DNA from: an uncultured Erythrobacter sp.
GTDB taxonomy: Bacteria; Pseudomonadota; Alphaproteobacteria; Sphingomonadales; Sphingomonadaceae
Length of the DNA: 64,000 nt
NCBI GenBank assembly: GCA_947494705.1
Contig: CANLVN010000001.1
Coordinates: forward strand, 310,001 to 374,000
Direction: 5' to 3'
Below are positions 1-64,000 of the stretch, piece by piece. The notes under the pieces were generated by a model that was given only the letters and a program-made list of their open reading frames with translations, was not told where the DNA came from and ran no database searches. The position numbers and the translations under genes are program-made. How positions within the stretch are numbered: the stretch's first letter is position 1; each line of letters starts with the position of its first letter.

Positions 1-890
1 ACCAGGTCGCGAGCGCGCTCCGGATGCTCGTCGAAAAAGCGGCCAATCCCGTCGATCCTTTCGGGCAGGCCCTTGGAATAGTCCAGTCGGTCGACACCGA
101 TCATCCCGGTGCGGTGGCGGGTCGAGGACAGAAAGCGCTGCTCGGCTTGTCGTGCCTCGCCCTTGTCGCCCTGCGCCTGGAAATGGTCCCAGTCGATGCC
201 GATCGGATAGGCGCGCGCTTTCGTGGTGCGGCCCTCATGGGTGATCGTACCTGTTTGCTTGTCGACCTGCGCGCCCAGCTCGTTTTCGCAGTAATGCATG
301 AAGCTTCCGAGCCATTCTGCCGTCTGAAACCCGATGAGATCATAAGACAGCATGGTGCGCACGAGCCGCTCGTGAAACGGCAACGAAGTCAGCAGCCGCG
401 TCGGCGGCCAAGGGGTGTGAAGGAAGAACCCGATCCGATTTTCGACGCCGCGGCTGCGCAATTCGTCGCCCAGCGGAATCAGGTGGTAATCGTGGATCCA
501 GACAAGATCTTCGTCCTCGATCAGAGGCATGACACTGTCGGCGAAACGCTTGTTAACCCTCTCGTACCCCTCACCTGTACGGGTTTCAAAGCGAGCTAGG
601 TCGATGCGATAGTGGAACAGCGGCCAAAGGGTCGAATTGGCATAGCCGTTGTAATATTCGCCGACGTCGCGCGTTGACAGGTCGATGGTCGCGGTGGTCA
701 CGCCGTCATTGCGCTGCAGGTCCATGTTGCCGGTGCCGTCTTCGCTCTCCTGCCCGGACCAGCCGAACCATACGCCTCCGCGATCCTTGAGAGCGGCGTT
801 TAGCGCACCTGCCAATCCGCCTTGCGCACCCGCCGCTCCGCGCGCCTTGGGGACGGCGACGCGGTTCGAGATGACGACGAGACGGCTTAT
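1..890 (-). CDS. otsA: Trehalose-6-phosphate synthase (partial, runs off window start)
   Basis: Reverse-strand translation from 890: (I)SRLVVISNRVAVPKARGAAGAQGGLAGALNAALKDR..., with the GG loop and later DRLDYSKGLPERI typical of GT20 OtsA. No ATG/GTG start is visible; the ATA at 890-888 sits where a start is expected. Confidence 0.85.
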   Translation of the reverse strand, partial: MSRLVVISNRVAVPKARGAAGAQGGLAGALNAALKDRGGVWFGWSGQESEDGTGNMDLQRNDGVTTATIDLSTRDVGEYYNGYANSTLWPLFHYRIDLARFETRTGEGYERVNKRFADSVMPLIEDEDLVWIHDYHLIPLGDELRSRGVENRIGFFLHTPWPPTRLLTSLPFHERLVRTMLSYDLIGFQTAEWLGSFMHYCENELGAQVDKQTGTITHEGRTTKARAYPIGIDWDHFQAQGDKGEARQAEQRFLSSTRHRTGMIGVDRLDYSKGLPERIDGIGRFFDEHPERARDL

Positions 891-2701
891 CGGACTTCAC
901 TCCATGGTTTGGATAACAGGCCAGCGCAGTTGATTACCCCTACCAGCGAGTAAGTCTGCGGGAAGTTCCCCCAAAGTTCATCGGATTCATAGTCGAGGTC
1001 TTCGCTGAGCAGGCCGGACTTCGTGGTATGGCTGAGCATCGTCTCGAAAAGGGTGCGCGCCTCGGCGTTTCGGCCAGCAAGATGCAGTGCCTCGATCAGC
1101 CAGAAGGTGCACACATTGAAAGCCGTCTCTGGCGCGCCGAAATCATCCTCGGCAGCATAGCGCAGCATGTGATCGCCGCGCCTCAGATGTTTCTCAACTG
1201 CAGTAAAGGTCTGCTTGAAACGCTCGTTGTCAGGCGAAAGGAAGCGCAATTCGACCATTTGCAGCAGTGAGGCATCGAGGTAGTCGCTCTCGAAACTCGC
1301 GCCGTAATGGCCACCCTCGCCGTTCTCTTTCCACGCCTTGTCCTCGACGACGGCGGCAATCGCATCGGCCCGTTCGCGCCAGATCATGGCGCGGTCTTCC
1401 TTGCCGAGATGCGCGGCGACGTTGGCAAGCCGGTCGCAAGCCGCCCAGCTCATCACGGCAGAATAGGTGTGGACCTCCTGCCGGGTGCGGAACTCCCAAA
1501 GCCCTGCATCGGGCTGGTCATGCATCGCCCAGGCCATCTTGCCGACCTGTTCGAGATTCTCGAAGTCGCGCTCATCTGCAGGGCGCAGCAGGCGGTGGTC
1601 AAAAAAGCCCTGCGCGCTGGGCAGGACGATTTGACCGTAACAATCGTGTTGCACCTGCTTGTAGGCTGCATTGCCGCGCCGGACCGGCCCCATGCCGCGA
1701 TAGCCGGCAAGGTAACTTGCGGTGGTCTCGTCCAGTTCGCTTTCGCCCATCACCGAATAAAGCGGCTGGATCTGCCCGCCCCGCGCGCTGTCCACGATGT
1801 TGCGCAGATAGGCGAGATACTTTTCCATCACGTCCAGCGCGCCAAGCCGGTTGAGCGCCTGCACGGTGTAATAGGAATCGCGGATCCAGCAGTATCGGTA
1901 GTCCCAGTTGCGCTCCGAATTGGCCGCTTCCGGGATTGAGGTCGTCAGAGCCGCGACAATCGCGCCGGTTTCTTCGTGCTGGCATAGTTTGAGCGTGATC
2001 GCACAGCGGATCACCTCTTCCTGCCACTCCAGCGGGATGGCGAGCATCCGCACCCATTCCTGCCAGTACTTGCGCGTCGCCTGCTCCATGGAGCGGACTT
2101 CTTCTCGCAGATTTCCGTTGAACGGTTCGTCCGGTCCAAGGAAGAAATGCGTGTCGCTCTCGATCCGGAACGTGCGGCCCTCCTGGATGTAGCCGACCGG
2201 CGCATCAGTCGACAGGCGCAGTGCCGTTCGCCCGGTCATATACCGGATATGGTTCGTCCCATGGGTCGTGTCCGCGATACCGGAACCGTAATTCTTCGTC
2301 GGGCTAAGCACCACCTTGATGCGGGGATTGCCGCTGATCGGGCGAACGATCCGAACATAGGCGACTGGCCGATACATTCGTCCCGACCGCTCATAACGCG
2401 GGCAGAAATCGAGGATCTCGATCGCGCTGCCATCCTTGGCTTCGAGCGTGGTGAGAAGATGCGGCGTATTGCGAATGTAGCGCTGGCTCGCACTGGTCTG
2501 CCCTTCGAGTTCGAAGCGCCAGATCCCGGCATCGCGCTGTTCGCCGTTGAGCAGAGACGAAAACACAGGATCACCATCGACGCGCGGAACGCAGCCCCAG
2601 ACCAGCGCTCCGGTCTCGTCGATCAGCCCGGATACCTGGCAATTGCCAATCGGCCATAATTCAAGGTTCGGGGTATGCACCAAGCTCAGATCTCCAGCCA
2701 T
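887..2701 (-). CDS. Glycoside hydrolase family 15 (glucoamylase/trehalase-like) protein
   Basis: MAGDLSLVHTPNLELWPIGNCQVSGLIDETGALVWGCVPRVDGDPVF..., RNWDYRYCWIRDSYYTVQAL and DLDYESDELWGNFPQTYSLVGVI; adjacent to otsA/otsB. Confidence 0.85.
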   Translation of the reverse strand: MAGDLSLVHTPNLELWPIGNCQVSGLIDETGALVWGCVPRVDGDPVFSSLLNGEQRDAGIWRFELEGQTSASQRYIRNTPHLLTTLEAKDGSAIEILDFCPRYERSGRMYRPVAYVRIVRPISGNPRIKVVLSPTKNYGSGIADTTHGTNHIRYMTGRTALRLSTDAPVGYIQEGRTFRIESDTHFFLGPDEPFNGNLREEVRSMEQATRKYWQEWVRMLAIPLEWQEEVIRCAITLKLCQHEETGAIVAALTTSIPEAANSERNWDYRYCWIRDSYYTVQALNRLGALDVMEKYLAYLRNIVDSARGGQIQPLYSVMGESELDETTASYLAGYRGMGPVRRGNAAYKQVQHDCYGQIVLPSAQGFFDHRLLRPADERDFENLEQVGKMAWAMHDQPDAGLWEFRTRQEVHTYSAVMSWAACDRLANVAAHLGKEDRAMIWRERADAIAAVVEDKAWKENGEGGHYGASFESDYLDASLLQMVELRFLSPDNERFKQTFTAVEKHLRRGDHMLRYAAEDDFGAPETAFNVCTFWLIEALHLAGRNAEARTLFETMLSHTTKSGLLSEDLDYESDELWGNFPQTYSLVGVINCAGLLSKPWSEVR

Positions 2702-3429
2702 TGATGAACCGCTGCCACGTCGAACAGCGCATGATCGGCGCAGGTTTCGCGCCGGTCGCCTACCAGGACTCCGAGCCCGCCACGCTCTTGGCAAGCGCGA
2801 AAGCCGGCTTCGTCAGTCAGATCGTCGCCCAGAAAAACCGGTAAGGCCCCGGCAAACGGAGCGGTTTCCATCAGGGCTGCGACCGCAGTGCCCTTGTCCG
2901 CCCCTTTCGCGACTAACTCGACGACGAATTTCCCACCCTGCACCGCGCAATCATGCTCCGAAGCGATCGCTTCTGCGAAAGCATGAGCGCGTGGCCCATG
3001 GTTGGGATTGCGGCGATAATGCAGAGCGCCACCATGCGGCTTGTGCTCGTAATCCAGCCCTTCGCGCCCGGCGTAGCTTCGCAATAGATTCTCGACTTTT
3101 TCCGGCAGCCCCAAGGCTTCCTTGCCTATCACTTCGCCATCGGCAGCGCGGACATCGGCTCCGTGCGAGCCGGCCAATGCGATGGCAAGCGGTCCGGCGT
3201 GTTTTTCGATATCGGAGATCGCGCGCCCGCTGACGACCGCGCAGCGCCCGTCCAGTCTTGCCGCCAACGCTTCGAGCATCTCGGCGATGTCTTCACGCGG
3301 GTCGATCTCATCGGGCCCTGAGGCGAGCTCCACCAAAGTCCCGTCGAAATCGAGAAACAGCGCGAGCGCCCCTTTCTCAAGCAGCGTAGGCAGCGATGGC
3401 GGCGGGGAGAGGTTGAGCGCCGAATTCAT
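2686..3429 (-). CDS. otsB: Trehalose-6-phosphate phosphatase
   Basis: HAD motif ALFLDFDGTLVELASGPDEI, ..VVSGRAI.., FLGDDLTDEAGF; next to otsA. Confidence 0.88.
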   Translation of the reverse strand: MNSALNLSPPPSLPTLLEKGALALFLDFDGTLVELASGPDEIDPREDIAEMLEALAARLDGRCAVVSGRAISDIEKHAGPLAIALAGSHGADVRAADGEVIGKEALGLPEKVENLLRSYAGREGLDYEHKPHGGALHYRRNPNHGPRAHAFAEAIASEHDCAVQGGKFVVELVAKGADKGTAVAALMETAPFAGALPVFLGDDLTDEAGFRACQERGGLGVLVGDRRETCADHALFDVAAVHQWLEI

Positions 3430-3499
3430 CCGGCTTGTGTAAAGCCTTCGTGCCAACGGTCAACGCCCTGCGCTGCACTGCAACACGTGTTTTTCCTGA

Positions 3500-5752
3500 C
3501 TATTCGACGATAAAGCGGGTCGTCAGCGTGAAGTTTCTCGACGCCGAGAGCGCCCCTCCCGGTCTTACGCGGAAATTCGTGATCGCGGTGTCGCATCCCT
3601 CGCCATCGGGGCTTGGCGTGTAACCGAATGTCGCGCCGTTATCGTTGGAAAACTCGATGCTGTCGGTCGTCGTAGACAAGCTGGCGAAAGTGTATGTCAG
3701 CCCGGAACTGCCGCCCGGTTCGTTGAATATAATCGGGCCACCGGTCCTCGAAATGAGGCACATCTTGGCATCCGCCGGCCCATCGTCGCGCACCACCACA
3801 CTGTTCGCATCGGTCGCGCTCGTCCCGCTATTGGCGACTGTAATCAGATATTGGATCGTCGCGCCGGGTATGGCCTTGGGATTGTTAGTGCCGTTGACCG
3901 GATCGGCAATAACTGAACTCACCTTGCTCACGCTGAGTGAGGCAAAAGGATCGCAGACCGTGATATCGTGCAGGCCGATGCCCTGCTGGCCGGGGTTGGA
4001 CGGAGCGGTGGTGTGGTTGCCGTACTGGATGGTGACCGTGTCGACCGCCTGAGTAAAGGTGATGACGACATTGCCCAGCGCTTCGTTATTTCCGGCGGCA
4101 CCATCGCCGATCACCGTATTGCCACTGACATAGTTCACGTTGCCGTTGGTAAGGATCGGATTGACGTTCGCGCCGCCATTGCGTCCCGTGACGACGAGGC
4201 GATCCGCGAACTGGTTGGCTCCGAAATCGACATCGTGAATGGCGAATTGCAGCCCCGTGAAGCTGCGCGGCAAGGTGATGGTTATGGTTACAACACCAGA
4301 CCGGTCCGCCTGGTCGGAGACTACCTGAAGTGTATTTTCGGCTGTGCCGGCATTGAAATAGGTGAAAACGTTCGGCGAATTGCCACCGAACATGCTGTTG
4401 TTGATATAAGCCCCGTCATTGGTGAGCTGGAACCTGGCATTCCCGAAGCTGGCGAACGCATAGGAATTGTCGGACGATCCGGCCGCCCATCCTGAGATCG
4501 CATCCCAATCGAAAACCGATCGTCCTGCAGGACAGGAAAGCATCGGAGGCACTCCAGGCGAGCGCCCGCTTTGTACGACAAAACTGGATGTGGCGTAGTC
4601 GTCCTCTGATGTTGCGCCGTTATTTACGGTCGAGTCCGGATCGGGGGCGCTCGATGCGATAATCTCTGCAATGTTCGTGACGGTCGAGCCCGCCGCGCTC
4701 GATATCGTCCCGCTCAAGGTGAGGGTCGCGCTTGCGCCCGGAGCGAGCGAGGCAATCGTCCATTGCCGGTTCGACGAATTGTAGGCCCCATCCCCGGATG
4801 AAGAGGAAAAGGTGAAGCCGGTCGGGTAGGTATCGCGCACGATCACATTGCTTGCGGCCTGAGTTGACGTTGCGCTGTTGGTGACCGTCAAGCTCCAAAC
4901 CGCAGTTCCGCCTTGCACCGGAGGAGAGCCTACCAGTTTCTTCGTCAGCGAAAGGTCGGCTCCTTGCGCCGTATAGGAGAGATCCGAAACGCCGGAGAAC
5001 TGACTGCCCGGATCGCCGCTGCCGGTGTAGCTGAAATAGACGATCTGGATGCGGCGCACCGTCTGGCTGCCAAAGCTGAGATTGAGGTTACCATTGGTCG
5101 ACGACGTGTCGCTGTTGGACGTGCCGCGCCAGCCGTTTACAGTTGCGTCATTGGTGCGCGTCACCGCCGAACCTGTCGACCAGAAGCCACCCGTGCTGGC
5201 CGCGTTGACATAGGAGCCGGACAGGTCGTTGTCGTAATAGACTTCGACGGCATCTGCGAAATTGCCATTATCAATATCGCCCAGCGAGAAGCTGAGATTG
5301 GAAACCGCGCGGTCGAGCGTGATCGTCAGCGTGATCTTGTCGCGCGGGTCATAGGATGAATTGTCGAAGTTCAGGATAAGCGGTGAAGCCCCCGAACCAA
5401 TCGTGCCGCTGAAATAGCTGACGAAGGTAGTGGCGAAGGCGGGCTCGAACGTGCTCCCTCCAACCGTAGTGGTGGAGTAAGTGATGGTCGCGTTCGTGCC
5501 ATCCGACCCGGTCACGACCGTTCCCGATGGAAGAGACCCAAGGCTCGGAACACCTGCGTCGGCCCAATCCACCGTTGCAGTCTGAGCGCGGGCGGCCTGC
5601 GGCCCGATCAGTAGGAGCAGCGCGCTAACGAGCGCGAATATCGCATGCCCAAATCTCCGCATGGTGGCTGGCCCCGTCATGCCCCGCAGGTAACCACTCA
5701 TGGTAAACAACCGGTTTACCTTACCGGGATGGTTGGCGGAAACGGCGTTCAT
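3500..5752 (-). CDS. Secreted DUF11-like repeat protein (surface/extracellular)
   Basis: Signal-peptide-like N-terminus (ALVSALLLLIGPQAARAQ); DUF11-type modules ADLSLTKKLVGSPPVQGGTAVWSLTVTNS... and VSKVSSVIADPVNGTNNPKAIPGATIQYLITVANSG; start overlaps the stop of the upstream gene (ATGA). Confidence 0.7.
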   Translation of the reverse strand: MNAVSANHPGKVNRLFTMSGYLRGMTGPATMRRFGHAIFALVSALLLLIGPQAARAQTATVDWADAGVPSLGSLPSGTVVTGSDGTNATITYSTTTVGGSTFEPAFATTFVSYFSGTIGSGASPLILNFDNSSYDPRDKITLTITLDRAVSNLSFSLGDIDNGNFADAVEVYYDNDLSGSYVNAASTGGFWSTGSAVTRTNDATVNGWRGTSNSDTSSTNGNLNLSFGSQTVRRIQIVYFSYTGSGDPGSQFSGVSDLSYTAQGADLSLTKKLVGSPPVQGGTAVWSLTVTNSATSTQAASNVIVRDTYPTGFTFSSSSGDGAYNSSNRQWTIASLAPGASATLTLSGTISSAAGSTVTNIAEIIASSAPDPDSTVNNGATSEDDYATSSFVVQSGRSPGVPPMLSCPAGRSVFDWDAISGWAAGSSDNSYAFASFGNARFQLTNDGAYINNSMFGGNSPNVFTYFNAGTAENTLQVVSDQADRSGVVTITITLPRSFTGLQFAIHDVDFGANQFADRLVVTGRNGGANVNPILTNGNVNYVSGNTVIGDGAAGNNEALGNVVITFTQAVDTVTIQYGNHTTAPSNPGQQGIGLHDITVCDPFASLSVSKVSSVIADPVNGTNNPKAIPGATIQYLITVANSGTSATDANSVVVRDDGPADAKMCLISRTGGPIIFNEPGGSSGLTYTFASLSTTTDSIEFSNDNGATFGYTPSPDGEGCDTAITNFRVRPGGALSASRNFTLTTRFIVE

Positions 5753-8700
5753 CTGCCCAGTCCCAGAAATTCGAAGCTGGAGGTATCGAACTTCATCCGG
5801 ATCGCAGCGAAAACGCCTTTGTCGGTGTTGCGCGCAGTGGAGAAATCGCCGTCGCGGAAACCTTCGACGTTATAGCCGACGGTGAGCAGCATCCCTTCGA
5901 CCGGCACGAAGCCGACTGTCGGGCCGTAGGCAAAGCTGGTAACCTCATCCTCGATATTGGTGCGCACTGTTGCGCTCGCGCCAATCTCAATCCGGTCGGT
6001 GATGCCAATGCGTGCATCCGCTCCCACGAATAGCGTTGTGCCAGTGAATTCGGTGCCTTCGAACTCATCGAGATTGTGGCGCGCGCCGAGGAACAGCGTG
6101 TATTCGTCGCGCCGCGTCTCGTGGCGCAGGTCGAATTCGTCCTCTTCCCACCCACGCGGGCTCCAATTGGTCGACCAGCTTGCGATCACGCGGCGCGAGC
6201 GAGCGTCGCCGTCGACGGTCAGAGCGGTGGTGCCTGCCCCGCCCGCCTGCCCGGCAACCGCGCCGGTGACGATGTCGCTGCGATATTCGAGCTTGCCCAG
6301 CATAGCGACTTCGGACGCGGCCGGACGATGGGCGAAGGCGATCGCGGCGTCGACAATCTCGGTGGTGGCGCCGTTACGATCTTCGGCTCGGGTCCATGTC
6401 GCGCCTGAACCGACAATGCTGCCCTCACCTAGCTGACGGATCGCACCGAAGGTCGCGCCGTAGCGGTCGGCCAGTTCGCCATCGCGATACTCACCGCGAG
6501 CGGTGACACTCCAGCGATCCTTGCGCCAGGCGCCGCCCAAAGTGACGGCAGTGAAATCCTCGAAATTGAAGTTGCCGTTGATCTGACCGCCGGTCGCTGC
6601 AGGCTGTTGCGGATTGACGAGGTCAGAGCTGTTGGCCGTCCCGTTCAACGTGCGGTTGCCGTCGATGGTAGCGTCGAGCGTGAACTCCGGAGTGACCTGG
6701 AGCGTCTGGGCGAGGCCGAACGCGGCGAAAGTGCGGTTGCCGAACTCTCCGATGCTCTCCTTGCCAAGCGCGGTGATTAGGCGCCCACCCTGCCACGGGG
6801 TCGCCTCGATCCCGCCGCGCAACTGACGGGCCTCGATGTTCTCCCCATCGGCAATCTCATAAGTACCGACCAAACGCACGTCATTGGTCACTGCATAACG
6901 CACTCCGAACCGGTGACGCGTCGGCAAATCGATGCTTTCGACCGAGCCCAATGCGATCGAACTCGTGCCCGAGAGTTCGAGCGCGTTGCCCATCAGGCGT
7001 TGCGTCACGCCCGCTTCGAGCACGGTTGAAGTGTTCTCCGAACCATCGGACAGGCGGTCGGCGAAATGCGCAAGGCCGAGGCTCAGGTCGGTATTCTTGC
7101 GAGTGAACGTCACCTGCCCCTGCGCAGCGCGGCGGCGCGAGGTATCGGTGAGGCTGTCATCCTGCCACACGCTACCGAGGAAGCTTAGGTCCGGGGTGAT
7201 AAATACCCGGCCATCGACGCCGAACTTGCGGCGACCGAGTTCCGCACCATTCTGCTGGCCGACGCCGTAATCGGCATCGAGCTGGCTTGCATAGGCGAGC
7301 ACATCGAGCTTGCCGGTCTGGTGTTGCACTTCCGCGAGCCAGCCGGTGGCGGTTTCGCCCTCAGAGCGGCTCATCGCGATCTCGCCGCGCACTTCGGTGT
7401 TTTCGCCGATCTGCGCCTTGAGGTCGAGCGAGCCGATCTCGGTGCGCGCGCCCTCACCCTTGTCAATGATCGCATTCGCACCGATCCGCACCCGACCATC
7501 GCCGCTTGTCCAGTCAGTACGCACGCCGGCGTTGAGCTCGGCCTCGCCCAACCCATCGGTTTCGTACTCGACGACGATGAATTGTGGGTTCAGCCCTTCA
7601 TCACGGCTCAAAACAGGCCGTGCGAAGGTGATGGTACCGGTCAAGAGATCGATGTCGTAGTCGATGAATCGCGTCAGCGTACGGGTCGAAATGATCAGCT
7701 CCGAACGAAACCGATCGCGCACTTCGAGAGTCACGCGCTCGCTGTTGGCGAGGATCGCGCGGCTGCCCAGCGCATAGGGTCCGGAGATGCCCTGCCCCTG
7801 AATCTCCACCCGACGAAGTCGGCTTGAAATCTCGGCAGCAAAACCGGTCGCCTTGAACTGGCCGACGCGCGCTTCGCCCTTCACACCGGTCGCGGTGCGG
7901 TTGTACCGGGCAAGACGGGTCTGGTCGAAAGAGGTCTCGAAGTCGCCATACAGCGCGTAGAAAGTGGCGGTCTCGATACGGACATAAAGTTTTTCGCGGC
8001 TTGCTGCATCGAAGCGGCGCGATGAGCCGTCGGCAAAGACGCTGTAATAAGCCTGAGGGTCGATCGTGCCGAGGACGCGCTGGTCCTCGCGCTGCTTGGC
8101 GCTGTCATAGGCGATGGTAAGCAGGTACTTGCCCAGCACGCGCCCCTTTGCATACAGCGCGACGCGAGCATTATCGCCCAGATCGCTGTCGAAGCGTCCA
8201 TCGCGCTCCATGTTCTCGGCAACACTGCGCGCGCCCACGGTGCCTTCGGCGAGGCCGACAATGGTCCACTCGATGTCGCCCGGTTCAATCCAGGTCTCCA
8301 GCTGTTGCTCGCGCACCAGTTCGCCGTCGTTGAATTCGAAATCGAGGCGCAGCGAGCCACTGACCATAGTCGGAGCCAGTTCGATTTTCGCGATGCCGTC
8401 GGTGCCTTCAACGACCCAGCGCGCGCTCGACGGCTGGAAGCCGGTCAGTTGGTTGAGCTGCTGGCGGTCGACCTGCTCGGCGCTTTCATACGGCGCGTTG
8501 AGCATGAAATTGCCTGAGACGCCCTCGCGCAGGGGGCGATTGTTGCGGTCGAGCACGCGCACCGCCACCACCGGGCGGGTCCGGCCATCGGCGACGAGGT
8601 TCGACTGCTCGCGCACAAGCTCGACCTTGGCGGGCGTTGTGGTGAAGAACACCTCGCGCGTAATGGTCTTGCTGACCGAGCCGAAGCTGTTGATGATATC

Positions 8701-10965
8701 GGCCTCGAGCAACGTGCGGTCGTTTTCGAGCACGACGCCGCGCCATGTGCTGACCGCAAATTGCCCACGCTCTGGCGTCTGCGTGCCTTCGAAGGCGAGC
8801 GGCTTTACCGGCTTGCCATCGACGCGCAGCACGACCTTCTGGCCCTTGCGGTGACGGATCGCGATCGGGATCGCAGGTGCGCGCGGATTGGCGGAGAGGC
8901 CGGGCGTGAGAAAGCCGTCCTCACCATCGCCAAGAACGATCCAGTCGGTATTGGGCGCATATTCGGGGAGCGACGCCTCAGCCGCCTCCGCCGTGCTTTC
9001 GGGGACACCGGCCTCGACCAGAATATCGGCCGCCAGTGGGGCTTCGCCGCGATCCGTGCCGCCCGCAATCGTATTCACTGCGCGCGCTGTCACGCTACCG
9101 GGACGAGCCTGTGCAAATTGGGCGACCTCTTCCAGCCCGCCCTCGGGTACGATGGCATGAAAATCGGCAACCACGAGGCTACCGCCTTGGCCAAGGACGA
9201 AGCGCGAGCTTGCGCTACCAGCATTGCGCGTATCGCGGTGGCAATTCACCAGTTCCGCACCTTCAGGCAGGGTCATGCCCGCGACCGCGACCACATGGGT
9301 GCCGGGGACGACACCTTCGAAGTGATAGCGACCATCGGCATCGGTGATTGCGTAGGAGCCGTCCTCCATGACGACGCGCACTCCGGGGATGCCGGGCCGC
9401 ATGTTCTCTCGATTGTCCAGCACTGTGCACGGCCCAGCAGTGATGCGTCCGATGATGGTCATCCGGTCGGCGATGGTTTCGCGCTCGATATCGACGGTCG
9501 CGCTGGCCTGCACTTCACGGCCGAGAGCGTCGGTGGTCTGCGCGATGTTCTCGGCACGACCGGGCTGAGCGTCGGGACGAACGCTCATCGCGTAAGTAAC
9601 CCTGCGCGAGCCGCCGCCCGGAATGTCGCCGAGATTGACGGTCAGCGTACGGCCATCGGGAGCAATCGTGATCGCGTCGGGCGCTCGCTCACCATCTACA
9701 CGGATCGTATCGGGGCGCAGGCGCAGGAAACGCGATGGGATATCGCTCAGCACCACGTCGCGCTTGGGTCGCGAGGAATCGGAATTGCGAGCGGTTACGG
9801 TGTAGAACACCACATCGCCCGGCTGCACACGCTGGCGCGAAGCGGTTTTCGTGAGCCCGATGTCAAGGCTGGGCCGGTCGAGCGGGATGTCGACCTGCAC
9901 CGGAGTCGGATCGTCGAGCGTGAAGGCGCCACCATAAGAAGCGTCGAGGATAATGAAATCGCCGCCTCCCACACGGGTGAGCTGTGCGATGCTTGCCGGC
10001 GCCACGACCGATGGCGCGGTGTAGGGTGCGGGCGGCTCGATCTGAAGGCGATAGGTGCCCAGAAGCGTGAGCGGGAACCAGAATTCGCCCTCGCCCATTT
10101 CGATCACGTTGCCCGCTCCATCAGAGACCGGCGCGCCGGAAACGACGCTCGATGGCCACGAAGTCGTTCCATCCTCGGCAAATACCGTTGCTGGCTGACC
10201 AGTGGCCGCGTCGATCAGGGTCACGCGCGCACCATCGATCGGCTCTCCGGTTTCACTGTCGAACACAACGCCAAACGGATCGGCTAGGACCTCGACATCG
10301 GTATGGACGATCGCCGTGCTGCTGTCGGGCATGCTCGCTTCGATCTCGATGCTTGCCCCATCCACGATGCTCAGACGGCAATCGCCCTGCGTCGGCTGTG
10401 GTTGAATGCGTATCGTGCCCATTTGCCCGACGAAGATGCCGGTATGCTCGCCTGTTTCGAAGATCGTTTCGCTCTCGCGATCACCGGTCGAGGTTGTCAG
10501 AATGACCTTCAGCCAGTCGATTTGGCTAGGATTTACGTCGGCAAACTCTGCGTTGACCTGGAAGATCAAGGTCTCGCCTGCACGAAAAGTAGTCGTCTGT
10601 TCAGCTGCACCATTCACCGGAGCGAGTTCGACCGATATCGCAGATCCGCCACCGTCCCCCTGCGCGCCCTGACCGGATGCGGAGCAAACCGGTGCGCGGA
10701 AATCGAAGGTGGTATCGCCCGCAACGCTGTGGCGGAACGTGAGGATCGAAGGCGGTGTCGAGACGACGTCGAACGTCACCGTGTTGGAATTGGCTTGCGC
10801 CTCGCGGCCGCCGAGAGTCCACGACGCTTGGGCGGTATTAGTAATCGTACGCAGCGTTTCCGCCGCGCTGTCCTGAGCGCTCGCCCCCTCCAGGAGCACG
10901 CCGAAAGGCAGCAGCACTAGCAAGAGTGCTGCTGCCAGACGCCTCAAGGAGGGGGCCACACGCAA
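5749..10965 (-). CDS. Large secreted DUF11/carboxypeptidase-regulatory-like protein with C-terminal outer-membrane beta-barrel-like region
   Basis: 1738 aa; signal peptide; DUF11-like LDIGLTKTASRQRVQPGDVVFYTVTARNS; CarboxypepD_reg-like GIPGVRVVMEDGSYAITDADGRYHFEGVVPGTH; long amphipathic beta-rich C-terminal half. Confidence 0.7.
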   Translation of the reverse strand: MRVAPSLRRLAAALLLVLLPFGVLLEGASAQDSAAETLRTITNTAQASWTLGGREAQANSNTVTFDVVSTPPSILTFRHSVAGDTTFDFRAPVCSASGQGAQGDGGGSAISVELAPVNGAAEQTTTFRAGETLIFQVNAEFADVNPSQIDWLKVILTTSTGDRESETIFETGEHTGIFVGQMGTIRIQPQPTQGDCRLSIVDGASIEIEASMPDSSTAIVHTDVEVLADPFGVVFDSETGEPIDGARVTLIDAATGQPATVFAEDGTTSWPSSVVSGAPVSDGAGNVIEMGEGEFWFPLTLLGTYRLQIEPPAPYTAPSVVAPASIAQLTRVGGGDFIILDASYGGAFTLDDPTPVQVDIPLDRPSLDIGLTKTASRQRVQPGDVVFYTVTARNSDSSRPKRDVVLSDIPSRFLRLRPDTIRVDGERAPDAITIAPDGRTLTVNLGDIPGGGSRRVTYAMSVRPDAQPGRAENIAQTTDALGREVQASATVDIERETIADRMTIIGRITAGPCTVLDNRENMRPGIPGVRVVMEDGSYAITDADGRYHFEGVVPGTHVVAVAGMTLPEGAELVNCHRDTRNAGSASSRFVLGQGGSLVVADFHAIVPEGGLEEVAQFAQARPGSVTARAVNTIAGGTDRGEAPLAADILVEAGVPESTAEAAEASLPEYAPNTDWIVLGDGEDGFLTPGLSANPRAPAIPIAIRHRKGQKVVLRVDGKPVKPLAFEGTQTPERGQFAVSTWRGVVLENDRTLLEADIINSFGSVSKTITREVFFTTTPAKVELVREQSNLVADGRTRPVVAVRVLDRNNRPLREGVSGNFMLNAPYESAEQVDRQQLNQLTGFQPSSARWVVEGTDGIAKIELAPTMVSGSLRLDFEFNDGELVREQQLETWIEPGDIEWTIVGLAEGTVGARSVAENMERDGRFDSDLGDNARVALYAKGRVLGKYLLTIAYDSAKQREDQRVLGTIDPQAYYSVFADGSSRRFDAASREKLYVRIETATFYALYGDFETSFDQTRLARYNRTATGVKGEARVGQFKATGFAAEISSRLRRVEIQGQGISGPYALGSRAILANSERVTLEVRDRFRSELIISTRTLTRFIDYDIDLLTGTITFARPVLSRDEGLNPQFIVVEYETDGLGEAELNAGVRTDWTSGDGRVRIGANAIIDKGEGARTEIGSLDLKAQIGENTEVRGEIAMSRSEGETATGWLAEVQHQTGKLDVLAYASQLDADYGVGQQNGAELGRRKFGVDGRVFITPDLSFLGSVWQDDSLTDTSRRRAAQGQVTFTRKNTDLSLGLAHFADRLSDGSENTSTVLEAGVTQRLMGNALELSGTSSIALGSVESIDLPTRHRFGVRYAVTNDVRLVGTYEIADGENIEARQLRGGIEATPWQGGRLITALGKESIGEFGNRTFAAFGLAQTLQVTPEFTLDATIDGNRTLNGTANSSDLVNPQQPAATGGQINGNFNFEDFTAVTLGGAWRKDRWSVTARGEYRDGELADRYGATFGAIRQLGEGSIVGSGATWTRAEDRNGATTEIVDAAIAFAHRPAASEVAMLGKLEYRSDIVTGAVAGQAGGAGTTALTVDGDARSRRVIASWSTNWSPRGWEEDEFDLRHETRRDEYTLFLGARHNLDEFEGTEFTGTTLFVGADARIGITDRIEIGASATVRTNIEDEVTSFAYGPTVGFVPVEGMLLTVGYNVEGFRDGDFSTARNTDKGVFAAIRMKFDTSSFEFLGLGR

Positions 10966-10987
10966 AGTTCTACTTCCCGATCAGAGC

Positions 10988-12112
10988 TTAATTGATCGTC
11001 ACGCGGAAATAGACCGAGCGCGTAGTGCTCGCGGGGATGTCGGAGAGAGCCGCTGCGATCTCGTCGAGACCGCCGGTGCCGCCACCCGCCGTGTAGATCG
11101 CCGTCGTGCCTTCGCCATCGGTCCCGCCGGAGCAGGTCGCCTCGCCCCCGCTGATGGCAGCCGTGCCATCGACGAAGATGCCGAAGTCGTTTTCGGCGAA
11201 AGTGACGTCTGCGGGCAGGTCATCGGCGACGTTGACATTCTGGGCGGTCGCCGCGTCCGCTGCGTTCGAAACTGCGATGCAGTATTCGATGACAGCACCC
11301 GGGATCGCCTTGGCGTTGGGATCGACACCAGTGCCGTCCAGCGTGTTGTTGACCGGATCACTGATGACGCGGCTCGACTTGATCACGGTCACGAGAGCGC
11401 CCGAGACCTCGAAGCGGGCCTGGTCGGAGAATGCGCCGTCATTGTCGGCTTCTTCGCCCGTTCCGCCATTGCCGTCGGCCAGAACTGTGTCGACGGCAGC
11501 GGTGTCCGCGCCCGACGTGGCCGTAATTTCCGCGCCGAGTCCGGTAGCCCCGGCTTCGTGTGCGTCTGCGACAAGGACGATGTCGAAAATGTCGTCGTTG
11601 ACGGCATCGGTGGCGATATCCGCGGCGACGAGCACCTTGATGGTCTGCGAGCCAGTGCCATCATCGGCCAGCACTTCGTCGAGGAAGGTGATCGCACCCG
11701 CGTCGATTTCCGCCTGGTCGAGCACACCGTCGCCATTGAGGTCGCGATAGATCGTGACGTTCTCGATATTCGCTGCGGTGCCCGCCGTCAGGATGGTGGT
11801 AAGTTCGAGGTCGACCGTGTCGTTCGACAGGTTGGTCACATCGAACGCCAGCACTGCCTGGTCTTGGCCTGGCGAGACGCCGACGGGCGAGACGCCGGTG
11901 AAATTGACGTTCACATCAATCTTGCGGTCGACGACGAAAGTATCGAAATCGACTACCGGTGGTTGTTCTTCGCCGCCGACTTCGAAAGTGACGGTTACGT
12001 CATTTCGAACTGTATCACCGGCTGTGGTCCCGACCGCCAGGGCCGGGCTGCTGGACATCGCAACCAGCGCTAACGCGCTGACCGCACCCAGCAATTGGGT
12101 GGTGGTTTTCAT
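10988..12112 (-). CDS. Secreted DUF11-like protein with EF-hand-like loop
   Basis: Signal peptide (LVAMSSSPALA); DLNGDGVLDQAE; VIKSSRVISDPVNNT...NAKAIPGAVIEYCIAVSN module. Confidence 0.65.
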   Translation of the reverse strand: MKTTTQLLGAVSALALVAMSSSPALAVGTTAGDTVRNDVTVTFEVGGEEQPPVVDFDTFVVDRKIDVNVNFTGVSPVGVSPGQDQAVLAFDVTNLSNDTVDLELTTILTAGTAANIENVTIYRDLNGDGVLDQAEIDAGAITFLDEVLADDGTGSQTIKVLVAADIATDAVNDDIFDIVLVADAHEAGATGLGAEITATSGADTAAVDTVLADGNGGTGEEADNDGAFSDQARFEVSGALVTVIKSSRVISDPVNNTLDGTGVDPNAKAIPGAVIEYCIAVSNAADAATAQNVNVADDLPADVTFAENDFGIFVDGTAAISGGEATCSGGTDGEGTTAIYTAGGGTGGLDEIAAALSDIPASTTRSVYFRVTIN

Positions 12113-12235
12113 TAGAGTGGTCCTCTGCGTGTGCCCCGCGTCGTGTGAACCGCCCGCAGGACTTGGCGGTTATCGTCCGTCCGAAGACAGGAGATTGCGT
12201 GCGCGGCCCCCCCGACCGCGATTTCGTGTGGTGGT

Positions 12236-12721
12236 TCAGCGGATGACCGCGGGATATTCGACCCGGCCTGCGTCGCCCGGCGCGATAGAGGCGAGCGTCC
12301 AGCGCACATGCGTGACATCGTCAGGTTTCGCAGCGCGTTCGGTGCCGTCGGCCTCGGCAATGGTCAGACTGTCGAGCGTGCCCCATTTTGTGCCGCCATC
12401 GACCGAAACGATCAGGTCAGCGGGTGCATCCGATGCGAAGCGAACCGCGGCAGGAACGACATTGGTGATGACGAAGTTATCGGCAGGCTCGCTTCCACCG
12501 TTCGAGTATTCGACGGCCAGCATCAGGCGGTCGCCCGGAACGATGAGGGCGGGCTCGACCAGTTTAGTAATCTCGTTGCCGTTCTCGTCGACACTGGTTT
12601 CGATGGCCATGACATCGCCCTTGAGCGTGACAGGGCTTTGATCCTGCGCCAGCGCCGTCACTGGCATCGCCGCCGCGCCGAAGATCAGGAGGGTGGCAAT
12701 GGCTTTTTTGAGACTTTTCAT
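12236..12721 (-). CDS. Small secreted DUF11-like single-module protein
   Basis: MKSLKKAIATLLIFGAAAMPVTALAQ signal; LIVPGDRLMLAVEYSNGGSEPADNFVITNVVPAAVRF. Confidence 0.6.
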   Translation of the reverse strand: MKSLKKAIATLLIFGAAAMPVTALAQDQSPVTLKGDVMAIETSVDENGNEITKLVEPALIVPGDRLMLAVEYSNGGSEPADNFVITNVVPAAVRFASDAPADLIVSVDGGTKWGTLDSLTIAEADGTERAAKPDDVTHVRWTLASIAPGDAGRVEYPAVIR

Positions 12722-12751
12722 GCTCTTGCTTCCTCAACTTAAATTCAAATA

Positions 12752-13732
12752 TCAATCGATGGTAACGTCGAAACTTATGGTCTGGATGGTGCCCCCTGCG
12801 ACCGTGCCCAGATCGACCGAAATGCCGCTCGCGTCGGACGCTTCGCCCGCATCATCGCCGCTCGCATCGGTGAGGGGGTTTCCGTCGAGTGCCAGCGATC
12901 CGGCCGAATAGGTGGTGCCGTCGGGAATTGCGTCGGTGACGATCAGGTCTTCGATGGAGCCGCTGCCCGAAACCGTCGCAGTGATGGTGAAGGTTGCGAC
13001 TGCGCCCGGCACCGCGCCGCTTCCGCCGAAGGGATCGGTGATGCTCACGGCTTTATCGAGATCGACCGTAGTGATGCCGGCGATGAGCGAGCCCACCGCG
13101 CTACCATCAGCGCCTGTCGTTCCCACGATCGCATCGCCCCCATCGACACCCTGGCCGGCAAAGGTCGTACCCGGAGTGCCCGTGCCCGTCACAGCTTCGG
13201 CAGTGAGTTCGACATCACTCGCTTCGCTATCAGCAACACCGGCGGGGACCTCGACGATGACAAACACCGTAAGCGCCTCGTCCGCGTCCAGCAACGGGCT
13301 GGTTTCAGGACCGGTCAGGATCTGGTCGACGCCTGCGTCGTAAGTGCCGTTGCCGTTGGTATCGATCGCAATGTTCGTGACCGTCGTGTCGAAGTCGTTG
13401 CCCGCCACGCCTGGGTTGGTCGTGAGTGCGAATGCCTCCGGACCATTGCCTTTGTTCGTCACCTCGAAAGTCAGAACCGCCTCGCCTGGAGTGGTCCCAA
13501 TCGGTCCGCTATCTAGCGAGGTCACGGTCACGTCGAGCAATTCGTCGACGCGCACGGTCACGGTGTTCGAGTCCACTGTCTTGGGACCCTCCCCGTCGTC
13601 GTAGGTCGCGGTTGCGGTGTTCTCTATGAGCGTGCCTGCGCTCACGCCTTCGGCGTGCGCGGGAGCGGAAAGGGTGAGCACAGCCACAAACGAGGTGGCG
13701 ATGATCGGCCTGATGAGTTTCTCGGTATCCAT
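12752..13732 (-). CDS. Secreted DUF11-like protein, paralog of 10988..12112
   Basis: Signal peptide; TLIENTATATYDDGEGPKTVDSNTVTVRVDE; DTNGNGTYDAGVDQ; SITDPFGGSGAVPGAVATFTITATVSG. Confidence 0.6.
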   Translation of the reverse strand: MDTEKLIRPIIATSFVAVLTLSAPAHAEGVSAGTLIENTATATYDDGEGPKTVDSNTVTVRVDELLDVTVTSLDSGPIGTTPGEAVLTFEVTNKGNGPEAFALTTNPGVAGNDFDTTVTNIAIDTNGNGTYDAGVDQILTGPETSPLLDADEALTVFVIVEVPAGVADSEASDVELTAEAVTGTGTPGTTFAGQGVDGGDAIVGTTGADGSAVGSLIAGITTVDLDKAVSITDPFGGSGAVPGAVATFTITATVSGSGSIEDLIVTDAIPDGTTYSAGSLALDGNPLTDASGDDAGEASDASGISVDLGTVAGGTIQTISFDVTID

Positions 13733-13890
13733 GCTTACGAGCGGATACCGAGCAATGGTTAGTAAACGATTAGCTTGGCGCAAAAACCCCAGAGTTCTGG
13801 GGATTTCTAAGGCATCTGATGCCTGACGAACGCGGTTAATTCGGCTGCAATTTCAATACGTAGACAAACACAAACACCGCCTTTTTCGCT

Positions 13891-16800
13891 TTAATTCCCA
13901 AATCCTCCACCACCGGGTGTCAGAATCACAAATCGGTCGTTCGGTGCCATCTGTGCTGCCCCGGTTGCGCCGATTTCTTCGCGCGAGCCATCGACTCGCT
14001 CGACCCAGTTTCGGGCAGGCAACGCATCGCCTCCGCCGCAAATGCCGCGCGGCGCAACTGCGCGACGGTTGGCGAGCATATTGGCGCGCATCGGCTCAAG
14101 AAAGGTGATCCGTCGCTCCACTCCGTCACCGCCGCGATAGCGCCCCTCCCCACCGGAGCCCTCGCGGATCGAAAAGGCATCGAGACGCACCGGCAGGCGC
14201 GTTTCCAGGATTTCCGGGTCGGTCAGGCGCGAATTTGTCATATGGGTCTGCACAGCGCTGGTGCCGGGATGATCTATCCCCGCGCCCGACCCGCCGCAGA
14301 TCGTCTCGTAGTACTGATGGTGCTCGTTGCCGAAGGTGAAGTTGTTCATCGTCCCCTGCGAAGGCGCCAGACGTCCCGTCGCAGCGAACAGCGTGTCTGT
14401 GACCGCCTGGCTCGTCTCGACATTGCCCGCCACAACGGCTGCGCCGTGTCGCGGCGCGAGCATCGACCCCTCCGGCACAATCAGCTCGATCGGGCGCAGG
14501 CAGCCATCGTTCATTGGGATCGCGTCGTCTATGAGCGTGCGAACGACGTAGAGCGCGGCGGCGCGGGTGATCGAGCGTGGGGCATTGAAATTGTCCGGTA
14601 ACTGGTCGCTTGTGCCAGTGAAGTCGAAGACTGCCGAGCGCGCCTCCTTGTCGATGCGGATCGCGACCGAAATCTGTGCGCCATTATCGAGCGCGTAAGT
14701 GAAGGACCCGTCTTCCAGTTTGCCGAGCAAGCGGCGCACACTTTCTTCCGCGTTTGCAATGACATGATCCATATAAGCTGCGATAACATCTGAACCATGC
14801 AATCGCGCTGCGCCGGTGAGCAGATCGTTGCCGCGCGTACAAGCGGCCAACTGGGCGCGCAGGTCGGACAGATTGCGGTCGGGATTGCGAGCAGGATAGC
14901 GAGCGTCGGCCAGCGCCTCGCGAACCGCATCTTCGCAAAAGTGCCCTTCGTCGACCATCAGGAGGTTGTCGATCAGCACGCCTTCCTCCTCGATCGTGCG
15001 GCTCTCTGGCGGCATCGATCCTGGTGCGATCCCTCCGATATCGGCGTGATGACCGCGCGCAGCCACGAAAGCGTCGGGTTCAGCCGTGTTCTCATCATAA
15101 AATACCGGGACGATCACGGTAATATCAGGCAGGTGCGTGCCGCCCCGGTACGGATCGTTGAGAACATAGGCATCGCCGCAGCGGAAACCCCGTCCGTCGC
15201 GCGCATTTCCATGCTCGTCCGGACCGCGCGCCTCGATCACCCGCGCGATGCTATCGCCCATGCTTCCTAGGTGCACCGGGATATGAGGTGCATTGGCAAT
15301 CAGCGCCCCCTCAGCGTCGAACAGCGCGCATGAGAAATCCAGGCGCTCCTTGATGTTGACCGAGGTCGCGGTGGATTGCAGCACCACGCCCATCTCCTCG
15401 GCAATCGCCATGAAGTGGTTGTTGAATATCTCGAGCCTCACCGGATCGACCGCTGCCCCGTCGTGATCATCAGCATTTGCGGCCCGCTCAACCGGCGCAG
15501 TGCGCGTAAGGACCAGGCTACCTTCTTCGGCCAGCCGGGCGCTCCAGCCCTCCTCGACCACGGTAGTCGATCCCGGGTCGATGATCAGAACGGGCCCGTC
15601 GAGGGTTTGCCCCTTAGAGAGAGCCGCCCTTTCTACCGTGCACCAGCTGCCCGTCGCTTCTCCGGAAGCAGCCACCGGCTTAGCCGCGGCATCGCCTAAC
15701 CCACCCGAAACACCAATCGCCTCCACACTCAGGGCCTCAACGATAATGGGGGCCGCGTCGTCGCTGTAACCGAAACGCTTGCGGTGCAGCGCACGAAACT
15801 CCGCGTCCATCTGCTCGGGCGAAGTGCAGGGAATTGAGAGCACGGAATCGCTCCCTTCGAACCGCAGGCGCGCATGGCTTTGGGTCTTGATGTCGGATTC
15901 CGGTATACCCTGTTCTATCAATGACTTGACGGAATTACCTCTCAAGCTTTCGAGTTTTTCAGCAAAGCCTTCATCCAATCTGGAAACCACGCTGACTTCG
16001 GAGATGACCTTTACTGGAGCAAGTCCGATGCCGAAGGCGGAGAGAATCCCCGCGAGTGGATGAACCAGCACCGTTTCCATTCCAAGCCGGTCAGCCACAC
16101 GGCAGGCATGTTGCCCACCGGCTCCACCGAAACAGGCCAGCGCATAGGTGCTGACGTCGTGTCCTCGCGCCAGTGATATCTTGGCAATCGCATTGGCCAT
16201 ATTGTCGATAGCTATGGCAAGAAAACCCTCCGCTATTTCCTTCAGTGGCAGGGGGTTGTTCATTTCTCTTGCGACACTTTCGAGCGCTTCGCGCGCGGCG
16301 TTTCTATCCAGTGGCTGGTCCGCCTCGGGACCGAAAACGCTTGGGAAGAAGGCCGGATCGATGCGGCCGAGGAACAGGTTGCAGTCTGTGACCGTAAGCG
16401 GACCGCCCTTGCGGTAACAGGCCGGGCCGGGATCGGCGCCTGCGCTTTCAGGGCCCACTCTGAAGCGTGCGCCATCGAATGAACAGATCGAGCCGCCTCC
16501 AGCCGCGACGGTGTGAATATGCATCATCGGCGCGGCCACCCTGACGCCTGCCACCACGCTATCGCCAGTGAGCTCGTATTCGCCCGCATAGTGGGTCACG
16601 TCGGTGCTGGTTCCGCCCATATCGAAGCCGATGAGCTTCTCATGCCCCAGCTTGGCGCCCGCCGCGACCATGCCCACCACGCCGCCTGCGGGTCCGGACA
16701 GGATAGCATCCTTACCCCGGAACGAGCCGACCTCGGCAAGCCCGCCATTCGACTGCATGAAGCGCAATCGATCCGAAGCGGGCAGTTCGGCGCGCAAAGT

Positions 16801-17493
16801 GTCGGTGTAGCGGCTGAGTACCGGCGAGAGATAAGCGTCGACGACGGTCGTATCACCGCGCGGGATAAGCCTGATGAGCGGTGAAACCTCGTGGCTGACT
16901 GATACCTGGGAGAAACCCATCTCTCGTGCGATCTTTGCGAGGCGCTGTTCGTGGTCGCGATACTGCCAGCCGTGGACCAGGACAATTGCGATAGCATCAT
17001 AACCATCAGCAAGAAGTGCCTGAAATTGCTCTTTTGCCGCCGCTTCATCCAGCGGCAAGACCACCTCCCCGCCGGCACCAGTCCGTTCGTCGATCTCGAT
17101 CACACGGTCGGGCAGCTGCTCGGGCAGCACGATATGACGCGCAAAGATCTCGGGCCGGGCTTGCGTGCCAATCCTCAGCGCATCGCCGAAGCCGCGCGTG
17201 ATCGCCAGCGCCAGCCGCTCTCCCTTGCGTTCGAGCAGCGCGTTAGTCGCGACGGTCGTCCCGATACGCAATTCGGCTATGGGTCCCTCGCCATGCCGTT
17301 CCATAAGTCTGCGCACCGCTTCCGAAGCTGCGTCGGCGTACTGCTCCGGGTTCTCCGAGAGCAACTTGTCGGTCACGAGCGATCCATCGGGAGCCAGCGC
17401 CACCACATCGGTGAAGGTCCCCCCTCGGTCGATCGCGAAGCGCCAGGGGAGCTTTTGGTCTGCGGTTCTGTCGGAAAGCTGGCGTGACGTCAT
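13891..17493 (-). CDS. Fused hydantoinase A/B, 5-oxoprolinase-like protein
   Basis: [21 protein letters not shown] (HyuA N-term), [14 protein letters not shown], then HyuB half: [44 protein letters not shown]. Confidence 0.9.
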
Positions 17494-17848
17494 GAAGGCT
17501 TCGTCCTTTGCTGCCCTGCCTCTTCGCAAGGACCGCCGGGACGGTCAAACCCTGTGTGCGACACGATGATTCGACAGTGCGGCAGGGTTAGGTGTCCGGT
17601 TAACATTTGCGAACATTAAAGATTCCACGGATTTCGGGGTCGAGGCGCGTTTACCTGGTGCTAACGATTGGATCCCGCACCTTTTCGGCCTCAACGAAAT
17701 TTCGAATGCAAAACGACGCCACGCTGGCGTCTGCAAGCTTCGGAAAATCTTAACCAGCCAAATCAACGCGACCCCAATTCCCCCTTTGTATCAAGAGAAC
17801 TGAAAAGCGGCCGTCCAGACCGCGAAATGGGGAACTTGAGTTAGGCCA

Positions 17849-20800
17849 ATGAAAACAGCACTTACACACGGCACCGCCAGCATCGCATTGATCGCCTCGC
17901 TGATAGGAACCGCGCACGCGGCTGAACAGAATGAAGCCGAGTTTATCGGCCCGGTCCTCGAGTTCGTTGACGACGAAGTCACGTACAACATTGAAGAAGT
18001 CGAGCAAAAGCGCGACGCCGAGCATGCTTCCTTCGTGGCGGTGCCTGCCTTCGACCGACCATCCTACACGTCACCGGCTCTGGACCCGGTCGCGGTTCCG
18101 ACCGAGTTGCTCGCGAATTACAATCGTGCCGAAACGTCCCTGACTATTGCTCAAATCCCGACAGCCTCAAACTCCGCTCCGGCCCAAGCTGACGGTCTGG
18201 TCACTCTGCGCAGTATCGATGCGCAGACTGGTGACGTCGATCCATTCTACGGCACGATCAATCCGTTCTACGGGAACATCGATGCCTTCTGGGGTACGAT
18301 CAATCCCTTCTACGGCACGATCAACCCGTTCTGGGGCGACATCAACCCGTTCTGGGGGGACATCAATCCCTTCTATGGAGATATCAGCCCGTTCTATGGA
18401 GACATCTCGCCGTTCTGGGGGGATATTCGTCCGTTCTATGGCGATATCGTCGCATTCGAAAAGCAGGTGGCATCACTCGGCGAATTCTGGAGTTCGCATT
18501 CCCAGACCATCGACCTTGTCGAAACGCGCTTCAATCAGATCACCTACAACCCGGACGGCTCGATCGTCCGCGACGGTTCGCCCAACCGGATGATGGACGC
18601 TCTGGGCGCGATGATCGCAGAAGGCAAAGCGAAGTTCGGAACCGCCTATACCTCGAAGACCGGCAAGTCGTTCGATAGCCTGGTGAACGAGGTTTTCGCT
18701 CGCTACGGTGCAAATCCCAATGACAAGAAGTCCGTCGAGGTTCTCACAGTTCGCGAGCGGGCACGCTTGTATCTCGACTGGCACGATACGCTGAATCAGT
18801 ATTCGGGCGTCGATGCGGTCGACCACTGGATGCCAGCGATCAATTGGACCCCATCGATCACCCAGATTCAAAGCGATGGATACGATTCAATCATTGGTGT
18901 GATTGACTCAAACTTTGGTTCGAACCCTGATCTGCTAGATAATCTTGTCCATTACCGGGGCTCGTCCAATCTTGTTGGTGGCCACGGCGCGGCCGTTGCC
19001 AGCCTCATTTTCGGAGAGCATGACGGCGAAGGGGTCATGGGCATCGCCCCGAACGCTCGGGTTAGCGCCTACAATCCCTACGACAGCAACGGTAACGCGG
19101 ATTGGGATGACATCATCCACGCGATCCTCGAACTTAAGGAAGATCAAACCTCTTGGTACGACCGGGTCTTCAGGGGGGCGAAGTCGACCTCTGCAAGCGT
19201 AATCAACCTATCGCTCGGCGAAAGCGGTTGGGTCTTCGCGCCCGGTCTCGAGAGCGTTCTCGACCACTGGAAGGTCAACAACTACCACGACGAAACGGTA
19301 TATGTCTTCGCGGCCGGCAACGAAGGCATCTCGCAAACGCAGGATGTCGAGTTCAGGGACGCTGACGAAGTCGCAATGATCTTTGTCGGATCGATCAATC
19401 CGCTTGGAGAGATTTCGTCCTTCTCGAACCGCCCGGGCAGCGCCTGCCTGACGCGCTACGGTCGCTGCGAAACCGAAAACAAGCTCTACATGCGCACAGT
19501 AGTCGCGCCAGGCGAGATGATCTTGGTAGCTGATGGTCAGGGCGGCGTTACGCGCATGTCGGGCACATCGTTCGCCGCACCGCTCGTCTCGGGCGCAGTC
19601 ACGTTGCTGCACAGCCGCTGGCCGTGGCTGAAAGACAGACCGCAGGAAACCACGGAGATCATTTTCCGCTCGGCGCGCGATCTTGGCGCGCCCGGACCGG
19701 ATGAAGTGTACGGCTGGGGCCTTCTCGACGTGACGGCTTCGCAATCTCCACTGGATTTCAATGCCTTGTCGTACCATCTTTATAAGAAGAACGGCAAATC
19801 GTGGAGCGGTCAGAGCGTGAGCGCATCGACGCTTCTGGCTGGCGGTTTGCCTGCCCATTGGCAGACGAATGCAGTGTTCTTCACTGGCTTCGAGAAGATC
19901 GGCAGGACGCAACGCGACTTCCTCATTCCAGCTTCCACTTTCACAAAAGGCAAGAAAACCGGCGCACTCGGGCGCGGAATGGAAAGATTCCAGGACTACG
20001 TCCAGAATCGCTTCGCCAACTGGATCAAATCCGGCGGAAGTGATCGAGACGGCGATGGCATGCCGGGATTCACCGAACTCAACTCGAACGGCACCGAATT
20101 GAATGGCGACTGGGCGCTTCGCTACGATGCGATCGCTCCACAATTCGACCAGGACGGCGCCCTTCGCATGGTGCATAGCGCAGCAACGCTGATCGAGCCT
20201 TCGGGCAAGGCTTCCTTCACTCTGGGTCACGGCCAGGGCGCGATGGCACTGACCGGCTACCAGTTCGGCGTGATGAGCGATTACGATCACCAAACCGGCG
20301 GGGCGAACCCCGTGCTGGGCCTCGCATCCGGCGAAAGCTTCATGCAGCTGGGTTATCATCTCACCGGGAACACCAAGGTAAGCGTCGGCTACACCGAAAA
20401 CCGCGAAAAGTGGGACGAGGTAGGCGAGATCGATCCGCTTGAGTTGCAGGCACGCCAGCGACTCGGCGACCGCCCGGCAAGCGCGTTCACACTCGACATC
20501 GAACAGCGGGTCAATGAACGCATCACCGTGGGGGCCCAATATACCCGCCTCAACGAAGTCAACGCCCTGCTTGGCACCCAGACCGCAACCTCCGCGCTGC
20601 TGGGTGGCGGATCGCAGACCGATGCCCTCACTCTCTCGGCTTCTGTCGATGTTGGCAGTGGTTTGAGCTTCGACGTGGCGGCCACCGCTGCGCGGACCGA
20701 AACCTCGCAGGATCAGTTTCTCACCAACGCAGGTGCTGTCCTGAGCTCGGCTGGTCAGTTCACGGCTACCAAGCGCGGCATCTTCAACGGTGAGGACACT

Positions 20801-21073
20801 CTGCGCATCTCGGTCGCGCAACCCCTTCAGGTCGAGCAAGGATCGCTGCAGGTTACCATGGATGAGGTCATCGACCGTGAGACCGGTGAGATCGGACCTG
20901 TCACACAGACCTTCTCGATTGCGACCGAGCGTCGCATCACCACGGAGGCAGTTTATGCCCTCCCCTTAACCAAATCTTCCGAGTTCAGTGCTTTTGGTCG
21001 CTACGTCAGCGCAGGTGACACTTTCGACGAGGCGGGCCTCGTCGTCGGAGGAAACTTCAGCATCCGCTTCTGA
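17849..21073 (+). CDS. S8 (subtilisin-like) serine protease with heptapeptide repeat array and C-terminal barrel-like domain
   Basis: Triad motifs GVIDSNFGSNPDLL (Asp), GGHGAAVASLIFG (His), RMSGTSFAAPLVSGAV (Ser); signal peptide; terminal residues VVGGNFSIRF resemble outer-membrane barrel ends. Confidence 0.85.
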   Translation: MKTALTHGTASIALIASLIGTAHAAEQNEAEFIGPVLEFVDDEVTYNIEEVEQKRDAEHASFVAVPAFDRPSYTSPALDPVAVPTELLANYNRAETSLTIAQIPTASNSAPAQADGLVTLRSIDAQTGDVDPFYGTINPFYGNIDAFWGTINPFYGTINPFWGDINPFWGDINPFYGDISPFYGDISPFWGDIRPFYGDIVAFEKQVASLGEFWSSHSQTIDLVETRFNQITYNPDGSIVRDGSPNRMMDALGAMIAEGKAKFGTAYTSKTGKSFDSLVNEVFARYGANPNDKKSVEVLTVRERARLYLDWHDTLNQYSGVDAVDHWMPAINWTPSITQIQSDGYDSIIGVIDSNFGSNPDLLDNLVHYRGSSNLVGGHGAAVASLIFGEHDGEGVMGIAPNARVSAYNPYDSNGNADWDDIIHAILELKEDQTSWYDRVFRGAKSTSASVINLSLGESGWVFAPGLESVLDHWKVNNYHDETVYVFAAGNEGISQTQDVEFRDADEVAMIFVGSINPLGEISSFSNRPGSACLTRYGRCETENKLYMRTVVAPGEMILVADGQGGVTRMSGTSFAAPLVSGAVTLLHSRWPWLKDRPQETTEIIFRSARDLGAPGPDEVYGWGLLDVTASQSPLDFNALSYHLYKKNGKSWSGQSVSASTLLAGGLPAHWQTNAVFFTGFEKIGRTQRDFLIPASTFTKGKKTGALGRGMERFQDYVQNRFANWIKSGGSDRDGDGMPGFTELNSNGTELNGDWALRYDAIAPQFDQDGALRMVHSAATLIEPSGKASFTLGHGQGAMALTGYQFGVMSDYDHQTGGANPVLGLASGESFMQLGYHLTGNTKVSVGYTENREKWDEVGEIDPLELQARQRLGDRPASAFTLDIEQRVNERITVGAQYTRLNEVNALLGTQTATSALLGGGSQTDALTLSASVDVGSGLSFDVAATAARTETSQDQFLTNAGAVLSSAGQFTATKRGIFNGEDTLRISVAQPLQVEQGSLQVTMDEVIDRETGEIGPVTQTFSIATERRITTEAVYALPLTKSSEFSAFGRYVSAGDTFDEAGLVVGGNFSIRF
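18230..18460 (+). repeat. 21-bp in-frame tandem repeat encoding G-[TDN]-[IV]-[NSDR]-[PA]-F-[YW], 11 units
   Basis: GDVDPFY GTINPFY GNIDAFW GTINPFY GTINPFW GDINPFW GDINPFY GDISPFY GDISPFW GDIRPFY GDIVAFE, each unit exactly 21 nt. Confidence 0.95.
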
Positions 21074-21142
21074 CGGGGGGGGTAAATTTTGCTGCGAAGC
21101 TCTTCGGCATGGGCCGGAGTGTGGCAATGGAGGTGACTGCAA

Positions 21143-23722
21143 GTGGGAAGGAGCATGTTCAGATGGCTGTCGCTGTTTGCAGCACCCTTCCTTGCGGTCA
21201 TCGCGGCTCCGGTGAACGCCCACGATAGCGCAGAAACTAGCGCATTTGAGGAAGCCATCGGTCTCGCCAAGGCCAACATGATGGCAGACTCGGCAGTCGC
21301 GCTGAAGCAAGCACGGATCGCTCAATCCCACGTAACAGGCGACGATCGCGAACATCGCCAAGCTCGCATCACCGGCCAGTGGCTCGAAGCCGAAGCTCTG
21401 ATGCGCCTCAACCGTGCGGACGAGGCCAAGAAGATTATCACTGACGCTCTGACCCTGGTCGAGCGCGACTTTCCGGATTCGAAACTTCACGCCGACCTGC
21501 TGCGATCGCGTGCCGGCCTGCACATTAGCGAAGCCGAATATGGCGAAGCGCTCTCTGTTTTCCTTCGCGCCAATGAGATTTATGGCGAAATCGGAGAAGA
21601 TCGTAGCCGCGCGATCATCCTGCAGAATATCGGATCACTTTACTCAGACGCCCGCGACTATGAGCGTGTGCTGACCTATTACCGTCAGGCAAGCGAGGCT
21701 TATCCCAAAGACAAGGCGCTTTCGCTTTCGGCGCACAACAACGTCGGCAATGCACTCAAGGAACTGGATCGGATCGAAGAGGCTGAAGCCGAATTCATTC
21801 GGGCCCTGAAAGTCGCCGAGCAAATGGATAGTCCTCTGCTCGAAGCGCGCATCCTGACCAACATTGCGTCGACCCAGTATGCTGCAGGCGAGTATGCAAA
21901 GGCGGAACAGACCGTCGGGCGGGGGCTCGCCATTGCCGAGGCTAATGCACCTGAATGGCAACCTTTCCTCTATGGCGTGCGCGCACAGATCGCATTGGCT
22001 CAAGGGGAATCAACACTGGCGCAGGCCTATATCTCGAAAACATTCGAGAACGAGGACCTGTCCACGACTTCACCATTCTTCCGCGACTTCCACCTTACCG
22101 CCTACGAGATTTACTCGCAGCGCAAGAACTATGGCGAAGCCATTCGTCATCTCGAAGCTTTCCATCGCATCGACGACCAGGCACGCGACCTTTCCTCGGC
22201 TGCCAACAACGCGCTCCTCTCGGCTCGCTTCGACGCGGCAAATCGCGATCTTGAGATCTCGAAGCTGTCGCTGGAAAAGGTGGCCAATGAGGCGCAACTC
22301 AATGCAACCGAGAAGCAGGTCATCCTTCTGACGCTTGGAATTGGGCTGGTGATTGCCGCATTTGTCATCGCGCTCCTGTTGCTGCGCATGGTCAACCGCA
22401 GCCGCAGGAACGTGCAGGAAGCCAATGAGAAGCTGACCCACGTCATACGGCACGACGCACTGACCCAGCTCTATTCGCGCGATTATTTTCACAAACGTCT
22501 CGAACGCGCGATCGACGAGAGCGCTGGCAGCGACAATCCTGCCATCCTCGGTTTTATCGACCTCGACCGCTTCAAGCAGGTCAACGACGTTTATGGTCAC
22601 GCGACGGGCGACGAATTGCTGATACAGATTGCCGATCGTTTCCGATCGGCTGCCGGGCCGGATGTCACCATAGGTCGCCTCGGCGGCGACGAATTCGCGA
22701 TCGTCATGCCCGCGGGTATGTCGATCGACGATGCTGAGAAGCTCTCAGAGCGTATCATCGCCGAGGTGAGCGAGCCCTACCGGATCGGCGATTTCGAAAT
22801 CTTCATCGGCGCATCGATTGGACTGACACTGACGGACACCAATTCTTCGACCAGCGTTCATATGACCAATGCCGATCTGGCGCTTTATGCAGCTAAGGAC
22901 AACGGCCGCGGAACATGTGTAGTCTACGATCCAAGCATGCGCACCAAGCTTGAAGACCGCTCGAGCTTGGAAAACGACCTTGAGGACGCGCTGGAAAACG
23001 GGCAGTTCTCAATTTCATACCAGCCGATCGTGCGTCCAGAAGATGGCTCGGTAATGGCATACGAAGCTCTGATGCGCTGGACCCACCCGGAGCGAGGGGT
23101 AGTCCCACCGGACGAATTTATCCCGGTCGCCGAAGATGCTCGCTTGATCGAACGCCTCGGCGCCTGGATGCTGCGCAGCGCCTGCAGTGAAGCGGTCAAT
23201 TGGCCTGAGAATATCAAGTTGTCGGTGAATATCTCGACGCTTCAGATGGCGGATGCTTCATTCCTGCAGACCGTCACTCAGGCGCTTGCGGGTTCCGGCC
23301 TCGCGCCCGAGCGTTTGCTGCTCGAACTGACTGAGTCGATGGTTCTAGAAATGACTCCGCAGCTCGAAAGACTCTTGCTGAGTTTGAAGGAACTGGGCGT
23401 TTCGCTGGCACTCGATGATTTCGGGCGCGGCTATTCGTCGCTCAACTATATCGAGAAGATGGACTTTTCGATGATTAAGATTGACCGTGATTTCGTCCAG
23501 ACAGCTGCCGCCGGTTCGTCGCGCAGCCAGGCGGTGGTCTCTGCCATCGTGGCGCTCGCGCAATCGCTACAGATTGAAGTCACCGCCGAGGGAATCGAGG
23601 ACCAGGCGCAGGCCGACGCGATGCGCGCTTTGGGGTGCACCTGCTTCCAGGGTTATTTCTTCGGTCGTCCGTCGAAGATAATCGACCCCGACCATCGATC
23701 GGCCAACAAAGCGGCCGCCTGA
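21143..23722 (+). CDS. Membrane-anchored TPR sensor with GGDEF and EAL domains
   Basis: Signal peptide, TPR-like helices (..EAEAEFIRALKVAEQM..), TM segment VILLTLGIGLVIAAFVIALLLL, intact RLGGDEFAIV and YEALMRWTHPERG motifs. Confidence 0.9.
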   Translation: MGRSMFRWLSLFAAPFLAVIAAPVNAHDSAETSAFEEAIGLAKANMMADSAVALKQARIAQSHVTGDDREHRQARITGQWLEAEALMRLNRADEAKKIITDALTLVERDFPDSKLHADLLRSRAGLHISEAEYGEALSVFLRANEIYGEIGEDRSRAIILQNIGSLYSDARDYERVLTYYRQASEAYPKDKALSLSAHNNVGNALKELDRIEEAEAEFIRALKVAEQMDSPLLEARILTNIASTQYAAGEYAKAEQTVGRGLAIAEANAPEWQPFLYGVRAQIALAQGESTLAQAYISKTFENEDLSTTSPFFRDFHLTAYEIYSQRKNYGEAIRHLEAFHRIDDQARDLSSAANNALLSARFDAANRDLEISKLSLEKVANEAQLNATEKQVILLTLGIGLVIAAFVIALLLLRMVNRSRRNVQEANEKLTHVIRHDALTQLYSRDYFHKRLERAIDESAGSDNPAILGFIDLDRFKQVNDVYGHATGDELLIQIADRFRSAAGPDVTIGRLGGDEFAIVMPAGMSIDDAEKLSERIIAEVSEPYRIGDFEIFIGASIGLTLTDTNSSTSVHMTNADLALYAAKDNGRGTCVVYDPSMRTKLEDRSSLENDLEDALENGQFSISYQPIVRPEDGSVMAYEALMRWTHPERGVVPPDEFIPVAEDARLIERLGAWMLRSACSEAVNWPENIKLSVNISTLQMADASFLQTVTQALAGSGLAPERLLLELTESMVLEMTPQLERLLLSLKELGVSLALDDFGRGYSSLNYIEKMDFSMIKIDRDFVQTAAAGSSRSQAVVSAIVALAQSLQIEVTAEGIEDQAQADAMRALGCTCFQGYFFGRPSKIIDPDHRSANKAAA

Positions 23723-23902
23723 TCGACGGCCAAATCTAGCCAGCGTATCGTTGGCATGGCCCTATCACCTCCACTGGTGTTCTTGTTCCGCCAGATGATC
23801 CTGCTACGGATTGCGCTTGTGATTCAGCGGACGATCTACGCGCGGGGATTGGCGGCGAGTTGTCCGGCCTTTTCCAGCCCATGAGAAATAACAAGGGATA
23901 CG

Positions 23903-24361
23903 ATGATGGCGGGCAAATGGTTCGACGAGCTCGAAGTAGGGCAGGTATTCAAACACGATATTCGTCGCACGGTGACCGAGACCGACAACCTGATGTTCTC
24001 GACGCTGACGCACAATCCGGCGCAGCTCCATCTCGATGCGGAATATATGAAAGGCACTGATTTTGGCCAGATCATCGTAAATTCGACTTTCACTCTGGGC
24101 CTGATGGTGGGCGTTTCCGTCGGTGACACGACGCTTGGCACGGCCGTTGCCAACCTGGGCTGGGACGAAGTGCGTTTTCCTGCCCCTGTCTTTATCGGCG
24201 ACACCCTGAGGATCGAGACCGAAGTGGTCGAATTGCGCGAATCCAAATCCCGTCCCAACGCCGGGATCGTCACCTTCATCCATCGCGCCTACAACCAAGA
24301 CGACACGCTGGTGGGATCGTGCAAGCGCTCGGGGCTGCAGCTCAAGAAGCCGGTTGGCTAA
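23903..24361 (+). CDS. MaoC-like hotdog-fold dehydratase
   Basis: GKWFDELEVGQVFKHDIRRTVTETDNLMFSTLTHNPAQLHLDAEYMKGTDFGQIIVNSTFTLGLMVGVSVGDT. Confidence 0.85.
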   Translation: MMAGKWFDELEVGQVFKHDIRRTVTETDNLMFSTLTHNPAQLHLDAEYMKGTDFGQIIVNSTFTLGLMVGVSVGDTTLGTAVANLGWDEVRFPAPVFIGDTLRIETEVVELRESKSRPNAGIVTFIHRAYNQDDTLVGSCKRSGLQLKKPVG

Positions 24362-24979
24362 CGAGTCCAGTCAATACGGGAGGGTTGACCGTTGCCTGCC
24401 ATGGTCACCTATCGGCGGAGACCATGCGGAGCGGAACAAATAGCGCGATAAGATCCCAAGCGTGGTCACATTTGCCAGACCGGCTTGTGAACGCCCGACT
24501 CTCAGCGAGAGTGAAAGGTTGCTCGAAGAAGAAGGCAACACCTCCTAAGTGTGATAGGCTTAGTCGCCTGCTCCGATCCTGTAACATCTATCCCAAAGGA
24601 TCGTGTCCCAAACGCACGCGCATTCGGGATAGCAAGCGTGTAGGGAACCGCCAGCTGAGCGAAAGCGGACCGCCCGAACATCCTTCTACACAATTCAGAG
24701 CCCCCGACACAAGTTTGTACCTAAAGGATGTGGTGGTTGAGCCATGTACTTCCTGTGATCTTCGACCGCTTAAGAGACACAAACTGTAGAGTGCCAAATC
24801 GAGACACATACCCGGTTGAGACGAATAAACCTTCCGAAACTCTTAAAAATTCGTTAATTAACGGGCTGTCGCGCCGATCTGGCGATTCGGACCGGACGGT
24901 CAGAATGCGATCGGTTAGTTGGGGCGAGGGATAACTCACCCAGGAGAGAGGGCGCATTACGCTCCGGATCAGAACCAGC

Positions 24980-25003
24980 CCGGAGGATCGCGATCCTCCG
25001 GGA
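24980..25003. promoter_or_regulatory. Perfect 24-bp palindrome in the presumed 5'UTR of the pilin gene
   Basis: CCCGGAGGATCG|CGATCCTCCGGG, 12-bp arms, 35 nt upstream of the ATG at 25039. Confidence 0.7.
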
Positions 25004-25038
25004 TAGGAAGTTGTATTCATATGACGAGGGAATTACAC

Positions 25039-25605
25039 ATGAAAAAGATTGCATTTCTCGCTGCAGGCGTTGCCGTTGTCTCGGCCACTCCGGCATTCGC
25101 ACAAGCGACCGATTCGACGACTTTCGACGTCACCGCAACGGTGGTCGACACCTGCCTGATCGAAGAAGCTTCAGACGTTCCGTTCGGCAATATCGAACTC
25201 GAGAACAGCGACGTCCCGGGCGAGGATTCGCTGACGCTCAACGACGGTTCGCAGCAGGGCAACACCGAGCCTCTCTGGGTCAGCTGCAACTATGCTGCTA
25301 AGATCACCGCGAGCTCGACCAATGACGGTCTGCTCAACACTGCGAATGCAAGCTTGGTGGATAACGATCCCGACGACTTCACCAACAAGATCAACTATCG
25401 CATCGAACTGACTTCGCCGGCGGGCAACTTCCCGTTCCTGCGTCACCGCACTAATGCCGGTGGCAACTCGACTTCGGTCACCGCAGCCGGCGCCTTCCAC
25501 GACGAAGCGAGCATGCGCGTCTACATCGACGCCGACGACACCGGGAAGCGTCCGGTCGCCGGTTCCTACACCGACACCGCGACCCTCGAAGTCGGCCCGG
25601 TTTGA
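25039..25605 (+). CDS. Spore coat U (SCPU)-type pilin subunit
   Basis: MKKIAFLAAGVAVVSATPAFAQA signal; FDVTATVVDTCLIEEASDVPFGNIE; C-term YTDTATLEVGPV; followed by chaperone and usher. Confidence 0.8.
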   Translation: MKKIAFLAAGVAVVSATPAFAQATDSTTFDVTATVVDTCLIEEASDVPFGNIELENSDVPGEDSLTLNDGSQQGNTEPLWVSCNYAAKITASSTNDGLLNTANASLVDNDPDDFTNKINYRIELTSPAGNFPFLRHRTNAGGNSTSVTAAGAFHDEASMRVYIDADDTGKRPVAGSYTDTATLEVGPV

Positions 25606-25639
25606 TCGGATAAGCCTGCGATCAATTCGCTGAATGAAG

Positions 25640-25671
25640 AAAGGGGGGACCTCGCAGGTTTCCCCTTTTTT
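25640..25671 (+). terminator. Rho-independent terminator/attenuator between pilin and chaperone genes
   Basis: AAAGGGGGGACCT-CGC-AGGTTTCCCCTTTTTT: 13-bp stem allowing two G.U pairs, followed by a T-run. Confidence 0.8.
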
Positions 25672-25745
25672 CGTTAACCCGGCATTTCAGATTTATCTTC
25701 AAGACGGGGACGGTGGCACCGGTCGGAGGCGAGTGAGACTTTCCA

Positions 25746-26480
25746 ATGTTAAAAAAAATCCTGATAGTGTTGCTGGCCGCTCTGATGGGCATCGCGCCTT
25801 CCGTTCTTCATGCGGCGCGGGTCACCCCGATGATCGTCGAACTCGAACCGACCGGCGGACGCTCGGTCGCTCGTATCGAGCTATCCAATCCCGGTCAGAA
25901 CGATTTCCCCGTCGAAGTTCAGATGTATCGCGGGGCCATTACCGAGGAAGGGGAACTGCAGCTCACACCAGCGGACGAAGAGTTTCTCCTGTTCCCCGCG
26001 CAGATCGTCATCCCGTCGGCCTCGCAACAGGTGTTCCGCGTGCAGTATATCGGTGAGCCCGAACTGGCGAAATCCGAAGTCTTCTACATGAAGATCAAGC
26101 AGATACCGCTTCCGATTCCCGCCAATCAAAGCAAGGTTCAGGTCGTCGTGAATTTCAACGTCCTGATCAATGTCGTGCCTGATGGCGTGTCGCCTGAACC
26201 CTTCGTCGAATCGATTCAATCCGCCGAGCGCGAAGGGGTCCCCGGGATCGAAGTGCGCGTCAGCAATCAAGGCACAAGGTTCTTTCTCGCCGGCACCCTG
26301 CCGTGGGAAATCAGCGGCGTAACGCAGTCCGGAGAAACCTTCGAGGAGCGCAGAACGCCCGACGAAATGGCCAGCGCCATCGGCGTCGGCGTGGTTGCGC
26401 CCGATCGCGCACGCATCTTCTTCGTTCCTCTCGAACAACCGCTCGTCGAGGAATCGATAAAGGTCGAACTGATCCAGTGA
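25746..26480 (+). CDS. Periplasmic fimbrial chaperone (PapD-like)
   Basis: RVTPMIVELEPTGGRSVARIELSNPGQNDFPVEVQMYRG...FPAQIVIPSASQQVFRVQYIGEPEL. Confidence 0.85.
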   Translation: MLKKILIVLLAALMGIAPSVLHAARVTPMIVELEPTGGRSVARIELSNPGQNDFPVEVQMYRGAITEEGELQLTPADEEFLLFPAQIVIPSASQQVFRVQYIGEPELAKSEVFYMKIKQIPLPIPANQSKVQVVVNFNVLINVVPDGVSPEPFVESIQSAEREGVPGIEVRVSNQGTRFFLAGTLPWEISGVTQSGETFEERRTPDEMASAIGVGVVAPDRARIFFVPLEQPLVEESIKVELIQ

Positions 26481-26481
26481 C

Positions 26482-28956
26482 ATGGTGGCGGGGGGCTCTT
26501 CATTACTGATGCGCACTAGCGCTTGGGCGATGGCTCTCGCGCTCATCGTCGGGGTACCACAATCGGCTCTTGCGCAGGAAGCTTCGCAGCCGGCGCAAGC
26601 GCCCGCGCGAGCAGATTCTGCGGACAGCGTCGCATTTTCGGTACCGCTGACTTTTGCCAATCGCGCCTTGTCCGACGTAATCGTGCAGATCGGTCGCGAT
26701 CAGAGCGTGGCGATCGAAAGCGAAACGTTCCGGCTCGCCATGGAACGGCTGCTCAACCAGACCGGGCTCGAAGCGCTCGACCGCGCGATCGGCGCGGAGC
26801 CATTCGTTACTCCTGAAGAACTGGCCGCAATCGGCATCGAGGTCGAATTCGACCTCGCACAATTGCAGCTCGTCGTGGTTTCGATCGCGGGCGATCTGCG
26901 TCCGGTGCAACAACTCACCGGCCAGCGCCGCGAGTTCGAGCAGGAAGAATTGCAGCCGACGATCCAGCCGGCACGGTTCAGCGCCTACCTGAACACCAGC
27001 GTAAATCTCGTCTACAACGATGAAAACGGCGCTCCGCCGCCGGATCTGTTCCTGCTCGGCGCGGCCCGGTTCAAGGACGTGGTGCTCGAATTCGACGGTG
27101 GCTTCACCGATTCGCTGGGCGAAGGATACCAGTTCTACCGTCGCTCGCTTCGCGCGGTTTATGACGAGCCCGAAAAATTGCGGCGCTGGAGTGCCGGCGA
27201 TCTGCTGCTCGACAACGGCAACCTTCTGGTGTCGCCCTTCATCGGCGGGGTCGCGGTGGAAAAGGGGCGCCGCAACTTCAACTCCTTCACCCGTCCACTG
27301 CGCGTCACCGGCAGGGAAATCCAGGTCACATCACCCTCGACCGTGGAAGTGCTGGTAAACGGCTCCCCATTCCAGACGCTCGAGCTGCAACCGGGCACCT
27401 ACAGCCTCGACGACCTGCCGATCCGAGTCGGCACCAACGATGTGCAACTGCGTATTCGCGACGCCTCGGGACGCGAGCAGATCGCGCGCTTCGACTATTT
27501 CTTCGAACCGTTCGAACTGGATGCGGGCGAGGAGGAATATTCTCTCGCCGTCGGCGTGATAGCCGAAGAGTTCGGACTGCAGCCCGAATATAGCGACGAT
27601 TTCGCGCTGATCGGAAATTATCGCAGAGCCTTGACCGACCAGTTTATCGTCGGTGGAGGAGTGCAGATCGCGCGAGACCTGCAGGTTGCCTCGCTCGAAA
27701 CCCAGTTTGTCCCCCAGTTCGTCCCGGGCGTGTTCGATTTCCAGACCGCCGTCAGCATCGGCAACGGGACCGGTTTTGCCGCGCGCGGCGGTTACCGCGT
27801 GGTATTCGGGCAAGATTCCGAGAATCGGATTTCTGCTACATTCGACTACGAGAGTGCCAACTTTCGCACTGTGGGTGACATCTCGGATTTCCGGCTCGAG
27901 AATTTCTCCGCCTCTGCCGCTTATAGCCGGGCGCTGTCTCCGCGAGCGGGCGTGGTGGTCGGAGGGTCATATTTCAACAGCGGTAGAGGGCGTGATCAGA
28001 GCAATATCTTTGCCGACCTCACCTATCGCCTGCGGGACAATATCTCGGCCAATGCCGGAGTCGAATACGGCACCGGCTCGTTCGGCCCCAATTTCGGCGT
28101 CCGTGTCGGCATTTCGATATTGTTGGGGCGGCGCCATCGCGCCGACGCAGACTATCGCAGCCGCCGCAAGATTGCCCGCGCCTCGCTTTCGCGCGGGACC
28201 GACAACAATGTCGGCTCGCTCGGTTATTCGGTAAACCTGCAGGACAGCGAGGGACAGACATCGGTCGACGGCATCGTCGACTATATCGGCAACCGCTTCG
28301 AAGCGCGCGCTTCGCTCGGCACCTCGGGCCCGCAATTCGGCGACTTCACCCAGAACCAAACAGCGAGGTTGCAGGTCAGCAGCAGCTTCGCCTTTGCCGA
28401 CGGGGCATTCGGTATCGGACGTCCGATCGAAGACGCATTCCTCGTCGCAACGCCGCACCCGGCGCTTGATGGGGTCGACGTCATCGTAGGGCGCAGCCTC
28501 AACCGCGGCGAGTACGAGGCGTCGAGCGGCACTTTCGGCGGCGCGGTCGCCAACAGCCTTGGCTCCTACAACACGCAGGATGTGCAATACGACGTCGACA
28601 CGCTCGAGGCCGGCTACGCCATCGGCTCGGGCGTCGAACGGCTCGATCCTCCCTTCCGCGCGGGCTATGCGCTCGAAGTGGGCACCGATCGCTTCGTCAG
28701 CGCGGTCGGCTTCCTCGAGATCGGTGGGGAGCCGGCAGAACTCCAGGTCGGAGTCATCTCGTCCGAAGACGATCCGGGATTCGAGCCGCAACCCTTCTTC
28801 ACCAATTCGGGCGGGCGCTTCGGTATCCTCGGACTGGCGCCGGGCCGCACCTACAATATCCGCCTGAATGCGAGCGGGCGCACCTTCTCGATTGCCATCC
28901 CCGAAGGCAACAAGGGACTTTACCGCGCCAATACGATAGACCTACCGGTCGAATAG
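26482..28956 (+). CDS. Outer-membrane fimbrial usher
   Basis: Usher-like: FSAYLNTSVNLVYND..., VEVLVNGSPFQTLELQPGTYSLDDLPIRVGTNDVQLRIRDASGREQ; follows chaperone. Confidence 0.85.
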   Translation: MVAGGSSLLMRTSAWAMALALIVGVPQSALAQEASQPAQAPARADSADSVAFSVPLTFANRALSDVIVQIGRDQSVAIESETFRLAMERLLNQTGLEALDRAIGAEPFVTPEELAAIGIEVEFDLAQLQLVVVSIAGDLRPVQQLTGQRREFEQEELQPTIQPARFSAYLNTSVNLVYNDENGAPPPDLFLLGAARFKDVVLEFDGGFTDSLGEGYQFYRRSLRAVYDEPEKLRRWSAGDLLLDNGNLLVSPFIGGVAVEKGRRNFNSFTRPLRVTGREIQVTSPSTVEVLVNGSPFQTLELQPGTYSLDDLPIRVGTNDVQLRIRDASGREQIARFDYFFEPFELDAGEEEYSLAVGVIAEEFGLQPEYSDDFALIGNYRRALTDQFIVGGGVQIARDLQVASLETQFVPQFVPGVFDFQTAVSIGNGTGFAARGGYRVVFGQDSENRISATFDYESANFRTVGDISDFRLENFSASAAYSRALSPRAGVVVGGSYFNSGRGRDQSNIFADLTYRLRDNISANAGVEYGTGSFGPNFGVRVGISILLGRRHRADADYRSRRKIARASLSRGTDNNVGSLGYSVNLQDSEGQTSVDGIVDYIGNRFEARASLGTSGPQFGDFTQNQTARLQVSSSFAFADGAFGIGRPIEDAFLVATPHPALDGVDVIVGRSLNRGEYEASSGTFGGAVANSLGSYNTQDVQYDVDTLEAGYAIGSGVERLDPPFRAGYALEVGTDRFVSAVGFLEIGGEPAELQVGVISSEDDPGFEPQPFFTNSGGRFGILGLAPGRTYNIRLNASGRTFSIAIPEGNKGLYRANTIDLPVE

Positions 28957-28965
28957 GAGCTTTTC

Positions 28966-29895
28966 ATGCGCACGCGAATCATTCTTGGCGCCTTGGTCTC
29001 GATGGCTGTTTCCGGCACCGCGCAGGCGGCCGAATGCGATCCCGTTTTCGTCGATCGCGACTATTCGATCTTCGTTTCCGGGGTCGAGATAGAACCTGGC
29101 GGGCAGTCGGTCGAGAACCTTCAGGTGCGCGTCGGCAATAGCTCAACCAACTTGCCGGGACCGGGTGCTGGTGCAGCCGGTAATCCGCCCTGCGAAGCCA
29201 CCATTCTGATCGCTCGAGTCGACGGAGCCCAGGTCCCGGGGTTCCCCATCTACAGCATCCGCGCGCCGGGCAATCAGAGTATCGACATCCTGCCCGATCC
29301 ATCGCTCCCCGCTACTCTCGATGGCGGGGTCAGGATCGCGAACGCGCCGCCTGGACCGCAGGGGCGAGCCGTTCCTTTCCGGCTAAACGTGGGCACGGAC
29401 TGGGGGCTGACCGCAGGCACCTATGTCGAACAGCTCGTGCTTCTGCTTCTCGACGAGACCGGGACCATTGTGGATCGGACAAGCCTCACCATCACCATTG
29501 AGATTCCTGCTTCGGTCTCTATCAGGCTCGTGGGCGCGCTGGTCGGTGACGGGGCCGATGGCCCTGCGCTGGTCGATCTTGGCGAATTGTCGAATTCGGA
29601 AGTGACGCGCTCGTCGCCGTTCGGCGCAAGGATATGGAGCACGGCACCCTACCTCGTGGAGATATCCTCGACCAACCGCGGCAACCTGCTGAAGGAACAG
29701 GGCACCGAGACGATACCGTACAATCTAACCTTCGATTCGATGGAGGTCGATCTCGCCGCTGGGTGGGAGTTCTTCTATCCCCTCCCAACGACCGCCTCGG
29801 GTGTGCTGCGCAGGATGGCGGTTAAGGTACAGCCCGTAACCGCTTCGGCCGGCGAATATGCCGACCGGGTTGCGGTATCGGTTTCGGTCAAATAA
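28966..29895 (+). CDS. SCPU-type secreted protein, probable pilus tip/minor subunit
   Basis: Signal peptide; ..LNVGTDWGLTAGTYVEQLVLLLLDETGTIVDRTSLTITIEIPASVSIRLVG; last gene of the chaperone-usher operon. Confidence 0.6.
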   Translation: MRTRIILGALVSMAVSGTAQAAECDPVFVDRDYSIFVSGVEIEPGGQSVENLQVRVGNSSTNLPGPGAGAAGNPPCEATILIARVDGAQVPGFPIYSIRAPGNQSIDILPDPSLPATLDGGVRIANAPPGPQGRAVPFRLNVGTDWGLTAGTYVEQLVLLLLDETGTIVDRTSLTITIEIPASVSIRLVGALVGDGADGPALVDLGELSNSEVTRSSPFGARIWSTAPYLVEISSTNRGNLLKEQGTETIPYNLTFDSMEVDLAAGWEFFYPLPTTASGVLRRMAVKVQPVTASAGEYADRVAVSVSVK

Positions 29896-29896
29896 T

Positions 29897-30313
29897 CTAA
29901 ATAGCGATTATGCCGAGGCTGATTGCCAGCGAGCCGTTCAGCCTGTTGGGCCGAACCGTGATCGGCACCGCGCGGGCCGAAGGACCGCTGCGATCGGCGA
30001 CATGGCTCGCGCCCGATTCTTCGAGCTGGCGGGTCTCACCGGCATAGGTGATCTCGATCTCTTCATTTTCGGCAAGGACCCTGTGCGACGCGACGATCCG
30101 GAATGCGCGTCCACTGTTGCACATCTCGAAGATCGATCCGGTCGCGACCCCGTCGCTCTCGTTTACGGCAAGCGTTGGTGCGCGAATTTCGCAGACCTCC
30201 GGAACGACCAGTGAGATTTGCATCCCGCTCGCCGAGCGATCGGAAGCGGCCGCAGGTGCGGCAAAGGCCGTGAAAAGGCTGGAGATGGCAATGAAGCCAG
30301 CGATTTTGCGCAT
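29897..30313 (-). CDS. Small secreted SCPU-like protein, convergent with pilus operon
   Basis: MRKIAGFIAISSLFTAFAAPAAA signal; MQISLVVPEVCEIRAPTLAVNES...; position beside usher operon. Confidence 0.5.
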   Translation of the reverse strand: MRKIAGFIAISSLFTAFAAPAAASDRSASGMQISLVVPEVCEIRAPTLAVNESDGVATGSIFEMCNSGRAFRIVASHRVLAENEEIEITYAGETRQLEESGASHVADRSGPSARAVPITVRPNRLNGSLAISLGIIAI

Positions 30314-30668
30314 GCGGTGTTTCCTTCCGCATGTGTATTAGGAGCAATCGGTTAACATTCTCATCATGCGCGCGGGCAATCATTGCCGTTGCGATCGGGC
30401 GGCACGGCTCCAGGTTTGTCGGGCACTTCGGAAATAATGGAGCAAGGCGTTCATCTCGAATGTCGAGCGAGGCTCATTCGATCACCAATTACAGCAATTC
30501 TGCGCAAGGACGCGGGACTTTCAGATCACTGTCGAAATTGAAGGTCCGCTTTCGGGCATGAGCGGTAGGCGGTGGAACGTCCGTGCTTGGGGTGCAAAGC
30601 TGTCAAACTTGACCACCCAATAGCACTAAGCGACGCAGCAATAGCCGGGGATCGTCGTGCAGCTCAAA

Positions 30669-31058
30669 CTACGCAGCCAGCAGCCCCCGCTCCATCTCAC
30701 CCATAAGGTCTACATCCTTCGCCGGATCGTGAAACAGGTGCCCGCATACGTCGTAGGTCATGGTGATCGACGAGTGCCCCAGCATCACCTGTATGCACTT
30801 CGGCGGCCATCCTTGATCGATGAAGAGCGAGGCAGCTGCATGCCGCATGGCATGCAGTGAGAACCTCGGAGCGCCCTCCCCGTCCACGATGCCGCACTTG
30901 AGCATCAGCGGCTTGAAGATGCGATTGTAGATGTTCGAGTGTGTCTCGACGTTGCCCACACCGTTCGGGAACACCAGGTCGAGATCACCCTTTGGGCAAG
31001 CCGCCTTCCAAGCCTTTAGCCCCAAGCCACTTTCGAGAACTTCTTGGTGCAATGCCAA
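30669..31058 (-). pseudogene. Truncated tyrosine recombinase/phage integrase (C-terminal part only)
   Basis: FSLHAMRHAAASLFIDQGWPPKCIQVMLGHSSITMTYDVCGHLF; only ~130 aa; Y-x-GHLF nucleophile position reads Cys. Confidence 0.8.
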
Positions 31059-31165
31059 GCGAGTTGAACCATCGAGATGGGGCGAGTAAGGTTGGAAAAC
31101 TTCACTTTTTGAGGCTCGTCAAGACCTACCGTCAGCAGCTCACGGGCCACTCAAAAGAAGTTTGT

Positions 31166-31183
31166 TGGTAGCGGAGGAGGGAC
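31166..31183 (-). other. tRNA 3'-end-like sequence (possible att remnant)
   Basis: Reverse strand GTCCCTCCTCCGCTACCA resembles a tRNA T-stem/acceptor 3' end with CCA; next to the integrase remnant. Confidence 0.45.
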
Positions 31184-31310
31184 ATTTGAGGAACCTTTAT
31201 CCATCTGTTTTTGCTCACGTATTTCGATACAGGTCCGAAACGCACCCCCACTGATACCCCTAAGAAGGCGCACTTAGCGCCAACCCGTTGAATTAGCGCG
31301 ACTGACCGAT

Positions 31311-31748
31311 TCAGACCGCTTTTCTCCATTGGAGAATGTGGCGGCGAAACCGTTCTGAACCAGTTGCCTCAGTTGCTGAAAGCGTGAGGCCTCCCTCACC
31401 GTCGAATTCGAAACGCCTGCGTTGCTCGGTCCCGGAAAAGTCCGGGTTGAGCGACATGGCGACTGAATGAACAACTTCGTCGCCTTCAATGCGCCATGGC
31501 CCAGCATAATGAAAATAGCTGTCAAAGGCCGCCGCCTTCTGTTCGGGCGCAGCATTGCGGGCATTGGTGATGCCGAATTTCGGACGGTCGCTTTGGGCTA
31601 TGCTTGCCGTCATCGTCCCATCGCCGGAATAGACGATATAGCCATGCGCGGTATCGCCGAACGGACGGGTGACGGCACCATCGGCATATTCGATACGCCA
31701 ATCGGCCAGCACCCATGCTCCGATGAAGTCTTCACGATCATGCGGCAT
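31311..31748 (-). CDS. Lipocalin-like domain protein
   Basis: DFIGAWVLADWRIEYADGAVTRPFGDTAHGYIVYSGDGTMTASIAQSDRPKF... as in the lipocalin-like (PF13924-type) family. Confidence 0.65.
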   Translation of the reverse strand: MPHDREDFIGAWVLADWRIEYADGAVTRPFGDTAHGYIVYSGDGTMTASIAQSDRPKFGITNARNAAPEQKAAAFDSYFHYAGPWRIEGDEVVHSVAMSLNPDFSGTEQRRRFEFDGEGGLTLSATEATGSERFRRHILQWRKAV

Positions 31749-33453
31749 CGGACAATTCCTTGTGCAAGGCGGGGCGGCGATTCTGCACGATACGAAAGCG
31801 ACTGGCGACGAAGGCCAGATCCGCAAGGCAGGCATTGCCAGCAGGGTTCAGCCCCGAAACGTGATAGTCGCTGTAAGCAGCCGCGAAATTGGCCCACATC
31901 GCGCCGTGAAGATTGATCGACAGATTCATCCCCGCAACCGCGCAGGCATTGAGCGATCGTGCGATGAAGTCCTCGTCGGTGGAATACAGATAGGACGAGA
32001 TGGCACCGTGCTTGCGGACCAGTTGCGTGGCCTCATCTACGGCGGCGTCACCGGTCTCGGCGGCGATGAGGAACATGACCGGCCCGAAATGCTCTTCGGC
32101 GTAAAGCGTTTCATTGCCGGATGCGATCGCGACGATCAGCGGCGTCATCGTCCGCGCATCGGGAAAGTCGGGATGTGCATAGGGCGCCGGTCGCCGCAAG
32201 ATACGGGCATCGCCATGCTCTTGCGCGCTGAGTTCGAGCCGCCGGACGATGTCGCAGCTCGGTTCGGCCTGCACCGCGCCCATGATGGCGGCGGCCATGG
32301 CCGGGCTGTCGGCAATTTCATCCACCGCAGCCACCAGCGCCTGCGCCACCTGTTCGAAGGACACATGTCCCTGCGCGGTGGTGATACCGCTGCTGGGAAT
32401 GTAGATGTTCTGCGGGCTGGTGCACATCTGCGCTGAGAACAGGCAGGTCGCACGGGCTATGGCCTTTGCCGTTTGCGCAAGATCGACACAGCTTTCCAGC
32501 ACCACCGAATTGATCCCGGCGGTCTCGGTGAAAAGCAGCTTGCCGGTGACCGTGCGCTCCAGATGCCCGCCATAGCGCGGGCTTCCGGTGAAATCGATGA
32601 TCTGCACTGCCGGATGATCGATGAAGGACTGCGCCACGGGTTCTTCAATCGAATCGATCGCCAGCGTCACGAGATTCGGGTCGAAACCGAATGCTGCCAG
32701 TGTTGCGCGGCATTCCTGCACCACCATGGCCATCGGCAGGATTGCGATGGGATGCGGTTTGACGATGACCGGATTGCCCGTCGCCAGGCTGGCGAACATC
32801 GCCGGATAGGCATTCCATGTCGGGAAGGATGCACAGCAGATCACCAGGCCCACCCCGCGCGGCATCAGCGTATAGGTCTTGTCGAGCGCAACCTCCTCGC
32901 TGCCGAAGGTGCGTTCCCACCGGGCCGAAGGCTGTATGTCGCGCATCGCCTTTGCGGCATAGGCAAGAGCTTCGATTCCGCGGTCCAGGGCATTCGGGCC
33001 GCTGCCGCTGAACGCCTGGGTATAGCTTTGCCCGGCAACATGCATGACGGCATGCGCCATCTCGAAATTGCGGTCATAGATACGTTCGGCCATTTCCAGG
33101 CACACTGCGATCCGTGCCTCGAACCCGGTGTTGCGCCATGCGGGCAAGGCCGCCTGTGCCGCATCGATCAGGGTGACGGGGTCGCTTTGCGGATAGGTGA
33201 TGCCGAGCCGTGCACGGGTGAAGGGCGATTCCTCATCGCCCAGCCAGCCGATGATGCCAGGCTGATCGAGATCGAACGGCTGGCCAAGTCTCGCCTCGAA
33301 CGCGGCCTTGCCCGCCTGCGGCTTGCCGGGTGCGTGAAACCTGGAGCTCGGCGAATCCCGGAAAGGGCTCCAGTTGCAGCGCGTCTCGACGGCGTGGATA
33401 GCGGCCTCGAGGGTTGCAGCGTGTCGTGCGACAAGCCGATCAAGCGTTTCCAT
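31738..33453 (-). CDS. PaaN-like aldehyde dehydrogenase family protein
   Basis: ALDH fold; PSARWERTFGSEEVALDKTYTLMPRGVGLVICCASFPTWNAYPAMFASLATGNPVIVKPHP; catalytic-Cys motif SAQMCTSPQN. Confidence 0.75.
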   Translation of the reverse strand: METLDRLVARHAATLEAAIHAVETRCNWSPFRDSPSSRFHAPGKPQAGKAAFEARLGQPFDLDQPGIIGWLGDEESPFTRARLGITYPQSDPVTLIDAAQAALPAWRNTGFEARIAVCLEMAERIYDRNFEMAHAVMHVAGQSYTQAFSGSGPNALDRGIEALAYAAKAMRDIQPSARWERTFGSEEVALDKTYTLMPRGVGLVICCASFPTWNAYPAMFASLATGNPVIVKPHPIAILPMAMVVQECRATLAAFGFDPNLVTLAIDSIEEPVAQSFIDHPAVQIIDFTGSPRYGGHLERTVTGKLLFTETAGINSVVLESCVDLAQTAKAIARATCLFSAQMCTSPQNIYIPSSGITTAQGHVSFEQVAQALVAAVDEIADSPAMAAAIMGAVQAEPSCDIVRRLELSAQEHGDARILRRPAPYAHPDFPDARTMTPLIVAIASGNETLYAEEHFGPVMFLIAAETGDAAVDEATQLVRKHGAISSYLYSTDEDFIARSLNACAVAGMNLSINLHGAMWANFAAAYSDYHVSGLNPAGNACLADLAFVASRFRIVQNRRPALHKELSDAA

Positions 33454-33468
33454 CACAATGAATATCCG

Positions 33469-34629
33469 TCAGTTGATACGTTCGACGATCATGGCGGCGC
33501 CCGTGCCGGACGCGCCCGTAACCACCACCAAACCAAGCGTTCCGTCCGCCGCATCGAGGCAATCGAGAAGCGTGGAAGTCAGAATCGCCCCGCTCGCCCC
33601 CAGCGGGTGTCCCTTGGCGATGTGGCCGCCGCTGGCATTGACCTTCGCCGGATCGGGATTTCGGTCGCGCAGGAATTTTGCGATCGTCACGGAAAAGGAT
33701 TCCATGAATTCGATACGGTCCATATCCTCCAGCGACAGTCCGGCACGGACCAGCGCCTGGTCCATCGCGGTGAAGCCGGCGGTAAGCGATGCGGCGGGGT
33801 CTCCACCGCAATCGGCATAGGCAAGAATACGCGCGCGCGGAGTTGCACTTGCATCCCGCTTGCCGATCAGCGCCAGTGCCGCCCCGTCGCAGACCGGCGG
33901 GGCATGGCCGAGCGTATGCAGCGGCTCGAACTGTTCGCCCCCCAGCGCATCGGCATAGTGGTGTTGCAACACGCCGAAGCCCGGCGGCATCACAGCCAGC
34001 GATCCGGCATCGGTTCTCGACCGAACGCATTCTTCGGCTGCCAGCGATCCGGTATCGACGCGAGACCGCACCAGTGCTGCCTCGCTCTCGGCGGCCGCTG
34101 CCCTTTGCTGCGAGGCCAGCGCAACCGCGTCGAGTTCTTCGCGCGTTATGCCTTCGCAATTGGCCAGCCTGTCCGCCGCCAGCACTACAGGAATGTACCG
34201 CGCACGATGCGGGAAGGAGAGATCGGTATAATAGCTCGCCCGGTCTCCCATGAAGGGTACCCGGCTCATGCACTCTACCCCTCCAGCGAGAACTCTTGCG
34301 GCCTGATCGCTCGCCACCATCGCCGCCGCCTGGCCTATCGCGGTCAGGCCCGAAGCGCAGTAATTGTTGAGCGAGATGGCCGCCGCCCTGTCGGGCAGCT
34401 CGGCATGTAGCTTGGAGACCAGCGCGATATGCCCCCCCTGATCATCCACCTGCCCCACGCATCCAAGCAGCAGAGCATCCGGTATTCGCACACCGTCGCC
34501 ACAGTTCGCCGCCAGTGCATCGACCTGCTGCCGCACCAGTTCCTGCGGGCTCAACCCGGCAAGACCGCCGTTTTCCTTCGCCTTACCCCGTGGTGTCCGC
34601 AACGCATCGTGAATATAGACCCCTGTCAC
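33469..34629 (-). CDS. Thiolase (acetyl-CoA C-acyltransferase)
   Basis: YIHDALRTPRGKAKENGGLAGLSPQELV...; NNYCASGLTAIGQAAAMVASDQAARVLAGGVECMSRVP; GGHIAKGHPLGASGA. Confidence 0.88.
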   Translation of the reverse strand: MTGVYIHDALRTPRGKAKENGGLAGLSPQELVRQQVDALAANCGDGVRIPDALLLGCVGQVDDQGGHIALVSKLHAELPDRAAAISLNNYCASGLTAIGQAAAMVASDQAARVLAGGVECMSRVPFMGDRASYYTDLSFPHRARYIPVVLAADRLANCEGITREELDAVALASQQRAAAAESEAALVRSRVDTGSLAAEECVRSRTDAGSLAVMPPGFGVLQHHYADALGGEQFEPLHTLGHAPPVCDGAALALIGKRDASATPRARILAYADCGGDPAASLTAGFTAMDQALVRAGLSLEDMDRIEFMESFSVTIAKFLRDRNPDPAKVNASGGHIAKGHPLGASGAILTSTLLDCLDAADGTLGLVVVTGASGTGAAMIVERIN

Positions 34630-34632
34630 GCC

Positions 34633-35862
34633 TCAGACCCCGACAACGAAGCTGCATGCTGTCGTGGCGCTGCCGCCCACGTTAAATGTCGCGACATTGC
34701 GAGCCCCGTCGATCTGGTAATCGCCGGCATTGCCGGAAACTTGGCGCCAACTGTCGAGCATCATCCGCACGCCCGTGGCACCGACCGGATGCCCCGAGCC
34801 GATCAGCCCGCCCGAGGCGTTGACCGGCAGCTTCCCGCCAAGAGCGATGGTACCGTCTTCGATCGCACGCCAGCTTTGCCCGGGTGGAGTGATCCCGAAG
34901 TGATCGATCGCCATATATTCCGTGACCGAGAAACAGTCGTGCACCTCGACCCCGTCGCATGCATAGATGTCGTCCATTCCGGCACGGCGCAGCGCATCCG
35001 TCATGGCCTTGCGGACAAAGGGAAACACGTATGGCTGGCCCTTGCTGTCGTTGATCTTGCGCTGATACAGAAGCGGTGCGGTGGTGTGCCCCCAGCCCTT
35101 GATGCGCGGCACCGACGACAGGGGTATGCCGCACCGTGCGGCCCATTTCTCGGCATAGTCGCGTGAGGCGAGGAAAACCGCCGCGGCGCCATCCGTCACC
35201 TGCCCGCAATCGGACTTGCGCAGGCGGCCCTCGATCCGCGGGTTCGCCTCGTCGTTATCGCCCAGGTGATCCTCGGCAATCGCCCAGCCCCTCGTTTGCG
35301 AATTGGGGTTGCGCTTACCATTGGCGAAGTTGTTTTCGGAAATCGCACGCAGATGAGCCCGGTCGAGACCGTGGCGTTCCTCGTATTCCTCCTCGACCTG
35401 CGAGAACATGTAAGGCCACAGATAGCGTGCCGAGGTTGCTTCCTGCCCGGCCCATGCGGCGGCGCCCAGATGTTCGGCCGCGGTCTGGCCGGGAACATTC
35501 CGCATCAGCTCTATCCCGAGCACCAGGGCGAGATCATAGCGTCCCGCCTCGATCTCGGCCGCTGCGGCAAGCAGAGCGATACTGCCCGAAGCGCAGGCCG
35601 CTTCGTGGCGCGAAGCCGGCACGCCGGACAGATCGGGATGCACATGGCCGAAGAAGCCGCCGAGCTGGCCCTGCCCAGCAAACAGCTCGCCGACGAAATT
35701 GCCGACATGTGCGGTTTCGACTTCGCCCGGCTCGATCCGTGTGGCGGCGAAGGATGCCTCCGCCACATCGCGAAACAGATCGAACAGCGTCTGCCCCTCC
35801 CGCGCTATGTTGCGTGCAAAGTCGCTTTGTGCGCCGCCCAGGATGAATACTTCCGGCGTCAT
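34633..35862 (-). CDS. Thiolase family protein (SCP2/SCPx-like acetyl-CoA acetyltransferase)
   Basis: VFILGGAQSDFARNIAREGQTLFDLFRD; RHEAACASGSIALLAAAAEI; ASGGLIGSGHPVGATGVRM. Confidence 0.85.
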   Translation of the reverse strand: MTPEVFILGGAQSDFARNIAREGQTLFDLFRDVAEASFAATRIEPGEVETAHVGNFVGELFAGQGQLGGFFGHVHPDLSGVPASRHEAACASGSIALLAAAAEIEAGRYDLALVLGIELMRNVPGQTAAEHLGAAAWAGQEATSARYLWPYMFSQVEEEYEERHGLDRAHLRAISENNFANGKRNPNSQTRGWAIAEDHLGDNDEANPRIEGRLRKSDCGQVTDGAAAVFLASRDYAEKWAARCGIPLSSVPRIKGWGHTTAPLLYQRKINDSKGQPYVFPFVRKAMTDALRRAGMDDIYACDGVEVHDCFSVTEYMAIDHFGITPPGQSWRAIEDGTIALGGKLPVNASGGLIGSGHPVGATGVRMMLDSWRQVSGNAGDYQIDGARNVATFNVGGSATTACSFVVGV

Positions 35863-35863
35863 C

Positions 35864-37558
35864 TCACTCTTCCCTTTCCAGCATGGCGATTGCCTGCTCC
35901 CGCACTTCGCTGCGCATGAACTTGTGGGTCACGTTCCGGGGCAACTCCGAGAAGAGGAACAACCGTTCCGGAAGCTTGAACTTGGCCAGATCCTGGCCGA
36001 GCAGATAGTCTGTCACGCATTCGAGGGAGACTTCGCGCCCCGGATGCGGCACCGCCCCCAGCCCGATGCGTTCCCCCATCACCGGGTCCGGCAAGGCGAA
36101 CACACAGGCTTCGGCAAGGTCCGGATGGCCACCCAGCAGCTGGTCGATCTCTTCCGGAGAAATGTTCACGCCCCCGCGGATGATGAGATCCTTGCAGCGC
36201 CCGACGAACCGCAGGAACCGACCCGATTGTTCGGTCTGAAACAGGTCTCCGGTCTTGAACCAGCCATCGTCGGTGAAGGCACGCTGGGTCTGCTCGGGGG
36301 ACTTCCAATAGCCTTCGAAGACTGCGGGACCGCGAATATGCAGCTCTCCGGGAACACCGTCTTGCTTGATGGGGTCTCCGCCTTCGGGTGGGACCAGACG
36401 CACTTCCATGATCCGTCTGGGCCGATCACCGAAAAAGGGGATCAGCTCGAGAGAGTGCGGAAAATAGCTCGCCCTTTCGACCGGATCGGGAACGTCGTCG
36501 GGACCGGTGATGAGCGTCATGCCTTCGTTGGACCCGAAAATGTTGATGACCGGCAGATCGAAGCGTTCCTGAAAGCCTCCGACCATGGCCGGGGCCAGCG
36601 GAGCCGAACCCGAACCCAGCGTGCGCAGGCTGGACAGATCGACCTGCGCCAGCAGCGCCTCGTTCTGGAGCAGCATGTTGAGCACCGCCGGCGGCGCGAT
36701 GGTGAAACCGGGGCGTTCGGTCGCGATCTGGGCCAGATAGATCTGCGGATCGAACGGGTGATGCAGCACCATGGTGCCCGCAATCCTCAGCCAGCTCATC
36801 GTGATGCCCCCGATCGAGGCCATGTTGATGAGGGGAAACGGATTGAGCATGACGTCGCCATCTTGGAGGCGCGATGTCGTGTAGGTGCCCGGCGCGATGC
36901 CGACCCAGTGGTTGTGAGTGCGTGGCACACCCTTGGGCACGCCGGTGGTGCCCGACGTCCAGCAGATGGTGAAGACATCGTCGGCGCCCACATCGGTCCG
37001 TCGAAGATGCTCCGCCAGCAATTCGGGATTGGGCGGCGCGGCCGAAAGATCCACCGCATCCACGGGAGCGTCTGGCCCGAAGGTCATCAGCGTCATCCCG
37101 TCCCGCATCACCGACCGCGCAACGCGCAGATGGTCTGCGTGATGCATGCGCGTGCCGCAGACAAAGGCCTTGGGTTCGAGGATGCCGAACATCGTCGCCA
37201 GTTCGTGGCTGCGATATTGCACGGCGACCGGACTGATGATCGCACCAATCGTCGCCACGGCGAAGTAGAGCGAAACGAACTCGCTGATGTTTGGCAACTG
37301 GGCAATGACGATGTCATCCTTGCCGATGCCCGCATCCAGCAACGCCCCTGCCAATCTCTCCACCTCGGCCCGCAGCTCCGCATAGCTGAGCCGGCGTGGC
37401 TCTCCGAACGCGAACTCGCCGCGATTGGGTGCATCGACCAGCGCAAGCCTGTCGGGAAATGCCTGCGCATTGTCGAGGAACAGGTCCGCGAGGGTCTTGT
37501 CGCCCCACCAGCCCTGCTCCCGGTACAGCCTTCTCTTGTCCTCTCCCGCAACAATCAT
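35864..37558 (-). CDS. AMP-dependent acyl-CoA synthetase/ligase
   Basis: FTICWTSGTTGVPKGVPRTHNHW; DGWFKTGDLFQTEQSGRFLRFVGRCKDLIIRGGVNISPEEID. Confidence 0.9.
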   Translation of the reverse strand: MIVAGEDKRRLYREQGWWGDKTLADLFLDNAQAFPDRLALVDAPNRGEFAFGEPRRLSYAELRAEVERLAGALLDAGIGKDDIVIAQLPNISEFVSLYFAVATIGAIISPVAVQYRSHELATMFGILEPKAFVCGTRMHHADHLRVARSVMRDGMTLMTFGPDAPVDAVDLSAAPPNPELLAEHLRRTDVGADDVFTICWTSGTTGVPKGVPRTHNHWVGIAPGTYTTSRLQDGDVMLNPFPLINMASIGGITMSWLRIAGTMVLHHPFDPQIYLAQIATERPGFTIAPPAVLNMLLQNEALLAQVDLSSLRTLGSGSAPLAPAMVGGFQERFDLPVINIFGSNEGMTLITGPDDVPDPVERASYFPHSLELIPFFGDRPRRIMEVRLVPPEGGDPIKQDGVPGELHIRGPAVFEGYWKSPEQTQRAFTDDGWFKTGDLFQTEQSGRFLRFVGRCKDLIIRGGVNISPEEIDQLLGGHPDLAEACVFALPDPVMGERIGLGAVPHPGREVSLECVTDYLLGQDLAKFKLPERLFLFSELPRNVTHKFMRSEVREQAIAMLEREE

Positions 37559-37559
37559 G

Positions 37560-39056
37560 TCAGGCCGCGAGAACCGAATTTACCGGCATGCAGATGTCAT
37601 CGCCATTGGCCCAGGTGGAGTGGGTTCCCGAACAGATCCGTTCAGGCAGGATTATCCGGCACACCGGTCCGGCCTCGATATTCTTTGCATCCAGGAGGAT
37701 GCATTCTGACCTGTCGGCGTTCGTATCGGCCACATAGGAGATGATATAGCCGTCATCTTCTTCGGTTGCGCCGATCCGCGGCACGAAGGGGCTCTCACTA
37801 GCATAACGCCCTTCGCCCAGTTCGTAAGACCAGCTCTCGCCCGTTACCAGATCGTGTTTCACAATGCCCTTGAACAGGAACCAATAGGGTTCGGGAATGG
37901 CGCTATAGGCATAGCGGTATTTCCGCCCGGCGAATTTCTGGTTGATCATGCCGAATTCCAGAATCCGGTCATCGAGCCTTTGCTCAATGGTCTTGCCAGT
38001 CTTGAGGTTGAAGCGCCAGCGGTGGAGTTTGGGCTTCATCAGCCCTTGCGAAAGATAGGCCATCATCCGCTCGAGACCTTCGGGGGCGTCGGGATAGCTC
38101 TTGGGTTGCGGTTCCTCCTGGAAATAGCCGTCGAGAATGATCTCGTCGCCTTCCTCGTAGGCGTTGATCCAATGGAGCGTGTACGTCGGCTCGGCCTCGA
38201 ACCAGCGGATATCCTCCGGCTGGCCATAGCGCGGGATGATCGCGAAGCGGGTCTTCATCTCCGGATGGAACTCGACCGCATGGACATTGCGCTCGAGCAG
38301 TTCCGCGTTCCAGAACAGGGGCATGTCGTTGAGAATGGAGTAGTTCTCGGTAAAGCACATATCGTGCGGCAGCCGCGGACCGGGCAAGGGTATCGGAACG
38401 TAATGCTTCAGCCGGTTGTCCGGCCCGACCACGCCATAATGCATGTAGGGCGCATGCTTCGAATAATTGAAGAACATCAGCTCGCCGGTCGCCTCATCCA
38501 GCTTGGCGTGCGCGGAAATCCCGTCGAGCGGCACCCAGCCCTCGGTCCCGAACTGCTCCATGGTGAAAGGGTCGAGGCGGTATCCTTCGCCACTCTGGTA
38601 GAAGGTCGAGAGGATCTTGCCCGCATGGACCACCACATCGGTCGATGAACTGTCCTTGAGCCATTCCTGCGCGCCCCAGCCGGAGCGGGTGGACTTGTGC
38701 GGTGGCTCCATCAGCCCCGCCCACAGCGATCGGCCTGCCTCCTTCTCCGCCTCGAACCCCTTGGTTCGCACGAAACGACTGCGATAGCTTGCCTTGCCGT
38801 CCTTGAAACTGATCGAATGAATGAAACCATCGCCATCGAATGGATGGTAGCGCCCGATCGGTTCGTGGACCTGGTTCTCGCCGGTGCGGACGTAGACCCC
38901 GTCGATATCCTTGGGGATTTCTCCGATCACCTCGGCATCGCCATCGGCAAAGGTCGCATTCCATTCGTTATAGGTCGGCCGCCAGGCGCCTTTCATGTAA
39001 GGGTGATCGTTCGGCTGGACCGTGCTCTTGATGGTTTCGACGAGTTCAGCAGGCAT
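37560..39056 (-). CDS. Carotenoid oxygenase family protein (carotenoid/stilbene-cleaving-like)
   Basis: Candidate His ligands in DGISAHAKLD, LPHDMCFTE, YTLHWINAYEEGDEIILDG, CSGTHSTW; whole-length similarity to the RPE65/CCO family. Confidence 0.85.
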   Translation of the reverse strand: MPAELVETIKSTVQPNDHPYMKGAWRPTYNEWNATFADGDAEVIGEIPKDIDGVYVRTGENQVHEPIGRYHPFDGDGFIHSISFKDGKASYRSRFVRTKGFEAEKEAGRSLWAGLMEPPHKSTRSGWGAQEWLKDSSSTDVVVHAGKILSTFYQSGEGYRLDPFTMEQFGTEGWVPLDGISAHAKLDEATGELMFFNYSKHAPYMHYGVVGPDNRLKHYVPIPLPGPRLPHDMCFTENYSILNDMPLFWNAELLERNVHAVEFHPEMKTRFAIIPRYGQPEDIRWFEAEPTYTLHWINAYEEGDEIILDGYFQEEPQPKSYPDAPEGLERMMAYLSQGLMKPKLHRWRFNLKTGKTIEQRLDDRILEFGMINQKFAGRKYRYAYSAIPEPYWFLFKGIVKHDLVTGESWSYELGEGRYASESPFVPRIGATEEDDGYIISYVADTNADRSECILLDAKNIEAGPVCRIILPERICSGTHSTWANGDDICMPVNSVLAA

Positions 39057-40014
39057 TTTCTAACTCCTTTACTTTGAAGGGCGGCATCGCAGCCGATGAC
39101 TGGTACTGTCCGGCTAGCCGGTCGATAATGTCGGCCAGCGGTTCGACCGCCGTTACCGCGCCGACGCCCTGCCCTGCCGACCAGACATTTTTCCATGCCT
39201 TGGCATCGTCCTGCGCATTTTTAAAATTCGGCTTCTTGTCCTCGGACATGTTGGCAGGGTCATGCCCGGCCGCGATCAGGCTGGCCCTCAGCCAGTTTGC
39301 AGTGACGCCGGTGATCCCCTTGGACGGGACGATATCCTCCGCCCCTGCGCTGACGACCATCCGCTTGTATTCCTGCGCCGCCATGCTTTCTTCGCACGCG
39401 ATCAGCGAGGTGCCGAGATAAGCTAGGTCGGCGCCCAGCACTTCGGCCGCGCGGATGCCATGCCCGGTCGAGATAGCCCCGCCGAGCACGATCGGCCCAT
39501 CCCAGAACTGGCGCACTTCCTCGACAAAGGCGAAGCCTGCCGTCTGCCCGGTGTGCCCGCCTGCGCCCGATGCGACCAGCACCAGCCCGTCGACCCCCGC
39601 CGCCGCCGCCTTGCGCGCAAAGCCAACCGAATTGACATCGGCAAACACCAGCCCACCATAGCCATGCACCTTCTCGATCACCCGCGTCGGACTGCCAAGC
39701 GCGGTAATCACCAGCGGCGCGCGATAGCGGATGACAAGGTCCAGATCCGCCGCTAGCCGCTCATTCGACGGATGCACCACCAGATTCGCCGCCCAGGCTG
39801 CCGCATCGGCATCATCGCCCAGCGCCCGGGTGATTTCATCCAGCCACTGGTCGAGGATTTGCGATGTCCGCGCATTCGGCGCCGGAAAGGATCCGATCAT
39901 GCCGGCACGTGACGCCTCGATCACCATTTGCGGACCCGAAACGAGGAACATTGGCGCAGCGATGGCGGGAATGCGCAAATTGCGGGCCAATGCAGGCGGC
40001 AGCCTCTCGATCAT
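39046..40014 (-). CDS. NAD(P)H-dependent flavin oxidoreductase (nitronate monooxygenase/2-nitropropane dioxygenase-like)
   Basis: IPAIAAPMFLVSGPQMVIEASRAGMIGSFPAPNART; GLVLVASGAGGHTGQTAGFAFVEEVRQFWDGPIVLGGAISTGHGIRAAEVLGADLAYLGTS. Confidence 0.85.
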   Translation of the reverse strand: MIERLPPALARNLRIPAIAAPMFLVSGPQMVIEASRAGMIGSFPAPNARTSQILDQWLDEITRALGDDADAAAWAANLVVHPSNERLAADLDLVIRYRAPLVITALGSPTRVIEKVHGYGGLVFADVNSVGFARKAAAAGVDGLVLVASGAGGHTGQTAGFAFVEEVRQFWDGPIVLGGAISTGHGIRAAEVLGADLAYLGTSLIACEESMAAQEYKRMVVSAGAEDIVPSKGITGVTANWLRASLIAAGHDPANMSEDKKPNFKNAQDDAKAWKNVWSAGQGVGAVTAVEPLADIIDRLAGQYQSSAAMPPFKVKELENAC

Positions 40015-40148
40015 CCTCTTCCCCCGGTGCGCCAATGCGATTGCAGTTGCGTAGTCATACTAACTTGTTTAATCATACTCCCGCGCCTGACGCAAGAGCC
40101 GCTCCTTGGGAAATGGGCTTAACGGATGGCAAGATGGGGAGGATAACG

Positions 40149-42476
40149 ATGAATTCATTCGCAAAAATTTTACTCGCTGGCACCATATTGGCTGGCCCTG
40201 CACCGCTGTTCGCACAGGACGTCAGCGCCGACGGCAGCGGTAACGAGGCGACCGATTCTTTGCCCGATAGCGGCGCTCTCGACGTGATCGTGGTGACAGC
40301 ACAGAAGCGCGAGCAAGGTCTGTCCGACGTACCGATCTCGATCTCCGCCGTCTCCGGCGAGACGATCGAATCCTACGGACAATCCAATCTCGAGGCGGTC
40401 TCTTCGTCGATCCCGAACCTCAAGATCACCCAGACGGCGATTGCCAACCGTATTGCCATTCGCGGCATCGCATCGGGCGACAATAAGGGCTTCGAGCAGT
40501 CGGTAGCGATGTTCGTTGACGGGGTCTATTACGGGCGCGACCAGCTCAGCCGAATGCCGTTGGTAGACCTGCAACGGATCGAGGTTCTGCGCGGGCCGCA
40601 GCCGACTCTGTTTGGCAAGAATGCTATTGCCGGCGCAGTGAATGTCGTGAGTCGTCGGCCGACGAGCGACTTCGAAGGCTCCCTCAGCGCGAGCTACGAA
40701 TTCGAGCACGAGGAAGCGCGAGTAACGGGCGTAGTCTCTGGCCCGATCTCGGAAAGCGTCGGGGCGCGCGTCGTGGGCTACTACCGCCACATGGACGGTT
40801 ACTTCTATAACACGCGGCAGGAACGCAACGAGCCCAATGTCCGCGAAGCTTTCATGCGCGGCATTCTGGCGTTCGAAGGCAATAGCCCGCTTTCTGCGGA
40901 CCTGAAGCTGGAATACGCGGACTTCAAGACCAAGGGCCAACCGCGCGAAGCTTTTGGCCCGGTCGGGACCTACAGTGCGATCTTTGCCGGTCCGCTGTTT
41001 GTCGAAACCGACGAGGACTATGTCCGTGCCGACGGTGGATATGAAAGCCGCAACAAGATCTTCAACGCCGTTCTCAACGCAAATTTGGAACTGGGCGATC
41101 ACACGCTCACATCGGTCACGGGCTATCTCGACTACGATGTCGAGGAAACGATCGACGTCGACTTCACCAATCTCCCGCTGCTCGACGGGACGCAGCAATC
41201 GGAAGATTACCGCCAGATTTCGCAGGAACTGCGCATTACCTCACCCGGCGATGCGGCGTTCAACTACATCGCGGGGGTCTATTACCAGAACACAAAGCTG
41301 GGCGTGACCGATCACGTCCAGTTCAACCCGTTCTTCTTCGCCACTCCTTTCCGGGCGCTGGGAGACACCGCGAACGACCGGATCTATTCGCAGAAGTCCG
41401 ACCTGATTTCTGTCTTCGCGCAAGGTGAGATCTCTCTCACCGATGCCCTGCGCGTCACGCTGGGCGCACGGTTCAACCACGAAAGCAAGTCCGGCAGCCG
41501 ATCACTCGAGGTCAATCGCGGGCCGCTGAGTCTTGCAGCCGTGCCAGCGATCGTCGATCCGGTCGTGATCGGCACATTCCGTGCGCTCAATATCGAAGCG
41601 CACAATATCTCGGGCAAGCTGAGCGAGAATTCGTTCAACCCGATGGCGAACATCCAGTATGACATCAGCGACGATCTGCTGCTCTATGCCTCCTTCGCCC
41701 GCGGCTCGAAGGCCGGGGGCTTCGACGTTCGCGGCAATTCGCTGCCCAGCTCGACTACTGTCAGGACACCCGGCGCGTTCGAGTTCGGGGATGAGCGGGC
41801 GGACAATTTCGAAGTCGGCCTGAAATACCAGACCCGCGACCTGGCCATCAACGTTTCTGCCTATCGCACCAAATACACCAATCTGCAGACCAATGTGTTC
41901 GACGACGTGCTGAACTTCAACGTCAAGAACGCTTCGGGTGCCAAGACGCACGGCGTGGAAGCCGACATGCGCTGGGCGGTGGACGATCACTTCACCCTGA
42001 GCGGGGCGATCGCCTATCTCGATTTCGAGTTCACCGATTTCCCGCTCGGCCAGTGCTATTTCCAGCAGGTTCCCGACAATGGAACCTTCTGCAGCTACAG
42101 CGGCAAGCGCAACGCCCTCACGCCCGAGTGGTCGGGCAACCTCAACGGCGATTTCAGCCATGAGATCGGAGTTAACATGAAGTTCGGCGTGAACCTCAAT
42201 GCCGACTTCTCCAGCAGTTATATCGCTGCAGCCAATCTCGATCCGAGAACGCGGCAGAGTGGCTATGTCAAAATGGGCGCGCGCATCTCGCTCGGCCATG
42301 TCGATGACAACTGGACCGTCGCGCTGGTCGGTCGCAATCTGACCAATGAACGCATTATGCAGACCGCAGGCGCGCTTCCGCTGGCGACCACCTTTACCGG
42401 TGGCACAGGAATTGCCTACAATGCGATCTATGACCGACCGCGCAACATTGCCCTCCAGTTCGACGTGAAGTTCTAG
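40149..42476 (+). CDS. TonB-dependent receptor
   Basis: Signal peptide; DVIVVTAQKREQGLSDVPISISAVSGETIE; VDLQRIEVLRGPQPTLFGKNAIAGAVNVVSRRP; C-terminal RPRNIALQFDVKF. Confidence 0.92.
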   Translation: MNSFAKILLAGTILAGPAPLFAQDVSADGSGNEATDSLPDSGALDVIVVTAQKREQGLSDVPISISAVSGETIESYGQSNLEAVSSSIPNLKITQTAIANRIAIRGIASGDNKGFEQSVAMFVDGVYYGRDQLSRMPLVDLQRIEVLRGPQPTLFGKNAIAGAVNVVSRRPTSDFEGSLSASYEFEHEEARVTGVVSGPISESVGARVVGYYRHMDGYFYNTRQERNEPNVREAFMRGILAFEGNSPLSADLKLEYADFKTKGQPREAFGPVGTYSAIFAGPLFVETDEDYVRADGGYESRNKIFNAVLNANLELGDHTLTSVTGYLDYDVEETIDVDFTNLPLLDGTQQSEDYRQISQELRITSPGDAAFNYIAGVYYQNTKLGVTDHVQFNPFFFATPFRALGDTANDRIYSQKSDLISVFAQGEISLTDALRVTLGARFNHESKSGSRSLEVNRGPLSLAAVPAIVDPVVIGTFRALNIEAHNISGKLSENSFNPMANIQYDISDDLLLYASFARGSKAGGFDVRGNSLPSSTTVRTPGAFEFGDERADNFEVGLKYQTRDLAINVSAYRTKYTNLQTNVFDDVLNFNVKNASGAKTHGVEADMRWAVDDHFTLSGAIAYLDFEFTDFPLGQCYFQQVPDNGTFCSYSGKRNALTPEWSGNLNGDFSHEIGVNMKFGVNLNADFSSSYIAAANLDPRTRQSGYVKMGARISLGHVDDNWTVALVGRNLTNERIMQTAGALPLATTFTGGTGIAYNAIYDRPRNIALQFDVKF

Positions 42477-42480
42477 GGCC

Positions 42481-43800
42481 ATGCGATCGACTGCATCCAG
42501 GGTGCTGGCCGGCCTCCTGCTCGCTTTTGGCACACAGCTTGAGGCGCAGGAACCACCGGCCAGTCCGCAGGACAGCGATCCGGAACTACTGGGCTGGATG
42601 GAAGGCGCACCGCCGCCTTCCGACCGGCTGGTGCGGCACGGTGATGGGAGTTTCTACCGGTTCCCGCGCACCCGCTGGGCGTTTTCCAACATGCGCGCCC
42701 TGTTCCCGACCGCCAATATCTGGCGAGGTCCAGCTGCGCCGAGCGAGCTCCCGCTCAGCTTGCGGGACGATCTCGATGCGGTCACCTTCCTCCCTCTCGG
42801 CAGCGACCGGCCGATGCGGTGGGACGAGGCGCTTTCGGCCAGCTATGCTGATGCGGTTATCGTGCTGCATCGCGGCGCGATCGTCTATGAACGCTATTTC
42901 GGGGTCACGCGCGAGAACACCCCGCATATGTCGTTCTCGATGACCAAATCCTACTATGGCACGCTTGCAGCGATGCTGGTGGAAGACGGTACGTTGGACG
43001 AGACGGCGACGGTGGCGAGCTATATTCCCGAACTGGCGCAGAGCGGATTCGGCGATGCGACGATACGCCAGGTGCTCGATATGACGACCGGCATCCTTTA
43101 TTCGGAAGATTACACCGATCCCAAAGCCGATGTCTTTGCATTCGCGCTGGCCGGCGAGATATTCCCGCGCCCGGCTGGGTACGCCGGCCCGGATGGGTTC
43201 TATGCCTACCTTCCGACCTTAAACAAGGAGCACGAGCACGGGGGACAATTCACTTACAAATCGGTCAACACCGAGGTACTCGGCTGGCTGATTGCGCGGG
43301 CCACCGGCCGCAATCCGATTGATGTCCTGCAGGAGCGGATCTGGGGTAAGCTCGGCGCGCAGGAAGACGCCTACATATTGGTCGATTCGCACGGGACCGG
43401 CTGGGCGGCAGGCGGCCTCAGTGCAACCTTGCGCGACCATGCCCGCTTCGGCGAGATGATGCGGTTGGGGGGCAATTTCAACGGACAGCAGATCGTCCCA
43501 CAATCGATCATTGATGGGATCCGAGCAGGCGCTAGCAAGGCCGATTTCGCCAAGGCAGGGTACAAGACGTTACCCGGCTGGAGCTATCGCGGCCAATGGT
43601 GGGTGAGCCACAACCGCAACGGGGCGTTCGCGGCGCGCGGCGTCCACGGACAGACAATCTATATCGACCCTGCGGCGGAGATGGTGATCGTCCGGCTCGC
43701 TTCGCATCCCTATGCCGCCAATGCTAATATCGATCCGGTCAGCCTACCCGCCTATCAGGCGATAGCGGATCACCTCTCCAGCTCACGGCACGCCCACTGA
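42481..43800 (+). CDS. Serine hydrolase (class C beta-lactamase-like fold)
   Basis: TPHMSFSMTKSYYGTLAAMLVEDGTLDETATVASYIPELAQSG (SxxK), YKSVNTEVLGWL. Confidence 0.85.
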   Translation: MRSTASRVLAGLLLAFGTQLEAQEPPASPQDSDPELLGWMEGAPPPSDRLVRHGDGSFYRFPRTRWAFSNMRALFPTANIWRGPAAPSELPLSLRDDLDAVTFLPLGSDRPMRWDEALSASYADAVIVLHRGAIVYERYFGVTRENTPHMSFSMTKSYYGTLAAMLVEDGTLDETATVASYIPELAQSGFGDATIRQVLDMTTGILYSEDYTDPKADVFAFALAGEIFPRPAGYAGPDGFYAYLPTLNKEHEHGGQFTYKSVNTEVLGWLIARATGRNPIDVLQERIWGKLGAQEDAYILVDSHGTGWAAGGLSATLRDHARFGEMMRLGGNFNGQQIVPQSIIDGIRAGASKADFAKAGYKTLPGWSYRGQWWVSHNRNGAFAARGVHGQTIYIDPAAEMVIVRLASHPYAANANIDPVSLPAYQAIADHLSSSRHAH

Positions 43801-43807
43801 ATTAAGC

Positions 43808-44728
43808 ATGAAACCTGAAACGATCAGAGCCTGCTCTATCTGGCGCGCGCTGGAAGTGGTCGGCGACATCCCCGTGCTGCTGATAATGGAGCGAGCATTT
43901 CTGGGCACAAATAACTTCGCCGGCTTTGTCGAAGAAACCGGCGTCCCGCGCTCGGTGGTGAGTGATCGGCTGAAGCGCCTCGTGGCCGAGAATTGCCTGG
44001 TAAAGAAACCGGATCCGGGGCAGCGTAACAGCCGCTATCGGTTGACGCAGAAGGGCCGTGACCTATTCCCCGCAGCTCTGGCCATGCTCGGCTGGCAGCA
44101 CCGCTGGGAATTTGGCAGGCGCGGATATGCTGTGCAGCTCTTTCACTCCGGCTGCGGCTCGGTCGTCGAGCCGCGTGCCAGTTGCCTCAGCTGTGCGGCG
44201 GAAATCGACCCGCGCGAGGTCGTATGGGAGCCGGGACCGGGCCTTGTGCAGGTCGTACCGTATTACAGCGGGCGACGGCGCCCATCAAAGCCAGTTGCTT
44301 CTCGGCGCGGTAAAGCGGCGTTGGTCGATACCGTGATCGAGCTTTTCGGCGATCGTTGGTCGACCTTGATTGTCAGGGCTATGTTCTCGGGAATTCACAG
44401 GTTTGATCAGATCCAGCAGGATACGCTGATGGCACCCAATATCCTCTCCGGTCGGATCGCAAAACTAATCGAGTCCGGTATTCTGAAGGCGCAGCAGTAT
44501 CAGGAAAATCCACCCAGATACGAATATCGGCTGACGGCGAAGGGGCGCGATCTCTATCCAGTGATTCTGGCGCTTTTGCAGTGGGGTGATCGCTACTATT
44601 CTGACAAGAAGGGGCCACCCTTGCTCCTGTCACACAAGCCCTGCGGCAATTCGCTGGAACTGGTCATGGCCTGCGATCATTGCGGGGGCAGACTCGACCT
44701 AAGCGAGGTGTCATATCGCACCGCCTGA
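43808..44728 (+). CDS. Tandem HxlR-type winged-helix regulator with Cys-rich segments
   Basis: Two HxlR-like units: RALEVVGDIPVLLIMERAFLGTNNFAGFVEETGVPRSVVSDRLKRLVAENCLVK and TVIELFGDRWSTLIVRAMFSGIHRFDQIQQDTLMAPNILSGRIAKLIESGILK. Confidence 0.85.
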   Translation: MKPETIRACSIWRALEVVGDIPVLLIMERAFLGTNNFAGFVEETGVPRSVVSDRLKRLVAENCLVKKPDPGQRNSRYRLTQKGRDLFPAALAMLGWQHRWEFGRRGYAVQLFHSGCGSVVEPRASCLSCAAEIDPREVVWEPGPGLVQVVPYYSGRRRPSKPVASRRGKAALVDTVIELFGDRWSTLIVRAMFSGIHRFDQIQQDTLMAPNILSGRIAKLIESGILKAQQYQENPPRYEYRLTAKGRDLYPVILALLQWGDRYYSDKKGPPLLLSHKPCGNSLELVMACDHCGGRLDLSEVSYRTA

Positions 44729-44982
44729 ATTGTGCTTGGTTCGCCCGCAGAAATGCAGCGTCGCCCCTTCACCTGCTACAACCCGGCCACTTCTGCGCGA
44801 TTCCTCAGGCAAGACTCGAACTCACGCTAGAAATCGGAACCTTTGCGACGCATCCCTTTAAGGAAGGGCGGGAACAAGCCGATGCGCTAGAGTGACAATT
44901 CGGTTGTGAGCCGGAGCTCGCAGCTGGGGGTATCGTCTAATTCTGTGCTGCTTGAAAATACCCCCACAAAGGCTCCGGCTTC

Positions 44983-45105
44983 AAGCGAACACATACGCAC
45001 GCATACGGCTCGAAGCGGACTGGCGTGGTAGCACATCTGTTATTGAAATCAGTAATTTGAGCCGAAAATCCGGACGCATACGGACACAAGCGAACCCATG
45101 CGGAC
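44983..45105. repeat. Short direct repeats next to tRNA remnant (possible integrase arm-type sites)
   Basis: AAGCGAACACATACGCAC (44983-45000) vs AAGCGAACCCATGCGGAC (45088-45105); ACGCATACGG at 44999-45008 and 45074-45083. Confidence 0.5.
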
Positions 45106-45114
45106 GCTATTTCC

Positions 45115-45162
45115 TGGTAACAGAGGAGGGACTCGAACACCCGACACGCGGATTATGATTCC
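45115..45162 (-). other. 3' fragment of a CAT-anticodon tRNA (att-site-like remnant)
   Basis: Reverse strand GGAATCATAATCCGCGTGTCGGGTGTTCGAGTCCCTCCTCTGTTACCA: anticodon loop ATCATAA, T-loop TTCGAGT, encoded ACCA; no matching 5' half to the right. Confidence 0.65.
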
Positions 45163-45248
45163 AAAGTGAACGGGTGTCCGTCGTCAGAACATTTTGCACA
45201 ACTCGCGGTGTAGGTCAGCGGAGCGTGGGCTTCGTCTTGGATTGATAT

Positions 45249-45860
45249 TTAGGCGGCGAGCCTGCGGTGTTGCAAGCGCCGATATTGGAGTGTCTGTCGC
45301 TTGATTCTTTCTCGTCGTTTGATGATGGCGGTAGCCCTGCCGCAATAGACATCGGCAGGCGTCACATTGTCGAGGCTCTCGCGGTAGCGCTGGTGGTTGT
45401 AGTGCCCGACGGAGCCGAAGGTGGCGCCAAAGGCGCCATCGCCTCGATCTGCTGTTCGGGATCGCCTGGCAGGAAGTAGTTTTCCAGCAGCACGCGGTTC
45501 TTCAATGTCTGATGCCAGCGCTAGATCTTGCCCTGCGTCTGCGGATGGAAGGGTGCGCCGCGCACATGGCTTATCCTGTTGGCCTCGATGTATTCGGCCA
45601 GTTCTCCGGCGATGTAGCTGGGGCCATTGTCGCTGAGCAGGCGCGGCCTGTGCAGCACATTGGCATGGTCGCAGCCTGAGGCTACCAGCGCCATGTCCAG
45701 CGTGTCGGTGACGTCCTCGGCCTTCATCGTCGTGCACAACTTCCAGGCGATGATGTAGCGCGAGTAATCGTCGAGCACAGTCGACAGATAGACCCAGCCC
45801 CACCCGATGATCTTGAAGTAGGTAAAATCTGTCTGCCACATTGACCAGGGTTTGATGATC
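45249..45860 (-). pseudogene. IS3-family transposase (OrfB) remnant
   Basis: MWQTDFTYFKIIGWGWVYLSTVLDDYSRYIIAWKL...PFHPQTQGKI*RWHQTLKNRVLLENYFLPGDPEQQIEA...HYNHQRYRESLDNVTPADVYCGR; internal TAG and frameshift, N-terminus missing. Confidence 0.85.
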
Positions 45861-45861
45861 C

Positions 45862-46214
45862 TGCCCAGGCCCGTCGGTAGGCGGGTAAAGATTGGCCATC
45901 AGCGACAAACGGCCGGAATTGTAGAGGTGCCCGTGGCCGTCGAGAAAGCCGGGCAGCAAGGTATGGCCACGCAAGTCTTCCATCGCATGACGAGGGAACC
46001 GTGAAAGCGCTGTCTGGCGATTTCCGACAAAGGCGATTTCACCACCGCGCACCACCAATGCTTCCGCATATGCGGGCTCGTCTCCTTCCATGGTGATAAT
46101 GTTTCCGCCGGTATAGATCACGGCCAGGTGGCCATCGGGCTGTGCCTCTCCGGATGATAGCGGGGCAGAAGCTGCAAAGCCCATCAGGGACGCTGCCAGC
46201 AGGGCTATAGCCAT
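45862..46214 (-). pseudogene. Truncated amidohydrolase (YtcJ-like), N-terminal fragment cut by transposase remnant
   Basis: Signal-like N-term then YTGGNIITMEGDEPAYAEALVVRGGEIAFVGN...DLRGHTLLPGFLDGHGHLYNSGRL; the homology breaks where IS3 sequence begins. Confidence 0.75.
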
Positions 46215-46367
46215 TTTTTCAGTAGTTTGGTCCCGATCATTATTGTCCAATCCCCTGTGCGCAACCCACCTTGAGGTGCAAAAACCGTGCTGCACACAAC
46301 CCTTATCTTGTTAGCCGCAACCGATACAATGCGATCAGTTTGCTCGAGCATCGCCACCTGCATCAGT

Positions 46368-47864
46368 TTATTTGTCGGGTTTCGCCAGCAAACGTTTCCC
46401 TGCAAGAACCGCCTCCTGAAATTCACCCTCGCGCACGACCGCTTGCCCCGCGATAATGACGTATTCCATCCCCACCGTCGCTTCGTATGGCTTGCCATAG
46501 GTTGCTTGTGCAGCAACTTTCTTCGGGTCAAACACGACCAGATCCGCGTCCATGCCGGTTTGCACTCGCCCTTTGCGCCTGAAGGCCGGCGCGAATTCCT
46601 CCATCCAGCGCGCCTGATTGAGACTGGTCCGGGCCAGCGCGTCCTTTAGCGAAAGAACACCTTCATCCCGGGAATAGTGGCCCAGCAGGCGAGTGAAAGT
46701 TCCCGATACGTTGGGGTTGCTGAGCACCGATGGGCCAAAGGCAGGCGTCGCGTCCGATACCGCCATCATGCCCGGCCAACGTAGCGCCTCGTGCATCCAT
46801 TCCTCTGTCACGTAGTGATGGTTGACCATTCCCGAGGGCTGTTCCTGGCGATAACGCTTGAATGTTTCTTCGGTTAGCCACTCACCCGTGGCCGTCCACT
46901 GCACATCCTCATAGGTGATCGCGAAGATCGATTGCCAATCGCGTCCGAACACGGCGGCTGATATGGCTGTTCCCCCTGCGGCATAGGTCAGCGTCTCGGT
47001 CGAAATGCGAGCCCCGCGGGCATTGGCCGCATTGATCCGGGCTAGCCAATCCCCGACCCGGTGCATGGCGCTATGCGTGATGTGGCAGATCAACACCGGC
47101 GCGCCGGTTTCCTCGGCAAGCGCGATCACTTCATCAAGACCGGCCATATCGCCCGGCAGTCCGCGCCTGACATGCACGGTCACGGGAACACCGCGCTTTC
47201 CCGCCACTTCAAACACCATCCGCAGTTCAGCAGGACTAACCGCATCGCTGATGTAATCGAGCAAGAGGCCGATGCCTAAGCCCCCCTCATCCAGACCATG
47301 ATCCAGCAAGGCCCGCATCGCGGCAATGTCTGCGTCAGTCGCGCGCTTGACGAAGGCTTCTGGTTCAGTGGTCACGCCCGTCTTGTCGAACAGATAAGGC
47401 GTATCCTTGCCGGTCAAGACTTTGGTCCGGATCGCCAGATGGCTCACCGAAGCGCCAAAGTGCAATGGCGCGCCTTGCTGGAAAAATTCTCCATATGCGG
47501 TGACGGGGAATGCCCCGGCCTCTAGGTCTAGCTGGGTCGTCACGCCGTCGAGCGCCTGCAGCCGGGCTCCAAACAGTGTGGGGGTATGCGAATGGGTGTC
47601 GATGAGGCCGGGTGCGACAACCATTCCGGCTGCATCAATCACTTGCGCGCCATTCAGCGGCTCGGTCGAGATTGCCTCAATCTCTCCGCCGCGCACCCCT
47701 ACGTTGCGCACAGCATCCAACCCGCTTTCCGGATCGATCACTCTGCCGCCTTGCAGGACAAGATCGTAGGTCGCCGGCGTTGGGGAATGCGCGCAAGCCG
47801 TCAGCAGCGAGCAAGCGCAAAGCAGCGAACCGATCATCACAATCGCTGATCGTATGGACATCAT
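46368..47864 (-). CDS. Amidohydrolase family lipoprotein (N-acyl-D-amino-acid deacylase-like)
   Basis: Lipobox-like LLTACAH; YDLVLQGGRVIDPESGLDAVRNVGVRGGEIEAIS; GLIDTHSHTPTL; GMDADLVVFDPKKV. Confidence 0.85.
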   Translation of the reverse strand: MMSIRSAIVMIGSLLCACSLLTACAHSPTPATYDLVLQGGRVIDPESGLDAVRNVGVRGGEIEAISTEPLNGAQVIDAAGMVVAPGLIDTHSHTPTLFGARLQALDGVTTQLDLEAGAFPVTAYGEFFQQGAPLHFGASVSHLAIRTKVLTGKDTPYLFDKTGVTTEPEAFVKRATDADIAAMRALLDHGLDEGGLGIGLLLDYISDAVSPAELRMVFEVAGKRGVPVTVHVRRGLPGDMAGLDEVIALAEETGAPVLICHITHSAMHRVGDWLARINAANARGARISTETLTYAAGGTAISAAVFGRDWQSIFAITYEDVQWTATGEWLTEETFKRYRQEQPSGMVNHHYVTEEWMHEALRWPGMMAVSDATPAFGPSVLSNPNVSGTFTRLLGHYSRDEGVLSLKDALARTSLNQARWMEEFAPAFRRKGRVQTGMDADLVVFDPKKVAAQATYGKPYEATVGMEYVIIAGQAVVREGEFQEAVLAGKRLLAKPDK

Positions 47865-49579
47865 GACGCGTCATACTCCCCTTCATAGATAACGCCTTCA
47901 ACGCAGATGGATCGCAATTCGTCCACTCCAGCGCTGTATGGGTCGCGGTCAAGCACTGCAAAATCCGCCTTTTTGCCAGCGGCAATCGAGCCGACCAGAT
48001 GATCCATCCCGATTACTTGGGCCGCTTCAATGGTGATCGCGCGCATGGCTTTGTCCAGGCTGATCCGCTCATTGGGAGCTTTGATGTTGCCATCAACTGT
48101 CTCGCGGGTGGCCGCAATCCAGGCGAGGTAAAGAGGATCAATCGGAGCCATGTTGAAATCGCTGTGCAGGCCCAGCGGCACACCCTTGCGCTCAAGCGAG
48201 CCAAGCCGATTGATCACGGCTGCCCGGTCTGGTCCCAGACCATCCGCATATGCGTCACCTAGCACGCGGATATAGTTCGGCTGTGCCGATACCATCAGGC
48301 CGAGCCGGGCAATCCGGCGGTTCTGCGCTTCGGTGGAATAACCCAGATGCTCCAGAGTGATCGTCTGAGCCGATCGCCGCGCCAGGGTTTCGACGGCCGC
48401 CAGAATGACATCGAGCCCTTGATCCCCATTGACATGGACATGCAGCGAGAAGCCAAGCTCCCAATAAGTCTCAAATTGCTGGCGGATGATATCGGGCTGA
48501 GTGATCCACTTTCCCTGATGCCCGTCGCTATAGCCCGGTGTATTCATACGCATGTTCTGGGCAAAAAAAGCGCCATCTGCGAGCAGTTTGATCCGCTTGT
48601 CGACCCGCACATGAGGCCCTGCAAACCGTTCTTCGACCCCGTTCAGCCAGTTCAGCGGATCACCTTCGCGCGGCATGCCCATCGCAAACGGCATGAGCAT
48701 GACGCGCGATAAACAGCCCGGTTGCTCAAAAGCCGCCTTGATCAGGGAGGCTTCGGTTTCAAAGTCGGCAAATATCCCCGTGGCCATATCCGATGCGGTG
48801 GTGATACCCTTGTTCCGGAAGGTTTGCTTGAGCGCTGCCATGCCCCTTTGGATCCGTTCGGGCGTCAGGATGTGAGGGCGCATCTTCTCAAGCGCGATCG
48901 GCAGACCGGATTCCGACAAGTGCCCGCCATTAAAATCGCAGTGTGCCGGATCAGCCTTATAGCTGGCAACGATAGCATCGAAGTCTTCGCGCGAAGCGAT
49001 GCCCCAGCTTTCCATCGCCTTGGTGTTGAGGATCACATCGTGAAAGCTGCGCTGCCAGATCACAACGGGGCGATCACCAGCTATCCGGTCCAGTTCCGGC
49101 CGATCCAGCGGGCCGTGGAACAATTCATGGTAACCCCAGCAGACGAAAAGCGCTTCATCTGACCGCGCCAGTTCCTCTTTGACCCGCTTCCTCCAATCCT
49201 GAGCGGTGCGCGCGCCCGGATAGCTGGCTGAGGGCAGATCCCAATCGTCGGGCGCGACAAAGGGGATGTTGAGCATGACCGCTGCCAGCATTGGATGCAA
49301 ATGGGGCTCAATCAGGCCGGGCATAAACACCTTGCCCGCAAACCGCCGGTCCAGATTGACGCGGCGGCCATCGGTCCAAGGGGAAAGGTCAGCAAGGCTG
49401 TCGGCGACAGACAGAACGACGCCGTCGGCCACCGCAACAAACCTGCCCACCGGCTGCGAGGGTTCCATGGTGATGATCCGGCCGGCTTCGTAAACCGTCA
49501 CGCATTGGTATGGAGCAGCCGCGGTAATCAGCGGGAGTGCGGCCAGGCCTCCTAGAACATGACGGCGATCGGTTTTCAT
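47861..49579 (-). CDS. Amidohydrolase family protein (YtcJ-like) with Tat-like signal
   Basis: TDRRHVLGGLAALPLITAAA; GRIITMEPSQPVGRFVAVADGVVLSV; FMPGLIEPHLHPML; GSIAAGKKADFAVLDRDPY. Confidence 0.85.
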   Translation of the reverse strand: MKTDRRHVLGGLAALPLITAAAPYQCVTVYEAGRIITMEPSQPVGRFVAVADGVVLSVADSLADLSPWTDGRRVNLDRRFAGKVFMPGLIEPHLHPMLAAVMLNIPFVAPDDWDLPSASYPGARTAQDWRKRVKEELARSDEALFVCWGYHELFHGPLDRPELDRIAGDRPVVIWQRSFHDVILNTKAMESWGIASREDFDAIVASYKADPAHCDFNGGHLSESGLPIALEKMRPHILTPERIQRGMAALKQTFRNKGITTASDMATGIFADFETEASLIKAAFEQPGCLSRVMLMPFAMGMPREGDPLNWLNGVEERFAGPHVRVDKRIKLLADGAFFAQNMRMNTPGYSDGHQGKWITQPDIIRQQFETYWELGFSLHVHVNGDQGLDVILAAVETLARRSAQTITLEHLGYSTEAQNRRIARLGLMVSAQPNYIRVLGDAYADGLGPDRAAVINRLGSLERKGVPLGLHSDFNMAPIDPLYLAWIAATRETVDGNIKAPNERISLDKAMRAITIEAAQVIGMDHLVGSIAAGKKADFAVLDRDPYSAGVDELRSICVEGVIYEGEYDAS

Positions 49580-49697
49580 CTTTGGTCTCGCTAGAAATCA
49601 GTGACGCAACCCCTTCGAATTGCGCTTTTACCGGGTTGCACTATGCGGCAGGTCGCATGCAAAGAAAATAAACTTTTTAACAATTGGGTCAGAGGCG

Positions 49698-50366
49698 ATG
49701 TTTACATCTCAAGCGCCAGGCATCCTTGCGCTGCTCGATCAAGGCGAGCGGGCGCAGATTGCCGCACTCGCCCAGCGGCAAAATTACCGCGATCAGGAGG
49801 TTATCCATGAACGCGGCGATCTGGGAGCGTGCCTCAGCATCGTTATCGAAGGCAATGTCTCGCTCTACAGGATCATGAACGACGGGAGCATCATCTTCGC
49901 GTCAACGGTGGGTTGCGGGCATAATTATGCCGATTCAGCATCTATTGCCGGATCGTCCCGAACTCACCGGGCCGTGGCGCACGGTAAAACTGTCGTGGAT
50001 CATTTTGATAAGACAGCCTTTGAGGAGATTGTGGAACATCATCCCAATGTGGTCAGGGCGCTTTATCATATTGCCTCTCATCGCCTGAATATGGCGATCG
50101 AGATGCTCGACGATGCACGGATCCTGCCCACTCGGGTCCGGTTGGCCAAAACGCTTCTACGCTTGGAGACAGACTCTCCCACGCCCGGGGTTGTTTCTGG
50201 AAAGCAGGAACAACTGGCCCAGATGCTCGGCCTATCGACCGTCAGTATCGTCCAGAACCTCAAGCGTCTGGCAGCCGAAGATCTGATCGAAACCGGTTAC
50301 CGGGAAATCAGAATTCCAGATGTTGATCGGCTCCAACGCTGGGCGAAGGAGGTGGACTGGGAGTAG
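49698..50366 (+). CDS. Crp/Fnr-family transcriptional regulator
   Basis: Cyclic-nucleotide-binding-like N-term (RDQEVIHERGDLGACLSIVIEGNVSLYRI) and HTH SGKQEQLAQMLGLSTVSIVQNLKRLAAEDLIE. Confidence 0.85.
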   Translation: MFTSQAPGILALLDQGERAQIAALAQRQNYRDQEVIHERGDLGACLSIVIEGNVSLYRIMNDGSIIFASTVGCGHNYADSASIAGSSRTHRAVAHGKTVVDHFDKTAFEEIVEHHPNVVRALYHIASHRLNMAIEMLDDARILPTRVRLAKTLLRLETDSPTPGVVSGKQEQLAQMLGLSTVSIVQNLKRLAAEDLIETGYREIRIPDVDRLQRWAKEVDWE

Positions 50367-50978
50367 AGTCTGCAAGAGACTGTCAGCCTGGCAGATCTTT
50401 GGGCACTAAAGCGTCAGCAAGTGTGGCTGGAGGAGCTCCCTATCGATCATTTTGAGCAGCGTCGCCCCAGTCAGGCCTTGGTCAAGGAGCGTTACGACCG
50501 TGTCGTATCCTGATGACCAAGCTCATGCGGCCGGGCCTCAGCGTCTCTCATTGAATTCAAGACAGACCGATTCTCCAGTTTACGACACGCTCTTCACCAC
50601 GCCTTGCCGAAGCATCGGACGGATCGCTGTCGATACCGCTGCTGACATCGGGAACGGTTCGGTGGCCGCGAAATCAATACAAGCGCAAAGGAGAGGTATA
50701 GGCTCAATTGCAATGCGGCTCTGACCCGCTGGATCTTCACGAGCGACCGCGATCTGCGCACAGGTCAGCACGTCAGCCTTTTGTTTTGTTGCCCGAAAGC
50801 AGTCTGTCTGCAAACGGCCAGAAGCTGCCAGGCAGCAAAGCGCCCTCATGTCGGACGTTCAGGCTCTAACAAACGATCCCTGAAAGCCAACAGGTAGCTT
50901 GCTCTAGTTATGCGCACCGCTGATGTTCGATGATGATTGGCATTGCGTTGATCCTGGCACAACCGGCGCTATTTATCC

Positions 50979-52115
50979 ATGATGAGACAAACGTTGACGA
51001 AGCCAATGTCATATGCGCGTCCGTGGATAGTGGTTCTGATCATCATGAACGTCTTTCTTCTTGCCGCCTCAGCAGCCCTCTTGATCAACCAATCCGCCCC
51101 GGTGGCCGAACCCCGCGTCGTCACTGCGCGGGGCGATCTTGGCGCGGACGAACGTGCTACAATCGATTTGTTTCGCAATGCGCGAGATTCAGTGGTGTTC
51201 ATTTCCACCCGGCAGCGTGTGGCCGATTTCTGGACACGCAATGTCTATAGCGTGCCCCGCGGATCGGGCTCGGGTCTCGTATGGGACGAGGCAGGCCATA
51301 TTGTAACAAATTTCCATGTCATCGAGGGCGCCTCCGAAGCGCAAATCCAGCTTGCCGACGGTCGCCAGTTTTCCGCCACGCTGGTCGGTGTTAGCCCACA
51401 ACACGATCTTGCTGTCCTGAAAATAGGCGGTGCGGGCTTCACTGCGCCCGCGCGGGTGCCAATCGGGACAAGCAGCGACCTGCAGGTCGGACAGAATGTT
51501 TTCGCAATCGGAAACCCGTTCGGACTGGACTGGACCCTGACCAAGGGCATCGTTTCGGCGCTGGATCGTTCGCTGCCGAATGAGAATGGTCCCGACATTC
51601 GGCACCTCATCCAGACCGATGCCGCCATAAATCCCGGTAATTCGGGTGGTCCGCTGCTCGATTCCGCGGGCCGACTGATCGGGATCAATACAGCGATCTA
51701 TAGTCCTTCCGGGGCATCGGCCGGGATCGGCTTTACCGTGCCGGTCGATACGGTCATGCGCGTTGTGCCGCAGCTCATTTCTGAGGGGCGCTATACGCGG
51801 CCCAGCCTTGGCGTTGAAAGCGATGACGATATAAACGACCGGCTCAAGCGCGCCTCGGGGATCGAGGGCGTTTTTGTCCTGCGAGTCGATCCCGGGTCAT
51901 CTGCAGAGCGCGCCGGTCTGGTTGCTGCCCAGCGCACAAGGCGCGGGGTCGCTCCAGGGGACATCGTTACCGCTCTGAACGGCAAACCCGTTTCCAGAGT
52001 CGGCGATCTGCTCGCCCGGCTTGACGATTTTCGGGTCGGACAAAGCGTCGAACTCACGCTGATGCGCGGCGGCGAAGAGCGAACAGCCAGGCTCGAACTC
52101 GAACCGGGAAGCTGA
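50979..52115 (+). CDS. Trypsin-like serine protease with PDZ domain (DegP/HtrA-like)
   Basis: GSGLVWDEAGHIVTNFHVIEGA (His), HDLAVLKI (Asp), QTDAAINPGNSGGPLLD (Ser), C-terminal PDZ-like GDIVTALNGKPVSRVGDL. Confidence 0.92.
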   Translation: MMRQTLTKPMSYARPWIVVLIIMNVFLLAASAALLINQSAPVAEPRVVTARGDLGADERATIDLFRNARDSVVFISTRQRVADFWTRNVYSVPRGSGSGLVWDEAGHIVTNFHVIEGASEAQIQLADGRQFSATLVGVSPQHDLAVLKIGGAGFTAPARVPIGTSSDLQVGQNVFAIGNPFGLDWTLTKGIVSALDRSLPNENGPDIRHLIQTDAAINPGNSGGPLLDSAGRLIGINTAIYSPSGASAGIGFTVPVDTVMRVVPQLISEGRYTRPSLGVESDDDINDRLKRASGIEGVFVLRVDPGSSAERAGLVAAQRTRRGVAPGDIVTALNGKPVSRVGDLLARLDDFRVGQSVELTLMRGGEERTARLELEPGS

Positions 52116-52125
52116 TGCAATAAGA

Positions 52126-52154
52126 AGGGCCGGTCCACTGGTAGGACCGGCCCT
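52126..52154. terminator. Bidirectional hairpin between convergent protease and Hsp20 genes
   Basis: AGGGCCGGTCC-ACTGGTA-GGACCGGCCCT, perfect 11-bp stem. Confidence 0.75.
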
Positions 52155-52165
52155 CACGGCTGCCC

Positions 52166-52666
52166 TTAACCGGCGTTGATCGGGATCGTCTTGCGTCCCT
52201 GAGCCGCTTCTGCGGTGCGCGGAACCGTAACGGTCAGAACACCATTGCGGAAGGCCGCCTCGACCTTGTCCTCGTCGATCTGCGAGGGCAGGCCGATGCG
52301 ACGCTCGAAGCGGCCATAGCTGCGTTCGGAATAGCCGCGTTCCTCGTCGCTGGTTTCGGACTTCTTTTCGCCCCTGATCACCAGCTGGCGATCGTCCAGG
52401 CTTATTTCGATGTCCTTTTCCTCCATGCCAGGCAACTCGGCCGTGACACGAATTTCCTTGTCGTTCTCCGACAGCTCGACCCGCGGCCAGCCTAGGCTGC
52501 GCCCGATGGACGGCAGCGACGGCATGGAAAACCCGCGAAACATGTCGTCGAACAAGCGATTGATATCCCGATGAAGCGACATCACCGGATGATCGACCCG
52601 CTCCTCCTGCCGGGGAGCGATGTCTTGGCCCTGGCTTTTCCAGGGAATGAGATCGCGAATGGCCAT
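52166..52666 (-). CDS. Hsp20/alpha-crystallin small heat-shock protein
   Basis: WPRVELSENDKEIRVTAELPGMEEKDIEISLDDRQLVIRGEKKSE...FRNGVLTVTVPRT. Confidence 0.92.
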   Translation of the reverse strand: MAIRDLIPWKSQGQDIAPRQEERVDHPVMSLHRDINRLFDDMFRGFSMPSLPSIGRSLGWPRVELSENDKEIRVTAELPGMEEKDIEISLDDRQLVIRGEKKSETSDEERGYSERSYGRFERRIGLPSQIDEDKVEAAFRNGVLTVTVPRTAEAAQGRKTIPINAG

Positions 52667-52769
52667 CTCGACATTCCTCCTGTTTTCCGACTGGTTCAGG
52701 CAAGGCCCCGTCGCGCGGGGTAGGCGCGATTGCACCCACCCCGCCGAGGATTTGCCCGGTAATTGAGGC

Positions 52770-53246
52770 TTAGGCCGCCTTGTCTTCGGTCAGCTGCGGC
52801 GTGTCGTCATTGACATGTTCGCGGCTTCCGATGGCGATCTTGCGTGGCTTAAGCGATTCAGGGACGATCCGCTGGAGCGAAATCGTCAACATGCCGTGCT
52901 CGTAATCCGCATCGCGCACTTCGACATAGTCGGCCAGCTGGAACCGGCGCTCGAACGCACGGGCAGCGATACCGCGGTGAACGAATTCGACACCGTCTTC
53001 GTCCTTCTCGGTCTTCTGACCGGAGATGACGAGCTGGTTCTGCTGTGCAGTGATGTCGATTTCGTCCGGACGGAAGCCGGCCACCGCCAGGGTGATCCGG
53101 TAGCTGTCTTCGCCGGTGCGGACGATGTCGAAGGGTGGGTAGCCATCCTGCGTGTCTGCACGGAAGCTGTTCTCGAGCGCATCGAACAGCCGATCGAAGC
53201 CGACCGTCGAGCGGCGATAGGGGGTCAAATCAAATGCAGTTCTCAT
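52770..53246 (-). CDS. Hsp20/IbpA-like small heat-shock protein
   Basis: MRTAFDLTPYRRSTVGFDRLFDALENS...YPPFDIVRTGEDSYRITLAVAGFRPDEIDITAQQNQLVISGQK. Confidence 0.92.
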   Translation of the reverse strand: MRTAFDLTPYRRSTVGFDRLFDALENSFRADTQDGYPPFDIVRTGEDSYRITLAVAGFRPDEIDITAQQNQLVISGQKTEKDEDGVEFVHRGIAARAFERRFQLADYVEVRDADYEHGMLTISLQRIVPESLKPRKIAIGSREHVNDDTPQLTEDKAA

Positions 53247-53349
53247 TTCCAAATCCTCCTTGTTGAGCAATCTGGGCATGAGAGGCGCCGGGATCCAAGA
53301 GCCGACGCCCTCTGTCCAACCGGACCCGTAATGGCATCCGGTACTGACA

Positions 53350-53378
53350 AAATTAGGAAACGCGCAATTGGTTTCAAG
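53350..53378 (-). promoter_or_regulatory. Putative RpoH-type promoter upstream of the Hsp20 pair
   Basis: Reverse strand CTTGAAA...CCTAATTT, 17 nt between CTTG and CCTAATTT; compatible with alphaproteobacterial sigma-32 promoters. Confidence 0.5.
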
Positions 53379-53429
53379 ACCCGATAGAAATTTTTTATCG
53401 TCTTGTTTTCAGTGGTTTGCAAGGGAAAA

Positions 53430-53457
53430 CCAGGCACACCGATTGAGGTGCGCCTGG
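53430..53457 (-). terminator. Rho-independent terminator
   Basis: Reverse strand CCAGGCGCACC-tcaatc-GGTGTGCCTGG followed by TTTT. Confidence 0.65.
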
Positions 53458-53495
53458 CCTTCTTCCAGGAGAGAATATGATTAAATGGAGTGCGT

Positions 53496-53687
53496 TTACG
53501 CGGTCAGCCGATCGCTGCTTGCGTGATCGGAAGTCCAGCTTTGCATCTGGTCCTTGAGCGCCAGTTTGAGCTTCTTCAGCCGGGCAATCAGAATTTCGTC
53601 AGGCCGGGGTCGTTTGCTTTCCAGCCGGATTTCGTCCTCCAGCCGCGCATGTTCGCGTGCAAGATAGTCCAGAAACCTGTCGGTCAT
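53496..53687 (-). CDS. YdcH/DUF465-like small protein
   Basis: MTDRFLDYLAREHARLEDEIRLESKRPRPDEILIARLKKLKLALKDQM. Confidence 0.7.
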   Translation of the reverse strand: MTDRFLDYLAREHARLEDEIRLESKRPRPDEILIARLKKLKLALKDQMQSWTSDHASSDRLTA

Positions 53688-53807
53688 TATCTCCTCCTCT
53701 CTCATTCGACCGATTTTGCGATGTTGCCGCGTTTGAAGCCTGCCTCGCCCAGAACGGCGTGTGCAGGCGCCCGGGCAGCACTGCCGCCAGCGGCGTGTTT
53801 GAGGATG

Positions 53808-53836
53808 GGAGAGCGCGGGGTCACACCGCGCTCTCC
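53808..53836 (-). terminator. Hairpin immediately downstream of groEL
   Basis: GGAGAGCGCGG-GGTCACA-CCGCGCTCTCC, perfect 11-bp stem just after the groEL stop. Confidence 0.65.
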
Positions 53837-53844
53837 TGACCGGA

Positions 53845-55479
<1,635 letters not shown>

Positions 55480-55521
55480 CTATGCTTCTTTCGGTTGAAC
55501 AGAAGTTTCAACGTATTGTGC

Positions 55522-55836
55522 TTACGCCGCCTTCTTGAGCTCGGCGGTGGTTTCGATGATGCCGAGGATGTCGCTCTCCTTCATGATGAGCAGGTCCTCG
55601 CCGTCGATCCGCACTTCGGTTCCGGACCACTTGCCGAACAGGATGCGGTCGCCCGCCTTGACGGCGAGTTCCACCAGCTTCCCGGCATCGTCACGCGCAC
55701 CCGGGCCGACAGCGACGACTTCGCCTTCCATCGGTTTTTCCTTGGCGGTGTCAGGGATGATAATGCCGCCGGCCGTCTTTTCTTCGGCCTCGATACGGCG
55801 AACCAGCACGCGATCGTGCAAAGGTCGGAAATGCAT
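55522..55836 (-). CDS. groES: 10-kDa co-chaperonin GroES
   Basis: [92 protein letters not shown]. Confidence 0.97.
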
Positions 55837-55908
55837 GCATAACCTCCATTACAAAGCGAAATGACTTACAGCGCCTACCCCCGGATGATCGGCAGAAGGC
55901 ATTTGGCG

Positions 55909-55936
55909 ATCTAGTTTTGCTGGAAACGGCTTCAAG
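55909..55936 (-). promoter_or_regulatory. Putative RpoH-like promoter upstream of groES
   Basis: Reverse strand CTTGAAGCCGTTTCCAGCAAAACTAGAT. Confidence 0.35.
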
Positions 55937-55954
55937 AGGTCCAAATCAAATTTT

Positions 55955-55981
55955 TTGGCACTCGCCGATTGCGACTGCCAA
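55955..55981. promoter_or_regulatory. CIRCE-like element (HrcA operator) upstream of groESL
   Basis: TTGGCACTC-N9-GACTGCCAA versus CIRCE consensus TTAGCACTC-N9-GAGTGCTAA. Confidence 0.7.
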
Positions 55982-56100
55982 TGGGCGCTTTCCGGAGGCC
56001 TTATCAGGGTCTTGACGGTCTGAATTCGACTCACAAAATACGTCGAGCGGAGCAATCCGCAGTGAGTGACCAGCGGCAAGGCAGAAAGGAGGATTTTCCT

Positions 56101-56334
56101 ATGTCGCAACCATTCGCACGATATTTGCATCCCTTCGATGTAGCGCGTCATCCCTCGCTTGAGCCAGAAGTGAAGCGAGCCATCCTGGCTTCCTGGGCCT
56201 CCGATCGGCATACCGTCGAAAACCAGCCGGCGATGCGCCAGCCCCCCGAACTCAAAAGTCCAGTTTCCGTTGATGATCTATTCGCGGCGCTGCGCTCGCT
56301 CGATGGCCCGGACAGCCAGCCTACGCTGCAATGA
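56101..56334 (+). CDS. Small conserved-looking protein of unknown function
   Basis: MSQPFARYLHPFDVARHPSLEPEVKRAILASWASDRHTVENQPAMRQPPELKSPVSVDDLFAALRSLD; ATG preceded by AAGGAGGA; 4-bp ATGA overlap with the next gene. Confidence 0.65.
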   Translation: MSQPFARYLHPFDVARHPSLEPEVKRAILASWASDRHTVENQPAMRQPPELKSPVSVDDLFAALRSLDGPDSQPTLQ

Positions 56335-56600
56335 CCGACCGCGCCTTTCTGGTTCAGTTGGAAGGATACGGACTGACCACGGCTGAGATCTGCTATTTCA
56401 TGCCGGATCATCCCTCGCTCCTGCAGATCTATGCTTGGCAGGAATACGATGCAGCACCGGATTTTCCGGTGCTGTTCGACTTCCTCGCGCATTGGCGGCG
56501 CGAGATCGAAGCGGAGATCAGGTCAGTCCGTATCGCACACGAAAAGATGATCCGGCCAGCAAGCTGGCGTTCTGCCGACGGGGTGATTTCCTGGGAGTAG
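56331..56600 (+). CDS. Usg-family protein
   Basis: FLVQLEGYGLTTAEICYFMPDHPSLLQIYAWQEYDAAPDFPVLFDFLAHWRREIEAEIRSVRIAHEKMIRPASWR matches the recalled Usg family pattern. Confidence 0.8.
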   Translation: MTDRAFLVQLEGYGLTTAEICYFMPDHPSLLQIYAWQEYDAAPDFPVLFDFLAHWRREIEAEIRSVRIAHEKMIRPASWRSADGVISWE

Positions 56601-57082
56601 TCCTGGCGGGCGATTGCGCCTGCAGGCTCGGATTCATGCTTATGGAAATCGAATGCTACATAGAAATCTGGTAACCTTCGCCCACTTGATTGGCAGCTTT
56701 CCCATTTTCTCGCACTGAATTCTGCCAGTCGGTGTACGATCAAATCATTCATTGAGGCGGCAAGCTCGGAATTTATGCGGGCCTAGCTGCGGGCCCCGGC
56801 ACCGGATGGGAACAGCTTTCTGATTAGGCTGCAATAAATTGAGCGATCAGCGACGTAGCTTTTTCGGACTTAAAATTGATTCTGCGGCATCAAATGACGC
56901 GGTCGACTTTTGTCTGCTTTGCGCCCTAATTTTGGTCAAGAGATGATCATCGAACGAGCTTTCGAAAGCGGGCGTCGCGACAGGTAATTGTCGATCGATA
57001 ACGATTGAAAGAACCAGCCTTACTTCAGAACCCCCGCTTATCTCCTGCCATCAGGTTACCCGCGCACTGTCGCGGGTAGGTC

Positions 57083-57154
57083 ATTTTCCACGGAGGAAAG
57101 TTTTGACTTGCCTCAAAGGAAAGTCGCATTTAGTCATTTTCCTTCGAAGAAAGT
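57083..57154. promoter_or_regulatory. Three tandem operator-like inverted repeats, consensus ACTTTCC-N5-GGAAAGT
   Basis: ATTTTCC-ACGGA-GGAAAGT (57083-57101); ACTTGCC-TCAAA-GGAAAGT (57106-57124); ATTTTCC-TTCGA-AGAAAGT (57136-57154). Confidence 0.75.
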
Positions 57155-57166
57155 GAGGGTTTGGCA

Positions 57167-58066
57167 ATGGTGTTGGTAGACAGTTTGGTCCTTCTGATCG
57201 TGCTGTGCGGCCTCGCGTGGATGTCTTGGCGCGATTCGCGCGACTACGCAGCTTTCAAGAAGTTTGATTCCAGCGCGGACCGGGTGCGCTTTTACCGCCG
57301 GTGGACTTTCGTTCCGATGGCGCTTTTCGGTGTCGGTGGATTAGCCGTGCTGCTGACCTTCGGGAGACTGGACTTACTATACTCTCTGCCCGTTGAATTC
57401 GCGCCATTGATCGCTCCCTTCGAGGCAGTTTCGGAACCCGAAGGTTCCAGCTTTGAAACGGTGCTTGGAATGGCCAGTGGCTTGCTTTTAGGCCTTACCA
57501 TCACGGCAGTGGTCTGGCGTCGGCGGTTGAAGAAGATGTCACAACCGGTGGTCGGCGACATTGAAGCTCTTTTGCCGCGCAACGGAAAGGAGGTGGCATG
57601 CTGCTTCCCTCTGGCTCTGAACGCCGGCATCAGCGAGGAGATCTTCTATCGCGCCGCCCTTCCGCTGTTGGTGCTGGAAGCTACCGGATCAGTATGGGCG
57701 TCGCTGACGATCTCGATCGCGGCATTCGGATTGGCGCACTGGTATCAGGGTTGGAAGGGCGTTCTCGCGACCAGTGCGATGGGTGCGCTCTTCTTCTGGC
57801 TCTATCTCTCGAGCGGATCCGTCATCAAGCCGATTGCGATGCACGTGCTCATCGATATGATCGGCCTGGTGATCAGGCCTTTTGCTTCCCAGTATCTGGC
57901 TAGGCGACGTGCAAGTGCCGAGGCGAGTGAGGGGGCCTTGCCAGCCATGCCGGCAGGAGCAGCTATGGTTGTCGAGAAGGAGGCAAGCACATGGACAATT
58001 CTGAGGACCCACGGGACGCACTGGCAGCTCTCGAGTCCACGAATGATCGTCTCGCGAGACGAATGA
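57167..58066 (+). CDS. CPBP-family intramembrane glutamic protease
   Basis: NAGISEEIFYRAALPLLVLEATGSVWASLTISIAAFGLAHWYQGWKGVLATSAMGALFFWLYLSSGSVIKPIAMHVLIDMIGL. Confidence 0.88.
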   Translation: MVLVDSLVLLIVLCGLAWMSWRDSRDYAAFKKFDSSADRVRFYRRWTFVPMALFGVGGLAVLLTFGRLDLLYSLPVEFAPLIAPFEAVSEPEGSSFETVLGMASGLLLGLTITAVVWRRRLKKMSQPVVGDIEALLPRNGKEVACCFPLALNAGISEEIFYRAALPLLVLEATGSVWASLTISIAAFGLAHWYQGWKGVLATSAMGALFFWLYLSSGSVIKPIAMHVLIDMIGLVIRPFASQYLARRRASAEASEGALPAMPAGAAMVVEKEASTWTILRTHGTHWQLSSPRMIVSRDE

Positions 58067-58440
58067 GGTGGCCGATCTGGAGGCATTTTGCCGGTGGATT
58101 GCTCATGACGCTGGTGGTCGCGGCAGTAGCTCTCCCTCATGATGTCGCAGCCGTGGTCTTCGTGACGGCAATGGTTCTGATGTTGTTGATTGTCCGGGAC
58201 GATAAGAAGCGTCACGGAATATTCGTGAGCGGATATCAACGAGGCCGGACCGTGTGGATCGTAGCCGCGATCATCGTTCTGACCCTATCCGCGCTGGTCA
58301 TCGTCCTCACCCAGTTCGAGGACCCGACCGACGATCCATGGTTCTGGGTGACGTTGTCAATCGTCGCTCTTGGGACATCGGTACTCAGCTGGATTTGGGA
58401 ACGGGTGTATCGCGGAGATGTGCTTGAAGGAAGGTTATGA
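57991..58440 (+). CDS. Multi-pass membrane protein of unknown function
   Basis: Several TM segments (FAGGLLMTLVVAAVALPHDVAAVVFVTAMVLMLLIV..); SD AAGGAGG 7 nt before ATG 57991; overlaps the CPBP gene. Confidence 0.7.
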   Translation: MDNSEDPRDALAALESTNDRLARRMRWPIWRHFAGGLLMTLVVAAVALPHDVAAVVFVTAMVLMLLIVRDDKKRHGIFVSGYQRGRTVWIVAAIIVLTLSALVIVLTQFEDPTDDPWFWVTLSIVALGTSVLSWIWERVYRGDVLEGRL

Positions 58441-58754
58441 GCGTGGGTCTCGACGAGATGTTCAACGCTTCCGCGCGCCTGCAGATCGCAGCAATTCTTC
58501 TCCGCGCCGACGAAGCCGAATTCTCGGTCATCCGAGACATCATCGAGGTGAGCGACTCGGCTCTTTCGAAACATCTCTCGACACTGTCAGAAGCGGGCTA
58601 TGTATCGATCAAAAAAGCGCCCCGGAACGGCCGCCAGCGAACGTGGGCAGCGCTCACGTTGAAGGGCCGACGGGCCTTTCAGCAGCACGTAAAGGCGCTC
58701 CAGGAAATGATTACGGTAGCGGACGAGAAAATCGGTGAGACTGCTTCGGACTAG
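58437..58754 (+). CDS. Winged-helix DNA-binding regulator (HTH_34/MarR-like)
   Basis: LDEMFNASARLQIAAILLRADEAEFSVIRDIIEVSDSALSKHLSTLSEAGYVSIKKAPRNGRQRTWAALTLKGRRAFQQHVKAL. Confidence 0.88.
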   Translation: MSVGLDEMFNASARLQIAAILLRADEAEFSVIRDIIEVSDSALSKHLSTLSEAGYVSIKKAPRNGRQRTWAALTLKGRRAFQQHVKALQEMITVADEKIGETASD

Positions 58755-58830
58755 ATGACACTGAGGACAACTATGAAGCTGTCGAACTGGATGCCCAGGT
58801 CGCGGGGCAATTGGGCGGTTTGAGGCGGAA

Positions 58831-59436
58831 ATGGCCGAAGGGCGAACCTCTGCCCGTCTGGCGAAACGGATGAGAGCGATGGGCGAAGAGCGATCGCAAG
58901 AGATAGAGAGCGAACAAGCCAAAATGCATACAGCCAGCACAGCCCACAGATGGCGAGAGATGGTTGCAGGCGATCTCCCGCGCGTCCTTGCCATCGCGGA
59001 CAAGTGCCATCCCGATCACCCTGAAGACGAGGCGGTGTTTCGAGAGCGGCTCGAACTTTTCGCAGGAGGATGCTGTGTTCTCGAGCAAGACGGGGAGACC
59101 GTTGGATACATCATTTGTCACCCCGCTACTTTCGGCCACCCGGTGCCACTGGACACACTGCTAGGCGCACTGCCTGACAATGCGGATGTGCTCTACATTC
59201 ATGATATCTCGGTAGACTTGGGTATGCGCGGTAAAGGGCTCGCAAGTGAGGCGGTTGATCACGCGAAGCGGCTTGCCCGCAAGCACGATTATGACCGGGT
59301 TGCACTGGTGGCGGTCAATCGCTCTCAGGATTTTTGGGCAAAGCATGAGTTTATGATCATAGCCGACGAGGACATCGGCAAAGCGCTGGTCGGATATGGT
59401 GGAGCCAGTAGCTATATGGTCTGCGATCTCACCTAG
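58831..59436 (+). CDS. GNAT-family N-acetyltransferase
   Basis: REMVAGDLPRVLAIADKCHPDHPEDEAVFRERLEL...VLYIHDISVDLGMRGKGLASEAVDHAKRLARKHDYDRVALVAVNRSQDFWAKHEF. Confidence 0.85.
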   Translation: MAEGRTSARLAKRMRAMGEERSQEIESEQAKMHTASTAHRWREMVAGDLPRVLAIADKCHPDHPEDEAVFRERLELFAGGCCVLEQDGETVGYIICHPATFGHPVPLDTLLGALPDNADVLYIHDISVDLGMRGKGLASEAVDHAKRLARKHDYDRVALVAVNRSQDFWAKHEFMIIADEDIGKALVGYGGASSYMVCDLT

Positions 59437-59861
59437 ACTGGAGCGAGCCTCTGCATGATTTGCGACTTTGATCCTGTAATCTGTCCCAGATGAAACTGAT
59501 CGAGGTGTGAAAGAAAGGCCTCCAGCGCCCCTGCCAAGGCGGGCTTGAGCCCGCATACGCCATCGATGGCGCAGCCTTCCTTGCCTCCCATACAGGCGAC
59601 AAAACCGTTCGTATTTTCCAATGACCGGACAACCTCGCCTACATTGATTTGCGAAGCCTGCCGGGCGAGCCGCAGGCCACCGCTCCTGCCCCGCAAGGTT
59701 TCTACGAATCCTGCGGCTGCAAGGTCCTGTGCCACCTTGGCCAGGTGGTTGCGCGATATCCCATAGTGCTCAGCGATCCAGTCGATCGAGACCACATCGT
59801 CTTTGGCGGCAAGCGCCATAAGCATCCGCAGCGCATAGTCGGTTCGAAGGTTCAACTGCAT
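59433..59861 (-). CDS. Rrf2-family regulator (NsrR-like, three Cys)
   Basis: MQLNLRTDYALRMLMALAAKDDVVSIDWIAEHYGISRNHLAKVAQDLAAAGFVETLRGRSGGLRLAR...CMGGKEGCAIDGVC. Confidence 0.88.
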   Translation of the reverse strand: MQLNLRTDYALRMLMALAAKDDVVSIDWIAEHYGISRNHLAKVAQDLAAAGFVETLRGRSGGLRLARQASQINVGEVVRSLENTNGFVACMGGKEGCAIDGVCGLKPALAGALEAFLSHLDQFHLGQITGSKSQIMQRLAPV

Positions 59862-59908
59862 AAAAGCGGTATAACAGATATTGCTTTTCCCGCAAAACGG
59901 GATATAAG

Positions 59909-59925
59909 AGGTATATTATATACCT
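59909..59925. promoter_or_regulatory. Perfect 17-bp palindrome (8-1-8), candidate Rrf2/NsrR operator
   Basis: AGGTATAT-T-ATATACCT in the divergent gap between the Rrf2 gene and the truncated hemoglobin gene. Confidence 0.65.
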
Positions 59926-59942
59926 GATTTAAGGTTCACGAG

Positions 59943-60422
59943 ATGACCGCAAACGTCAAAGTTTCTCGCGCAGATGTGCTCGATGCACGAGCAGCGAAGC
60001 GCGCTCACGCTGAATCGCTCGGCGTCACCGAGCAGTTCGTGTCGCAACTGGTGGACGAATTCTACGGACACATTCGCGAGGACGACCTGCTTGGCCCTAT
60101 TTTCGCGGACCGTATTTCGGAGTGGCCCACGCATCTTGAGCGCATGAAGTCCTTCTGGCGCTCCGTGTTGTTCAACAGCGGTGAGTTCGCAGGCAATCCC
60201 ATGCGCAAGCACATCGAGATTACTGGTCTGGAAGAGCACCATTTCACCCGCTGGCTGGACCTCTTTTACGCGACGCTCCGCACGCTCTCGAGCAAGCCAG
60301 AGCCGATCAGACTGGTTGCCGACCGAGCCCGCGCAATTGCTGACAGTCTCCTGACAGGCATTACGATCGGAAAGTCCGGAATCTCGGGGTCAACTGCAGG
60401 AAGGAACCTCCCCCATGTTTGA
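59943..60422 (+). CDS. Group III truncated hemoglobin
   Basis: VTEQFVSQLVDEFYGHIREDDLLGPIFADRISEWPTHLERMKSFWRSVLFNSGEFAGNPMRKHIEITGLEEHHFTRWLDLFYATL. Confidence 0.88.
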   Translation: MTANVKVSRADVLDARAAKRAHAESLGVTEQFVSQLVDEFYGHIREDDLLGPIFADRISEWPTHLERMKSFWRSVLFNSGEFAGNPMRKHIEITGLEEHHFTRWLDLFYATLRTLSSKPEPIRLVADRARAIADSLLTGITIGKSGISGSTAGRNLPHV

Positions 60423-60873
60423 ACAGCACACCTTACTCGCGGAGCGCGAGGTCCATCCGGCAAACGAAGTCGAGGCTCTCGACGGCATTCTGCAGCCGCT
60501 CTCGGTTGCACCAGTAGCTCCCGCGAATGCGGGCTTTCAGCTCCCAGCCCGGGTCTGGCAGAACATGCTCTCATGCTACGGCATATTCTTCTTCGCGATA
60601 TTCTTGGCGACGGGCGGCAGCACGGCGGCGCGCTTCGCGATCGTGATTTCCGTCCTGTACACGGCAATATATTTCGGGGTCGCACGCCTGGGTGCGCGTC
60701 AAGCGGGGCGTGAACAGACTTCACCCCTCGATTGCGGTGGAAAGCTTCCAACCTGGACCGGCCCGATGGATCGCAAGGCGGTGTTTGCGCAGGTTCTCGT
60801 TGTACCGGCAACAGTCTCTCTGTTCGGGATCGGCATTTTGATCATCGTCCTAGCGGTTGGACCCGGCGCGTGA
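60415..60873 (+). CDS. Membrane protein of unknown function
   Basis: Two to three TM segments (MLSCYGIFFFAIFLATGG, IVISVLYTAIYFGVA, VPATVSLFGIGILIIVLAV); overlaps the hemoglobin and DUF1971 genes. Confidence 0.7.
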   Translation: MFEQHTLLAEREVHPANEVEALDGILQPLSVAPVAPANAGFQLPARVWQNMLSCYGIFFFAIFLATGGSTAARFAIVISVLYTAIYFGVARLGARQAGREQTSPLDCGGKLPTWTGPMDRKAVFAQVLVVPATVSLFGIGILIIVLAVGPGA

Positions 60874-61154
60874 CACAGCCAGTCGAGCTCCCACCGAATG
60901 TGGTCAAATACGCCGAAAGTCCGATGTTTTCAGCAGAAACTGTTCCAGACAAACTGACCTCCGAACACAGACTAAAGCCAGGCGTCTGGGGCCGACTTTG
61001 CGTTGGCAAGGGCTTGGTCGAGTTTCACACTACCGGACCAGCCTCATCGACAACCGCCGTCAGAGCCGGAGAAAGCTTGATTATCGAACCGGCGTTATCG
61101 CACTTCGTTCGACTATCGGCCGATGCGCAATTCAAGGTGACCTTTTATCACTAA
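60870..61154 (+). CDS. DUF1971-family protein (TehB N-terminal-like cupin)
   Basis: GTG start; PPNVVKYAESPMFSAETVPDKLTSEHRLKPGVWGRLCVGKGLVEFHTTGPASSTTAVRAGESLIIEPALSHFVRL. Confidence 0.75.
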   Translation: MTQPVELPPNVVKYAESPMFSAETVPDKLTSEHRLKPGVWGRLCVGKGLVEFHTTGPASSTTAVRAGESLIIEPALSHFVRLSADAQFKVTFYH

Positions 61155-61206
61155 ATAGGCTTCGAGGGTTTCAGTCTTTCGCCCATAGGAAGCATTAACC
61201 GATAAA

Positions 61207-61980
61207 TTACGTCGCGAGAGCTTCGAGCACGTCTCGGCGCAAAATGGTTATTGTTCTGTGACCCGATATCATGATCACGCCTTCGTCGCGGAATTTGGTA
61301 AATTGTCGGCTGACCGTCTCGATAGTGAGGCCTAGAACATCCGCAATCTGCTGGCGGGACATGGGTAGTTCAAACTGCTCGTTGCCGAATTGGCCCGCAC
61401 TACCGTCGATTGGCAACGCGTTTCTCGAGGCCACCTCAAGGAGTAATGTCGCGAGTCTTTCTTCCGCGTTAAAGCGCCCGAGAAGCAGCATCCAGCGTCT
61501 GGTTTTATCGAGTTCGCTTAAAGTGCGTTCTAGCAACTTGTGCTCAAGGCGAGCATGTTCGTGCGCAAAGCGCTCGAAGTCCAGCCGCCGGAAGATGCAG
61601 ACGACGGTTTCCCCAAGGGCCTCCAGGCTGTATGGAGAGGTTTCAGCAAACGGGCGGCCGATGAAATCCGAAGGATAGGCCAGTCCGAGTATTTGTTCGC
61701 GACCATCGCTCGTCTGGATCGAAAGTTTCATTACGCCTGAAACGACGTTCGCGACAAATATTGCCTCTTCGCCTTCCCAGAGAAGCGTTTCGCCCGGGTC
61801 TAGGTGCCTTCTGCGCCCGATCCGGTTGAGAAGCTCAACCTCATGATCATCAAGGTCGGCACAGATCGCCCGGTTCCGAACGGAACAGGCCTGACAGAAA
61901 TTTAGCTCATTTCGCTGCTCTACCGCTTCTGGCAGAACCGATCCAGTTTCGTCCGGTGATCTTTCCGAGATATTCGCCAT
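61207..61980 (-). CDS. FNR-type (Fe-S) Crp/Fnr-family regulator
   Basis: N-terminal NFCQACSVRNRAIC cysteine cluster; HTH SRQQIADVLGLTIETVSRQFTKFRDEGVI. Confidence 0.85.
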   Translation of the reverse strand: MANISERSPDETGSVLPEAVEQRNELNFCQACSVRNRAICADLDDHEVELLNRIGRRRHLDPGETLLWEGEEAIFVANVVSGVMKLSIQTSDGREQILGLAYPSDFIGRPFAETSPYSLEALGETVVCIFRRLDFERFAHEHARLEHKLLERTLSELDKTRRWMLLLGRFNAEERLATLLLEVASRNALPIDGSAGQFGNEQFELPMSRQQIADVLGLTIETVSRQFTKFRDEGVIMISGHRTITILRRDVLEALAT

Positions 61981-62027
61981 ACTGTGATCACTCTTTAATT
62001 GAGATGTCCGGAACGCGCGGGGCGGAC

Positions 62028-62445
62028 CTAAGCCACCCGATCAGTCCTAAGCGGCTGCCGCACCTCGACGATCCGCAGGCAGCGTTCTCTACCAGAACGA
62101 TCGGGCCAGTCGATCGCTGACCCCGCGCGCATTCCGATCAGGCCAGCACCTACAAGCGTCAAAATCGAAAGATGGTTCTGGTCGAGGTTGGCGTCGCGCG
62201 GCCATACCAGTTTGACTTTGCGTCGGTCGCCCGACCGCTCGTCGACGAATTCGACCTCGGATTGCATGGTCACAACGTCATGAGGCAGGTCTTCGGCTGC
62301 CACGACATTGGCGCGATCCAGTTCCTCGCACAGTCTTCCAGCAACATCCGGACTGCGCTCCTCGATGAACATCGCCAGTTCGTAAAGCGCGTCCGCTTCG
62401 GAATCGATAACATGAATGATCGGCTTTTCGCCGTTTTTGGGACAT
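62028..62445 (-). CDS. Rnk/GreA-GreB C-terminal-like nucleoside diphosphate kinase regulator, apparent 5' frameshift
   Basis: ...[96 protein letters not shown]; uninterrupted ORF 62028-62372, but coding similarity continues upstream. Confidence 0.75.
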
Positions 62446-62720
62446 GGTCATTTTTCGTAACTCGCTTGAAAGCCGTAAGAGGATCGCGGCAGGGCTGTAG
62501 ATCGTCCGGGAGCCTCGTACCGGACCGGATCACGACCGTCGAGACGAGGCGTGCGCAGGTGCGGGCAGCTGACCTGCGTGCGCGAAATGTCGGCCGATGT
62601 GCTGCGAAAAGGCCATGGGCCATATGTGGGCGCGAACTTCGGTTTAGTCAAATAGCAGGAGACAAATCGTGTCATCGACTATTCCGAGACTTTCGAGTCC
62701 GGAACGTCTATCGTGAGGGA

Positions 62721-63728
62721 ATGATGAACTTTCCTTCTTTTGGGCCCAAGCGCGGACCAGACCTCGCTATCGATCTCGGCACTGCCAACATGCGTATCAT
62801 GGTGCGAGGCGAAGGTGTGGTCTTCGACGAACCATCCTTGTGCTATTACGACAAGGCTGGCGGCCAGATGAAGCTGATTGCAGCGGGTCGGGATGTTTTG
62901 GCGATGGTTGATCGGGCTCCCGGAACTCATGTGGTCCGCCGTCCTCTCGCCCGCGGCGTTCTGCAGGATATGGAAGCCGCCGCCGCATTGCTTGCGCATG
63001 GATTGTCTTCTGTGGTTGGCAAGAAGCGCAGAGGGGGTCTTCCAGCCATGATCGGTATTCCGGCGGATGCCACGAAGGCAGAAGCAAATGCATTGCTGGC
63101 CGCCGCGGACGATGCCGGCTTCGGACGGATCGAACTGGTGCGTGAGCCTTTTGCAGCGGCTATCGGAGCAGAACTTCCCGTCCGCGAAGCCCGCGCATCC
63201 ATGGTGGTCGAATGCGGGGCCGGAACAACCGAGGTTGCGGTGTTCTCGAGCGACGGACAATGTCGATCCCGCTCCGTGCGTCTGGGCGGTCTTGGCCTCG
63301 ACGAGGCAATCATCGAACATCTCCATCTTCGCCATCATTTTCTTGTCGGCAGGCTCACCGCCGAGACGCTGAAGAAACGTCTCGCGGAAGATAGCTCCGA
63401 AGACCGGGAAATCGAAATCAGAGGGCGATCACTGCACAATGGGCTCCCTGGAATGTTGACCTTGCCGGTTTCCGAGTTCCATCCAGTGCTGAAGCGACAT
63501 TTTGATCGTTTCGCAGATGCCGCCCGGCTGGTGGTGGGTGAAATTTCTCCCGATCTTGCCGCCGACCTGCTGAGCGAGCGAGTTGTCGCTACGGGCGGCG
63601 GGATTTGCGCGAGGTTCTTGGCTGAAGCGATCACCGCGGAGTGCGGTGTTCCGGTCACCATCGCCAACGATCCTTCCGGTTGCGTTTCACGTGGCCTGAT
63701 GCAGTTATTGGAGGAGCGCGCTGCCTAA
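62721..63728 (+). CDS. MreB-like actin-family protein (divergent paralog)
   Basis: PDLAIDLGTANMRIMVRGEGVVFDEPSLCYYD; VECGAGTTEVAVFSSDGQCRSRSVRLGGLGLDEAIIEHL; VATGGGICARFLAEAITAECGVPVTIANDP. Confidence 0.8.
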   Translation: MMNFPSFGPKRGPDLAIDLGTANMRIMVRGEGVVFDEPSLCYYDKAGGQMKLIAAGRDVLAMVDRAPGTHVVRRPLARGVLQDMEAAAALLAHGLSSVVGKKRRGGLPAMIGIPADATKAEANALLAAADDAGFGRIELVREPFAAAIGAELPVREARASMVVECGAGTTEVAVFSSDGQCRSRSVRLGGLGLDEAIIEHLHLRHHFLVGRLTAETLKKRLAEDSSEDREIEIRGRSLHNGLPGMLTLPVSEFHPVLKRHFDRFADAARLVVGEISPDLAADLLSERVVATGGGICARFLAEAITAECGVPVTIANDPSGCVSRGLMQLLEERAA

Positions 63729-63760
63729 CTTTAAGCGGCGGCGTTTCGGCCGGGTCACTC

Positions 63761-64000
63761 ATGCAAAACGGGTCTTGCTTCTTTGTAGGCATATGGTCAC
63801 GCGCTTATATGCTGCTCACCTTCACCGCCCTGTTCTGGGCGGGTAACGCAATGGTTGCGCGTGCGGCGCGCGAACTGGTTCCTCCCGTCGCCCTGGCGTT
63901 CTGGAGATGGGCGATTGCGCTGGTCATTATCCTGCCATTCGCATGGCGCCATTTGCGGCGGGATGCTCCTGTCATTCGGGCGAACTGGAAAATGCTGCTT
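63761..64000 (+). CDS. EamA/DMT-family transporter (partial, runs off window end)
   Basis: ...MLLTFTALFWAGNAMVARAARELVPPVALAFWRWAIALVIILPFAWRHLRR. Confidence 0.8.
   Translation, partial: MQNGSCFFVGIWSRAYMLLTFTALFWAGNAMVARAARELVPPVALAFWRWAIALVIILPFAWRHLRRDAPVIRANWKMLL

Follow-up and report, generated by a model that had tools for sequence, protein, structure and literature searches.

A conserved three-site palindromic array as the probable operator of an autorepressing HTH_34 operon with a membrane-protein gene

The stretch of DNA analysed here (the window, 64,000 nucleotides from an uncultured Erythrobacter sp.) carries a plus-strand operon preceded by an array of three inverted repeats. As a sequence-only reading had described, the operon encodes a CPBP protease, a small membrane protein and a winged-helix protein. 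The first gene (57167–58066) specifies a CPBP (Rce1-like) intramembrane protease (PF02517, E=3.3e-16), the second (57991–58440) a membrane protein of 149 aa whose counterparts adjoin nearly all close regulators, and the third (58437–58754) an HTH_34 winged-helix regulator of 105 aa (PF13601, E=1.6e-25) with the recognition helix SDSALSK, which is the proposed ligand of the three sites. CPBP genes of relatives end at an ATGA overlap. In the window, between 57991 and 58066, the CPBP gene lacks the TGA that would overlap the next start, ATGA being replaced by ATGG; with TGG in place of this stop codon, the CPBP tail is 24 codons longer and extends into the membrane-protein gene.

The membrane protein matched no Pfam family above the cut-off, and its structural model, of low confidence (pLDDT 58), displays helices along with the hydrophobic stretches of the sequence. 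In proteobacterial operons it constantly accompanies the regulator, most of the relatives' operons consisting of the membrane-protein and regulator genes only. The CPBP gene is an addition found in some relatives, either in front of this pair or divergent from it with the sites in between. The divergent arrangement occurs in L085, L087 and L107, where the sites occupy the shared gap and a single array could control both directions. PADLOC gave no match for the membrane protein or the CPBP protein and a weak match of the regulator to HTH-containing models, and an anti-phage system was rejected on these results.

The regulator matches PF13601 over its full length (89.5 bits against a cut-off of 27; residues 14–92 aligned on positions 2–80 of the 80 in the profile), which makes it a member of this family. 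Its AlphaFold2 model (pLDDT 88.7), composed of three helices, two wing strands and a further helix at residues 75–103, has the winged-helix fold with a C-terminal helix. The closest solved structure is that of PH1061 from Pyrococcus horikoshii (PDB 1ub9; profile E 7e-8, fold TM 0.82–0.85, rmsd 1.2 Å), which shares the PF13601 profile and the fold with the window regulator, whereas the recognition helix of the subfamily to which the latter belongs is distinct. No operator description was found for PH1061 in the literature searched, and no such operator is described in the literature searched for the motif, for PF13601/HTH_34, for CPBP plus winged helix or for PH1061. According to the relatives search, this is the only regulator of HTH_34 type in the source genome.

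The array consists of three plus-strand sites centred at 57092, 57115 and 57145, each with a 5-bp spacer and separated by steps of 23 and 30 bp, exactly as first reported. The distal site 1 (ATTTTCCACGGAGGAAAGT, 57083–57101) reads ATTTTCC-ACGGA-GGAAAGT, site 2 (ACTTGCCTCAAAGGAAAGT, 57106–57124) reads ACTTGCC-TCAAA-GGAAAGT and site 3 (ATTTTCCTTCGAAGAAAGT, 57136–57154), which ends directly 5′ of the ribosome-binding site, reads ATTTTCC-TTCGA-AGAAAGT. The claim that these are three literal copies of ACTTTCC-N5-GGAAAGT was incorrect: in a scan allowing up to three mismatches they differ from it at 1, 1 and 2 positions, respectively, and since no copy in the window is exact, the motif is to be read as a consensus and not as the literal sequence. 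A first-order Markov model of the window predicts 0.125 sites per 64 kb when up to two mismatches are tolerated, and no pair of such sites within 60 bp arose in any of 400 windows simulated under this model. In an alignment of 44 homologous arrays, the TTTCC/GGAAA core is nearly invariant. Adjoining site 1 on its upstream side, a terminator-like hairpin at 57056–57079 could insulate the operon against upstream transcription.

The array probably overlies the promoter of the operon. A predicted −35 hexamer, TTGCCT (57108–57113, plus strand), lies inside site 2, and a weak −10 hexamer, TAGTCA (57131–57136, plus strand), is proposed 17 bp past it, with a transcription start predicted near 57143, inside site 3. 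The −10 is weak, and this promoter was not reported by a strict consensus scan. The −35 element reads TTGCC in most arrays and TTGAC in L109, L113 and L086–L088. At base 5 of the left arm of site 2, G is present in 39 of the 44 aligned arrays, while its partner in the opposite arm is A in all 44, an asymmetry for which a −35 element within the site is the best explanation. In the same alignment, the TA of the predicted −10 keeps almost the same distance to site 2 even though site 3 shifts by 1–2 bp, and site 1, centred near −51 relative to the predicted start, holds the same register in all 44 arrays.

Based on this layout, in which the sites overlap the −35, the −10 and the start point, we infer that the array would mediate repression. 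Alternatively, the same regulator might serve mainly for activation, or for activation and repression together, site 1 near −51 then aiding RNA polymerase at a weak promoter. The weakness of the −10 and the conservation of site 1 on the 5′ side of the −35 are in keeping with activation, but sites 2 and 3, positioned on the −35, the spacer and the start point, are where classical repressors bind, and small HTH_34 proteins probably lack an obvious activation surface; we therefore regard this alternative as unlikely.

For an autoregulatory operator array, the sequence-only reading had named absence of the motif before orthologous operons as a refuting result. The motif was found there. Of 401 genomes searched within the order, 94 yielded relatives of the regulator, with further ones in named genomes, and the regulators of orthologous operons with a triple array are mostly ~50–70% identical. 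Among close relatives, the step between sites 1 and 2 is always 23 bp (20–26 bp being allowed), and that between sites 2 and 3 is 28–31 bp in the first set of operons compared and 25–33 bp across the 44 aligned arrays. We scanned these 401 genomes for a strict pattern that requires the first two sites at the 23-bp spacing. It was present in 34 of them, once per genome and in all 34 cases within ~2 kb upstream of a regulator match. It thus occurred in 34 of the 94 genomes with any regulator match versus none of the 307 without one (Fisher 1.7e-24) and in 32 of the 39 genomes with a close regulator (Fisher 3.9e-38), both P values overstating independence owing to kinship among the genomes. A reversed control pattern gave no match in the 401 genomes, and a 22-bp register, used as a spacing control, gave four, none of them at regulator operons. 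Six of the seven close regulators without the strict pattern have sites with another spacing or one degraded site; for the seventh, in G087, no site was found. Conservation before orthologous operons and linkage to the regulator are as expected of an autoregulatory operator array.

A search of the whole source genome for the 19-bp motif, as the first reading had advised, showed no enrichment of single motifs, which were no commoner than in the reversed control (77 versus 85), so that a genome-wide regulon was discarded. Two other genomic sites have one mismatch, one of them inside a long open reading frame (L004). The single HTH_34 regulator of this genome and the lack of single-motif enrichment together fit a dedicated local operator.

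Extending the search with the regulator profile to the class and the phylum separated the matches into two score groups. New matches above 100 bits, from other orders and another class, had sites in 8 of 8 cases, and distant paralogues at 66–83 bits in 0 of 33. We also examined 17 plasmid-borne relatives, nearly all actinobacterial. An LSK-type recognition helix was present in 12 of them, 11 of which had one or more sites of no more than two mismatches near the start of the operon, while the twelfth (L155) had a three-mismatch site; none of the five GNL-type relatives had any. Arrays in Actinomycetota comprise one or two sites, and Streptomyces virginiae carries two perfect copies of the motif 28 bp apart. 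In alignment numbering, the recognition helix has S38 and K42 in 43 of 43 site-positive proteins and G38 and N39 in 43 of 43 site-negative ones, the former typically being of SDSxLSK type and the latter of GNL type, with the same split in Actinomycetota. As the site-positive proteins are also closer relatives, this correlation is one of co-segregation between helix type and sites, short of proof of contact. Taken over bacteria, these distributions strongly support an autoregulatory operator for the winged-helix protein: the array occurs only with this regulator subfamily, in several orders of Pseudomonadota and in Actinomycetota.

The same data bear on whether a different cellular protein, such as an XRE-type repressor, might own the sites. 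A similar TTTCC-N5-GGAAA core occurs in phage immunity-like regions: the pattern was found on six viral contigs in which no HTH_34 gene was detected, and divergent Cro/CI-like HTH genes flank it in the three viral contigs that were read. However, none of the 307 bacterial genomes without the regulator has the array, the presence of which tracks the regulator's recognition helix in two phyla, and the operon contains no XRE gene, which makes ownership by such a protein very improbable. In viral contigs L166–L169 and L171, where no HTH_34 gene was found, the first two core sites are also 23 bp apart and often followed by a third; these viral arrays represent a convergent operator layout. Finally, the repeats might function through RNA hairpins or DNA cruciforms and not as protein sites, as inverted repeats around a 5-nt loop could suggest. 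This can hardly hold, since the arm changes in site 2 are uncompensated, as expected for protein-bound DNA, and the first two sites, located 5′ of the predicted start, would not be part of the transcript.

We therefore return to the array as the operator of an autorepressing operon, with three repressor dimers on its own promoter, and assign this reading a probability of roughly 83%. The proposal that the array is an autoregulatory operator for the winged-helix protein of the last gene had come from the sequence-only reading, and it gains support from the exclusive linkage to one regulator subfamily, from the predicted position at the operon's own promoter and from the helix correlation. The sites are almost certainly bound by the repressor encoded in the same operon, judging from the comparative data. 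Most likely, the 58437–58754 protein would bind each palindrome as a dimer, at site 1 just upstream of the −35, at site 2 on the −35 and spacer, and at site 3 on the start point. With all three sites filled, RNA polymerase would be excluded and the operon kept weakly expressed. That sites 1 and 2 always lie 23 bp apart suggests that neighbouring dimers on them touch or are phased, and cooperativity between them is plausible; across sites 2 and 3 it would need flexibility, since that step varies between 25 and 33 bp. The operon would presumably be inducible, release of the repressor on some signal turning on synthesis of the membrane protein and the regulator and, in this operon, also of the CPBP protease.

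Multi-site operators of this kind have a familiar counterpart in the right operator of phage lambda, where three palindromes across a promoter are bound by a dimeric repressor. The window array resembles it in its three palindromes over a promoter, but differs in having a single promoter and one regulator downstream in the same operon, with no divergent Cro gene. Regarding the signal, the nearest working analogy is the SdpR–SdpI pair, which likewise combines an autorepressor and a polytopic membrane protein in one operon. In Bacillus subtilis, binding of the toxin leads SdpI to sequester the autorepressor SdpR at the membrane (PMC1626106). By analogy, the co-encoded membrane protein of the window could plausibly capture the repressor in the same manner. 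Only the principle is borrowed: the window regulator belongs to HTH_34 and scores 18.4 bits against the SdpR family NF033789, far below its cut-off of 100, Pfam and NCBIfam scans at E up to 0.01 assigned the membrane protein to no SdpI family, and no toxin gene was recognised here.

The array and the three genes share ~94–97% DNA identity with copies in Qipengyuania, Croceicoccus, Novosphingopyxis and G213 and with one in Parvularcula, which lies on a 3-kb contig where contamination is possible. This shared block of ~1.9 kb begins between 56859 and 57030 and ends sharply, near 58857 in most copies. The regulator was found in none of the 36 congeners included in the first relatives search. The array together with its three genes looks like a recently transferred unit. 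In L047, the array end of the block is lost and foreign sequence takes its place; in L044, an IS91-like transposase and a tyrosine recombinase lie downstream of it. On the minus strand of the window, a hsp20-groEL-groES cluster is located at 52770–55836, and its groES-groEL part has ~84% identical copies on Sphingobium plasmids, a similarity separate from the array block. A stress island joining the operon to the neighbouring groEL and hsp20 genes found no support, as the ~95% block shared with other genera spans just 56.9–58.86 kb.

These elements may be combined, more speculatively and with a likelihood that we place well below even, into an undescribed, widespread and horizontally moving signalling unit. 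In such a unit, the membrane protein would sense an envelope-active agent and tether its own HTH_34 repressor, the −35 would be blocked by a dimer pair at the fixed 23-bp step and the start by a third site of sliding position, and a single helix code would be common to Pseudomonadota and Actinomycetota.

Autorepressed operons whose operators comprise several sites are a well-known kind of device; the regulator, its site and the rule that crosses phyla appear to be new. Within the widespread HTH_34 family, one subfamily gains a predicted target, ACTTTCC-N5-GGAAAGT, and a three-site promoter layout, and the type of recognition helix, typically SDSxLSK, predicts the users of the site in two phyla. 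The natural variation of sites and regulators offers material for the study of DNA recognition, and an anonymous pair annotated as a transcriptional regulator plus a hypothetical membrane protein becomes a testable autoregulated module.
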